Part shown: in pieces, positions 1 to 53,952 of the stretch
How the letters are laid out: every line of letters begins with the position of its first letter
Numbering within the stretch: the stretch's first letter is position 1
Origin: Endomicrobium sp.
GTDB lineage: Bacteria; Elusimicrobiota; Endomicrobiia; Endomicrobiales; Endomicrobiaceae
Reading direction: 5' to 3'
Assembly (NCBI GenBank): GCA_031272265.1
Contig: JAISUD010000026.1
Coordinates: forward strand, 1 to 53,952
Length of the DNA: 53,952 bases
Translations under genes and position numbers: made by a program
The notes under the pieces: generated by a model
The model's input: only the letters and a program-made list of their open reading frames with translations
Told to the model about the DNA's origin: nothing
The model's database searches: none

Positions 1-405
1 CTTTTCAACACTACTTGCCTTAGCAGTACCGCTACCTACGGCACCTTTCAATGCTGCCTCTATCTCCGCCAGTGCCTGCTGATATGCTTTTGCAGCGTTA
101 GCTTTAAGAGATGCCGTCCAATCCGTCTTGTCCGCCGCTCTCAACAAGCCGCGCGGCTTGTAGTGGACATCTACCAAGTCCTCAGTAATTGGGATCCCTG
201 CTTGCAACAGAGAAAGGAGTGCCTGTTGTGTAAGAAGATCAGCAGAACGCTTTATAGCACTCTTAACTTGATCATCCATGCCAAGCTGTTCCACGTTCCC
301 ACCATATTCGCTAACCGCTTCACTCGCGGCACCGCCTTGTCCAGCTCCGCCGCCACCACCACCGCTCAATGCCATCTGCACTGGTTTAATTTTATCCTGT
401 TTCAT
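1..405 (-). CDS. Gly-rich hypothetical protein (partial, runs off left edge), island gene
   Basis: Reverse-strand read from ATG at 405: MKQDKIKPVQMALSGGGGGGAGQGGAASEAVSEYGGNVEQLGMDDQVKSAIKRSADLLTQQALLSLLQAGIPITEDLVDVHYKPRGLL...; open to window edge; start overlaps stop of upstream ORF (392..727). Confidence 0.7.
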   Translation of the reverse strand, partial: MKQDKIKPVQMALSGGGGGGAGQGGAASEAVSEYGGNVEQLGMDDQVKSAIKRSADLLTQQALLSLLQAGIPITEDLVDVHYKPRGLLRAADKTDWTASLKANAAKAYQQALAEIEAALKGAVGSGTAKASSVEK

Positions 406-727
406 CTTTTTTATCTATGACTTTTGATTTTTCTTGCTCTATTCTCTGTTTCGGGTACCTCCGGGTGGCTATCCGTCTACGTTTAAACTCCTTCTTGATG
501 AGTCTAATGTAATGACGGATTGTTTTGATGTCCTCATGCAATGTGTTCGTCAATTCATTTAGCTCCTCATCTGTTTTCTCTGCTAAGAGTTCCCCTGTAT
601 CCGTGTCGGATATGCATACTTCATAAGGTTCAGAATGGATTGATCCTTGCCTACTCCGAATGAAATATGCTGCCTGTGCGGACATAAAAATAAGTAATAA
701 CATCCCTGCTAAAATTAGTTTTTTCAT
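392..727 (-). CDS. Small protein with N-terminal signal/TM helix and charged helical tail (hypothetical)
   Basis: ORF track; MKKLILAGMLLLIFMSAQAAYF...; AGGA-like RBS (AAGAGGATACAAAATG) upstream. Confidence 0.65.
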   Translation of the reverse strand: MKKLILAGMLLLIFMSAQAAYFIRSRQGSIHSEPYEVCISDTDTGELLAEKTDEELNELTNTLHEDIKTIRHYIRLIKKEFKRRRIATRRYPKQRIEQEKSKVIDKKDETG

Positions 728-747
728 TTTGTATCCTCTTTCTTGTT

Positions 748-921
748 TTATTGTGTGATTGGGCTGGACTGTAAGATGGAATCCCTCCTCGCAATATAAT
801 ATACATACTCGGCAAAGTACAAAACCATAGTTTTCGCGCGCTCTTGTTTCTCGCTTGCCACCTCGTCATCATGGATGTGATTAACAAGATTGGTTTGAGT
901 GATCTGAATGTTGTATTTCAA
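748..921 (-). CDS. Hypothetical ORF overlapping 881..1228 in another frame; possibly the C-terminal half of a frameshifted gene
   Basis: Read by hand: (TTG)KYNIQITQTNLVNHIHDDEVASEKQERAKTMVLYFAEYVYYIARRDSILQSSPITQ*; joins the 881..1228 frame at a T7 tract (929-935). Confidence 0.45.
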   Translation of the reverse strand: MKYNIQITQTNLVNHIHDDEVASEKQERAKTMVLYFAEYVYYIARRDSILQSSPITQ

Positions 922-1228
922 TCTGTTTAAAAAAACTGGCAGTGTCTGCCTCGATATTATTCAGCTCCTCTGCCCTGCTAAGTTCCTGCGCATCCTGCGC
1001 AATCGCCACTGGGTCCTGCCTAGACTGCTGGTCGGCGAATTTAGTCATAAGCCTGTTTTGCAGCCAATGCGCTTCTGTCAACGTTATTTGCCGGGCAAGT
1101 TCGAGTATATGAAACGTACCGTTAGGAAATTTGCTGTCTAAGATTTCCATTATTAGTTTTTCTACTGAGGAGCGCTCCCTCTGGAGAGAGAGTTGCCCTG
1201 AGCGGTCGTATCCCAGCCATAGTCCCAA
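881..1228 (-). CDS. Hypothetical helical island protein
   Basis: ORF track; coding-like composition; frame extends upstream of the TTG start to a TAG. Confidence 0.5.
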   Translation of the reverse strand: MGLWLGYDRSGQLSLQRERSSVEKLIMEILDSKFPNGTFHILELARQITLTEAHWLQNRLMTKFADQQSRQDPVAIAQDAQELSRAEELNNIEADTASFFKQIEIQHSDHSNQSC

Positions 1229-1238
1229 AGCGACATTG

Positions 1239-1420
1239 TCATACTCTTTCTCGGTTAGGAGTGAGAAGATTTCCTGCTGATACCTGCTCTATTTCCGTTT
1301 TATTCGCCTTCCCTGCGGACACCACTTCCACTATTAGCCTGCCGTCTACTCCTATGTCCCTAGAAGAAGATCCCCCCCAGCTCCGCCTCCAGCACCTAAA
1401 TGTATGCGACGTGAGGACAT
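1239..1420 (-). pseudogene. Small Gly-rich ORF interrupted (or slippage-regulated) at a G7 tract
   Basis: MSSRRIHLGAGGGAGG then, after a -1 shift in GGGGGGG (1372-1378), SSSRDIGVDGRLIVEVVSAGKANKTEIEQVSAGNLLTPNRERV*; span is 182 nt, 1 nt short of in-frame. Confidence 0.4.
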
Positions 1421-1433
1421 CAGAGGACGTCTA

Positions 1434-1673
1434 CTACTGCCATAGGAAGAGACGGGTACTACGGCAGCACCATATGATTCTAATGATTCCAACGACGGCG
1501 AGAAGGAAGCCTCCTACAATCAGACTGCCCAGAACTAGTCGGTTAGCTTGGGGAACCTCTATGCGCGTGTTTATTAGATCTATCTCGCGCGCACGTATGT
1601 CCGTCGTACTAGGCACTTTGACACATCCCCTCAACTGAATTAATATCATTAGGATTGCGATTGTTTTTTTCAT
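1434..1673 (-). CDS. Small lipoprotein-like/TM protein (QL-x-GC family)
   Basis: ORF track; MKKTIAILMILIQLRGCVKVPS... then TM helix and WCCRSTR. Confidence 0.6.
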   Translation of the reverse strand: MKKTIAILMILIQLRGCVKVPSTTDIRAREIDLINTRIEVPQANRLVLGSLIVGGFLLAVVGIIRIIWCCRSTRLFLWQ

Positions 1674-1707
1674 GTTGCACTTCTTAATGTGATGTTATTA
1701 GATGGTA

Positions 1708-2016
1708 TCAAATTTTGGAAATGATCTCTGCAATCTTACCTTTGCAACAGCAGTGGTCAATTAATGTTATTCCCTCTGCGATTGCCAGTCCTGGTAGTAC
1801 CATTCGCATTATCATCCCCTTCCACCCCAAGTTCTTAGGCTCTGGAATTCGATGGGATAGTGAAGTTGGAGATGGGGACGGAATCGGAGTCGGTGTTTCC
1901 TCTTGTGTTGGCTTTTCTCCCTCTTTTGTTTTTTGTTCAGTGAAGACAGCAGGTTGTTTAGTACAGCCGATTAGCTGAAATAATATTAATGCTATTGCGA
2001 TTCTTCGCATTTTCAC
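1708..2016 (-). CDS. Small Pro-rich lipoprotein with C-terminal TM and HCCCKGK motif
   Basis: ORF track; lipobox LILFQLIGC; PTPIPSPSPTS linker. Confidence 0.65.
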   Translation of the reverse strand: MKMRRIAIALILFQLIGCTKQPAVFTEQKTKEGEKPTQEETPTPIPSPSPTSLSHRIPEPKNLGWKGMIMRMVLPGLAIAEGITLIDHCCCKGKIAEIISKI

Positions 2017-2084
2017 TTTCTTCCCTGTTTTTGTTTTTTTATTTTTTACAACAACAACGACAACAATTCGCCATAGTAACTATA

Positions 2085-2345
2085 TTAGCGGTTGCAACAG
2101 TACTGGTCAATTAATACTAGTAGCTCTCCGAGTGCTAATCCTACTAGTGGTGATAGCGTTACTATATACAGTTAGTGCTTAACCACTCAATCCTCAATTT
2201 GATCGTATCGTGAAGTTGGAGATGGTGGTGGAGTCGAAGTCGGTGTTTCCTCTTATGTTTTTGTTCCTCGTTCGTCGACAATAGCAAGTTGTTTGGTGCA
2301 GCCGACTAGCTGAAACAATATTAATGCTATTACGATTTCTTTTGT
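2085..2345 (-). pseudogene. Degraded tandem paralogue of the 1708..2016 lipoprotein
   Basis: Reverse strand: KEIVIALILFQLVGCTKQLAIVDERGTKT*EETPTSTPPPSPTSRYDQIED*; extensive nucleotide similarity to 1739-1990 (e.g. 'gtgaagttggagatgg', 'gtcggtgtttcctctt', 'gaaacaatattaatgctatta'). Confidence 0.75.
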
Positions 2346-2537
2346 GTTTCTTCCCTCTCTTTCATATATGACATTTGGTCTTTTTTCTCATGTGTGACTT
2401 CTGGTCTGCCCTATTTCCCGCTCGAATTCTATTCTCCAATTAATATAATATAGACAACCTCCGTTAAGCTAATCATTATAGTTCGCAATAGACGAGAGGT
2501 CTCGCCTCCCTCTTGCACGGCAAGCTGCGCGGTCGTG

Positions 2538-2912
2538 TCATAAAGGTTTTGTTCTACCGTACGTATAAAAACACGTCTGGTCACTCTCTAACTTGTCTAC
2601 TGCTTCTAGCGGCTTCAGCTCGTCGCGCACTCTATTCTCTATCGCAGATGTCGCCTGCTGTGTTTTTTCCCTGCCATAAGACATTACAGTGTGCTGGCTA
2701 CCATCCTCAGCTGTCACATTCGATCTTAATTGAGCGTTCAGTATCCCATCTATCTCGGTGTCGGGATTGGAGACGGGACATATACGGAGCAATTGTTCGT
2801 AGACGTCTTTAAAGTCCTCATAATATAATAGTAAGATCTTCATGCGCCATCTTATCTTATTCAAACCCTCGTTGTCTTGGTTTTCCCTCGCCTCCAATTG
2901 TAGAGGCGCCAC
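2538..2912 (-). CDS. Hypothetical helical island protein
   Basis: ORF track; GTG start overlapping the 3' end of 2861..3103. Confidence 0.5.
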   Translation of the reverse strand: MAPLQLEARENQDNEGLNKIRWRMKILLLYYEDFKDVYEQLLRICPVSNPDTEIDGILNAQLRSNVTAEDGSQHTVMSYGREKTQQATSAIENRVRDELKPLEAVDKLESDQTCFYTYGRTKPL

Positions 2913-3103
2913 TGGTCTTGAGCGTCGTTTGCATTTTTTGCCGACGCTTCTATCCGCGATTCTAGCGCACCTTTCCCCTCGGAGTGCAGATCGTTTTTAA
3001 CTTTGTATTTACAATAGTATATGATTCCAACGATGACAACGAAGACAAGAAGGACGCCTACGGTGCCTACAATTATTTGTGTGTAGTCAGTTTGCTGTAC
3101 CAC
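2861..3103 (-). CDS. Single-TM protein with charged helical C-terminus
   Basis: ORF track; MVQQTDYTQIIVGTVGVLLVFVVIVGIIYYCKYKVKND.... Confidence 0.55.
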   Translation of the reverse strand: MVQQTDYTQIIVGTVGVLLVFVVIVGIIYYCKYKVKNDLHSEGKGALESRIEASAKNANDAQDQWRLYNWRRGKTKTTRV

Positions 3104-3576
3104 CTGGCCACGCTGTTCTTGGTGTCGCAGAAGGCTTGCTTACTTGTGGCCAAGTACTGGTTCATCGCATCCATCCTTTGGGTCCAGCCGGCGAGAGTGC
3201 CGGTAATGCCCTCCTCGTTTGTGAGGCCCGTTATGCGTTGCTGGATGTTTTCATCTCTAGGGTCTTCAGTCTTGCCGCTTGGAAGCAGATGCTTTTGGTG
3301 TGTATCTCAACTGAGATGTTTATGTTCTAGGCGGCGATATACATAGACTCCAGCACCCAGTAGTATTAGGCCGTCAACCATCACTCCTGCCAGTCCCATC
3401 CACAAGCACAACCATAGCTCATGCACGGTTGCGCTGAGTGCGTTTATTTCGGTTTCATATGTCTCTTTCAGTGCGTTTATCTCTTTTTCATTCGTGTTTT
3501 TAATTATTGCTGGAGGTGGAGTGCAGCCGACTAGCTGAAACAATACTAAGATTATCGCTATCTTTTTCAGCACCAT
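3073..3576 (-). pseudogene. Lipoprotein/TM gene with in-frame TGA at 3307-3309 (intact N-terminal part 3307..3576)
   Basis: MVLKKIAIILVLFQLVGCTPPPAII...GVYVYRRLEHKHLS*DTHQKHLLPSGKTEDPRDENIQQRITGLTNEEGITGTLAGWTQRMDAMNQYLATSKQAFCDTKNSVARWYSKLTTHK*; same frame continues 77 codons past the TGA; RBS GGAG-TGTTTG-ATG. Confidence 0.6.
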
Positions 3577-3680
3577 CAAACACTCCATGCACACACTGCA
3601 AGTAGTTGTTAGCTGCAATACTACCATACTACCCATCGCCAAAGCAACTCGTAGGATTAAGCACGCCTATAGTGGGAACT

Positions 3681-3776
3681 CTACACAACGATCTCAGAAA
3701 GGTAGGTGCGAAAAATATTATAAAGAACAATCCCCACTTTACACATTATGATAAACAATGCCAGCAGCCAGACCAT
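3681..3776 (-). CDS. 31-aa single-TM micropeptide
   Basis: MVWLLALFIIMCKVGIVLYNIFRTYLSEIVV*; good RBS GAGGAAGATTAAATG; absent from ORF track because of length. Confidence 0.45.
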   Translation of the reverse strand: MVWLLALFIIMCKVGIVLYNIFRTYLSEIVV

Positions 3777-3813
3777 TTAATCTTCCTCAGATTATATTCG
3801 TCCTTATCAACAC

Positions 3814-3851
3814 ATGCACGTATAGTATACCTGTGTATACTATACGTGCAT
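3814..3851. repeat. Perfect inverted repeat, 17-bp arms, 4-nt loop
   Basis: atgcacgtatagtatac-ctgt-gtatactatacgtgcat; no T-tract after either arm. Confidence 0.95.
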
Positions 3852-4105
3852 CATTTGTAAGTATCCATATGCAGAAGGCAATAATAAATATTGCTTTAGT
3901 ATTTTACTTCCTCTGTTTATAGGTGGTGTCGTCTAGCGGCCAGTCGTTTTTATTTCAATCTTTGATAAATACACTCGGCCATTTAATGTCTATATCTCCA
4001 ATCCTATTTACTTCGGTAACTTCCACAGTGTTCTCAAGCATTTGTTACGACGAGTATATTGCTAAAAACGCGAAAATAAAACAACCGAAACGACAATTAA
4101 TCTCT

Positions 4106-5182
4106 TCACCTAGCTCTCTTATACAAAGGTTTTATAAGCGTTTTTATTTTTCTCTTACTATTATGAATTTCAACTTCTAATTCATTATCGGTTTTGACAT
4201 TTACATTTGTTTCAATCAACGCCATACCTACCGCTTTTTTCAATGTAGGGGAAAAAGATCCGCTCGTTACATACCCGATTTCTTTACCATCTAAAAAGAT
4301 TTTATCAGCGTTCCTTGCAACGCCAGTAGAACATTCAAAAGCTATTGATCTTCTCAAAGGCTTGTCTTTTAAAAGTAAAAGCTTGTTTTTACCTATAAAA
4401 TCGCTATCCCAGTTTATCGTCTTCTGAAATCCGGCGTCAATCGGATTTATGTTTTCGTCAATTTCATGTCCGTGCAAAGGCATGCAGGCTTCAAGTCTTA
4501 AAGTATCGCGACATCCAAGTCCGCAGGGTTTTATTGAAAGACTCATAAACTTTTTCCAAAGATCAACTATTCGCTCTTTAGAAATAAAAATTTCAAATCC
4601 GTCCTCACCGGTATAGCCTGTTCTTGCGACCCTGCAAAAATCCGCGTCTATATCTTTTAACTTCAGCGACGATATAGTAAAATACTTCATGTCTTTGATG
4701 TAAGTTTCGCAAATGCTTTGCAATACTTCGGGGGATTTAGGTCCCTGCACCGAAATAAGGCAAATATCGGTGCTTATATTTCTTATCTTAACTTTTTCCG
4801 TCTTCTTCTGTTTGTTTAACCAGTTAAAATCTTTTTCTAAATTTCCGGCGTTTGCAACAACCATATATTCAAAACCAAATTTATAAACTATGACATCATC
4901 TTTTACACCGCCGTTTTCATTGAGGAGCATAGAATATCTCGCTTTTTTGTTAGGAAGTCCCGATATATTCCCAAGCATAACATAATTCAAAAATCTCTCA
5001 GAATCTTCCCCTCTGACTATAAAAGTTCCCATATGAGATGTGTCAAACACGCCAATATTTGTCCTAACATTGTTATGCTCATCAATAATTGAGGTATACT
5101 GCAAAGGCATTTCCCAGCCACCAAACTCTACGAACTTCGCTCCAAGTTTTTTATGTTCGCTATACAAATATGTTCTTTTCAT
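4106..5182 (-). CDS. gcvT: Glycine cleavage system aminomethyltransferase (T protein)
   Basis: Full-length 358 aa; FGGWEMPLQY, DTSHMG, KDDVIVYK motifs. Confidence 0.95.
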   Translation of the reverse strand: MKRTYLYSEHKKLGAKFVEFGGWEMPLQYTSIIDEHNNVRTNIGVFDTSHMGTFIVRGEDSERFLNYVMLGNISGLPNKKARYSMLLNENGGVKDDVIVYKFGFEYMVVANAGNLEKDFNWLNKQKKTEKVKIRNISTDICLISVQGPKSPEVLQSICETYIKDMKYFTISSLKLKDIDADFCRVARTGYTGEDGFEIFISKERIVDLWKKFMSLSIKPCGLGCRDTLRLEACMPLHGHEIDENINPIDAGFQKTINWDSDFIGKNKLLLLKDKPLRRSIAFECSTGVARNADKIFLDGKEIGYVTSGSFSPTLKKAVGMALIETNVNVKTDNELEVEIHNSKRKIKTLIKPLYKRAR

Positions 5183-5264
5183 TTTTAAAATTCCTTTAAC
5201 AACAAAATTTTTATATTTCCCGTTCGGAATTTATTCAACAACATTTCGCGTTGTTCTTATAGAG

Positions 5265-5300
5265 GGTTTTAATTTCCACTTTTTTTTGTCAATTCTACGC
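5265..5300. repeat. 36-bp perfect direct repeat, copy A (duplicate of lpd 3' end)
   Basis: ggttttaatttccacttttttttgtcaattctacgc, identical to 5331-5366. Confidence 0.95.
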
Positions 5301-5330
5301 TACCGCAATTAAAAACTTAAAAGAAAAAAA

Positions 5331-5366
5331 GGTTTTAATTTCCACTTTTTTTTGTCAATTCTACGC
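5331..5366. repeat. 36-bp perfect direct repeat, copy B (inside lpd 3' end)
   Basis: Same 36-mer; encodes the terminal lpd residues VELTKKSGN*. Confidence 0.95.
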
Positions 5367-6687
5367 ACTTATCAAACGCGTCTTCATAGGCATTGAACAA
5401 ACTTTCACTAAATGACGGATGAAAAATAGATCCTCTTGATATCTGCTCCGCGCTGCTTTTAATAACCTGAGAGGCAATGTTTATAAGTTCATCAGAGTGA
5501 GAGCCGACAATCCAAAAAGCCAATGGCTTTTTCGTCGTTTTATCAACGGCACATTTTACAAAACCCGCTCGCTCGTTTTCAATAAAAGCTCTGCCACTTG
5601 CAGCAAACGGGAATTTTCCAAAAATTACATCTTTATATCTTAAAAAATCCGATGCCTTTACTGAAGAACTTTGAGGCATTGAAAAAACAACTTGCGGGAT
5701 AACGGAATTGTCAACTGCAATAGAACTCTTTCCAATTGCATTTTCCGCCGCTACAGCTCCCTCGTTCTGCGCCGCGTAAGCCAGCAGATTTTTCCCCGCG
5801 ATGTCTCCTACTGCGTAAATATTGCTCACGTTCGTCCGACAGAACTCGTCTGTTTCTATAAAGCCTCTTTTAATTGTTTTAACACCAGCTTTTTCCAAAC
5901 CCAAATCACTATTCGGCGTTCGACCAGTAACAATCAATACTTTTTCATACTTGTCCGCTTGGTCAAGTGCGTTGGAACATGAAACCAGCACTTCAACGCC
6001 CTGCCTTAACAGGTTTCTTCTTATCTCCTCCGATACTTCTCTATCTTCATTGGGAAGTAGACAATTTTCACATTCGGCTAAAGTTATACAGCAACCGAAC
6101 CCTGAAAATATTGTAGCCATCTCAATCCCTATCGCGCCACCGCCGACTATAAGCATATTTGCCGGCATTTCTTTAAGATTCAAAGCATCTGTTGAATTTA
6201 TTATTTTTCCACTGTCAAAAACAAATCCCTTTATCACCGAAGGAATCGCACCCGAAGCAATAATGATTTTATCCGCGGACACTTTGAAAATCTCTTTTTT
6301 CTCAGCACCCAAAACCGCAAGAGTATTTCTATCTTTAAACGATGCTGCACCCTCTATAACATCTATATCATACGAAGATAACACCGCTATCATACCTTTT
6401 CTAATACCGGCAATAGCCTTGTCTTTTCTCGCAGCTATATCTGCGAAAACAACAGGCTCTAAATTAGCTTTAAAGCCGTATTCATAAGATTTTTGAATTT
6501 TCTGTTTTATTTTCAGCGATTGCCATAGAAATTTCGTCGGAAGACAACCAAAATTCAGACATGTCCCGCCGATAAGAGATTTTTCTATTAACGCCGCTTT
6601 CGCGCCAAGCTGAGCTGCTCTTACGGCTGCTGTAAATCCGCCCGGACCCGAACCTATAACAATAACATCATATTCATTTAACCCCAT
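5335..6687 (-). CDS. lpd: Dihydrolipoyl dehydrogenase
   Basis: GSGPGGFTAAVRAAQLG, GGTCLNFGCLPTK redox motif, 450 aa. Confidence 0.92.
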   Translation of the reverse strand: MGLNEYDVIVIGSGPGGFTAAVRAAQLGAKAALIEKSLIGGTCLNFGCLPTKFLWQSLKIKQKIQKSYEYGFKANLEPVVFADIAARKDKAIAGIRKGMIAVLSSYDIDVIEGAASFKDRNTLAVLGAEKKEIFKVSADKIIIASGAIPSVIKGFVFDSGKIINSTDALNLKEMPANMLIVGGGAIGIEMATIFSGFGCCITLAECENCLLPNEDREVSEEIRRNLLRQGVEVLVSCSNALDQADKYEKVLIVTGRTPNSDLGLEKAGVKTIKRGFIETDEFCRTNVSNIYAVGDIAGKNLLAYAAQNEGAVAAENAIGKSSIAVDNSVIPQVVFSMPQSSSVKASDFLRYKDVIFGKFPFAASGRAFIENERAGFVKCAVDKTTKKPLAFWIVGSHSDELINIASQVIKSSAEQISRGSIFHPSFSESLFNAYEDAFDKCVELTKKSGN

Positions 6688-8113
6688 TCATTCCTCTAAA
6701 AGCATCTATTGCAAAATTAAACAAAAACAACAAAGAAACTATAAGTAAAATAGGATGAACTTCTTTTATTTTGCCGCGCGCTAATTTTACAATACAGTAA
6801 AATATAAATCCTGCAGCTATGCCATAGCTTATATTAAACGAAAAAGCCATAATTATTATCGTTAAAAACGCTGGAAAAGCTTGTTCAAAATCACTCCAAT
6901 CTATTTTCATTATTGAAGACATCATAAGCACGCCTACAACTATTAACGCAGGAGCCGCAGCTTCCGGAGGAACTATGCTGAAAAAATTTGCAAACGGAAG
7001 ACACAACAAAAACATTGCAGCAACTACAAGCCCGGTTAGTCCCGTTCTTCCGCCGACTGATATGCCGGAAGCGCTTTCAACATAAGTAGTTACGCTGCTT
7101 GTCCCAAACAATCCACCCGCCGCGCAGGCAATACCGTCTGAAAATAAAGCTTTTTCAAATTTTGATCCAAATCTTTTCCCGGACAGAGAATTTTTACCAT
7201 TTTCAGAGCTGCTATCAAAAATGCCGCTTATTTTCCCCGCACCTATAAACGTTCCTATAGCGCCAAAAGTCTCCGAAAGAATCAATGAAAATAACGCAAT
7301 TAAAGTAAAAACTACCTTATTAAAATCCGAAAACAGAGAAGTAATATTAGAACTTTTAAACGCCGCAAATGCAACGTCTTTTATCAAAACTACTGATTTC
7401 AAATCAAGAAACTTAATTTTTGAAATATCTACTACCCCCATAGGAATGCCGATTATAACGGTCGCTATAATGCCTATAAAAATCGCGCCTTTGACCTTTT
7501 TCACAACAAGCACTATAACCAATATGAGACCTATAAGTCCTAGCAAGGCGTGCGGATTATTAAAAACCGTTAGAAACGGCATAATTGAGCTATCCGAAAC
7601 TACATTGCCGCTCTCTAAAACAGCGTATTTACCCGCGTCAGAAACGAACGTTAAAAAAGAGGCGCTTTTTAAACCTATATAAGCTATAAATATTCCAATG
7701 CCTCCGCTAATTGAATTCTTAAGAAAATCAGGTATCGCTTCAACAAGCGTTTTTCTGAGTTTTGTAACAGTTATAAGAATAATAAATAACCCGCATAAAA
7801 ATACTATTGTAAGCGCTTCGGTCCAAGAAAACCCCATTTGTTTACATAGAGTAAAAGTAAAAAAAGCGTTAGATCCCATTCCGGGTGCAAGCGCGAAAGG
7901 AACATTTGCATATAAAGCCATTATAAGCGTGCCAAATACCGAAGCTAAAATTGTCGCTGCGAAAACGCCTTGCCACGACATTCCGGAATTTAAAGAAAGA
8001 ATAGAAGGATTTACAAAAATGATATAAGCCATCGTAAAAAATGTAGTAAGCCCCGCAATGATTTCCGTAGAAACATTCGTATTATTTTCTTTCAATTTAA
8101 AAAAATCTTTCAT
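6674..8113 (-). CDS. NCS2/AzgA-type purine (guanine/hypoxanthine) permease
   Basis: EIIAGLTTFFTMAYIIFVNPSIL, NAFFTFTLC, multi-TM 479 aa. Confidence 0.9.
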   Translation of the reverse strand: MKDFFKLKENNTNVSTEIIAGLTTFFTMAYIIFVNPSILSLNSGMSWQGVFAATILASVFGTLIMALYANVPFALAPGMGSNAFFTFTLCKQMGFSWTEALTIVFLCGLFIILITVTKLRKTLVEAIPDFLKNSISGGIGIFIAYIGLKSASFLTFVSDAGKYAVLESGNVVSDSSIMPFLTVFNNPHALLGLIGLILVIVLVVKKVKGAIFIGIIATVIIGIPMGVVDISKIKFLDLKSVVLIKDVAFAAFKSSNITSLFSDFNKVVFTLIALFSLILSETFGAIGTFIGAGKISGIFDSSSENGKNSLSGKRFGSKFEKALFSDGIACAAGGLFGTSSVTTYVESASGISVGGRTGLTGLVVAAMFLLCLPFANFFSIVPPEAAAPALIVVGVLMMSSIMKIDWSDFEQAFPAFLTIIIMAFSFNISYGIAAGFIFYCIVKLARGKIKEVHPILLIVSLLFLFNFAIDAFRGMNGVK

Positions 8114-8132
8114 TTAACCGTACATCCATTTT

Positions 8133-9863
8133 TTAAATATTAAATATTTTCAATATTTTAGATATAGCCTTTTCAGGCTTCAAAAGCTCAACGCTATCTC
8201 TTGAGTCTTTTCTCGCTTTAAATTCCACGTTTCCGTCTGCAAGGTTTCTTTCGGCTATCGTTATTCTGTAAGGAACGCCTATTAAATCAGCATCTTTAAA
8301 CTTGATGCCCGGTCTTTCGTCTCTGTCGTCAATTAAAACGTCTAATCCTCTTGAAGACAACTCTTTATATACTTTTTCCGTTACTTCCTTAGTTTTTTCG
8401 TCGGCGTAATTTAAAGGAACGATTATAACTTCAAACGGAGCAATGTTATCCGGCCATATTATACCATTATCATCGTGAGATTGCTCTATTGTCGCGGCAA
8501 CTATCCTCGTAACTCCCAAACCATAACAACCCATAACAATAAAATTTTCTTTCCCGCTTGAATCAAGATAAACAGCATTCATAGGTTTTGAATATCTAGT
8601 GCTCAGTTTAAAAATATGCCCGACTTCAATACCCTTTAAAAATTTTAATTTTCTTTCTCTACATCTGGGACAAATATCACCGTACGCAACTTTTCTTATA
8701 TCAGCGACCACATCCGCATCATAATCCCTTTTATAATTTATATTTTTTACGTGATAATCTTTTTTATTCGCTCCTGAAACTGCATTCAACACCCCTGTAA
8801 CGGATAAATCGGCTACGATATATACATTTTTAAGCCCTAAGGGGCCCGCAAAGCCTATTGGCGCGCCCGTAACGGAGGCAACAGTCTGTTCATCTGCAAG
8901 CTTTATTTCGTTTGCGCTAAGCAAAGTCTGCAGTTTTGTTTCATTTATTTCATGATCTCCCCTCGTTAAAACGGCAACGGGATTTCCGTTTGCAATATAA
9001 ATCAGCGTCTTCACAAATTTTTCGGGAGATAAATTTAAAAATTTTGCAACATCTTTAACAGTGGCAAGACTGGGAGTGAATATTTCCTCAACGGCGTGCA
9101 GTTCTTGTTTGCAATTCTCTATTTGCAAACACTCAGCTTTTTCACCGGTCGCGCTATATCCGCACTCACAGGATACTATTTCCGTTTCTCCATTATCCGC
9201 TAAAATCATAAATTCGTGGGATAGCGAGCCGCCCATCTGCCCGGACGAAGACTCAACAATGCAAAATTTAAAACCGCATTTCACGCATATGTTTGTATAA
9301 GCTTCAAACATAATTTGATAATATTTTTCCATATCTGCTTCGTCAGTGTGAAACGAATAAGCGTCTTTCATCAAAAATTCTCTTGAGCGCATAATACCAA
9401 AACGCGGCCGTATCTCATCTCTAAACTTCGTACCAAATTGATACAACATAATAGGAAGTTGTTTATACGATTTTACGTCTTTCCTTATTAAATCCATTAT
9501 CGCCTCTTCTGACGTAGGCGCAAGGCAGAATTCCGCATTCTTTCTGTCTTTTAATCTAAAAAGTTCTCTGCCGTAAATACTCCATCTTCCTGTTTCAATC
9601 CATAAATCCTTAGGAAAAATTAAAGGAAGGGCTATCTCTTGTCCTCCGACGGCGTTCATTTCACATCTTATTATATTTTCAACTTTTCTTAAAACTTTAA
9701 GACCCAAAGGCAAAAACTCATAAAGTCCCGACGCAAGCTTACGTATCATCCCAGATCTTACCATTAATTTCGCGGAAACTATATCAGCATCCGAAGGAGA
9801 TTCTCTTAAAGTAGGAATTAACAATTTAGAAAAAAACATAAAATTCTCTATTATATCAGACAT
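8133..9863 (-). CDS. proS: Prolyl-tRNA synthetase
   Basis: 576 aa; class II motifs, FRDEIRPRFGIMRSREFLMKDAYSFH, INS domain. Confidence 0.97.
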   Translation of the reverse strand: MSDIIENFMFFSKLLIPTLRESPSDADIVSAKLMVRSGMIRKLASGLYEFLPLGLKVLRKVENIIRCEMNAVGGQEIALPLIFPKDLWIETGRWSIYGRELFRLKDRKNAEFCLAPTSEEAIMDLIRKDVKSYKQLPIMLYQFGTKFRDEIRPRFGIMRSREFLMKDAYSFHTDEADMEKYYQIMFEAYTNICVKCGFKFCIVESSSGQMGGSLSHEFMILADNGETEIVSCECGYSATGEKAECLQIENCKQELHAVEEIFTPSLATVKDVAKFLNLSPEKFVKTLIYIANGNPVAVLTRGDHEINETKLQTLLSANEIKLADEQTVASVTGAPIGFAGPLGLKNVYIVADLSVTGVLNAVSGANKKDYHVKNINYKRDYDADVVADIRKVAYGDICPRCRERKLKFLKGIEVGHIFKLSTRYSKPMNAVYLDSSGKENFIVMGCYGLGVTRIVAATIEQSHDDNGIIWPDNIAPFEVIIVPLNYADEKTKEVTEKVYKELSSRGLDVLIDDRDERPGIKFKDADLIGVPYRITIAERNLADGNVEFKARKDSRDSVELLKPEKAISKILKIFNI

Positions 9864-9924
9864 AAAATATTTTACGCATAACGCCGTTTTTTCAGTCTTT
9901 ATTTTTAATTCCCGTGCTTTCCAC

Positions 9925-10404
9925 TTACCTTAAAATTCTCAATATTTTGAATTTTGTTTTACCCGCGGGCAGCTTAACTACGACTATTTCGCCGACCTTA
10001 TGTCCCAATAACCCCTGCGCAAGCGGAGACTGAACGGATATTTTATTTACACTGGGATCTGCTTCTTCCGAATCTACAATAAAATACTCATAATCGCCGC
10101 CACTGTCGTCCTGTATTTTAACTTTAACACCGATAAATATTTTATCGGGATCAATATTCTGCTCCTCAATAATCTTTGCATAGGCTATTTTTGAGTTAAG
10201 CTCTACGATCCTGCGCATAAGACTAGCAAGAATTTCTTTGGCAGCGTGATATTCCGCGTTCTCCCTTAAATCGCCAAGCTCTCTTGCCCGGGCAATTTCC
10301 TCTTGAATAAAAGACTTTTTCTTTTGAAGTTCTTCCAGCTCTCCAACAAGTTTTTCCCTACCTGTTCTGGTTAAATAAATTTCCGCCACTTTTAGTCCTC
10401 GCAA
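9925..10404 (-). CDS. greA: Transcription elongation factor GreA
   Basis: YLTRTGREKLVGELEEL..., ARELGDLRENAEYHAAKE. Confidence 0.96.
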   Translation of the reverse strand: MRGLKVAEIYLTRTGREKLVGELEELQKKKSFIQEEIARARELGDLRENAEYHAAKEILASLMRRIVELNSKIAYAKIIEEQNIDPDKIFIGVKVKIQDDSGGDYEYFIVDSEEADPSVNKISVQSPLAQGLLGHKVGEIVVVKLPAGKTKFKILRILR

Positions 10405-11487
10405 TCACTTTTGATAGTCTCTTATCATATAAATAAGTTTATCAACCCATTTATCCAGGCTAATCTCACCTAAAATTTTACCTTTTTCAAATAATATTCC
10501 TTTGTTTCTACCGCCGACTATGCCAAAATCCGCATCTCTTGATTCTCCAAAACCGTTTACAATACAGCCCATTAAAGCTATTTTTAAAGGTCTGGAAAAT
10601 TTATTTAAGTTCTTAATTATAGAAATTTTTTTTTCAATTTCTGAAACTACCTTTATTAAATCAACTTCGCACCTGGAACATGTAGGACAGGAAATAATTT
10701 CTACTCCAAAATTGCGAAGTTTCATAGATCTCAAAAGAGAATAAGCAATCTTAACTTCCTCTACAGGATCCGCGGTAAGAGAAACTCTGAGAGTATCACC
10801 TATACCTTCGTACAGCATTATGCCTAACCCCGCGGTAGACTTTACAGAACCGTTTTGAAGCGGCCCCGCTTCCGTTATTCCCAAGTGTAAAGGATAATTT
10901 CTTTTAGAAGCAAAAATTTTGTAAGACTGTACAGTCGTATTAATATCTGAAGTTTTTAAAGAAACAACTATATCCTGAAAGTCGTGTTTTTCTAAAATTC
11001 TTACATGATCTATGGCAGTGTCTACAAGTGCGTTGGCACGCGGTAAACTTTCAGAAAAATTTCGGACTTCTTTCAGCGAACCCGCATTAACCCCTATCCT
11101 TATAGGAATACGCGCTTTTTTCGCTTCCTTTACTAAAACTTCAACTTTATCTTTTGAACCTATATTTCCCGGATTAATCCTCAGTTTATCAATACCCTGT
11201 TTTATCGCTTCAAGTGCTATTCTGTAGTCAAAATGAATATCTGCAACCAGTGGAATCTTAATATTCTTCTTTATTCTTCTGATATTGCAGGCAGACTCTA
11301 AATCAGGGAAAGAAACACGAATAATTTCGCAGCCCGTTTCTTCAAGCTGCTTTATCTGTTTTACAGTAGCTTTCCAATCCCTTGAGTCCACGTTCGTCAT
11401 AGACTGAACTGCAATTAAAGAACCACCCCCGATAGTAACACTGCCGATAGTAACTTTTCTTGTCTGAAATCTTTTGTAAAATTCCAT
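10405..11487 (-). CDS. ispG: 4-hydroxy-3-methylbut-2-enyl diphosphate synthase
   Basis: VQSMTN, ISCPTCSRCEVD, MGCIVNGFGESRDAD. Confidence 0.97.
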   Translation of the reverse strand: MEFYKRFQTRKVTIGSVTIGGGSLIAVQSMTNVDSRDWKATVKQIKQLEETGCEIIRVSFPDLESACNIRRIKKNIKIPLVADIHFDYRIALEAIKQGIDKLRINPGNIGSKDKVEVLVKEAKKARIPIRIGVNAGSLKEVRNFSESLPRANALVDTAIDHVRILEKHDFQDIVVSLKTSDINTTVQSYKIFASKRNYPLHLGITEAGPLQNGSVKSTAGLGIMLYEGIGDTLRVSLTADPVEEVKIAYSLLRSMKLRNFGVEIISCPTCSRCEVDLIKVVSEIEKKISIIKNLNKFSRPLKIALMGCIVNGFGESRDADFGIVGGRNKGILFEKGKILGEISLDKWVDKLIYMIRDYQK

Positions 11488-11691
11488 CTTTAACTAACAC
11501 AACCCAGTTTATAAGAAAAACCACTTAATTTCATACAATTTACATAAAACGCTTTTTTGCTAAACTCCAAATTTTTATCTACAAAAAAATAAAACAATAT
11601 TAATATCCGACTTTACGGTAATTCTAAGAACATCCATGCAACAGTTAAAATCGTATTAAATTTATAAGCGTTTCTGTATTTCCGTCCAAAA

Positions 11692-12741
11692 TCATTTAAC
11701 AAATAGTTTCATTATATTCAGCTGCAAAAGATCGTTATACGTCGCAAGAAGGAAGATAGCGGATATAAGAATCAATCCTATAGTATTATAAACTTGAATA
11801 ACTTTCGCGTTTATCTGTTTTCTGATTATCCCTTCTACAAGAAACAATAATATCATACCGCCATCAACCATAGGAATAGGAAAAAGATTAAACAGGCCCA
11901 AAGCAATTGATATAAACGCGATCAATTTTAAATAATCCTGAACTCCCTCCCTTGCAGCGTCTGCCATAAGCCGGATAATCCCAACGGGACCTGAAATATC
12001 GGGTTTTTTTAATGATACGACTCTATTTACAAGATAAATAACAGGCAGAACTGTCTGCTGTATTGAAAATTTAATTCCAAGGCACGCAGATTCCATAAAA
12101 CTTATTTTTGTCTTCAAAGGGCGTACGCCTATTTCACCAGCTTTCGTTAACGAATTTTTCGCAACAAGCATATTTAATTCAAAAGAGTTATTTCCTCTTT
12201 CTATTATAAAATAAGCGTATTTGCCCGCTTTACTTCTCAAATTGGCAATTAAGTCGCTCCACGTATTTATCTCAACCGCGTCTATTGATTTTATTTTATC
12301 TCCCGACCTAAGTCCTGCAAGCGCGGCGGAAGAATTTTCAACTACGTACCCTATAGAACAATTTGTATCCGAGTGCACTATTCCCCACACGTTGAAAATA
12401 AAAGCAAAAAGAAAAATCGCAAAAATATAATTTGAAAACGGCCCTGCAAACAGTATCCAGATTTTTTTATACCATACAAGAGATAAATATTCTCCTTCAG
12501 CACCGGTAGCTTTGTCAGGAGTTTCGCCCGCCATTCCAATAAATCCGCCAAAAGGGACGGCTTTTATACAGTACTTCGTGCCTTTATAAGTGTGTTTAAT
12601 TAAATCCGGCCCGAAACCAAAAGCAAAAGTCACCACATTCACTTTACACATTTTAGCGGCAAGAAAATGCCCTAATTCATGTATAAAAACTAAAAAACCT
12701 AACCCTATAATAACGCTCAATGCCTGAAGAATTAAACTCAT
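11692..12741 (-). CDS. rseP: Site-2/RIP metalloprotease RseP family
   Basis: HELGHFLAAK, PDZ domain, NLFPIPMVDGG. Confidence 0.95.
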   Translation of the reverse strand: MSLILQALSVIIGLGFLVFIHELGHFLAAKMCKVNVVTFAFGFGPDLIKHTYKGTKYCIKAVPFGGFIGMAGETPDKATGAEGEYLSLVWYKKIWILFAGPFSNYIFAIFLFAFIFNVWGIVHSDTNCSIGYVVENSSAALAGLRSGDKIKSIDAVEINTWSDLIANLRSKAGKYAYFIIERGNNSFELNMLVAKNSLTKAGEIGVRPLKTKISFMESACLGIKFSIQQTVLPVIYLVNRVVSLKKPDISGPVGIIRLMADAAREGVQDYLKLIAFISIALGLFNLFPIPMVDGGMILLFLVEGIIRKQINAKVIQVYNTIGLILISAIFLLATYNDLLQLNIMKLFVK

Positions 12742-13902
12742 TTACATTCCTTTATCAATTAGTTTTTTTGCATAAAACCTCGCCCAAGAGTCAGCTTCAA
12801 TAAAACTATTCAACGATACGCTTTTTGATACAGTGTGGGCATTCATAGTTTTTTCAACAATTTCCGCGATATTCGTAAATTTTATCTCTTTATCTAAAAA
12901 CGCGCCGACCGCTACCTCGTTAGCAGCATTCATTACTGAAGGCATGGTAAAACCTCTCTTCGCCGCATAATACGACAATCTTAAACACGGGAATCTATTA
13001 AAATCAGGCTTGAAAAATTCTAACTTGCCGACATCATAAAGATTCAACGGTCTGATACGCGAAGGCAGTCTTTCCGGATAAGTCAAGGCGTATTGAATCG
13101 ACAGTCTCATATCTGGATTTGAAAGCTGCGCTATAATCGAACCGTCAATATATTCCACCATTGAATGCAACACAGACTGCGGGTGCATTATAATCTCAAT
13201 TTTTTCTATAGGTACGCCAAAAAGAACAGACGCCTCAATAGCTTCAAGTCCTTTATTCATAAGAGTAGCGCTGTCAATAGTTATTTTCTTTCCCATCTTC
13301 CATGTCGGATGTTTCAACGCCTGTTCGAGAGTTATTTGAGAAAACTTTTTATTATATCTGTAAAACGGCCCTCCCGAAGCCGTAAGTATTATTTTTTTTA
13401 TTTGAGATTTTTTCTCATTTGCGCAACACTGAAATACCGCTGAATGCTCACTATCAATAGGCAGCACCGAAACATCGTTCTCACTGGCAAGTTTCATTAT
13501 ATAGCTTCCCGCCATGACAAGACTTTCTTTATTTGCGATAGCTATGTTTTTTCTTGATTTTACCGCGGCCAGCGTAGATTTTAAGCCAGCAGTTCCGACG
13601 ATCGCAATAAGAACCGTGTCAACGCCCGGCGTCTCTGCAAGTTTTTCAGCGCCTGACGGACCACTGTAAACATTAACTTTTATATTATTTGAAGCACACC
13701 ATTTTTTCAAATCGCGAGATTTAACATAGTCATTCACGGACACCATGGACGGTTTAAATTTCTTAATCTGCAGTTTCAAGATTTCTATATTAGAATCAAC
13801 GGCAAGTCCTTCAACGCGGACATTATCTCTCATATTGTAAACTGTATCCAGAGTCTGTGTGCCTATTGAACCCGATGATCCCAAAACTACTATTTTTTTC
13901 AT
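12742..13902 (-). CDS. dxr: 1-deoxy-D-xylulose 5-phosphate reductoisomerase
   Basis: GSSGSIGTQTLD, ANKESLVMAG, LPIDSEHSAVFQ, HPTWKMGKKITIDSATLMNKGLE. Confidence 0.97.
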   Translation of the reverse strand: MKKIVVLGSSGSIGTQTLDTVYNMRDNVRVEGLAVDSNIEILKLQIKKFKPSMVSVNDYVKSRDLKKWCASNNIKVNVYSGPSGAEKLAETPGVDTVLIAIVGTAGLKSTLAAVKSRKNIAIANKESLVMAGSYIMKLASENDVSVLPIDSEHSAVFQCCANEKKSQIKKIILTASGGPFYRYNKKFSQITLEQALKHPTWKMGKKITIDSATLMNKGLEAIEASVLFGVPIEKIEIIMHPQSVLHSMVEYIDGSIIAQLSNPDMRLSIQYALTYPERLPSRIRPLNLYDVGKLEFFKPDFNRFPCLRLSYYAAKRGFTMPSVMNAANEVAVGAFLDKEIKFTNIAEIVEKTMNAHTVSKSVSLNSFIEADSWARFYAKKLIDKGM

Positions 13903-14771
13903 TTCAAGAGTTCTAGAACATAATATACCGCCGGAGCCGCAAATATATAAGAATCAAACCTGTCAAAAACTCCTCCGTGTCCCGGTATTATTTTCCCAGA
14001 ATCTTTCACGTTTCCGTCTCTCTTAACGACAGATTCGCAAAGATCCGAAAACTGTCCCGCGACAGCGATTACAAATCCCAAAATTATGCTATCACCTAAA
14101 GTCAGAATATTACTCATAAACTTATATTTACATATAACCGCCCCCAAAATACCGAAAATAATTCCCGCCACCGCGCCTTCTATCGTTTTTTTAGGACTGA
14201 TATTCACCGCAAGCTTATGTCTGCCGAGAATTTTCCCAAAAGCATAAGCTGCTGTGTCCAGCGTCCAAACGACTATGAAAACGAAAAATACAAGTCCCAT
14301 ACCTCCGTTTAAACCGCGTATATAAACCATATGCATTAAAGCAAGCGGAATTAAAAAAGCCCCTAAAAAAGACAACGATATTCTGACGACACGCGATCCT
14401 CGCTTTTCTTTGAAAATTTCAATTCCGAAAAGAACAACCGCCATCACAATAGCGGAAACCGTTACTTTATTCACCGAAAAGTTTTCAAAAAAATGCAAAA
14501 ATACAAAAAACGCGGCAGCCATTATAAGTGACGCAAGAACATGCGGATTATATTTCTTCAATATAAATAAGTATTCATAGACGCACAAGAACGAAATAAA
14601 AAACATCATTACATAAAATATTGTGTTCCCGAAGTATACGCACGCAAAAATAAATGGTATTCCAATAACCGCCGTTAGTATCCTCGTCAACAGCATACAC
14701 AAGCTCCTAAAATAAATCCTATATCTTGCCGACGAATTATGTTTATAAAGCCGCGAATATTTTATTTTCAT
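13899..14771 (-). CDS. cdsA: Phosphatidate cytidylyltransferase (true start probably internal)
   Basis: Multi-TM; GRHKLAVNISPKKTIEGAVAG; DSGKIIPGHGGVFDRFDS. Confidence 0.93.
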   Translation of the reverse strand: MKIKYSRLYKHNSSARYRIYFRSLCMLLTRILTAVIGIPFIFACVYFGNTIFYVMMFFISFLCVYEYLFILKKYNPHVLASLIMAAAFFVFLHFFENFSVNKVTVSAIVMAVVLFGIEIFKEKRGSRVVRISLSFLGAFLIPLALMHMVYIRGLNGGMGLVFFVFIVVWTLDTAAYAFGKILGRHKLAVNISPKKTIEGAVAGIIFGILGAVICKYKFMSNILTLGDSIILGFVIAVAGQFSDLCESVVKRDGNVKDSGKIIPGHGGVFDRFDSYIFAAPAVYYVLELLK

Positions 14772-15077
14772 TATAATTTACAATAATCTATTCAAAAAGG
14801 AAAACAATTTGACGATATTTTAATGTTTAAATTCAAAAAATAAGTTTTTACTTTACAACTGCAAATTATCAATTGTTTGTAATACTTTTCCTGCCTCGCG
14901 CGCTGCCATTCTTAAAAATCAAGTCTCTTTCCCACCACAACATTTTTATTTTCAGCGTCGCTGATAGATTTTGCTGTTAAACGCATTAATTTACACTCCA
15001 AGATAAATAAAAAAAGCTTTCAATTAAACTTTTTAGTCCGATAAAATTAAATTCTCTTTCCCCGTTCGCAGTTTTAC

Positions 15078-15755
15078 CTACAATCCACCGAAACGCCTTT
15101 TTCTTTTCTGAAAAGCCGCCACAGCAATTTTTAAATCTTCTTTTGTAAAATCGGGCCATAGTTTATCTGTCACATAAATTTCAGAGTAAGCAATCTGCCA
15201 AAGAAGAAAATTTGATATTCTAAGCTCTCCAGAAGTACGGATAAGTAGGTCTGGATCAGGCTGGCCCGAAGTATATAAAAAAGACGAGACAGTTTCCTCA
15301 GTAGGTTCTTTTATACCCTGCTTTGACATTGCCTCAAAAGCACGTATAAGTTCCTGCCTTGCCCCGTAATTCAAAGCTATATTTAACTCAAACTTCGTAT
15401 TTTGAGAGGTAATTTCACAAGCACTTTCAATATCAGCTGTTATATCTTTAGGAAATTTTGACAAATCTCCTAATATTCTAAGTTTAATTTCTGAACCGTT
15501 TAATTCCCCTAATTCTTCCTTTAAAAACTGTCTAATTAAAGAAAACAACCCCTCTATTTCATTCTGCGGTCTTTTCCAATTTTCTGTAGAAAAAGCATAC
15601 AATGTCAGAATTTTGATTCCAAGTCCACTTGCGGCATTGACAATCTCTTTCATATTTCTGACTCCTTGCTTATGACCGCAAGCCCTAGGTAAAGATTTTT
15701 TCTCCGCCCATCTGCCATTCCCGTCCATTATAATAGCTACGTGTCCGGGTATCAA
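15078..15755 (-). CDS. uppS: Isoprenyl (undecaprenyl) diphosphate synthase
   Basis: HVAIIMDGNGRWA, LYAFSTENWKRP, DLLIRTSGELRISNFLLWQ. Confidence 0.97.
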   Translation of the reverse strand: MIPGHVAIIMDGNGRWAEKKSLPRACGHKQGVRNMKEIVNAASGLGIKILTLYAFSTENWKRPQNEIEGLFSLIRQFLKEELGELNGSEIKLRILGDLSKFPKDITADIESACEITSQNTKFELNIALNYGARQELIRAFEAMSKQGIKEPTEETVSSFLYTSGQPDPDLLIRTSGELRISNFLLWQIAYSEIYVTDKLWPDFTKEDLKIAVAAFQKRKRRFGGL

Positions 15756-15767
15756 AAAATATTCCTC

Positions 15768-15941
15768 TTAATCTTGAGAAATCGCGTTTACCGGGCAAGT
15801 TGATTCGCAAACTCCGCACCCTTTACACACGTCGGCATTAATTATACATTTATCTTCCTTCTGCTCAATCGCCGAAACAGGACAACTTGTCACGCACGCC
15901 CCACAGCCTACGCAAACGTTTACGTCAATTTTATAAACCAT
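15768..15941 (-). CDS. 2[4Fe-4S] ferredoxin
   Basis: Read by hand (not in ORF track): MVYKIDVNVCVGCGACVTSCPVSAIEQKEDKCIINADVCKGCGVCESTCPVNAISQD*; two CxxCxxCxxxCP motifs. Confidence 0.95.
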   Translation of the reverse strand: MVYKIDVNVCVGCGACVTSCPVSAIEQKEDKCIINADVCKGCGVCESTCPVNAISQD

Positions 15942-16072
15942 CTCTTATTCCTCCTAACGTCGCACGCCCAAACACAGTAAGACACTACCGCTTGAAAACT
16001 CCTTATTGATACAATGAAATAACATACCAGCAGTATATCGTTATTCCACGTGGATTTTTTACAACAGCGCTA

Positions 16073-16633
16073 TTATATCTGCATAATTTCTTTCTCTTTA
16101 ACCGCTACAATTTCGTCTATTTTTTCTATATAAACGTCAGTAACTTTTTGGGCTTTAATCTCGCATTTATTCTTATCGTCCTCACTTATAACTCTATCCT
16201 TTTTAAGTTTCTTTATATTTTCAATCAAAACTCTTCTCTCATTTCTTACAGCTATTTTAAATTCTTCCGCCATCCTGTTTATAGATTTTGCTATTTCTTT
16301 TCTCCTGTCTTCGGTGAGATGAGGAACTGAAATACGCACAAGTTTCCCGTCGTTTACCGGCACCATGCCTATATCGGCTTTAAGCACGGCTTTTTCTATC
16401 GGTTCTAACTGCGAAATATCCCATGGTTTTATTTCTATTGTTTTCGCGTCAGGAATATTTATAACTGCTATCTGATCTATAGGAACAAAAGAGCCGTAAC
16501 TTTTAACTTTTATGCCTTCTAGCACCGCGCTGCTCGCTCTGCCTGTTCTTATAGAAGACAATTCACATTTCAATCTGTCTATAGTTTTTTTCATAACATC
16601 TTCAGATGCCGAGAAAAAACTCTGAGTCTGCAT
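16073..16633 (-). CDS. frr: Ribosome recycling factor
   Basis: 186 aa; LSSIRTGRASSAVLEGI, VRNERR. Confidence 0.96.
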   Translation of the reverse strand: MQTQSFFSASEDVMKKTIDRLKCELSSIRTGRASSAVLEGIKVKSYGSFVPIDQIAVINIPDAKTIEIKPWDISQLEPIEKAVLKADIGMVPVNDGKLVRISVPHLTEDRRKEIAKSINRMAEEFKIAVRNERRVLIENIKKLKKDRVISEDDKNKCEIKAQKVTDVYIEKIDEIVAVKEKEIMQI

Positions 16634-17332
16634 TTACACCTCCACTATCGTGCCTATTTCCTCACCGTTTAAAACCTTCCCTAAGTTTCCATCCCTATAA
16701 AAGTCAAACACATTAATTGATATATTTGCACGCATACACAGCGAAAAAACTTCCGCGTCCATAATTTCTAATCGCCTATCCAAAGCCTCTTTAAAAGTTA
16801 AAGAAGTGAATTTCATAGCGTCTTTATTCTTTTTCGGATCCGCGCTGTAAACACCGTCAACTTGCGTAGCTTTTAACAACATGTCAGCTTTTATCTCTAC
16901 AGCTCTCAAAGCAGCGGCAGTATCAGTAGTACAAAAAGGTTTACCCGTGCCGCCTGCAAAAATAACTATATTGCCCTGCTCAATAGAATCAATAACTTTT
17001 TCTTTTTTAAAATCCTCAACAAAGTCGCTAACACCTTCTGCAGAAAACACACTTGACTTTACACCCATTTTCGTTAAAGCGCCGTTCAACGCAAGAGAGT
17101 TTATAACCGTCGCGAGCATTCCCATCTTGTCGGCAGTAACTCTCTCTATAAATTTCCCCGCTCCTCTCCAGATGTTTCCCGCGCCGATTACAACTGCAAG
17201 CTGCACCTTACTGCAAACGACAGCAGACTTAATTTCACTTGCAGCTCTCAGAAGACTGCTTTCACTTATTGAAGAAGAGCCGTCACCGACAGACTCGCCT
17301 GAAAGTTTTAAAAGCGCTCTCCTTGCAGACAT
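16634..17332 (-). CDS. pyrH: Uridylate kinase
   Basis: LKLSGESVG, GAGNIWRG, TDTAAALRAVEI, KATQVDGVYSADPKK. Confidence 0.96.
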   Translation of the reverse strand: MSARRALLKLSGESVGDGSSSISESSLLRAASEIKSAVVCSKVQLAVVIGAGNIWRGAGKFIERVTADKMGMLATVINSLALNGALTKMGVKSSVFSAEGVSDFVEDFKKEKVIDSIEQGNIVIFAGGTGKPFCTTDTAAALRAVEIKADMLLKATQVDGVYSADPKKNKDAMKFTSLTFKEALDRRLEIMDAEVFSLCMRANISINVFDFYRDGNLGKVLNGEEIGTIVEV

Positions 17333-17334
17333 TG

Positions 17335-17937
17335 CTATTCTTCTCCAAGTTTAAATCTTGCAAACCTTTTTACTAATATGTTCTCGCCGATTTTTGCAAC
17401 AGCATTCGTTATCAAATCTTTCACTCTTTCTTTTCCGCTGGAGTCTCTAATATAAATTTGGTCGTATAAACACATCTGACTGTAAAATTTCTCAATTTTA
17501 CCTTCAATAATTTTATCCCAGACGTTTTTAGGTTTACTCTCTTTTTCAAGCTGGGCCCTATAAATTTCTTTTTCAGATTCAATTATACTTACAGGAACTT
17601 TATCTCTAGAAATATAACTAGGAGACGCCGCCGCAATCTGCATTGCAATTTCCTTAACTAGATTTTGAAAATCCGCTGTTTTCGCCACAAAATCGGTCTC
17701 GCAATTTATTTCAACTAAAACTCCAAGAGTGCCATTGCCATGTATATACGAGTACACAAGCCCTTGTTTAGCGGTTCTTCCTGCTTTTTTAACAGCGGCA
17801 GCCACACCTTTTTCTCTAAGCCACCGGCAAGCTTTATCCACGTCATTATTTGATTCTTTCAGTGCGTTTTTGCAATCCATTATACCCGCGCCTGTCATTT
17901 CTCTTATCTTTGTTATAAGCTCAGTCCACGTTGACAT
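17335..17937 (-). CDS. tsf: Elongation factor Ts (short form)
   Basis: [26 protein letters not shown]. Confidence 0.96.
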
Positions 17938-18727
17938 TACTAACTTCTCCTTTCCGAATATTTACCTCTTCTTTCAATTCCGCTTCGTCCTTATCTTTGA
18001 CTTCCTCTGCAAACTCTCCACCATTGATGTCTTTTTTCTTTTCCGCTACAATTTTGCCTTCTAAAACGGCGTTTGCGATAACAGAGCAAAAAAGTTTTAC
18101 CGCTCTTATAGCGTCGTCATTACCCGGAATAGGATAGTCAATTAAATCAGGATCGCAGTTCGTATCGCAGACTGCGACAACTGGAATATTAAGTTTTCTT
18201 GCTTCTGAAACAGCTGTCGCTTCTTCCTGTGAATCTACAACAAACATAATATCCGGAAGATTAGACATTTTTTTAAGACCTTCTAAAGATTTTTCAAGCC
18301 TTACTCTTTCCTTTTCAATACGCGTTTGTTCTTTCTTTGAAAGTACCCTAAGAACTCCGTCCTTTTTCATATTTTCTATTTCGCCGTATCTTTCTATTGA
18401 TTTTCTCAACGTTTCAAAATTCGTAAGCGTTCCCCCAAGCCACCGTTCGCAGACGAAATGTGCTCCACAGCGCAGCGCCTCTTCTTTCACAGAAACACGC
18501 GCCTGTTTCTTCGTTCCTACAAATATTATTTCCTTCCCTTCGCAGATATAATCTCTTACAATCCTGTAATTATTTTTTAACTCTCTAAGAGTTTTTTGAA
18601 GATCTATGATATGAATTTTATTTCTTACCCCGAAAATGAATTTTGACATCTTGGGATTCCATCTTCTGGTTTGATGTCCAAAATGAACACCCGCTTCCAG
18701 TAAAGCTTTCATTGTAATATTTGTCAC
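17921..18727 (-). CDS. rpsB: 30S ribosomal protein S2
   Basis: [41 protein letters not shown]. Confidence 0.97.
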
Positions 18728-19280
18728 GCTTTTCTCTCCCTTTAGTTTCTAACTGCGTTTACAACGCAATTTCCGTTCTAGACAAGTTTGATCCTGTCAT
18801 ACGGCTTCCGCAGTCTTCAATCTCCCAAACCCCACCGTAAAACTTAATTTAGGGACCTTAGGCAAATCCGATCGCGTGTTTATTTACAATTTGCTTAAAC
18901 AAATATTAAGCAAAATCTTTCAAAAAACTAAATTCACCTGTTTCGGCGAAGTGCTGAGAAACAATTGTGAAAAGATAAAACTACCCCGCCTCATATTTTT
19001 CGTCCCAACTAAGCAGTGGCTCTACTGTTTTATCATACCAAATTATATACCTAGCACACTTGTTCCTTTAAATCTTTAATTTCTTTTTATATCTCTACCG
19101 TGTACCTCCTCACTCTTAACATTTCTCTTAGCGCTTTATCAAAGAAAAAACCTTCTCTCAATCAAGCAAGCGTTCCGCAAAATGTTCTTCCGTCTTGGTA
19201 TACAGTGCTCCTAATTCATTGCCTTAGAGAGCATTCCCCCCCCCTTCTCACAAATACAGCACAAAGGATCTGCTTTTGGT

Positions 19281-19587
19281 CTAATCATTGTGGTGTTCAC
19301 CAGCAGGAGAAAGAGTTGATTCTGGAGGAGGACTTGGTTGTGGCGGAGTAACCTCCTCTTTCTTAGAACAACAACCACCGCAACTCCGGCAGTAAATTGC
19401 TAACACAACAGCACCAAGACTTGTCCAAGTTTTCCATCCCCCCAAACCATTTGTTAGAAGCTTCTTCTAACTTTTTCTACTCCTCAGCATTCACTCCATC
19501 TCGCGATACTAATATTTTCTCATTCCCAAACGCACAACTAGACAATAAAAATACTAATGTCAACACCATTATCGTCAATTTTTCCAC
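19281..19587 (-). pseudogene. Decayed lipoprotein/TM gene, architecture like the left-island family
   Basis: VEKLTIMVLTLVFLLSSCAFGNEKILVSRDGVNAEE*KKLEEASNKWFGG[frameshift]WKTWTSLGAVVLAIYCRSCGGCCSKKEEVTPPQPSPPPESTLSPAGEHHND*; lipobox, TM, Cys cluster, Pro-rich tail; TAG stop plus frameshift at G6. Confidence 0.7.
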
Positions 19588-19901
19588 GACTACTCTACCT
19601 CTTTTAATTCATATTTTTCAAGCTTAACAAACAGCTTAAAAAAATCAATCAACATACATCCACATTTTCACGTTTCCTTGCCCTCGCAAACAGAATCTTA
19701 ACGCTGCCTATTTCTAGTCTTCCAACTTCGGCAAATTACCATTTTACCTCTCTTCTTTGTTAAATTCTATCAAAATAATTTTTCATATTCCATTACATTA
19801 CCATATCACTTTAATTTTACTAAAAAAGCTTAACCTCTCAACCAGTGAAGAGTTTTCGTAAATTTAATTTATAGTCATTATTCTATCAAATACAGAGAAA
19901 T

Positions 19902-21170
19902 TTAACCATGAACTCTTATTATATCGGCGCCAAGTTTTTTCAACTTTCTTTCAAGCATATCGTAGCCTCTGTCTAAATGATAAATCTTTGAAACGGTAGT
20001 CGGACCGCGCGCGGCAAGTCCCGCTAAAATAAGCGCCGCTCCCGCTCTTAAATCAGACACTGTTACCGCCGATCCTGAAAACCTTTCAACACCTTTAATA
20101 TTTACGATTTTGCCGTTTACTGATATATCAGCACCAAACTTCTGCAGCTGCGTAATATGCGAGAATCTATTTTCAAAAATGTTTTCTTCTATACGCGACC
20201 TGCCGTCTACAAGACACATCAAAGTCGTCCACTGAGCTTGAACGTCTGTAGGAAATCCCGGATATACTTCCGTTTTTATGCTTTGTGGTTTTAGATTTTT
20301 TACCCATTTAGCATAAATTGCATTTTTTGACTCCTTAATATACAATCCACTTTTCCTAAGTTTATCATTTACTGATTTTAGGTGATGCGGAATAACTTTT
20401 TTCAGAGTAACCTCGCCTTTTGTAATAGCGGCGGCTATCATATACGTAGCGGCTTCTATTCTATCGGGAATTACCTCATGCTCAAAACCGTGGAGTTTAT
20501 CCACTCCTTCCACTACAATCTTTTTTGTCCCCGCGCCCGTTATTTTCGCGCCCATTTTATTCAAAACAAAGGCTAAATCCTCTATCTCGGGTTCGCATGC
20601 GGCATTAATAATTGTAGTCTTACCTTCAGCTAAAACCGCCGTAAGCAATATATTTTCAGTCGCGCCTACACTGGGGAACCTAAAATTTACCGGCGCGCCT
20701 TTAAGTCTGTTTCCGGCAAAAGTCCTTACACAACCGTCTTCAATTGAAATTTCAGCACCAAGTTTTCTAAACGCTTCCAAATGAATATCTACAGGTCTTG
20801 CGCCTATAGCGCATCCTCCCGGTAAAGGTACGCCAATTCTTCTAAGTCTTGCAAGCAAAGGCCCTATTATCAAAATGCTTGCGCGCATTTTTCTTACTAA
20901 TTTATGCAGAGCCACATGCTTATATTCCTTATCATAATTATCCGAACAATAAACTTCTATAATATTTCCTTTTTTTACAGCTTTTTTACCCATAAAATTT
21001 AAAAACAATACCGTTGTATCTACGTCGTCAAGAGATGGAATATTAGTTATAACGGTAGGCTCGTCTGTAAGTAAAGTCGCAAAAAGTATAGGTAGAGTAG
21101 AATTTTTTGAGCCGGATATGATTACTTCGCCTCTTAAGCTATTACCGCCCCGTATTAATATTTTATCCAT
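19902..21170 (-). CDS. murA: UDP-N-acetylglucosamine 1-carboxyvinyltransferase
   Basis: ISGSKNSTLPIL, LPGGCAIGARPVDIHL with active-site Cys. Confidence 0.97.
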   Translation of the reverse strand: MDKILIRGGNSLRGEVIISGSKNSTLPILFATLLTDEPTVITNIPSLDDVDTTVLFLNFMGKKAVKKGNIIEVYCSDNYDKEYKHVALHKLVRKMRASILIIGPLLARLRRIGVPLPGGCAIGARPVDIHLEAFRKLGAEISIEDGCVRTFAGNRLKGAPVNFRFPSVGATENILLTAVLAEGKTTIINAACEPEIEDLAFVLNKMGAKITGAGTKKIVVEGVDKLHGFEHEVIPDRIEAATYMIAAAITKGEVTLKKVIPHHLKSVNDKLRKSGLYIKESKNAIYAKWVKNLKPQSIKTEVYPGFPTDVQAQWTTLMCLVDGRSRIEENIFENRFSHITQLQKFGADISVNGKIVNIKGVERFSGSAVTVSDLRAGAALILAGLAARGPTTVSKIYHLDRGYDMLERKLKKLGADIIRVHG

Positions 21171-21244
21171 TATGTAACCATCAATTTATTACAATCCTCG
21201 TATTCAAGCTTTGCCTTAAATACGACAAACAGAACAATAATATT

Positions 21245-22099
21245 TCAACATTTGTTTTTCGCTTTTAATATTCTCGGCAGTCCCGCGTAATCTTTTATTA
21301 TTTCAATGCCTCCATACCCCTCGTCCAAAAATATTTGTTTTATTTTTCTGGCTTTATTCGCGTTTAATTCAACGAAGATAGATCCGCCAGCTTTCAAATA
21401 TTCACCAGCTTTAACGGCTATTTCTCTGTAAAAAAACAAGCCATCTTCGGCCGCCACAAGAGCATTTTCAGGTTCATATTTAAGTTCCGGTTCTAGAAAA
21501 TCATACTCTTCACAAGAAACATAGGGCGGATTTGAAACAATTACGTCAAAATTTTTATCACCTATTTTATCGAAAACGTCACTTTTAACAAAATCTATAT
21601 CCAGCGCGTTATTAATCCGCGCGTTTTCTTTCGCAACCACAAGAGCATCCGCGTTTATGTCCGAAGCCATAATATACTCAAATCCGCCGAGTTTTCTAAA
21701 GCTAATAGCCATGCAACCCGAACCCGTGCATAAATCCAGCAATGAACGCTTATTTTCTTTTTTTGAAAACTTTAACACGCTTTCTACTAAAATTTCAGTT
21801 TCAGGTCTAGGGATTAAAACATTCTTATTAACTTTAAACTCAAAATTCATAAATCCGGCAAAATCGGTTATATACGCGACAGGCTCTCTCCTAGAACGTC
21901 TTAAAACACATTCTTCATATTCAGACTTCTGCACATCTGTAAGCTTTTGGTTTATTACAAAAAGGAGTCTTGAACGCTTGATCCGCAAAACAAACCCCAA
22001 AAGAATTTCAGCGTCGGAATCGTACTCAAAAAGTCCTTTTGATTTTAAAAACGCTTTAGCAGTTTTCAATACAGTGTAAACATTATCACCGACAAACAT
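21245..22099 (-). CDS. prmC: Release factor glutamine methyltransferase
   Basis: VLIPRPETEILVE, DLCTGSGCMAIS, VSNPPYVS. Confidence 0.95.
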   Translation of the reverse strand: MFVGDNVYTVLKTAKAFLKSKGLFEYDSDAEILLGFVLRIKRSRLLFVINQKLTDVQKSEYEECVLRRSRREPVAYITDFAGFMNFEFKVNKNVLIPRPETEILVESVLKFSKKENKRSLLDLCTGSGCMAISFRKLGGFEYIMASDINADALVVAKENARINNALDIDFVKSDVFDKIGDKNFDVIVSNPPYVSCEEYDFLEPELKYEPENALVAAEDGLFFYREIAVKAGEYLKAGGSIFVELNANKARKIKQIFLDEGYGGIEIIKDYAGLPRILKAKNKC

Positions 22100-22110
22100 T
22101 TAATTTGAAT

Positions 22111-23178
22111 TTAAATACCGTCTTCTTTAAGCTTAGAACCCACTTCAGATTCAAGGAGCTTATTAATAATCTCCGACAAGTTACCGTCCATAACCTCACC
22201 GATATTATATATGCTGTATCCTATTCTATGATCCGTAATTCTGTTCTGCGGAAAATTATACGTCCTTATTTTACCTGATCTGTCGCCGGAGCCGATTTGC
22301 TGCTTTCTGTCATCTGAAAGCTGTTTTGCATTTTCTAAAGTTTTCCGCTCGTAAAGTTTCGCTCTAAGCACCTTAAAGGCTTTCGCTCTGTTTTTCATTT
22401 GACTCCTCTCATCCTGACAAGCGACTACAAGTCCCGTAGGCAGATGCGTAATCCTTATAGCTGAATCTGTTTTATTGACATGTTGTCCGCCCGCGCCGGA
22501 GGATCTGTAAGTATCAATTCTCAAGTCTTCCGATTTTATCTCAACATCAATTTCTTCCGCTTCAGGAAAAACGGCTACGGTGACAGCCGACGTGTGAACT
22601 CTTCCGGATATTTCAGTTTCAGGTACTCTCTGAACTCTGTGAACACCTCTTTCAAATTTAAAATAACGCCACGTTTTCCTACCGTTTACTTCAAATATAA
22701 TTTCTTTATAGCCGCCAAGACCCGTAGAATTTGAGCTCAAAACTTCATATTTCCAGCCGTTCTTCTCAGCAAAACGAGCATACATTCTGCACAAATCGCC
22801 TGCAAATAAAGCGGCTTCTTCGCCACCTGTTCCCGCACGGATTTCTACAATAATATTTTTATCGTCGTTTGGGTCACAAGGCATAAGCAACAGTTTTATT
22901 TCAGCTTCAATCTTATTTTTCATTCCAATAAGATCGTTATACTCCGCAAAAGCCAACGTTTTTATTTCGGAATCTTCAGATTTTTTTAATTCTTCGGCAT
23001 CTTTTATGCCATTGAGAATATTTGAGTAGCGCGTATATTTCGCGGCAAGCGGACGAAGATAAGAGTACTGCTTCGAAAGTTCACTATATTCCTCTTGGCT
23101 TATAGCAGATAAATCGCTAAGTTTTTTTTCAATCTCCCTAAACTGTTTATTTAACACTCCCAGCTTTTCCAAATACAT
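22111..23178 (-). CDS. prfA: Peptide chain release factor 1
   Basis: IRAGTGGEEAALFAGDL, SSGAGGQHVNKTDSAIRITHLPTG. Confidence 0.97.
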   Translation of the reverse strand: MYLEKLGVLNKQFREIEKKLSDLSAISQEEYSELSKQYSYLRPLAAKYTRYSNILNGIKDAEELKKSEDSEIKTLAFAEYNDLIGMKNKIEAEIKLLLMPCDPNDDKNIIVEIRAGTGGEEAALFAGDLCRMYARFAEKNGWKYEVLSSNSTGLGGYKEIIFEVNGRKTWRYFKFERGVHRVQRVPETEISGRVHTSAVTVAVFPEAEEIDVEIKSEDLRIDTYRSSGAGGQHVNKTDSAIRITHLPTGLVVACQDERSQMKNRAKAFKVLRAKLYERKTLENAKQLSDDRKQQIGSGDRSGKIRTYNFPQNRITDHRIGYSIYNIGEVMDGNLSEIINKLLESEVGSKLKEDGI

Positions 23179-23259
23179 GTTTATTTCCCGGCAACAAAAA
23201 ATATAACAGAGCCTCTACATTTCAAAGATTTCACAATACGTCTCCACTACATTACAAAA

Positions 23260-23595
23260 TTAATTCTTTTTAATTTCTTTACTCTTTTTCGTAAGGGATT
23301 TCACTTTTCTAGGCGAAGTAGTGAGTATTTTTCCTGAAGCTTTTCTAGGCGCTTGAACTTTTTTCTCAATTTTCTTTTTCAGAACAGTCTTTCCTTTAGT
23401 TTTAGCAAAACGCTTTTGGAACTTTTCAACTCTTCCCGCTGTATCTATAAGCTTTTGCTTACCTGTAAAAAACGGATGGCAATTTGAACATATTTCCAGT
23501 TTTATTGAAGGTTTTGTTGAACGCGTTTTAAACGTATACCCACATGCACATGAAACCGTGCTTTCTTCATATTTCGGATGTATCGTTTCTTTCAT
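23260..23595 (-). CDS. rpmE: 50S ribosomal protein L31 with Lys/Arg-rich C-terminal extension
   Basis: [53 protein letters not shown]. Confidence 0.95.
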
Positions 23596-23711
23596 TTTTA
23601 ATTTCCCCTTTATTCAACTTTTTGCAGAGTACAAAATTTTTCAATTTTTAACCGATTTTCTGCTGTTATCTAAAACGCTGCTAACCTCGTGCGCTGGCAC
23701 TTAATCCACCG

Positions 23712-25001
23712 TCACAATCTATCCATACTGGAAAGTTCCATCTGCTTTAAAAAATCTTTATTAGACTCCGATCCAAGCAGTCTTTTGCTTAGCTCTTCCA
23801 TAACTTCTATAGAATTCATTGAGGTCATCCATTTTCTCAATATCCACATTTTATTCTTTTCGTCTTCGTTCAAAAGAAGCTCTTCTTTTCTGGTGCCCGA
23901 ACGCAAAAGATCTATCGCGGGAAATATCCTCCTGTCGGCAAGCTTCCTGTCAAGATAAATTTCGCAATTACCCGTTCCTTTAAATTCTTCAAATATAACA
24001 TCGTCCATTCTGCTGCCGGTTTCAACAAGAGCCGTACCTATGATAGTAAGACTGCCTCCCTCTTCAATATTTCTAGCCGCGCCGAAAAATCTTTTGGGTC
24101 TTTGTAAAGCATTTGAGTCAAGTCCACCTGAGAGAACTCTACCACTTGAAGGCGCCACTGTGTTATAGGCTCTAGCAAGTCTTGTAATTGAGTCTAAAAG
24201 CACGACAACGTGTTTGCCGTTTTCAACCATCCTTTTAGCCTTCTCTATAACCATTTCAGCGACTTGTATGTGCCTTTCTGACGGCTCGTCAAAAGTTGAA
24301 GATACAACCTCTCCCCTCACAGAACGCTGCATATCCGTAACTTCTTCAGGCCTCTCATCTATTAATAGAATCATAAGCAGCATATCGGGACTGTTTTCAG
24401 TTATCGCATTAGCTATTTCCTGCAAAAGAACAGTCTTGCCTGTTCTCGGAGCCGCGTTAATCAATACTCTCTGTCCTTTGCCTATAGGAGCTAACATATC
24501 TACAATCCTTGTTGATAGTTTTTCTTTCTTTGTTTCAAAGACTATTTTTTCGCTGGGATATAAAGGCGTCAGATTATCAAAAAGAACCCTTTCCCTTATA
24601 TTTTCAAGCTCCTCCTGGCCATTGACAGATTTTACTTGTAAAAGCGCAAAATAACGTTCTTGCTGCGACTGAGGAGGGCGGACATATCCTGCAACCGTAT
24701 CGCCCTTTCTTAAAGCAAACTTCTTTATCTGCGAAGGAGATATATATATATCGTCAGGACCCGGCAGATAATTATAATCCGGCGAGCGCAAAAAACCAAA
24801 ACCGTCAGGCAAAACCTCTAAAACGCCTTCTTCGTAAACCATCTTATTTTCTTTTGCACGCGCTTCAAAAATTTTCGCTATAAGCTCCTGCTTTCTCAAA
24901 CCTGCCACAGAATCCAGTTTAAGACCTTTTGCAATCTCTATAAGTTCCGAAATCGTTCGCTTAGACAAAATAGACGCGTTTTTAGACCTATCTTTTTCCA
25001 T
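23712..25001 (-). CDS. rho: Transcription termination factor Rho
   Basis: [44 protein letters not shown]. Confidence 0.98.
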
Positions 25002-25170
25002 TAACTCCCCCCAGAGTCTTTGACCGCTTTTGATTATTATATATTGACTACAATGAATACGTCTTTATTATCAATACATAACAATTTGATTTTGATTTAT
25101 TTTATTTAGATTATTTTTTGATTTGAAAGCATAAATAGGTCTGACACGCAGAAAGTATTCTAAATTATTA

Positions 25171-25761
25171 TTATCCTGATGTCAATAATTTATACAAATT
25201 TTTTATGTTTCTTTTCAAATCTTCCTTAGATCCGGAATTATCTATTACAAAATCAGCAAGCTCGAGTTTCTTTGACACGGGCATTTGCGAATCAATCCTC
25301 TCTTTCGCTTGACGCACGTTAAGTTTATCGCGCGTGACAAGACGCTTTAATTGAACATAGTAAGGAACCCAGACAACCACAGTTTTATCGCATATTCTAT
25401 CCATTCCAGCTTCAAAAAGAAGCGGAGCGTTAACTAATATCATATTTTCGTCTCTATATCGCGATATTATTTCGTTTATACGCGAAATTATATATGCGTG
25501 AAGAATTTTTTCAACTCTGAGTTTTATTTTCTTATCCGAAAAAATTATGCCGGCGAGTTTTTTCCTATCTAAGCCTCCGTCAGGGTATAAAATACTTCTT
25601 CCTAGACTCTCCACAAGCTCATTTAAAGACGGCATACCCTTTTTGGTAATCTCGTGCGATATTTCGTCAGCGTCTATATTATAAGCACCGAACGATTCAA
25701 TAAAATATTTAGCGCTTTCGTTTTTCCCTGCGGCGATACCTCCCGTCAATCCTATTATCAT
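25171..25761 (-). CDS. coaE: Dephospho-CoA kinase
   Basis: IGLTGGIAAGKN, DADEISHEI, NAPLLFEAGM. Confidence 0.95.
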   Translation of the reverse strand: MIIGLTGGIAAGKNESAKYFIESFGAYNIDADEISHEITKKGMPSLNELVESLGRSILYPDGGLDRKKLAGIIFSDKKIKLRVEKILHAYIISRINEIISRYRDENMILVNAPLLFEAGMDRICDKTVVVWVPYYVQLKRLVTRDKLNVRQAKERIDSQMPVSKKLELADFVIDNSGSKEDLKRNIKNLYKLLTSG

Positions 25762-28556
25762 ATTTTCTTCATTTCGCCCCAGTTTCTCCCCACTTTAATA
25801 TCAACAACTATAGGAACGCTTAACGCTATAGAGCTTTCCATTTTATTCTTTATAATTGAAATCATACTTTCAGTCTCCCCATCGGGAACTTCAAAAAGAA
25901 GATCATCGTGCACCTGTAAAAGCATTAAAGACTTATAACCCCTAAGCTTAATTTCATTATATATCTTCAACATAGCAATTTTTATTATATCCGCGGAGCT
26001 TCCTTGAATAGGAGTGTTTAACGCTGTTCTTTCAGCAGCATTTCTAACTTGAACATTCTTCGAACGAAGTTCCGGGATAAACCTTATCCTTCCGGTAATC
26101 GTGCAGACATAACCGTCTTTTGAAGCCTGCTCTACAATCTGCTTTGTCCACGACTTTACTCCGCCGTATCTCTCAAAATAGTCGTCAATATATTTTTTCG
26201 CTTCTGAGAATGAAATGCCCAGCTGCTTTGAAAGTCCAAAAGGCGACATTCCGTAAATTATGCCAAAATTTATTGATTTTGCCGCGTCTCTTAAATTGCC
26301 GGGCACGGACTTACTCTGAGGAATATTAAAAATTTCCCTCGCCATAGCACTGTGTACGTCCGCGCCGTTTTTAAAAGCTTCCGTGAGTTTTATATCCTGT
26401 GAAACGTGAGCTAAAACTCTTAAATCAATCTGCGAATAATCAGCAGATAAAAAAACTTTATTATTTTCCGCTATAAATGCTTTTCTGAATTTTTTCCCAT
26501 AAATGGATTTCGTAGGAATATTTTGCAAGTTCGGCTCTATTGACGACAATCTTCCTGTAGCGGTTACAGCTTGATTAAAAACAGTGTGAATTCTATCTCC
26601 GCGACATGTGCAGTATTTTATCAGAGGTGAGACGTAAGTACTTTTTAATTTCTGGAGTTCTCTATATTTCAAAACCGTCGCCGGAAATTCATAAGACGAC
26701 AACCCTGCCAATACTTCTTCGCTTGTAGAATAACCTGTTTTAGTTTTCTTAATCATAGGAAGATTAAGCTTTTCCAACATTATACGCGAAAGTTGTTGGG
26801 GCGAATTAATATTGAATTTTACACCCGCTATTTCGTATATGCTGTCTTCAATTTTTTTAAGTTTAGAAATTATTTCCTCATTAAACTCATTCAGAAAATG
26901 CAAATCCATTTTTATACCTGAAATTTCCATTTCCGAAAGAATTTCAATTAAAGGCATCTCTATATCAAAGAAAAGCGGCGAAAGTTTTCTCTCTTCTATA
27001 AGCGATTTAAATATCTTATGTACGGCAAAAACTGCCGCGGAAATTGAATTTGCATATTCCGCGCTGTCTTCCGGCGAAGAATCCACAAACGCAATTTCTT
27101 TCGTCCCTTTCTTTAAATAACTCCCGTCACCCACCTTAAAATCCAGATACTCCACCGCTATAGAGGTTATACTGTGCGACTTCACGGGATTTAAACAATA
27201 CGACGCAAGCATAACGTCAAAATATATGCCGTTCAGCTCTGCTCCCAATATTTTATAAATATTTCTCTCTTGCTTTAAATCATCTCCCACTTTTTTTATT
27301 TTACCTGAAGAAAACAACGGAATGAAAATATTCTTAAATTCCTCAACGCTAATCTGAGGTGATCTTAAATCATTATGTCCAATAGGAAAATAAAAGGCTC
27401 TATTTTCAACGCATAACGATACGCCAACAACGTAGGCTTTTAGAAAATCAGGCGTAGATATTGTTTTCAATGCAAAAATACCTGACTGTTCTATCAGTCT
27501 TGCAACACGAACAGCTTTTTCCACGTTGTTTACAATTTCACCGTCAAATTTAAACAAGGCATCCGCCGTTTTTAAACGCCACGGTCCAACATTGTCCGCG
27601 TTAAAAAAATCTATTTCGCAGTCAGTGGTGTCTTTGCCAGCTGAAATATCATTATATTTATTTTCTGATTCTTCCTTGCAAAGCAGAGAATTTCCAGAAG
27701 AGGGGTATGACCGCGAATATTTTTTAAGCAAACTCTTAAATTCATACTTTTCAAAAAAAGGAATCGCTTTGTTTATATCCAAATTTTTGTTTTCAAAATA
27801 TTCAAGTTTAAAATTTAAAGGAACTTGTTTATTTAAATCTACCAACTTTTTGCTTATCAACGCTTTATCTTTATTATGATTAATCAATTTCCCCGCATTG
27901 CCTTTTATAGAATCCAAATTCTGCAAAACGTTTTCAAGAGTCCCAAATTCTTTTATAAGTTTAACAGCAGTTTTCTCACCGATGCCTTTTACGCCCGGAA
28001 CATTATCGCTAACATCTCCCATCAAAGCGAACACATCGGGAAGCTGTTTAGGCATAACTCCATATCTTTCCTCAACTTTTTTCGCGTCATACATAATATC
28101 CTTAGAGTCATTCCAAACTAAAACGTTTCTATCTTCTACTAATTGGAAAATATCCTTATCGCCCGTTACAATAACACTTTCTATGCCGATTTTCTTATTG
28201 TTTTCAACTATCGTAGCGATTAAATCGTCCGCTTCGTAACCTTTCATTTCTATTTCCACAATGCTTAAAGCTTTCACGGCTTCTTTTGCAATAGGTATCT
28301 GAGTTATAAACGCCTCATCAGGTGTTTTCCTATTCGCCTTATAATCTTTAAATATCTCATGTCTGAAATTTTTTGAGGGATAGTCAAAGCAAATTACAAT
28401 ATAGCCGAACTTAAAATCGTTTTTAATTTTAAGCAGTAACTTTATAAAACCATAAACCGCGTTGACCTGCCGGCCGTCTGAAATAGAAAGTGGCGGTAGA
28501 GCGTGATAAGCTCTGTGAATGTAGGCGTTCCCGTCTATAATAAAAAACTTTTTCAT
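25758..28556 (-). CDS. polA: DNA polymerase I (5' nuclease + degenerate 3'-5' exo + polymerase)
   Basis: 932 aa; 5' nuclease domain; DYSQIDLRVLAH, RDAAKSINFGIIYGMS, QVHDDLLFEVP. Confidence 0.98.
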   Translation of the reverse strand: MKKFFIIDGNAYIHRAYHALPPLSISDGRQVNAVYGFIKLLLKIKNDFKFGYIVICFDYPSKNFRHEIFKDYKANRKTPDEAFITQIPIAKEAVKALSIVEIEMKGYEADDLIATIVENNKKIGIESVIVTGDKDIFQLVEDRNVLVWNDSKDIMYDAKKVEERYGVMPKQLPDVFALMGDVSDNVPGVKGIGEKTAVKLIKEFGTLENVLQNLDSIKGNAGKLINHNKDKALISKKLVDLNKQVPLNFKLEYFENKNLDINKAIPFFEKYEFKSLLKKYSRSYPSSGNSLLCKEESENKYNDISAGKDTTDCEIDFFNADNVGPWRLKTADALFKFDGEIVNNVEKAVRVARLIEQSGIFALKTISTPDFLKAYVVGVSLCVENRAFYFPIGHNDLRSPQISVEEFKNIFIPLFSSGKIKKVGDDLKQERNIYKILGAELNGIYFDVMLASYCLNPVKSHSITSIAVEYLDFKVGDGSYLKKGTKEIAFVDSSPEDSAEYANSISAAVFAVHKIFKSLIEERKLSPLFFDIEMPLIEILSEMEISGIKMDLHFLNEFNEEIISKLKKIEDSIYEIAGVKFNINSPQQLSRIMLEKLNLPMIKKTKTGYSTSEEVLAGLSSYEFPATVLKYRELQKLKSTYVSPLIKYCTCRGDRIHTVFNQAVTATGRLSSIEPNLQNIPTKSIYGKKFRKAFIAENNKVFLSADYSQIDLRVLAHVSQDIKLTEAFKNGADVHSAMAREIFNIPQSKSVPGNLRDAAKSINFGIIYGMSPFGLSKQLGISFSEAKKYIDDYFERYGGVKSWTKQIVEQASKDGYVCTITGRIRFIPELRSKNVQVRNAAERTALNTPIQGSSADIIKIAMLKIYNEIKLRGYKSLMLLQVHDDLLFEVPDGETESMISIIKNKMESSIALSVPIVVDIKVGRNWGEMKKI

Positions 28557-28668
28557 ATTATTTTAATCACAACTCTATCTCAATTTTTAACCGACAAAAT
28601 AATACCGATAATCCACCTCGTTAGACTTGAATGTTTATGGTTAAGTTTAAGGCAATCCCATATATTTA

Positions 28669-29595
28669 TTAACTTATCCGGGCAGTTTCTATATAATATC
28701 GCGCGCTTATAGCGGCTTGAGCTCCGTCTGAGGCAGCTGTTACAATTTGTCTTAATTGTTTTTTTCTTATATCGCCGCAGGCAAAAATACCGGGAATGGA
28801 AGTATTCATGTTCTCGTCCGTTACAACGTATTTGACTTCGTCAAGAATAACATTTGAAAGAAACGAAGTGTTTGGAATTAATCCTATAAAAACAAAAACG
28901 CCACTTACATTTAAATTTTTATTTTCATTTGTTTTTATATTCGTTACTGTTACTTTTTCAATAGAACTTTTACCTAGAATTTCTTTTACGACAGTATCGT
29001 AAATCACTGATATATTTCGGCACAAACCCATTTCTTTTTGCAGAGTTTTCGCGGCTCTTAACTCATTTCTTCTATGGACAACAGTTACACTTTTTGCAAA
29101 CTTTGACAGATAAACGGCTTCCTGAACTGCAGAATCGCCTCCACCAACAACTAATATATCTTTATCTTTATAAAAAGGAGCGTCGCAAGTAGCGCAAAAA
29201 GACACGCCTCTGCCCATAAATTTTGACTCCCCAGGTATATTCATTTCTTTTACACGCCTGCCCGCTGCGATAATAACAGTTTTAGTTTCATAAGATGATT
29301 CCGTGGTAATCACTTTCTTCAATAAGTAATCATAACTATACTTGATATCAACAACTTCCTCGCAAATCAATTCCGCGCCGAAACCTTTCGCCTGATTCTC
29401 AAGTTTTACGGCAAGATCAAAACCGCTGATTCCCGCGCCGAAACCCGGATAGTTATCAATTGCAGCAGCCATCGTCACTTGGCCACCGTAAGTGTTTTTC
29501 TCTATAAGCAGTGTCTTCAATCCTGACCTGGAAGCATAAATCGCTGCCGATAATCCGCCCGGCCCACCTCCGATAATAACAACATCGTAAATCAT
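28669..29595 (-). CDS. trxB: Thioredoxin reductase
   Basis: GGGPGGLSAAIYASRSGL, CATCDAPF, FACGDI. Confidence 0.95.
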   Translation of the reverse strand: MIYDVVIIGGGPGGLSAAIYASRSGLKTLLIEKNTYGGQVTMAAAIDNYPGFGAGISGFDLAVKLENQAKGFGAELICEEVVDIKYSYDYLLKKVITTESSYETKTVIIAAGRRVKEMNIPGESKFMGRGVSFCATCDAPFYKDKDILVVGGGDSAVQEAVYLSKFAKSVTVVHRRNELRAAKTLQKEMGLCRNISVIYDTVVKEILGKSSIEKVTVTNIKTNENKNLNVSGVFVFIGLIPNTSFLSNVILDEVKYVVTDENMNTSIPGIFACGDIRKKQLRQIVTAASDGAQAAISARYYIETARIS

Positions 29596-29629
29596 AATAA
29601 GTCCTTATAAGTTCTTGTTTCAGCAAATT

Positions 29630-29968
29630 TTAAAGAATACTTTCAATAATTTTTTTTATATCACTTTTGGGTTTAAATCCTACTATTTTTCGCACCGCCA
29701 CTCCGTTTTTAAAGAAGATTAAACACGGGATTGACGTAATTTGAAATTTTGACGACAAAGATGAATTTTTATCCGTGTTTATTTTAACTACTTTTACTAC
29801 GCCTTTGTATTCATTAGCAAGTTCTTCAATAACCGGGCCGAGCATTTTACACGGGCCGCACCAATCCGCCCAAAAATCAACTAACACAAGCTTGTCCGAC
29901 AATAAGACTTCTTGCGAGAAATCGGATTCACCAATTTCAACCACTATTTGAGATATTTCACCATTCAT
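29630..29968 (-). CDS. trxA: Thioredoxin
   Basis: VDFWADWCGPCKML. Confidence 0.96.
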   Translation of the reverse strand: MNGEISQIVVEIGESDFSQEVLLSDKLVLVDFWADWCGPCKMLGPVIEELANEYKGVVKVVKINTDKNSSLSSKFQITSIPCLIFFKNGVAVRKIVGFKPKSDIKKIIESIL

Positions 29969-30089
29969 AAACAGCTCCCGTATTTATTAAGTTACATTTA
30001 ATATATACCATGCTACCAATCATCGACACAGAAACAACCAACCACCCGCTTAAACTCTGCAAAACGGCAAATGCAAGCACTGCTAACCG

Positions 30090-31034
30090 TTAACAGAAAC
30101 TATCACCTACTGAAAGTTGTCCGCTTTGAATAAAATTCCAAGCGCGCATAGCAGATCTGCTTTCAAGTTTTATTTCTACAACTAGAATCCTCCCTGTGGT
30201 ACACGACACCGTAAAGCCCTTATTTTTTTCTATAGAATATATAACACCGACGTCATTATTCAAAGAATCGGCATCAAATATTTCTATTTCAATAAATTTA
30301 ATTCTTTTACCCTTAAATTTGCCGCTTGAAACTATCGAGTATATTCCGGGCCAAAGGTATAAACCTCTAAACTGATTGTATATAATGGCCGCACTTTTAT
30401 TCCAGTTAACCAATCCGTCTTCTTTTTTCAAAGACGGCGCAAAACTCGGCGCACCAGTTTGAGGAACTGCTTTATACTCGCCATTTTTAAAAAACTCAAG
30501 AGTTTTATTCATAGCAATTATGCCTAAATGGATAAGTTTGTTGAGCAAAGTTTCAGCATTATCTTTCACATTTACGGTAAGTTTTTCCTGAACTATTATA
30601 TCGCCGGCGTCAAGAACGTTTCCGATATAAAAAGAAGATACACCTGTTTCAGTTTCTCCGTTGCATAAAGCACGCTGGACAGGAGAAGAACCTCTGTATT
30701 TAGGCAGAAGCGAAAAATGTATATTAAAAGTTTTATATTTGGGAAGATTAAAAACACTCTCTGGGATAATTTTACCGTAAGCTACGACAACGCCTGCGTC
30801 TGCGCTAAAACTCTTTATTTTCCCGACAATATCAGGCGTAAATTTTTCGGTTTGCATAAAATTGACGCTATTTTCAATAGCATAAACTTTCACCGGCGGG
30901 GCAATAAATTTTTGACTTCTAAACGCGGGTTTGTCGGGTTTTGTTATAACCAAAATTTCGTGATCGTTTTTATGCAATTCTTCAAGATAACTTTTTGAAA
31001 TAATAGACGTGCCAAAAAATAATATCTTCACCAC
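30090..31034 (-). CDS. fmt: Methionyl-tRNA formyltransferase
   Basis: NIHFSLLPKYRGSSPVQRAL. Confidence 0.96.
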   Translation of the reverse strand: MVKILFFGTSIISKSYLEELHKNDHEILVITKPDKPAFRSQKFIAPPVKVYAIENSVNFMQTEKFTPDIVGKIKSFSADAGVVVAYGKIIPESVFNLPKYKTFNIHFSLLPKYRGSSPVQRALCNGETETGVSSFYIGNVLDAGDIIVQEKLTVNVKDNAETLLNKLIHLGIIAMNKTLEFFKNGEYKAVPQTGAPSFAPSLKKEDGLVNWNKSAAIIYNQFRGLYLWPGIYSIVSSGKFKGKRIKFIEIEIFDADSLNNDVGVIYSIEKNKGFTVSCTTGRILVVEIKLESRSAMRAWNFIQSGQLSVGDSFC

Positions 31035-31537
31035 TTACCTGTCTTCATATTTCTTTTTATCTTCCTTTCAATAAACTTTCTTCTCCATTCCTGAAGATAA
31101 TCTATAAAAAGTTTCGCGTCCAAATGATCTATCTCATGCTGTATGATTCTAGACAGAAAACCCTGCGCTTTAATCTCCTGCATTTTCTCTTTTAAATCAA
31201 TATAGCGTGCGATAATGTTTTCATAACGCTTTATGTTTTCGTAAAAACCAGGGAAAGACAGACAGCCTTCCTCGCCGGATATTTTGTTTTCGCATAAAAC
31301 AATCACAGGATTTATCATAATAATCGGCGATTTTCTATTTATGTCCGCGTTAACGATGCAAAGTCTTAATGATACCCCCACTTGAGGAGCAGCAAGTCCC
31401 ACACCGGGAGTCGAATACATTGTTTCAAGCATATCGTAGGCAAGCTTCTTTACTCTGTCGTCAATTTCCGAAATAGTCTCTGTTTTTTTTCTTAAAACAG
31501 GATCACCATATTTTCTTATTTTGAGCGTTGTCGTCAT
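31028..31537 (-). CDS. def: Peptide deformylase
   Basis: GVGLAAPQVG, EEGCLSFPG, QHEIDHLDA. Confidence 0.95.
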   Translation of the reverse strand: MTTTLKIRKYGDPVLRKKTETISEIDDRVKKLAYDMLETMYSTPGVGLAAPQVGVSLRLCIVNADINRKSPIIMINPVIVLCENKISGEEGCLSFPGFYENIKRYENIIARYIDLKEKMQEIKAQGFLSRIIQHEIDHLDAKLFIDYLQEWRRKFIERKIKRNMKTGKW

Positions 31538-31721
31538 GAAATAATATTGTTGCTTTAAAATATAAAATTCTATTTGATAAAATAAAGGAAAAATAACACA
31601 ACCGCTGGAAACTTATGAGAGACAACACTTAAAGCAAACCACTGCTCACTGCGTATAACGTGTGCCGTAAAGTACGACATATTTCAAAAAATTAGAATAA
31701 TTCTCTCTCTTTATTTTAAAA

Positions 31722-31794
31722 TGGGCAGTGCAGGACTTGAACCTGCGACCTTTTCCTTGTAAGAGAAATGCTCTTCCACCTGAGCTAACTGCCC
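31722..31794 (-). tRNA. tRNA-Val(UAC)
   Basis: GGGCAGTTAGCTCAGGTGGAAGAGCATTTCTCTTACAAGGAAAAGGTCGCAGGTTCAAGTCCTGCACTGCCCA; 7-bp acceptor, D and T arms pair; anticodon TAC. Confidence 0.93.
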
Positions 31795-31903
31795 CGAGTT
31801 AAAGAACTTTTACAAACCTCAATTAAAACCGCTGAGGATTAAGGACATAAAATAAACAAAAATAGAATATTTTTTTATTTACACTTCCACCACTGGAAAA
31901 TAT

Positions 31904-33196
31904 TCATTTAAAAATTCTTTTAAAAATATAATCAACATTCTTAAGTTGCGAATTGACGTTGCAGTTTCTTCTTATTTCTTCTGCACTCAAATGCTTTTCT
32001 ATATCTTGATTTTTTAAACATGCTTCTTCAATAGATATTTTACTATTTCTCGCGTCAAAAGATACAGTTTGAACTATAGAATAAGCCTTTTCTCTTGAAA
32101 TTCCTTTATCCACAAGAGAAAGTAACAAAGTACCCGAAAAAATAACGTCTTTTGTTTTATCTAAATTTGCCTGCATATTTTCAGGATAAACATTAAGCCC
32201 TGACAACAAAGCTTGCATTCTAACAAGCATATAATGCAAAGCTATAGAAGCGTCCGGAAGCATAATCCTTTCTGTAGATGAATGACTTATATCGCGTTCG
32301 TGCCATAGCGCGATATTCTCCATTGCAGTCATGGCATAACCTCTAAGCAATCTCGCCAATCCACATATATTCTCAGAAATTATTGGATTTCTCTTATGAG
32401 GCATCGCCGAAGAACCTTTTTGCCCTTTAGTAAAAGGCTCTTCAACTTCTATTACCTCAGTTCTTTGCAAATGTCTTATTTCAGTTGCAATTCTTTCAAG
32501 AGCAGTTCCTACATGAGCAAGAGTAGAAAAATAAATTGAATGCCTGTCACGAGGAATAACCTGCGTTGATACAGGCTCCGCTTTTAACCCCATCTTTTCG
32601 CATACATATTCCTCAACTCTCGGATCTAAATGCGCCATCGTACCTACAGCACCTGAAATTTTCCCATAACTTACAGTTTCAAGAGCAAAATTAAGCCTAT
32701 CTAGTGATCTTAAAATTTCAGAGTACCACGAAGCCGCTTTCAATCCAAACGTCGTAGGTTCTGCATGAACGCCGTGTGTCCTCCCCATTATGGGAGTCAT
32801 CTTGTATTTATTAGCTAAATCGCGTATTATAACGGCTAATTTCTTTGTTTCTTTAATAAGTAAACCTACTGCTTGTTTCAGTTGGGACCCAGTGGCAGTA
32901 TCCAAGACGTCAGAAGAAGTCATACCTAAATGCAAAAATCTGCCTTCAGAACCTATAGTTTCAACAACGGCAGTCAAAAAAGATATTACGTCGTGCTTAA
33001 CAGTAAATTCAATTTCATTGATTCTCTCAATATTAATTTTAGCTTTTTTCTTTATTAGCTCCACAGCTTCCCGAGGAACTGTACCGAATTCCGACATAGC
33101 TTCGGCGGCAAAAACTTCAACGTCTAGCATTTTCTTAAATCTGTTTTTGTCTGACCAAACCTCAGCCATTTCAGGCTTAGTATAACGCGGTATCAT
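31904..33196 (-). CDS. purB: Adenylosuccinate lyase
   Basis: LGMTSSDVLDTA, KGSSAMPHKRNPI. Confidence 0.97.
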   Translation of the reverse strand: MIPRYTKPEMAEVWSDKNRFKKMLDVEVFAAEAMSEFGTVPREAVELIKKKAKINIERINEIEFTVKHDVISFLTAVVETIGSEGRFLHLGMTSSDVLDTATGSQLKQAVGLLIKETKKLAVIIRDLANKYKMTPIMGRTHGVHAEPTTFGLKAASWYSEILRSLDRLNFALETVSYGKISGAVGTMAHLDPRVEEYVCEKMGLKAEPVSTQVIPRDRHSIYFSTLAHVGTALERIATEIRHLQRTEVIEVEEPFTKGQKGSSAMPHKRNPIISENICGLARLLRGYAMTAMENIALWHERDISHSSTERIMLPDASIALHYMLVRMQALLSGLNVYPENMQANLDKTKDVIFSGTLLLSLVDKGISREKAYSIVQTVSFDARNSKISIEEACLKNQDIEKHLSAEEIRRNCNVNSQLKNVDYIFKRIFK

Positions 33197-33283
33197 CTTC
33201 TTCTACCTCTTTTATCTTATGCTATAATTTAATTTCCCGCTTTTCATTCCTTACACCTTGTTTAATTATCATTGAATATATTT

Positions 33284-33883
33284 CTAAAATTTATCCAAAT
33301 CTTCTATTAAAATCCTTATTGCTTTAGGATATATTTCGTGTTCTACAATCAGAACTTTTTCCGCAATATCTTGAGGCGTGTCATTTCCGCATATTTTAAC
33401 TTTTTGTTGTATTATTATTTTTCCCGTATCATAGTTTTCGTCCACAAAATGCACTGTTGCACCGGAGACTGTTTCTTTAGACTTTACAACAGCCTCGTGA
33501 ACATAATGACCATACATCCCCCTTCCGCCGAATTTAGGCAAAAGCGCTGGATGTATATTCAAAATTTTATTGCGGTAACTTTCTATTATTTCCCGTCCGA
33601 TAAGTCTTATATAGCCTGCAAGGCAGACAATATCTACTCTCACACTCTGAAGTTCTTTCAATATAATGTCATTAAAAGACTTTTCATCCTTAAAATTCTT
33701 TCTTTCTACACAAACGCTTTTTATATTCTCATTTGCCGCGCGTTTAAGAGCGTAAGCATTAGGATTATTTGAAATAACCAAAACAACTTCACCAAGTCCT
33801 TTTAAAATCCCTTTACTTGTAGAATCTATTATAGACTGCAAATTTGTTCCGCCGCCAGACGCTAAAACTCCAAGACGTTTCAT
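33284..33883 (-). CDS. purN: Phosphoribosylglycinamide formyltransferase
   Basis: LASGGGTNLQSI, LNIHPALLPKFGG, GATVHFVDENYDTG. Confidence 0.95.
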   Translation of the reverse strand: MKRLGVLASGGGTNLQSIIDSTSKGILKGLGEVVLVISNNPNAYALKRAANENIKSVCVERKNFKDEKSFNDIILKELQSVRVDIVCLAGYIRLIGREIIESYRNKILNIHPALLPKFGGRGMYGHYVHEAVVKSKETVSGATVHFVDENYDTGKIIIQQKVKICGNDTPQDIAEKVLIVEHEIYPKAIRILIEDLDKF

Positions 33884-34842
33884 ATGATTTCAACACCCTT
33901 TTCCCCTTTTTCAACGCAGCCTATTATTTTAGCCTTCTTAAAAAATTTTTTGATCTCTAAAGCAGTTTCGGAACGCGCTATTAAAACCATACCTATCCCC
34001 ATATTAAGAGTTCTGTAAATATCCATCTCAGGAACACTGCCTTTAGTCTGTATAACTTTAAAAATTTCAGGAACTTTCCACGACTTTTTCTCAATAACAA
34101 CTTTTACATTTTGAGGCAGAATTCTGCTTATTTTATCATAAAAACTTCCACCTGTAATGTGAGCGATGCCAACTATATTTTGTTTATCTGAGTTAAATTT
34201 CGCAAGAACCGCAAGAACTTCTTTAACATAAATTCTCGTAGGAGCGAAAAGCTGTCTTGAATATTCTTTTAATTCACCGTCTGAAAAAATCTTTTTTATA
34301 AGAGAATACCCGTTCGAATGTGGTCCGCTTGACGGCAAACCTATTACAATATTTCCCGCTTTTATTTTAGTTCCGTTTATTTCTTTCCCCTTTTCAATTA
34401 TACCGACTGAAAAACCCGCTAAATCGTATTCCCCATCTCTATAAAACCCGGGCATTTCAGCAGTTTCTCCGCCAATAAGCTGCGAACCCGATATTTCGCA
34501 TCCTTTGGCTATACCCTTAATAACTTGTTCCGCTTGCTCTATATCCAGTTTTCCGCAAGCAAAATAATCTAAAAAGAAAAGAGGCTTAGCCCCTACGCAT
34601 ATTAAATCGTTGACATTCATTGCAACCAGATCTATTCCCACAGTGTTATGCTTATTCAATATAAACGCAAGCTTCAGTTTCGTACCTACGCCGTCAGTTG
34701 AGCTCACAAGATTATATTTCGTTCCGTTGATAGGAAACAACCCACCGAAACCGCCAATCTTCGGAAGCTTCTTTTTGAGTTTTTTTACAAGTTTATTTCC
34801 GGCATCAATATCTACACCGGCTTCCTTGTATGTTATAGTCAT
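33880..34842 (-). CDS. purM: Phosphoribosylformylglycinamidine cyclo-ligase
   Basis: TYKEAGVDIDAGN, STDGVGTKLKLA, GGETAEMPGFY. Confidence 0.97.
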   Translation of the reverse strand: MTITYKEAGVDIDAGNKLVKKLKKKLPKIGGFGGLFPINGTKYNLVSSTDGVGTKLKLAFILNKHNTVGIDLVAMNVNDLICVGAKPLFFLDYFACGKLDIEQAEQVIKGIAKGCEISGSQLIGGETAEMPGFYRDGEYDLAGFSVGIIEKGKEINGTKIKAGNIVIGLPSSGPHSNGYSLIKKIFSDGELKEYSRQLFAPTRIYVKEVLAVLAKFNSDKQNIVGIAHITGGSFYDKISRILPQNVKVVIEKKSWKVPEIFKVIQTKGSVPEMDIYRTLNMGIGMVLIARSETALEIKKFFKKAKIIGCVEKGEKGVEII

Positions 34843-35084
34843 ATTAATTATCTCCTATAAATCCATAATAAGCGCAATGCTTATCCAGCAAAAACATAAC
34901 CTTCATTCCGCCTCTCACTAGGATTTATTTTCATATCTCAATTACGCTGTAAACCGCCACGAATGTTAAAACAACTTAAAATTAATATTCTGTGCGTGCA
35001 AACAAAAACAGCACTTTACCCTCTCTCTAAAACTTATATATACCGGTCTCCCAAACAACCGCTTTTTTTATAATACTTCCAAAA

Positions 35085-36323
35085 TTATTCTCTGCTACCG
35101 GGCTTTACGGCAATACTTCCCGATCTGCACATAGGACAATCATCTTCTTTATAATTTTTCACTTCAAGCGTCAAAATAGAAAATTTAGGAACTCCGAAAT
35201 CAGCTTTCCCCGCACTTCTATCAACAAGAGAAACAACACCGACTACCACAGCACCTGTAGGCTCAATAGAATCTATAACTTCTTTAGCAGAAAGTCCTGT
35301 TGTTATAACATCTTCAGCCACCAAAATTTTCTCGTCAGTGTTTAATGAAAACCCTCTTCTTAAACTGACTACGCCGTCAATTCTCTCGGTAAACACTGAC
35401 CGAACACCTAAAACTTTCCCTATTTCATAGCCTATAACAATGCCTCCGATAGCAGGAGAAACGACAACATCAACTTTTATATTGTTTTCTTTGATTTTAT
35501 TTGCAAGTTCTCTGGCTAATCTTGCAGTGTCCCTGGGATTTTGCAAAATCAGAGCAGATTGAAAATATGTATCTGAATGAAGTCCACTTGTCAGTCTGAA
35601 ATGTCCGCTTAAAAGAGCTTTGTTTCTTTTAAATAACTCTTTAAGCCCAATAAGCTCGTTCTCTTCTATCTCTTCCATCTTTTTCATTTCTGACTTTTTA
35701 AGGAACATATTTTTTGTTCCCCAATATATCAAAATAAGACCCACGCCTACATTAAGCCCTTTCACAATAAAAACGGGTAAAAACGCGCCTATAAAGTGAC
35801 CGATTAAAATTACACAAGACATAAATATCGGTGTCGCCAGCATAAAACCACCTGCAAAAGCAAACGTCTCTTCCATCTTCTTCATATTACGTTTGATTAT
35901 TTCACGCGAAAATATTCCTATGGTAAACAAAATAGTAATAGGATTCGCCAGATCTAACGTCATCAAAGTAAAAAATAAAGTTTTTCCTTTAATAACGGGG
36001 TTAGCTCCTCCTATTATAACTTCTACTACAAAATATACTCCAACCGATATTAATACAAGACCGATAACAATATCAAAAAAACGCTGATATCGTTCCATTT
36101 TTTTTATAAAAGCAGATATTGAAAAAACAGCCAAGCTGACATATATAAGATCAACGACCGATAAACCTAAAATACCTACAAGCATTTGGCTGATCGGCAA
36201 AGACAATGACAAACGAAAAATCAGCATGCAAACAGGCCCTATACCGCCAAGCTGTAGCATAAGCCCGAGCTTTAATCCATCACGCAATAAACTATTACTT
36301 CTATCTTTTACATTATTCATCAT
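35085..36323 (-). CDS. pyrE: LysE-like membrane transporter domain fused to orotate phosphoribosyltransferase
   Basis: One 412-aa ORF: ~205-aa multi-TM N-terminus, then PyrE (HFRLTSGLHSDTYFQ, VLVAEDVITTG-type PRPP loop seen as ILVAEDVITTGLSAKE, CPMCRSGSIAVKPGSRE). Confidence 0.88.
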   Translation of the reverse strand: MMNNVKDRSNSLLRDGLKLGLMLQLGGIGPVCMLIFRLSLSLPISQMLVGILGLSVVDLIYVSLAVFSISAFIKKMERYQRFFDIVIGLVLISVGVYFVVEVIIGGANPVIKGKTLFFTLMTLDLANPITILFTIGIFSREIIKRNMKKMEETFAFAGGFMLATPIFMSCVILIGHFIGAFLPVFIVKGLNVGVGLILIYWGTKNMFLKKSEMKKMEEIEENELIGLKELFKRNKALLSGHFRLTSGLHSDTYFQSALILQNPRDTARLARELANKIKENNIKVDVVVSPAIGGIVIGYEIGKVLGVRSVFTERIDGVVSLRRGFSLNTDEKILVAEDVITTGLSAKEVIDSIEPTGAVVVGVVSLVDRSAGKADFGVPKFSILTLEVKNYKEDDCPMCRSGSIAVKPGSRE

Positions 36324-36327
36324 TTTA

Positions 36328-36969
36328 TCACCCTATCATTCTATTATAAATAATTCTCACAGTCTCAGTTGGATCCACAGTATCCAATATGGGTCTGCCA
36401 ACAACTATAAAATCCGCACCCTCCTTAATTGCAACTTCCGGAGTTGCCACTCTTTTTTGATCGTCGTCAACTTTTTCTAATCTGATTCCGGGAGTTATAA
36501 CGTCAAATTCTCTGCCACACTCTTTTTTTATAAGTGCTATCTCCAAAGGCGATGATATTACACCGTCTACCCCGCAAACCTTTGCAAGTTTTGCTCTTTT
36601 TATAACTTCTTTTCTATTCGCTACCTGACTCGTTAAAACCGTCACCGCCCATATTTTCGGTCTGTTTTTTACAGATGCTGCAGCCCTAAGCATATCCTCT
36701 CCCCCGACTGAATGCACAGTTAAACTAAAAACACCGAGTTCTCTGGCAGACTCAATAGCGCGCTTTACAGTAGCAGGTATATCATGGAACTTTAGATCTA
36801 AAAATATCTCTTTCCCATTGTCTTTTATCATCTTCACTATCTCTTCACCACATCGTAAAAGCAATATAGGACCTAATTTATAAACATCAACATAAGAAGC
36901 TGTTTCTTTTACAAGTTTTTCAGCTTTATTAAAGTCGCAGACGTCAAGAGCAAGTATTATTTTCTTCAT
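36328..36969 (-). CDS. pyrF: Orotidine 5'-phosphate decarboxylase
   Basis: ILALDVCDF, IFLDLKFHDIPATV. Confidence 0.96.
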   Translation of the reverse strand: MKKIILALDVCDFNKAEKLVKETASYVDVYKLGPILLLRCGEEIVKMIKDNGKEIFLDLKFHDIPATVKRAIESARELGVFSLTVHSVGGEDMLRAAASVKNRPKIWAVTVLTSQVANRKEVIKRAKLAKVCGVDGVISSPLEIALIKKECGREFDVITPGIRLEKVDDDQKRVATPEVAIKEGADFIVVGRPILDTVDPTETVRIIYNRMIG

Positions 36970-37021
36970 TTCTTACCTTCTCTTATTTACTTGAACTGCA
37001 CAACTAAGCTTAACACCCGCT

Positions 37022-37933
37022 TTAAACTTTATTGACAAAGCCAATTACGTCTTTTACTGATTTTATACCTTTTTCTTCTAGTATATTTTCAACTCCATAA
37101 ATAACTTTTACTAAATTCCTAGGAGAAACTAAACTTGAGCTTCCAACGCTGACAGCTCTTGCTCCCGCAAGAAGAAATTCAATAGCATCTTCGCTTGTTG
37201 TTATACCCCCACAGCCAATAATCGGCACTTTTATACTCTGGTAAGCGTCATAAACACAACGCACTGATATAGGTTTTATACAAGACCCCGAAATACCTCC
37301 TTTTAACGTAGAAAGTTTAGGCTTAAAAGTTTTAACGTCTATAGCCATCGCCGGATAAGTATTCGCAAGCGTTACTCCGTCAGCACCCGCGTTTTGCGCT
37401 GATAAGGCAACTTCCGCGATATCCGTCGCAAGTGGAGAAAGTTTTGCAATAACCGGCACCTTTGACACGCTTTTCACTTCTCTTACTATTTCTCGCAGCA
37501 AACACAAATCGTGGCAGATTATTTTTTTCCTCAGATTAGGACAAGACAAATTAAGTTCTATAGCTGATATACCGTTTTGTCCGTTTAATATCCTTACTGT
37601 TTCAACATATTCTTTAGTTACAGCTCCCGCCACGCTTACAATTACAGGCACACCAATTTTATTTAATTTTTCAAGCGGCTCTTCAACAAAAGCTTTAACT
37701 CCTATATTTTGTAGACCCACCGTATTTAACATTCCGGACTCAACTTCGGCGATCCTAGGCTGCAAATTGCCTTCTCGCGGTTCAAAAGTAATAGTTTTCG
37801 TCACAATAGCGCCAAGTTTTTGCAAAGGAATTAAGTCTGCTAGCTCATAACCATAGCCGAAAGTTCCAGATGCTGTAAGTATAGGATTTTTCAGTTTAAT
37901 TCCCGCAAAATCTATACTTAAATCAGGTTTCAT
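37022..37933 (-). CDS. pyrD: Dihydroorotate dehydrogenase (class 1B catalytic subunit)
   Basis: NPILTASGTFGYG, ELNLSCPN, adjacent (via RM cassette) to pyrK. Confidence 0.95.
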   Translation of the reverse strand: MKPDLSIDFAGIKLKNPILTASGTFGYGYELADLIPLQKLGAIVTKTITFEPREGNLQPRIAEVESGMLNTVGLQNIGVKAFVEEPLEKLNKIGVPVIVSVAGAVTKEYVETVRILNGQNGISAIELNLSCPNLRKKIICHDLCLLREIVREVKSVSKVPVIAKLSPLATDIAEVALSAQNAGADGVTLANTYPAMAIDVKTFKPKLSTLKGGISGSCIKPISVRCVYDAYQSIKVPIIGCGGITTSEDAIEFLLAGARAVSVGSSSLVSPRNLVKVIYGVENILEEKGIKSVKDVIGFVNKV

Positions 37934-37995
37934 TTCACCTTACCTATTTTAGACATATCTCAAAACTTCCCTTAAACTTAACACTTGCATTTTTT

Positions 37996-38814
37996 TCAAC
38001 GTTCTGAAAAAGCAAGCTGCACATAATCAACCTTGTCATTTCTAAGCTTTAACTTATAATTTTCTTTAATCACCCCATCGCTATCCAATCTGTCAATTAT
38101 CATATCATAATAGGATTTATGCAGTTCACTTGATACAAATTTTCTTCCTAATTTCTTACACAAAATAAGTTCAGAGCCTGATCCTCCAAACAATATTTGC
38201 ACCAAATCACCTTTTTTTGTTGAAGCATTTATCAACATTTCAACTAATTCCAGTGGAATTTGACAGGAATGGAAAGTTTTATCTTTAGATACATTTTTTA
38301 CCAAATCATAATACCACCACGAATAGGGCATGCGTCCTTTTGAACCGTTTATCATTCTGTGTCGTATTCTTCTATCCGTCGGATTTTGATACGGAACGAC
38401 AACCTGTTCCTTATAAAAATTATTATTTTCCGATTTTGTCGCATGTAATATTGATCTGTGCGCTGTCGTAAATTTTCTGTTAGAATGTCCTACGTTAGTA
38501 TTATAAACCCACACATAATCAAAGACTTTACAGGCGTTGTCATCTAAGTATTTCACCCTTAGATAAGCATTTTGTTTAGGATAATTTATCATAAACAAAT
38601 TGCCTCTCGGCTTTAATACTCTCATGCATTCCTGCGTCAATTCTATATACCAATTTATATACCTGTCCCATGTTTGAGTATATTTTACACCACTATAATC
38701 AATACCTACGTTATAATCCGGATCACCGTAAACCATATCCACTGAATTATCCGGAATTCTCTTCAATGTAACTAAAACATCTTCTTTAAATATTTTATTC
38801 TTAATTTTATCCAT
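37996..38814 (-). CDS. DNA methyltransferase (beta-class N6A/N4C) with atypical DPDY motif
   Basis: VYGDPDYNVGIDYSG near N-terminus; LFGGSGSELILCKKLGRKFVSSEL near C-terminus. Confidence 0.8.
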   Translation of the reverse strand: MDKIKNKIFKEDVLVTLKRIPDNSVDMVYGDPDYNVGIDYSGVKYTQTWDRYINWYIELTQECMRVLKPRGNLFMINYPKQNAYLRVKYLDDNACKVFDYVWVYNTNVGHSNRKFTTAHRSILHATKSENNNFYKEQVVVPYQNPTDRRIRHRMINGSKGRMPYSWWYYDLVKNVSKDKTFHSCQIPLELVEMLINASTKKGDLVQILFGGSGSELILCKKLGRKFVSSELHKSYYDMIIDRLDSDGVIKENYKLKLRNDKVDYVQLAFSER

Positions 38815-39628
38815 CGTTAAAGTCTTTTTTCTTCAAACAATACTCTTTCTTTTCAAGCAATTTTATACTCGTCATATCTAAAGGATTTTCAAATGTATAA
38901 TTATAAAGTCTAACTATAGAACTCCCCTTGTTTTTACGTCTAATAAGATAACAAGCAGTTAACTTTGTAATATTCAGTTCGTTCTTTTGTTTTAACTCGT
39001 AATAATATCTAAAAGGATTATACAACTGATAAAGATTAAAATTTTCCACCCAACTCTTCAGTTTAGCGTTTTTACCCTCAAAAATAGTAATATATCCTTT
39101 ATTTTCAAGCGTCAAATCTATTTCTATCTGCAAATTTCTAGATTCAAGCTTATCCTTGCCGATATAATATTCAAAAGAAACATTTCTTTTCCTCTCACTA
39201 TTATACATTTTTATAATGCTGTTATTATTAAAACTATGATCTTTGTAGAGAAAATCCCGTAAAATACCCTGATTATTTATAAGAGATAAAATACTTGATT
39301 CCGACGTAGAAAAATCATTTAAAATACTCGGCTTATATTGCCACTCAATAATTTCACAATTGTCTATCTTCTCAAAAGTATGATATATGTTATTTACGCC
39401 TCTTAAAAATTTGTGCTTACCGTTTCCTAAGTGAGCTATAAAATAGTCTTCTCCAACAACAGCATTCGGCAACTTGGACAAATCGTCTATTTTAGTCACA
39501 TCATACGGATTCGTAGTTGAACCACATTTTTCAACAACAGATTTCACTAACTCATTATCAAACTCAAAATTATCATTTATTTTACATATTTTGAATATTT
39601 CTTCTATTATTTGCTTTTTTGTTGTCAT
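38807..39628 (-). CDS. Putative type II restriction endonuclease (PD-(D/E)xK-like)
   Basis: Overlaps MTase start by 8 bp; LQIEIDLTLENKGYITIFEGKNAKLKSW resembles an E/D...EGK nuclease core. Confidence 0.5.
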   Translation of the reverse strand: MTTKKQIIEEIFKICKINDNFEFDNELVKSVVEKCGSTTNPYDVTKIDDLSKLPNAVVGEDYFIAHLGNGKHKFLRGVNNIYHTFEKIDNCEIIEWQYKPSILNDFSTSESSILSLINNQGILRDFLYKDHSFNNNSIIKMYNSERKRNVSFEYYIGKDKLESRNLQIEIDLTLENKGYITIFEGKNAKLKSWVENFNLYQLYNPFRYYYELKQKNELNITKLTACYLIRRKNKGSSIVRLYNYTFENPLDMTSIKLLEKKEYCLKKKDFNDG

Positions 39629-39646
39629 ATCTAAAACTTAATATTT

Positions 39647-40252
39647 TTAATTCAAATTTTCAAATATCTTTTTTACTAAAGACATTCTGGCATAAAAAGC
39701 TCTTCCCTCACCTTTTGTCCTTGCCTGTATCCACTTACCATCTTTGCCAGTTAAACTGGAAAACCCTTTTGTTTTAAGTTTGGATCTTATAAAATCATAA
39801 TCAGACTTAACCTCTTTAATCACTTCGTCGTTTTCAGAAAAATCAAAACTTCCAACCTTTAACAATTCCGCATTCTCAGCATTCCTTCCGTGCCACATTA
39901 CAGCACAAAAAACCATTGATTTTAGTTTTGCCCAACAATGACTCTCATAAAAACCGTGTTCCACCAGTTCTTTCTCGTTTACCATTGTTATTGCCATCGT
40001 ATATTTCGGCGTTATTTTCCCTTTTTTCAAATAAAAACTTACAGACTTCAATTCAAAATTTAACCCATTTGGAGCTTTAGAAGTATTTGTTTCCAAGCCG
40101 GCCAATTTTTCAAGAACCAGTCATCTCCATCCTTTATTTTGTTTACCAGTCTCAAAAGTTGTAATTTTATGCTTCAAAGCAAGAATTTTTAAATCTTGCC
40201 CAATGTATTTTTTTAAATTAATAATTGCATTTGTTCTAGTTAATATTTTCAT
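39647..40252 (-). pseudogene. MutH/Sau3AI-type restriction endonuclease inactivated by in-frame TGA
   Basis: From ATG 40252: MKILTRTNAIINLKKYIGQDLKILALKHKITTFETGKQNKGWR*LVLEKLAGLETNTSKAPNGLNFELKSVSF...SHCWAKLKSMVF...GKWIQARTKGEGRAFYARMS; TGA at 40121-40123; 606 nt otherwise in frame. Confidence 0.82.
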
Positions 40253-40255
40253 TTT

Positions 40256-41119
40256 TCATTTTTGTTTTCCAAACAAATATTGCTGTTCATGGCAACGATT
40301 GAACGCATACTTAAACAGACATTTTTTCCCACGATCCTCTTGCGCTAAATCCTCAAACCTTTTAATTGACAAATCCAAATACTTTTTTTCTGTATCAATA
40401 CCAATAAATTTTCTACCATTCATAAAAGAAACTATTCCAGTTGTTGAACTCCCGGTAAAAGGATCTAATATACTATCGCCCTTATTTGTGCTTGACAGGA
40501 CAATTCTTTTAAGCAAAGTCAACGGCTTTTGCGTAGGGTGTTTTCCAAATCTTTTTTCAGACGGTTTCGGTGTACCTATAGACCATACGCTTCTCATTTG
40601 CACCCCGTCTTTTTTCAAAATATCTTCTTCCCATTGTCCATTTTTCATTAAGTCATAATTAAATATATGCTTACTTTTTTTCTCTCTCCTAGCCCATATT
40701 AAAGTTTCGTGGCTTGCAGTGAAAAAACGGCAACTCAAATTGGGAGCAGCATTAGGTTTAAACCAAATTATATCATTCAATAAATGATACCCGTTAATTT
40801 CCAATGCTACGCCATATTGGTAAATAGAATGATATGTGCCGCTTATCCAAATAGTCCCATCTGGTTTTAAAACTCTCTTACACGCCCTCAACCATTTAAT
40901 ATGAAAATCCAAATTCTTTAAATAACCATTACCTAAATCCCAATCACCTTTTTTGACGCTTACTCGTTTCCCGGCGTGACATGTAAAAGAACCATCTGAC
41001 AAAAAGTAAGGAGGATCGGCAAATATCATTTCTATAGAGTTTTCTGAAATCTCTTTTAATATCTTAATACAATCGCCTTTATATAAAATAAAATTATTAT
41101 CTGAATAATACTCTTTCAT
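40256..41119 (-). CDS. DpnA-like site-specific adenine DNA methyltransferase
   Basis: MIFADPPYFLSDGSFTCHAGKRVSVKKGDWD, GTIWISGTYHSIYQYG, HPTQKP, DPFTGSSTTG. Confidence 0.9.
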   Translation of the reverse strand: MKEYYSDNNFILYKGDCIKILKEISENSIEMIFADPPYFLSDGSFTCHAGKRVSVKKGDWDLGNGYLKNLDFHIKWLRACKRVLKPDGTIWISGTYHSIYQYGVALEINGYHLLNDIIWFKPNAAPNLSCRFFTASHETLIWARREKKSKHIFNYDLMKNGQWEEDILKKDGVQMRSVWSIGTPKPSEKRFGKHPTQKPLTLLKRIVLSSTNKGDSILDPFTGSSTTGIVSFMNGRKFIGIDTEKKYLDLSIKRFEDLAQEDRGKKCLFKYAFNRCHEQQYLFGKQK

Positions 41120-41905
41120 TTATAATTCTACCTGTTCAATCCTAAAAACAGGACCGTCTTTACAAGTCATTTTGTTTTGTCCATCTATTTTCACAGCACA
41201 TCCCTGGCAGCTTCCCGTGCCACACGCCATTTTTGCTTCTAAAGACGCGAAGCCGCTTACACTCCTCTTTTTAGCAATCTGCAAAACTTTTTCAAGCATA
41301 GGAATAGGCCCGCACACAAAAATCCTATCATTAAGTTTTAATCGCCTTGACAACATGTCTGTAATATAACCTTTATATCCTTTTGAACCGTCTTCAGTAG
41401 CAACAAGAACCTTCCAGCCTATTTCCATAAACTTATCCATATATAATAAATCGGATTTTGATTTTGCTCCATAATACAAAACGCCTCTTTTTTTAAGTCT
41501 TAAAGCGAGAAAATAAACTGAAGCTATGCCCGTACCACCTGCAACGATAACATTGCTAAAATCATCTGTTTTTTTCCTATCCTCTCTGCTGCCGACCTGC
41601 AGTTTTAAGTCATAACCTTTACCAAGAGGACCTAAAAGTTGAAGCGTTCCCAATTTAATATCTGACAAATTTTTCGTACCTTTACCGACAACTTTATACA
41701 AAAAACTTACGCATTTCTCTTTCACATCGGCACTGCAAATACTAAAAGGGCGACGTAAAAAAACATTTGGAACGCTGATCATAAAAAACTGACCTGGAAA
41801 GCAATATTTACAAACATCTCCAGCTTCAATCTTTAACTCAAAATAGTTAGCGCGGATTTCTTTGTTGTAAACTATCTTGTAACTTTTATCAAATCTTTTA
41901 GCCAT
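41120..41905 (-). CDS. pyrK: Dihydroorotate dehydrogenase electron transfer subunit
   Basis: RRPFSICSAD, VAGGTGIASV, MACGTGSCQGCAVK [2Fe-2S] motif. Confidence 0.94.
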   Translation of the reverse strand: MAKRFDKSYKIVYNKEIRANYFELKIEAGDVCKYCFPGQFFMISVPNVFLRRPFSICSADVKEKCVSFLYKVVGKGTKNLSDIKLGTLQLLGPLGKGYDLKLQVGSREDRKKTDDFSNVIVAGGTGIASVYFLALRLKKRGVLYYGAKSKSDLLYMDKFMEIGWKVLVATEDGSKGYKGYITDMLSRRLKLNDRIFVCGPIPMLEKVLQIAKKRSVSGFASLEAKMACGTGSCQGCAVKIDGQNKMTCKDGPVFRIEQVEL

Positions 41906-41949
41906 ATGATATAAGTGAAAACGCTATGATCAAACTTACCTCTCATTAT

Positions 41950-43221
41950 TTACAAACTCCAAACTATATTCCCACCTACAATCGTCATAACTGCTCCGCC
42001 CTTAAACTTCCTTCCTATGAAAGGTGAATTCTTACTTTTAGAAACTATACTTTCCTTATTAAACTCATAAGAATACTCAGGATCAATTATTGTAATATCA
42101 GCAATATTTCCTTCTTTGAGAGAACCTCTCTTTTCAAGATTAAAAATCTTTGCAGGATTGAAAGTCATTTTTGATATAGCTTCACAAAAACTTAAAACGC
42201 CGGTATCAACAAGTTCGCTTAAAACAAGACTTAAAACCGTCTCAAAGCCTATGATTCCAAAAGGAGCTAAGTCAAATTCTTTATTTTTTTCTTCCTGAGT
42301 ATGCGGAGCGTGGTCTGTCGCTATACAGTCTATCGTCCCATCTGCAAGGCCTTGTTTTACAGCGTCAACATCCTTTTGTTCCCTTAAAGGGGGATTCATT
42401 TTCGTATTAGCGTCATAAACTTTCACATTTTCGTCAGTTAAAGTAAAATAATGCGGACAAGTTTCCGCGGTAACTTTTATATTTCTTTTTTTTGCCTGCC
42501 TTATTAAATCAACCGAACCTGCAGTAGAAACATGCGCAATATGTAAATAAGCGTCTGTTAACTCGGCAAGCATTATATCGCGACTTATCATCACTTCTTC
42601 AGCTTGCTTTGGAATACCTCTCAAGCCCAAAAATGTAGAATTTTTCCCTTCATTCATAACGCCGTTTCTGCTCAGCTCTTTATCCTCACTGTGAGAAATA
42701 ACGGGGAGTTTAAACATTTTGGTATATTCTAAAATACGGCGCATAATCTGCGAATTTGATATAGGAAGACCGTCGTCGCTTATAGCAATAATTCCCGCTT
42801 TTTTAAGAGTCCCTATTTCAGAAATTTCCACCCCCTTTGATCCTTTAGTAGCGCAGCCTATTGGGAAAACATTTACACAGCCTTCTTCTCGCGCCTTGTG
42901 AATAATAAATTCAACCATCGGAGCAGCATCAATAACAGGTCGGGTATTAGGCATACAAAAAACAGTCGTTATCCCGCCTTTAGCCGCAGAACGCGTACCC
43001 GTATAAATAGTTTCTTTTATTTCGTGGCCTGGTTCTCTTAAATGGCTATGAACGTCAATAAGACCGGGAACGGCAATTTTACTTTCGCCATTAATAACTC
43101 TATCGGCATTATTTAAAAATTTCGGCACAATTTTGCCGTTCTCAACAAAAATATCACCGATTAAATCTTTACTATCCCAAGAAGGATCAACTATTCTAAT
43201 ATTTTTAATTTGAAGACGCAT
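41950..43221 (-). CDS. pyrC: Dihydroorotase
   Basis: GLIDVHSHLREPGHE, CIATDHAPHT. Confidence 0.97.
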   Translation of the reverse strand: MRLQIKNIRIVDPSWDSKDLIGDIFVENGKIVPKFLNNADRVINGESKIAVPGLIDVHSHLREPGHEIKETIYTGTRSAAKGGITTVFCMPNTRPVIDAAPMVEFIIHKAREEGCVNVFPIGCATKGSKGVEISEIGTLKKAGIIAISDDGLPISNSQIMRRILEYTKMFKLPVISHSEDKELSRNGVMNEGKNSTFLGLRGIPKQAEEVMISRDIMLAELTDAYLHIAHVSTAGSVDLIRQAKKRNIKVTAETCPHYFTLTDENVKVYDANTKMNPPLREQKDVDAVKQGLADGTIDCIATDHAPHTQEEKNKEFDLAPFGIIGFETVLSLVLSELVDTGVLSFCEAISKMTFNPAKIFNLEKRGSLKEGNIADITIIDPEYSYEFNKESIVSKSKNSPFIGRKFKGGAVMTIVGGNIVWSL

Positions 43222-44146
43222 ATCTCCTCTTTTTTGTAGACTTCAGAAGATATAAAACCGCCATCCTGACTGCTATTCCGTTAACAATCTGATCATTAAT
43301 AGCGACATTAGGACCATCTGCGACCTCAGAAGATATTTCAATACCTCTGTTCATCGGTCCCGGATGCATAATTAAAATTTCCGGTTTCGCCGCGACTAAC
43401 CTTTCCTTCGTCAACTGATAAAGTCTAACATATTCACGAAGCGATGGAAATAAATTCTCTTGCTGGCGTTCAAATTGTATTCTTAAAATATTTAAAACAT
43501 CGGCATTTTTAACAGCTTCATCTAAATTATAATACACCTTCACGCCCAAATTCTCAATATTTGAAGGAATTAAAGTCGGCGGACCCGCTACCAAAACTTC
43601 CGCACCCATTTTTGTCAAAGCCCATATATTTGATTTTGCCACTCTCGAATGCAAAATATCTCCTACCAGCAGCACTTTCAATCCTTCAATCTTTTTTTTC
43701 CTTTCATATATAGTGTATAAATCAAGAAGCCCTTGTGTAGGATGTTCGTGAAAGCCGTCACCGGCGTTTATTATAGATACGTTGAGATTTCTTGCAAGCA
43801 TATCAGGCGCCCCCGACAAAGAATGTCTTATAACTATGTAGTCTGCATTCATTGCTTCAAGAGTTTTACCTGTATCTATAAGACTTTCTCCTTTAACAAT
43901 ACTTGAGTTGCTTACGGCAATATTTACCACGTCGGCAGAAAGTTTTTTTGCGGCAATTTCAAACGAAGTTCTTGTACGCGTAGAAGGTTCATAAAAAAGT
44001 GTTACTACCGTTTTACCACTTAAATCCGACATTTTACCGCATTTCGTAAAAAGACTCTTAAAAGGTTTTACCGAATCTAAAATTATTTGCAAGTCTTTTT
44101 TGTCCAAACGTTCAAGCCCAAGCAAATCTTTGAATTTTAGAGACAT
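43205..44146 (-). CDS. pyrB: Aspartate carbamoyltransferase catalytic subunit
   Basis: FYEPSTRTRTSFE, DGFHEHPTQGLLDLYT, HPGPMNRGIEI. Confidence 0.97.
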   Translation of the reverse strand: MSLKFKDLLGLERLDKKDLQIILDSVKPFKSLFTKCGKMSDLSGKTVVTLFYEPSTRTRTSFEIAAKKLSADVVNIAVSNSSIVKGESLIDTGKTLEAMNADYIVIRHSLSGAPDMLARNLNVSIINAGDGFHEHPTQGLLDLYTIYERKKKIEGLKVLLVGDILHSRVAKSNIWALTKMGAEVLVAGPPTLIPSNIENLGVKVYYNLDEAVKNADVLNILRIQFERQQENLFPSLREYVRLYQLTKERLVAAKPEILIMHPGPMNRGIEISSEVADGPNVAINDQIVNGIAVRMAVLYLLKSTKKRRYASSN

Positions 44147-44503
44147 TTATTATTACCCTGTCTTGCAACTTTATCTTTTTATTTTACTTTTTACACTCAA
44201 ACTTCAAATATCTACTATAAATAATTTCACGCGGTTATTTGATTTGTTTAATAAACAAACAGTCAAATGCAAATAGATTTTATCCCTCCTCTTTTCAATA
44301 ATAAAATGTTTTACAACGAAAAAAAATTAACCTATGATTAAATTATTATCACTCCCCCCCCCTACGCACAGAAATACTCACCATTCTCATCTTACTTATA
44401 GCAATAGTTTCATGGAGATCTCATACTGTTTACAATCATTTCGCGTTTTACACCACGCGTTTTAAAACAATTTCAGTAAGTCAGCATCAAGCATTCTAGC
44501 ATT

Positions 44504-45037
44504 TCAATTTTTTAACTCTTCAAGATAATTCTCTATTCCTTTTTCTTGGAGATCCAAATCATCTTTGACGACATCTTTTGACATTTTATCCCTATACATT
44601 TTAAGTTTTTCTTTTAAACTTTTATCACTGACGGCTATTATCTGCACAGCCAAAATCGCAGCGTTTACAGCACCTGTTTTTCCTACCGCAAGAGTTGCAA
44701 CAGGCACACCCTTAGGCATCTGAACTATTGAAAATAAAGAATCTAAACTTGAAAAATTCCCGCTGGCAACAGGTACTCCTATAACAGGAAGAACAGTTTC
44801 AGAGGCAATAACGCCGGGAAGCGCAGCAGCCATTCCAGCAGCAGCTATAAAGACCTTCACACCTGAATTTTCCGCGTTTTGAATGCATTGTCTTAAATGT
44901 TGAGCAGTCCTGTGAGCCGAAGCAATATTTAAAGTATAAGATAAGTCAAATTTTTTTAAGATCTCAACAGATTCTTTTATCACTTTTAAGTCCGATCTTG
45001 AACCTACAATAATTGCCACGTCAACAACGGTCTTCAT
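44504..45037 (-). CDS. purE: N5-carboxyaminoimidazole ribonucleotide mutase (class I PurE)
   Basis: IVGSRSDLKV, SAHRT, MPKGVPVATLAVGKTGAVNAAILA. Confidence 0.95.
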   Translation of the reverse strand: MKTVVDVAIIVGSRSDLKVIKESVEILKKFDLSYTLNIASAHRTAQHLRQCIQNAENSGVKVFIAAAGMAAALPGVIASETVLPVIGVPVASGNFSSLDSLFSIVQMPKGVPVATLAVGKTGAVNAAILAVQIIAVSDKSLKEKLKMYRDKMSKDVVKDDLDLQEKGIENYLEELKN

Positions 45038-46301
45038 TCAGCGCCCTCCAAGCTATATCTTTCCTGTAATATACATTTTTAAAATACACCCGTCTAACGT
45101 TTGAATAAACTCTATCTATCGCCGCTTTTATACTATTGGCTTTTGAAGTAATACCTAAAACTCTGCCGCCGGAAGTAAAAAACTTCCCGTGTTCAAATTT
45201 TGTTCCAGCGTGAAATACTATCGTATCTTTACCGTCGATATTTTCCAATCCACTGATTTCAAACCCTGTCTCAAATTTTTCCGGATATCCATTTGAAGCA
45301 AGTACTACACATACCGAAAATTCTTTCTTCCAGTTAATTTTCAAACTTTGAAGTTCTTTATTCAAAACTGCAATGCAAACGTCAGTTAAATCCGTATCAA
45401 GCAAAGGCAAAACTGCCTGCGTTTCAGGATCGCCGAAACGACAGTTAAATTCTAAAACATACGGAGAGGAATCCCTAATAATTAATCCTATATATAAAAC
45501 ACCTTTATAATTAAGTTTTTCAGCTTTTATGCCGTTGACAACTTTACAAATTATCTCTTCAGCTTTTCTATTTAACTCGTTTGCTGCCAAAGGAGCAGGA
45601 GCATAGGCACCCATACCGCCGGTATTAGGCCCTTTGTCGTTGTCATTTATTCTTTTATGATCCTGCGAAGCAGGCATTATTGAGTAGGATATGCCATCAG
45701 TAAACACTAAATATGAAAGTTCAGGGCCGTGTATATATTCTTCTATAATTATATTTGTTCCTGCGGAACCCAAAATCCTATAATTCATTAATTGATTGAC
45801 AGAATTCTTAGCCTCGTCTCTACCGTTGCAAACATAAACACCTTTCCCAGCAGCAAGTCCGTCAGCCTTAACCACCACTCTTTGAGTTTCTCCATAATTA
45901 TCTAAAAATTTTAAAGCGTCCCTAACATTTGAAAAACAGTTGTACTGCGCCGTCGGTATACCGTATTTCTGCATAAATTTTTTTGAGTATATTTTGCTCG
46001 ATTCCAGTTCCGCCGCGCGTTTTGACGGCCCGACTATTTTTAACCCTTTAGCTTCAAAGTAATCAACTACTCCCAAAGATAAGGGGATTTCCGGCCCTAC
46101 AAACGTGAAATCTATTTTATTTTCCTCAGCAAAGCCAGCAAGTCCCTCAAAATCATCTACTGAAATATCTACATTTGACGCAATCTGAGACGTTCCCCCG
46201 TTGCCCGGCGCGCAATATACTTTGTCTATTTTAGAACTCTTTAAAAACTGCCGACATATCGCGTGTTCTCTTCCACCGGATCCTATAATTAATACTCTCA
46301 T
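45021..46301 (-). CDS. purD: Phosphoribosylamine-glycine ligase
   Basis: IGSGGREHAI, KADGLAAGKGV, NTGGMGAYAPAP. Confidence 0.97.
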   Translation of the reverse strand: MRVLIIGSGGREHAICRQFLKSSKIDKVYCAPGNGGTSQIASNVDISVDDFEGLAGFAEENKIDFTFVGPEIPLSLGVVDYFEAKGLKIVGPSKRAAELESSKIYSKKFMQKYGIPTAQYNCFSNVRDALKFLDNYGETQRVVVKADGLAAGKGVYVCNGRDEAKNSVNQLMNYRILGSAGTNIIIEEYIHGPELSYLVFTDGISYSIMPASQDHKRINDNDKGPNTGGMGAYAPAPLAANELNRKAEEIICKVVNGIKAEKLNYKGVLYIGLIIRDSSPYVLEFNCRFGDPETQAVLPLLDTDLTDVCIAVLNKELQSLKINWKKEFSVCVVLASNGYPEKFETGFEISGLENIDGKDTIVFHAGTKFEHGKFFTSGGRVLGITSKANSIKAAIDRVYSNVRRVYFKNVYYRKDIAWRALNEDRC

Positions 46302-46807
46302 CTAATCCCCATACTTTAAAATTTAATATTCATTACAATTATTTTACAAAATAATAGTGAGCTTGACAATTTTTAGAAACATGAACATCCAATTTATATA
46401 CCCTCCTTTTTAAACAGGCATTAAAAACTAAAACTTTACCAATAAAAATCAGTAGCACATCGTAAAAATAACACTTTAAGCTATATCGTTAAAGTAGCAG
46501 GCATTGCCTCAAAATAAATTTTATATTCTACTATTATTCTGAAAATCCGCAGAAATAACACCGTTTTTTGTTTCCCTAGACAGAACATTTTACACGACAG
46601 ATTGTATTTAAAGTTTGAAATAGATAAGTTATAAAGACTGCGTATAACATCCAAGATAAGAATCATTATGCATTCTTGTTTAACCGGTGATAGACGACGA
46701 AGTTTCAAAATACGCAAAAATTATACGAAGCAAGCAGAACTTCCAACGACAAAAAATCTCTTCCTTTTCTTTATATAAATAAACTCTTTTTATTAGCAAA
46801 TAATCAA

Positions 46808-47596
46808 TTATCGTCCCACAAAATCAACAGCGTTCTGAAAAATTACTTTTCCCCAGCCGTATTTTCCGTTAAAACTTTTTTTCGCGGGATGCTGCAAGCC
46901 AAAAATATATCTCTCGGGATGAGGCATAAGTCCTAAAATGTTTCCTTTTATATTACATATTCCAGCTATCTGTTCCGCGGATCCATTCGGAGCTAAAGGA
47001 TACTCCGGTTCGTTTCCCTCTTTTGAGGAATACCTAAAAACAATTTGGTTGTTTTTATTCAAATTATCCAAAAGTTTTTCATTATTCGGAATAAACTTTC
47101 CTTCACCGTGAGCTACAGGCAGACTTATGACATCAGGCAGATTTTTCGCCCAAATACAGCAAGATTCATTCCCAATTTTCTTCTCTGTTTTTAAATAAAC
47201 CCAGCGGCATTCAAATTTATTAGAATCATTATAAGAAAGAGTAGAAACTTGTTTAAAAAGTTTCACGTCGGGAAGCAATCCCATTTTAACCAGAACTTGG
47301 AAACCATTGCATATGCCTATAATCGGTTTGCCGTCTAATGCGTATTTTCTGACTTTATCCCCGAGTTTACTTTTGATTTCATTTGACAATATCTTACCCG
47401 AGGCTATATCATCGCCGTAAGAAAATCCACCCGGAAAAGCTAAAATATCATATTCAAAGATCTTATCTTTTTTTTCAATGAGAGTGTTAATATGAACGCG
47501 TTCCACAGCGGCCCCGCATAATTCAAAAGCGCTCTGTGTCTCCCAATCACAATTCGTCCCCGCAGTTCTCAAAATTAATACTTTAACTTTTTTCAT
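46808..47596 (-). CDS. purQ: Phosphoribosylformylglycinamidine synthase, glutaminase subunit
   Basis: AFPGGFSYGDDI, IIGICNGFQVLVKMGLLP, GLMPHPER. Confidence 0.96.
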   Translation of the reverse strand: MKKVKVLILRTAGTNCDWETQSAFELCGAAVERVHINTLIEKKDKIFEYDILAFPGGFSYGDDIASGKILSNEIKSKLGDKVRKYALDGKPIIGICNGFQVLVKMGLLPDVKLFKQVSTLSYNDSNKFECRWVYLKTEKKIGNESCCIWAKNLPDVISLPVAHGEGKFIPNNEKLLDNLNKNNQIVFRYSSKEGNEPEYPLAPNGSAEQIAGICNIKGNILGLMPHPERYIFGLQHPAKKSFNGKYGWGKVIFQNAVDFVGR

Positions 47597-47727
47597 ATTT
47601 TTCCCTCAACATACGTTTGAGTTTGTTAAGTGATTCATCGTTGATTTTATAATCCCATTATTTTGTCGGAGTTGATTTATCAAGATTTTATATCATAAAT
47701 CGCGGTTCCTATACAACAATTAGAAAA

Positions 47728-50169
47728 CTACCAATTAATAGTACTACGCCACGAATTTAAAAGAACTTTAAAATCTTCTTGTATTTTCACTTTGTTTTTT
47801 TTACTCTCAAAAATTACCTCTTTATCGTTGCTTACGCAACCGATCTCGGAAAAAGCAGTGCCTTTGAAAATTTTTCCAAACTTTTCTTCGTTATCAGATT
47901 TTACTTCAACGACAAACCTTCCATTAGATTCAGAAAATAATATCTCAGCGGGCGTCATCTCTTCTCTGATTTCCTCCTTTCCTTTTAAAACGTAAGAAGT
48001 TTTTACAGCATCTATGTCTATTTTTACACCTTTACCCGCCGAAAAAGCCATTTCACTTACTGCCACCGCGATCCCTCCTTCAGAACAATCGTGGCAGGAT
48101 TCTATCAAATTCTCACTCACCGCTTGATAAATCTTTTCCATTACGTTCTTAGATTCTTTTGGATACACATCAGGCACTATACCGCTGCAAATATTTTTTA
48201 TTTTAGCGAATACCGAACCGCCAAGTTCATTTCTCGTAAGACCTAGAACAAATATTTTATTCCCGTCGTTTTTTAAAGGCATCGTAATAGTATTTTCAAC
48301 ATTCTCAATAACACCCATTGCAGATATTAAAAGCGCCGAAGGTATTGAATACTTCTTTCCGTCTATAGAGTATTCATTGTGCAAACTGTCCTTTCCTGAA
48401 ATAAAAGGAATGTCAAAAGCCTTTGATATTTTGTAACAAGCTTTTGCCGCGCATACCAAACTTCCTAAAATCTCCGGATCATTAGGATTTCCCCAGCAAA
48501 AATTATCCAATAACGATATCCTCCTAATGTCAGCGCCTACGGCAACAGCATTCCTCAAAGCTTCCTCTATTGCGGACGCCGCCATTTTATAGGGATTTAT
48601 TTTCCCGTACTGAGGATTTAAACCGTTAGATAAAACAATACCTCTTTTTGTATCTTTAACAACAGTGTACGGAAAAATAACGGCAGCATCGCCGGGTCCT
48701 GAAATTTCAATATTATTCCCTTGCAACGGTTTTATAATAGTTTGCCCCTGCACCTCATGGTCGTATTGCCTGACAATCCATTCCCTAGAACAAACGTTTA
48801 AATCTGCAAGCAAGGCTTTAAGAGATATAGAAATCTCAGAAGAATTCATCTTAACAGGTTCTTGTATTTTTTCTTCTTTCATCTTGTAAACTGCGCGTTT
48901 AACAGGTTTAGGAACTCCTTCGTGCAGAAACTCCATGTCAACACTTGTAACAACTTCGCCGTTATATAGAAGAGTAAGCTTTCCCTCATTTGTAAATTCG
49001 CCTATGCAAACTGCTTCAACGTTTTCTTTTTCAAATACTTCAATAATTTCCTCTTTATGTTCCGGCGGAACAGCAAAAACCATTCTTTCCTGCGCTTCCG
49101 AAATCCATATTTCCCACGGACGGAGTCCGTCGTATTTTAAAGGTACTTTATCTAGATAAACAACAGCGCCAGTTTTACTGCCAAGTTCGCCTACAGCGCT
49201 GGATAAACCACCGGCTCCGCAGTCGGTAACGGCCCTATAAAGGTTTAAATCCCTTGCTTTAATCATTGTGTCTAATACTTTCTTTTCAATTATAGGATTG
49301 CCTATTTGAACAGCGCTTACATCGGATTCTTTATCAAGCTCTACGGAAGAAAATGTCGCTCCGTGTATTCCATCCCTGCCTGTTTTTCCGCCTACAACTA
49401 AAATTAAATCGCCTGGTTTAACTTCTTTATATATTTTATCTTTAGGTATTATACCCATAGTTCCACAATAGACAAGCGGATTTGCCGTATAACCGTCGTC
49501 AAAACAAATTGCGCCGTTTACAGTAGGTATTCCCATTCTATTCCCGTAGTCCCTAACACCCGACACAACGCCCTTCATTATTCTCTTAGGGTGGTGCACA
49601 CCTTCTGGAATTTTAGAAGCTTCTATACCGAAATCTCCAAAACAAAACACATCAGTATTAGCCAAAGGCTTAGCGCCAAGACCGACGCCTAGAATATCTC
49701 TTATAACGCCGCCTATGCCTGTCGCAGAACCGCCGTAAGGTTCAAGCGCAGACGGATGATTATGCGTTTCAACTTTAAAAGCAACTCCGTTTTCAAGATC
49801 AAACTCAATAATTCCGGCATTATCTTTAAAAACAGACAAACACCATTTTTTATTTAATTCAACCGTAGCTTTAAAAATAGTTTCTTTTAAAAGATTATTA
49901 TACGTTTTTTTTGTTTTCTCGCCCTCTCTCTCTTCTGTATATTCTATTATCCCCGTAAGCGTTTTATGTTTACAATGTTCGCTCCATGTCTGGGCTATAG
50001 TCTCAATTTCAACATCGCTGGGATTTCTTTTAAGTTTTTTAAAATAGCTCTGTACCGCTTTCATCTCTTCAAGTGATAGCGAAAGAACATTTTTTTTGCT
50101 TAATTCAATAAGCTGTTCATCGGATAAATTTAAAACCTCAATAACTTTACAATCAGCCGTGTATTTCAT
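47728..50169 (-). CDS. purL: Phosphoribosylformylglycinamidine synthase subunit PurL
   Basis: QTWSEHCKHKT, KVETHNHPSALEPYGGSATGIGG, SCHDCSEGGIAVAVSEMAFSAG. Confidence 0.97.
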   Translation of the reverse strand: MKYTADCKVIEVLNLSDEQLIELSKKNVLSLSLEEMKAVQSYFKKLKRNPSDVEIETIAQTWSEHCKHKTLTGIIEYTEEREGEKTKKTYNNLLKETIFKATVELNKKWCLSVFKDNAGIIEFDLENGVAFKVETHNHPSALEPYGGSATGIGGVIRDILGVGLGAKPLANTDVFCFGDFGIEASKIPEGVHHPKRIMKGVVSGVRDYGNRMGIPTVNGAICFDDGYTANPLVYCGTMGIIPKDKIYKEVKPGDLILVVGGKTGRDGIHGATFSSVELDKESDVSAVQIGNPIIEKKVLDTMIKARDLNLYRAVTDCGAGGLSSAVGELGSKTGAVVYLDKVPLKYDGLRPWEIWISEAQERMVFAVPPEHKEEIIEVFEKENVEAVCIGEFTNEGKLTLLYNGEVVTSVDMEFLHEGVPKPVKRAVYKMKEEKIQEPVKMNSSEISISLKALLADLNVCSREWIVRQYDHEVQGQTIIKPLQGNNIEISGPGDAAVIFPYTVVKDTKRGIVLSNGLNPQYGKINPYKMAASAIEEALRNAVAVGADIRRISLLDNFCWGNPNDPEILGSLVCAAKACYKISKAFDIPFISGKDSLHNEYSIDGKKYSIPSALLISAMGVIENVENTITMPLKNDGNKIFVLGLTRNELGGSVFAKIKNICSGIVPDVYPKESKNVMEKIYQAVSENLIESCHDCSEGGIAVAVSEMAFSAGKGVKIDIDAVKTSYVLKGKEEIREEMTPAEILFSESNGRFVVEVKSDNEEKFGKIFKGTAFSEIGCVSNDKEVIFESKKNKVKIQEDFKVLLNSWRSTINW

Positions 50170-50288
50170 TTTATTAGAAACGCTCTAACTTGTTTAAATA
50201 ATTTTAGTACCAAAATTTTTAAACTGAAATAAAAGAAACAAATTTATTTTTACCGCGCTTCCGCTTTAAATGCAGAATATAAAACAAG

Positions 50289-50810
50289 TCAGCGTATTTT
50301 ACACTCCTGTATCAATGTATTTGCTAGCAATTTTGTCGCTATGATATTTAAAATCGTCCGTGAAACTCCACCATATAGACAATACTTATGTCCCGTATTA
50401 ACTTTAATTTCCTTTACAATCCCTAAATCTTTCACGGCTTTTACTAAGCTTTCAGATACCGTGTCGGTAACGCCTTTTTTATACCATACCTCTATAACGG
50501 AAAAATTAGGATCTGAACTAGGTACCGAGACAAAATCCCCTTCAGTAGCAGATTTTGAAACAACCTTGCAATATCGTTCTGTTCCGCTCTGCATAAGATA
50601 TACTATATAATTTTCCGTGATTCTATCGCTTAAGAGTTCACAAGCTATAGTTTCGGCCTCAACGGAACTTATGCCACCATCAATAATATATAACGGGGAA
50701 TACTCAACTTTCGTTACATCTTTAACGCCGATTCCGCAAATATCGGATAAAACATGTTCACTACGAGGATTTTTAAAGCCTTTTTTTGTAAGAATTTCTA
50801 TCTTAAACAT
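50289..50810 (-). CDS. purS: Double-domain PurS-like FGAM synthase subunit
   Basis: 173 aa, about twice PurS length; two PurS-like segments (KIEILTKKGFKNPRSEHVLSDICGIGVKDV... and VIEVWYKKGVTDTVSESLVKAVKDLGIV...LLANTLIQECKI); sits between purL and purC. Confidence 0.75.
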   Translation of the reverse strand: MFKIEILTKKGFKNPRSEHVLSDICGIGVKDVTKVEYSPLYIIDGGISSVEAETIACELLSDRITENYIVYLMQSGTERYCKVVSKSATEGDFVSVPSSDPNFSVIEVWYKKGVTDTVSESLVKAVKDLGIVKEIKVNTGHKYCLYGGVSRTILNIIATKLLANTLIQECKIR

Positions 50811-51730
50811 TATAAATTTCTCCCCGTTAACTTCTCATACGCGCTAGTGTATTTTTCCATAGTCTTTTCAACAACGTTCTTAGGAAGTTCAGGAGCGGGC
50901 GAAGACTTATCCCAATTTATATGTTCAAGATAATCTCTTACGTACTGTTTATCTAAGCTGTCTTGAGGTTTCCCCTCTTCATACTTATCCGCCTCCCAAA
51001 ATCTTGACGAATCGGGAGTAAAAATCTCGTCTATCAATATTAGTTTACCGTCATAAAAACCAAATTCCAGTTTCGTATCCGCGACTATTATCCCTCTTAA
51101 AAGGGAATATTCGCTTACTTTTTTATATAAACCGATTGAAATTTTCCTTAAATTTTCAGCAACGTTTTTTCCTACTCTTTCTATTACCTCCTCAAAAGAA
51201 ATATTCTCGTCATGTTTTCCACCCTCTTCTTTGCTTGATGGCGTAAAAATAGGCTCCGGAAGTTTTGAAGATTCTCCAAGTCCCACAGGAAGTTTTATAC
51301 CGCATACGCTTTGCGATTTCTTATACTCTTTCCAGCCCGAGCCTGCAAGGTATCCTCTAACAATGCACTCTATATCCACTCTATCAGCTTTTTTTACTAT
51401 CATTGACCTATCGCGTAAATACTCGTACTGTTTAAGTGTTGTCGGGAAACTCTCAAAATCTCCGGTAATAATATGATTAGGAACTATACCTTGAACAAAA
51501 TCAAACCAAAACATTGAAAGTTTGTGAAGAACTTTGCCTTTTTTAGTAATTAGAGTCGGAATAACATGATCAAAAGCTGAAATCCTGTCAGAAGCAACAA
51601 TTAAATAACTCTGCCCTAAGTCGTAGACATTTCTAACCTTACCCTTATGCACCAAAGGAAGATTTATGATATCTTCTCTATCACTCATTTTACTTTCCTT
51701 TTTAAAATTGTCATTACTATAACAATACAA
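50810..51730 (-). CDS. purC: Phosphoribosylaminoimidazole-succinocarboxamide synthase
   Basis: HKGKVRNVYDLG, ASDRISAFDHVIPT, ECIVRGYLAGSGWKEYKK. Confidence 0.97.
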   Translation of the reverse strand: MYCYSNDNFKKESKMSDREDIINLPLVHKGKVRNVYDLGQSYLIVASDRISAFDHVIPTLITKKGKVLHKLSMFWFDFVQGIVPNHIITGDFESFPTTLKQYEYLRDRSMIVKKADRVDIECIVRGYLAGSGWKEYKKSQSVCGIKLPVGLGESSKLPEPIFTPSSKEEGGKHDENISFEEVIERVGKNVAENLRKISIGLYKKVSEYSLLRGIIVADTKLEFGFYDGKLILIDEIFTPDSSRFWEADKYEEGKPQDSLDKQYVRDYLEHINWDKSSPAPELPKNVVEKTMEKYTSAYEKLTGRNL

Positions 51731-52500
51731 TAAATATATTATAATCCTTTATTAGAGCATAAACGGAAAGAAAGGTAAACGTTGCGTCAGCTCTAAACAG
51801 ATACGCCCACTATTTTCAAAAATAAGACATCTTACTTTGCGTGTATATCGGCTTTGCTCCATTTCACTAGGTTTACCACTTCACGCTATGTTATAATCTC
51901 TGTCACCTGATTGAATTATTTTAAAATCTCACTTTAAAAAATTTGGAAAAACCAGTATATAAATGCCCTCTGAGTTAAACAATATCACAGCAAAAAGACA
52001 GTAATAGCACCTTTATATCACTTTGTACAGCGAAATTATTTGTCAATAATAATAACCCACTTAATATTTTACTTAATAATTTACTTACAGTTTATTAATT
52101 TACGAAATTGCAAATATTTTGTCAATCTTAGTTTCAGACATAAACTTTTTTGGTTTTGTCCCTCTTACCCTGCTTCTTAAAGCTTAGTTTTGCGAGACAA
52201 CCCTTTAACATAACTAAAAAGATATACAACACTATTAACAAAATCAAAAGTAAAATGCAAAATACACGATAAATAAACAAACAATAAATTAAAAACACCG
52301 CAAGAAAAACTATTAATTAAACAAAATAAACAAAATACACATAAGGCATAAAAATAAAAAAGTAAGATGAAAAAATCACAATAGCTATTAATATTTATTA
52401 CAACTGATTCAGATATTCTTTATTACAATAAAGAAAACAAAAGCGGTGTTTGCAGACGGGAATATGAAAGACTTGTAGGCAAACCACAATAAACTGGAAC

Positions 52501-52638
52501 GTGAAAAGAATAGAGAGACAAAGAACCATAAAAAAACAACTTGCAGAACTAGCCAATTCTCTCAACGTACAAACAGATATCGCCATATTTAGAGAAGAGG
52601 TAACAAACTATCAGATTAATATGCAGGATCTAAATTAA
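52501..52638 (+). pseudogene. Fragment of a helical/coiled-coil protein
   Basis: (GTG)KRIERQRTIKKQLAELANSLNVQTDIAIFREEVTNYQINMQDLN*; upstream coding-like residues (CRREYERLVGKPQ*, KLEREKN) in other frames. Confidence 0.35.
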
Positions 52639-52841
52639 GGCTGTAAGTGACACTCCTAATGAGGAAAAGATAACCCCAAAGTGTGTCCTTGCACTACGAA
52701 ACTTCTTTATAGATACCCTACAATATCCAACATTTATCTCAGTCGTTTGTAAATCTATTAAACGAAAGGAGATGAAATGAAAACTCAGTACAGAATACGA
52801 TATTAATTAATTTGACATAATATTTATTAAATGGGATTAGT

Positions 52842-52931
52842 ATGAAAAAGTTATCAGTTGTTTCAGTGTTGTTGGTATTGTTCGGATGAGGGAAACACTT
52901 GAATTCTATCAGCGAGACTCTTAAGATATAA
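52842..52931 (+). pseudogene. Lipoprotein remnant with TGA at the expected lipobox Cys
   Basis: MKKLSVVSVLLVLFG*GKHLNSISETLKI*; TGA at 52887-52889. Confidence 0.45.
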
Positions 52932-53620
52932 AAAGCAATAGTAAATACTAAATATAAAATACACACTTTACTCCGACTAGTCTGTTAGTTTAAGAAAGAA
53001 AATTCACCACAAAATATACTAACTCAGAACATACACACTGAGTAGGAGTTTCATGAGCTTGTCCCAAGCGAAAACACGTTTAGTAGAAACCAAACAATTG
53101 ATAATTATAGAACAATGAATGAACACTAAACCTGCATAAACAAAATAAAATAGACTTCCCTGCGCGGCAAAACTGGAGCTACTATAAGGGATTATCGGCA
53201 GAATAGTTATTAGAATTATGAGCTGAGAAGCCAGCAATTAAAAGAAAGCGCAATTCAAGCCACTGAGAAGTTTAGACTAAGAAAACGCTAGATTTATTTT
53301 AAAATCCCATTCATCCATATCTATACCGTCAACATATCAACAGACCCAAACTAATAGAATACTGGTTAGGGTAATATAAAAAGAAAACAACTCATACGCT
53401 CATTTTTGCAGCGTAAACGTAAACTCTATATCTCTATACTTTTTATTACAAAAACTAAATCACCTGCTTTCTGAACTGTGCATTAATATCAGAAATTTAA
53501 TCATTAAATTTCTTTGAGTTTTACAAGTTTCGCGCGCCTCATAAAATTCCCCAGCGGGACCAGTTTTTATCAAATAAAGCACAATGTGCCGAAATATTAC
53601 TTATCATTAAAACATTTCCT

Positions 53621-53827
53621 CTAATCTGAGCATAAAATTTGATCCGCTGGCCCGTTGTAAATTCCTTGCGAGGAACTTAGCACAGTTGCGATTAGAGGTT
53701 TGTGTTTATTGCTAACTGCTGGTATTAACTTATTAACTCTCTCTTGCATCTCACGTGTAGCTTTTTTTGTGAATGTTACTGCAAGTATTGTTGGAGGTTC
53801 AACACTATCCCTTCCTATCCTATTCTG
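53621..53827 (-). pseudogene. UvrD/PcrA-family helicase fragment
   Basis: Reverse strand NRIGRDSVEPPTILAVTFTKKATREMQERVNKLIPAVSNKHKPLIATVLSSSQGIYNGPADQILCSD*; matches the SF1 'ILAVTFTNKAAxEMxERV' block. Confidence 0.7.
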
Positions 53828-53952
53828 TCACCCCACTTTTCTTTTTCTTGCTCCAATTTTTTTAGTTTTTTTGTTAGTTATTCTTCACGCTCTTTTAAAT
53901 CATTTGTTCTTTTTATATGTGTGGAAACATTATTGCTGTTTTTCTTTTTATT

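What the first reader, a model, noticed from the sequence alone, without database searches (positions are those of the whole stretch)
35085..36323. In-frame fusion of a LysE-like membrane transporter to orotate phosphoribosyltransferase (PyrE)
The 412-aa ORF has no internal stop. Residues ~1-205 are a multi-TM protein with LysE/RhtB character (GLKLGLMLQLGGIGPVCMLIFRLSLSL...GILGLSVVDLIYVSLAVFS ... VGLILIYWGTKNMF). Residues ~206-412 are a complete PyrE with PRPP loop and CPMC...KPGSR tail. PyrE is normally a soluble homodimer, so this would tether OMP synthesis to the membrane beside a putative exporter. An internal ATG (35706-35708, MFLKKSEMKK) preceded by GGGGA at ~9 nt could also produce free PyrE. 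pyrF ends 4 nt upstream.
Basis: partly seen in the sequence, partly recalled or inferred. Interest (0 to 1): 0.72.

Follow-up and report, generated by a model that had tools for sequence, protein, structure and literature searches.

The report
Transporter fused to pyrimidine enzyme PyrE
In bacteria that live inside the gut protists of termites, an amino-acid-exporter-type membrane protein and the pyrimidine-making enzyme PyrE have become one protein in three separate lineages; in one group of five species both halves are kept under selection and four of them have lost any good start for making the enzyme alone, so an essential soluble enzyme appears to have become membrane-bound.

Summary
Minus-strand ORF 35085-36323 (412 aa) is a LysE-family transporter (residues 28-203) fused in frame to a complete PyrE (227-411). 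It is no artefact: five species of one Endomicrobiellum clade, window included, share the fusion, and two other lineages fused independently.

History: free-living relatives have pyrD-pyrF-pyrE-purM. Endomicrobiellum acquired a lysE between pyrF and pyrE, usually as a separate gene overlapping or abutting pyrE. In the window's clade the frames merged and the old pyrE start site was lost. In the four sisters the linker has no ATG or GTG. LysE half, linker and PyrE core all show purifying selection (pN/pS 0.10-0.26 among those four). The predicted topology, six TM helices with both ends in the cytosol, would let PyrE work while tethered.

Thirteen of 43 species lack lysE and nearly all keep pyrE, so no obligatory link to pyrimidine synthesis is evident. 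I read it as a stop-loss fusion of neighbours, then fixed, giving a membrane-anchored bifunctional protein. The held papers describe no LysE-PyrE fusion.

The parts
35085..36323 (-). lysE-pyrE fusion gene, 412 aa plus stop
   Evidence: conserved in G001, G014, G028, G063
35709..36323 (-). LysE-family transporter half (residues 1-205), six predicted TM helices
   Evidence: PF01810 47.2 bits; model helices; positive-inside count; pN/pS 0.14-0.20 in sister species
35646..35708 (-). charged helical linker (residues 206-226) replacing the ancestral lysE stop and pyrE start
   Evidence: whole-codon length changes only and pN/pS 0.10-0.22 among four sister species; helix 184-233 in the model, low confidence in this part
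35088..35645 (-). complete PyrE (orotate phosphoribosyltransferase), residues 227-412
   Evidence: TIGR01367 206 bits; 4paw E 2e-43; 59 of 63 positions invariant in free PyrEs of the genus kept, the other 4 changed conservatively
35706..35708 (-). in-frame internal ATG (codon 206), possible but not conserved start of free PyrE
   Evidence: SD dG -5.5 versus -5.4 to -12.6 at real pyrE starts; ATA in the four sisters
35718..35722 (-). GGGGA, SD-like, made by the Trp-Gly codons at the end of TM6
   Evidence: the same Trp-Gly codons occur in the sister species upstream of an ATA
36328..36969 (-). pyrF, upstream neighbour, separate gene
   Evidence: operon order conserved
37022..37933 (-). pyrD (dihydroorotate dehydrogenase), same gene run
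   Evidence: PF01180
33880..34842 (-). purM, downstream gene; follows pyrE directly in several free-living relatives

Best explanation
A LysE-family exporter gene entered the pyr operon between pyrF and pyrE early in the endosymbiont genus Endomicrobiellum and usually overlapped or abutted pyrE. In the ancestor of the window's clade, small changes in the overlap joined the two reading frames and removed pyrE's own start site. The product is one bifunctional inner-membrane protein: six TM helices, with the C-terminal helix running on into PyrE on the cytosolic face. PyrE still makes OMP from orotate and PRPP, now tethered, presumably as a dimer of fusions. The transporter half still exports its substrate, probably an amino acid supplied to the protist host. 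The fusion most likely arose by drift in a reduced genome and was then locked in, because the essential PyrE is made mainly or only as part of it. Shown: conservation, one clade plus two independent fusions, lost start sites, purifying selection on both halves and the linker, compatible predicted topology. Inferred: expression as one uncut chain, both activities, the transported substrate.
For: Both domains are recognised above curated cut-offs. The fused open frame is in 5 species of one 100/100-supported clade, and in G015 and G066, whose sisters G010 and G064 have separate genes; three changes are forced by starred branches. In G001, G014, G028 and G063 the linker has no ATG or GTG, and TTG appears only inside PyrE without an SD, while all 28 free pyrE starts examined have SD dG -5.4 to -12.6. 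pN/pS among these four: LysE half 0.14-0.20, PyrE core 0.19-0.26, linker 0.10-0.22; LysE is constrained more than in unfused relatives (median 0.32). Linker length varies only by whole codons. Nearly all family invariants are kept. K+R count is 20-21 on the N/C-terminal side versus 3-5 on the other in three clade members and G066, where six helices are picked. Relatives outside the genus have pyrD-pyrF-pyrE without lysE, and the LysE profile is found only in this genus among 249 genomes of the phylum. Each fused clade genome has one PyrE match (G063 not searched for a second copy).
Against: No protein or RNA data. The sisters have ATA, preceded by a decent SD (-8 to -10.6), where the window has ATG, and G014 has ATT behind a strong SD; weak non-standard initiation cannot be excluded. 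Post-translational cleavage cannot be excluded. The window's own LysE half evolves faster (pN/pS 0.34-0.42), so its transport function may be relaxing there. C. glutamicum LysE was reported to have a periplasmic C-terminus (Vrljic 1999, from memory), which would contradict the C-in prediction. Simple hydropathy picking finds only five helices in G000 and G063. Structure model confidence is modest (pLDDT 74, linker below 50). Several fused genomes are incomplete, so a second pyrE elsewhere is not strictly excluded.
Confidence: 0.68

Rival explanations
1. Dual product: the fused frame is read through, but most working PyrE comes from internal initiation in or near the linker, giving a long transporter-PyrE form and free soluble PyrE.
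For: Window ATG 35706 with GGGGA at 9 nt, SD -5.5. G066 keeps the full ancestral SD and ATG (dG -12.3) inside its fused frame. Ancestral gene pairs mostly relied on a start inside the lysE end.
Against: The window ATG is ATA in all four sister species, which have no ATG/GTG in the linker. SD -5.5 is about as strong as the top 10% of random positions. G015 lost the ancestral ATG and SD.
Confidence: 0.25
2. Rosetta-stone coupling: the LysE half handles a pyrimidine-pathway metabolite (for example orotate or a nucleobase for the host), and fusion couples synthesis with export.
For: In all 30 carriers lysE sits beside pyrE; three independent fusions; a related host flagellate lacks de novo nucleotide synthesis (PMC12483993).
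Against: 13 of 43 species lack lysE, yet pyrE was found in 12 of these; the same paper explains nucleotide supply by digestion of the symbionts; lysE occurrence goes with ilvC (29/30 versus 7/13, p 0.002, not corrected for relatedness), which points to amino acids; known members of the LysE and RhtB families export amino acids (PMC4608589).
Confidence: 0.1
3. Decay: the LysE half is a non-functional remnant of a dying gene, kept only as a leader of PyrE.
For: lysE is degraded or gone in relatives: stops in G018, remnants in G009, G012, G033; the window's LysE half evolves faster.
Against: Strong constraint on the LysE half in four fused sisters (pN/pS 0.14-0.20) and 32-33 of 36 invariant positions kept in the clade.
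Confidence: 0.12
4. Assembly or sequencing artefact (false frameshift).
For: In G066 the join lies at poly-G and poly-A runs, the kind of place where errors occur.
Against: Five separately assembled species share the fused frame with selection over the junction.
Confidence: 0.02

Closest known systems
LysE/RhtB amino-acid exporters (PF01810; TC 2.A.75/2.A.76)
   Same: About 200 aa, six predicted TM helices, GxGP and NP motifs, above the Pfam cut-off
   Different: Fused to an enzyme; below the cut-off of the curated homoserine/threonine exporter subfamily TIGR00949 (24.4 versus 183.95 bits); substrate unknown
PyrE, TIGR01367 (Thermus-type orotate phosphoribosyltransferase); solved relative H. 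pylori HP1257, 4PAW
   Same: Full length, 206 bits, PRPP motif and CPMC...KPGSR tail
   Different: No own N-terminus; preceded by a six-helix transporter and a charged linker
UMP synthase and bifunctional PyrF-PyrE proteins (NCBIfam PRK05500)
   Same: PyrE as one half of a bifunctional pyrimidine protein
   Different: There the partner is the next soluble pathway enzyme; here it is a membrane transporter (15 bits versus a 656 cut-off)
Adjacent lysE/pyrE gene pairs of other Endomicrobiellum species
   Same: Same two genes, same operon place
   Different: Separate proteins; pyrE has its own SD and start inside or just after the lysE 3' end

Membership tests
LysE family (PF01810) | Profile match above gathering score | tested here: met
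   47.2 bits versus 25.6
LysE family (PF01810) | Six TM segments | tested here: inconclusive
   Six TM helices fit the model and hydropathy in five of seven fused proteins; five picked in G000 and G063
LysE family (PF01810) | Solute export | not testable with these tools
   No assay
RhtB homoserine/threonine exporter subfamily (TIGR00949) | Score above curated cut-off | tested here: not met
   24.4 versus 183.95 bits
PyrE, TIGR01367 | Score above curated cut-off over full length | tested here: met
   206 versus 150.25 bits, profile 2-187 of 187
PyrE, TIGR01367 | PRPP-binding motif and family invariants | tested here: met
   VAEDVITTG present; 59 of 63 invariant positions kept, 4 conservative changes
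PyrE, TIGR01367 | OMP synthesis; homodimer | not testable with these tools
   No assay or complex prediction available
Bifunctional PyrF/PyrE (PRK05500) | PyrF domain in the same chain | tested here: not met
   pyrF is a separate ORF 4 nt upstream; 15 versus 656 bits

The most novel reading that the evidence does not exclude
An essential soluble pyrimidine enzyme has become an obligate membrane protein by fusion to an exporter, repeatedly in one symbiont genus, with the fusion preventing loss of the exporter; possibly the tether couples nucleotide synthesis with metabolite supply to the host.
Probability: 0.3. Interest if true: 0.7.

Novelty: new variant of a known kind. Interest (0 to 1): 0.52.

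Why it matters
PyrE is normally a soluble homodimer and a widely used genetic marker; no fusion with a transporter was found in the held literature. The locus shows all stages: gene insertion into an operon, overlap, three separate fusions, loss of the internal start, and loss of the partner in other lineages. It is therefore a natural series for asking how overlapping genes become fused proteins and whether fusion protects a dispensable gene from loss in reduced genomes. It also reveals a LysE-type exporter that, within the surveyed phylum, is restricted to the intracellular genus: a candidate exit route for amino acids to the host. The terms LysE and exporter do not occur in the main text of the genus's genome paper (PMC11257099).

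Tried and rejected
Artefact: rejected by conservation in five assemblies. Free PyrE from ATG 35706 as the main product: not conserved in sisters, kept only as a rival. LysE as a pyrimidine exporter: weakened by absence of lysE with pyrE kept. Threonine or lysine as the substrate: thrC was not found in any of the five window-clade genomes, and lysA is nearly universal so not informative. Looking for more fusions in named genomes gave only Ca. Endomicrobiellum calonymphae with both halves. The structure model gave a good PyrE match but did not help with the linker or the LysE half, since the listed PDB hits were phosphoribosyltransferases. No attempt was made to find the donor of lysE outside the phylum.

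Full report
What is there. The minus strand of 35085-36323 holds a 412-codon ORF with no internal stop. Its first half is a LysE-family transporter (PF01810, 47.2 bits against a cut-off of 25.6, residues 28-203). Its second half is a complete orotate phosphoribosyltransferase (TIGR01367, 206 bits against 150.25, residues 227-411), closest in the PDB to H. pylori HP1257, 4PAW. The gene lies in a run pyrB, pyrC, pyrK, four restriction-modification-type ORFs, pyrD, pyrF, lysE-pyrE, purM, purN, purB (names without a family search rest on reading the sequences). The assembly (698,591 bases, about 60% complete) has one PyrE match and only this LysE-family gene.

Where it comes from. The genome belongs to the genus of termite-gut flagellate endosymbionts called Endomicrobiellum: the one named record with the whole fusion is Ca. 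Endomicrobiellum calonymphae, JAISYK010000002.1. In four of the relatives checked in the same family but outside the genus, pyrE directly follows pyrD-pyrF, with purM directly downstream in three, and without lysE. A profile of this LysE is found in 30 of 43 genomes of the genus and in none of 206 other genomes of the phylum at E 1e-8; a PF01810 search of the family finds otherwise only two genomes of one other genus. So lysE was gained at or near the base of the genus and placed between pyrF and pyrE.

From overlap to fusion. In 23 genomes lysE and pyrE are separate frames; in most the pyrE start, with a good SD, lies inside the 3' end of lysE in another frame, in others just after it. In seven genomes the two are one frame. 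A tree of PyrF+LysE+PyrE puts five of these (window, G001, G014, G028, G063) in one clade with 100/100 support, and the other two (G015, G066) each beside a species with separate genes (starred branches), so three independent fusions are needed. In G066 the old SD and ATG survive inside the fused frame (dG -12.3). In G015 the ancestral ATG has become ATA and its SD is gone. In the window's clade the ancestral start region has been replaced by a charged linker.

Is PyrE still made alone? At 28 free pyrE starts the SD energy is -5.4 to -12.6 kcal/mol. In G001, G014, G028 and G063 the linker has no ATG or GTG; TTG occurs only within the PyrE body and without an SD. The window species alone has three ATGs in the linker. 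Only the first, at 35706-35708, has an SD-like GGGGA (-5.5, about the strongest tenth of random sites); the sisters have ATA at that codon, with an SD-like site of -8 to -10.6, and G014 has an ATT behind a strong SD. Some internal initiation is therefore possible, most plausibly in the window species, but an ordinary start codon is not a conserved feature of the clade.

Is the fusion selected? Among the four sister species pN/pS is 0.14-0.20 for the LysE half, 0.19-0.26 for the PyrE core and 0.10-0.22 for the linker; unfused relatives give a median of 0.32 for LysE and 0.23 for PyrE. Linkers differ in length by whole codons only. Of 63 positions invariant in free PyrEs of the genus, the window keeps 59; of 36 in LysE, 33. 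Against the sisters, the window's own LysE half gives 0.34-0.42, so it is under weaker or different selection there.

Would it work? Hydropathy and charge give six helices with N- and C-termini inside (K+R 20-21 against 3-5 in the three clade members where six are picked and in G066). In the window protein and G063 the simple picker found five, merging the last two. The AlphaFold2 model (pLDDT 74) has the LysE helices and one long helix from TM6 through the linker (184-233), with low confidence from about residue 206 on. PyrE would then lie on the cytosolic side, where its substrates are. From memory, C. glutamicum LysE was reported with a periplasmic C-terminus (Vrljic 1999); if that held here the fused PyrE could not work, so topology needs a test.

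What for? lysE is missing or broken in other species that keep pyrE, so PyrE does not need it. lysE occurs with ilvC in 29 of 30 carriers against 7 of 13 non-carriers (p 0.002, not corrected for shared descent or for incomplete genomes), while thrC was not found in any of the five window-clade genomes. This leans towards amino-acid export, as does the family. The genus is thought to supply amino acids to its hosts (PMC11257099). The simplest account is a stop-loss fusion of overlapping neighbours in reduced genomes, then locked in. Unfused lineages lost lysE several times and the five fused sister species kept it, although a lineage that lost it would no longer be recognised as fused.

Novelty. 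Searches of the held papers found no LysE-PyrE or other transporter-PyrE fusion. Known PyrE fusions are with PyrF. This is a new combination of two known families, hence a new variant rather than a new kind. Function of both halves in one chain is inference.

Noticed in passing
37996-41119: Two N6/N4 DNA methyltransferases, a DUF6996/DUF6997 protein and a MutH-like (possibly restriction endonuclease) ORF lie between pyrK and pyrD, splitting the pyr gene run.
   Followed up: partly
L061 (G018): lysE beside pyrE carries internal stop codons: a recent pseudogene, while pyrE is intact.
   Followed up: partly
L009, L010, L015 (G009, G012, G033): Only the last codons of lysE (FLGAKNIFF...) remain upstream of an intact pyrE: remnants of the lost gene.
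   Followed up: partly
L003, L034, L035, L036: The four sister species carry a roughly 15-residue insertion in the loop between TM3 and TM4 of the LysE half; the window species lacks it.
   Followed up: no
G057:C6:53884-54432: A PyrE match in another family of the phylum lies in an open frame of 965 codons; may be another fusion or chance.
   Followed up: no
genus-wide: This LysE-type exporter is restricted to the intracellular genus within the surveyed phylum and tends to be absent where ilvC is not found; a candidate route for amino-acid supply to the host.
   Followed up: partly
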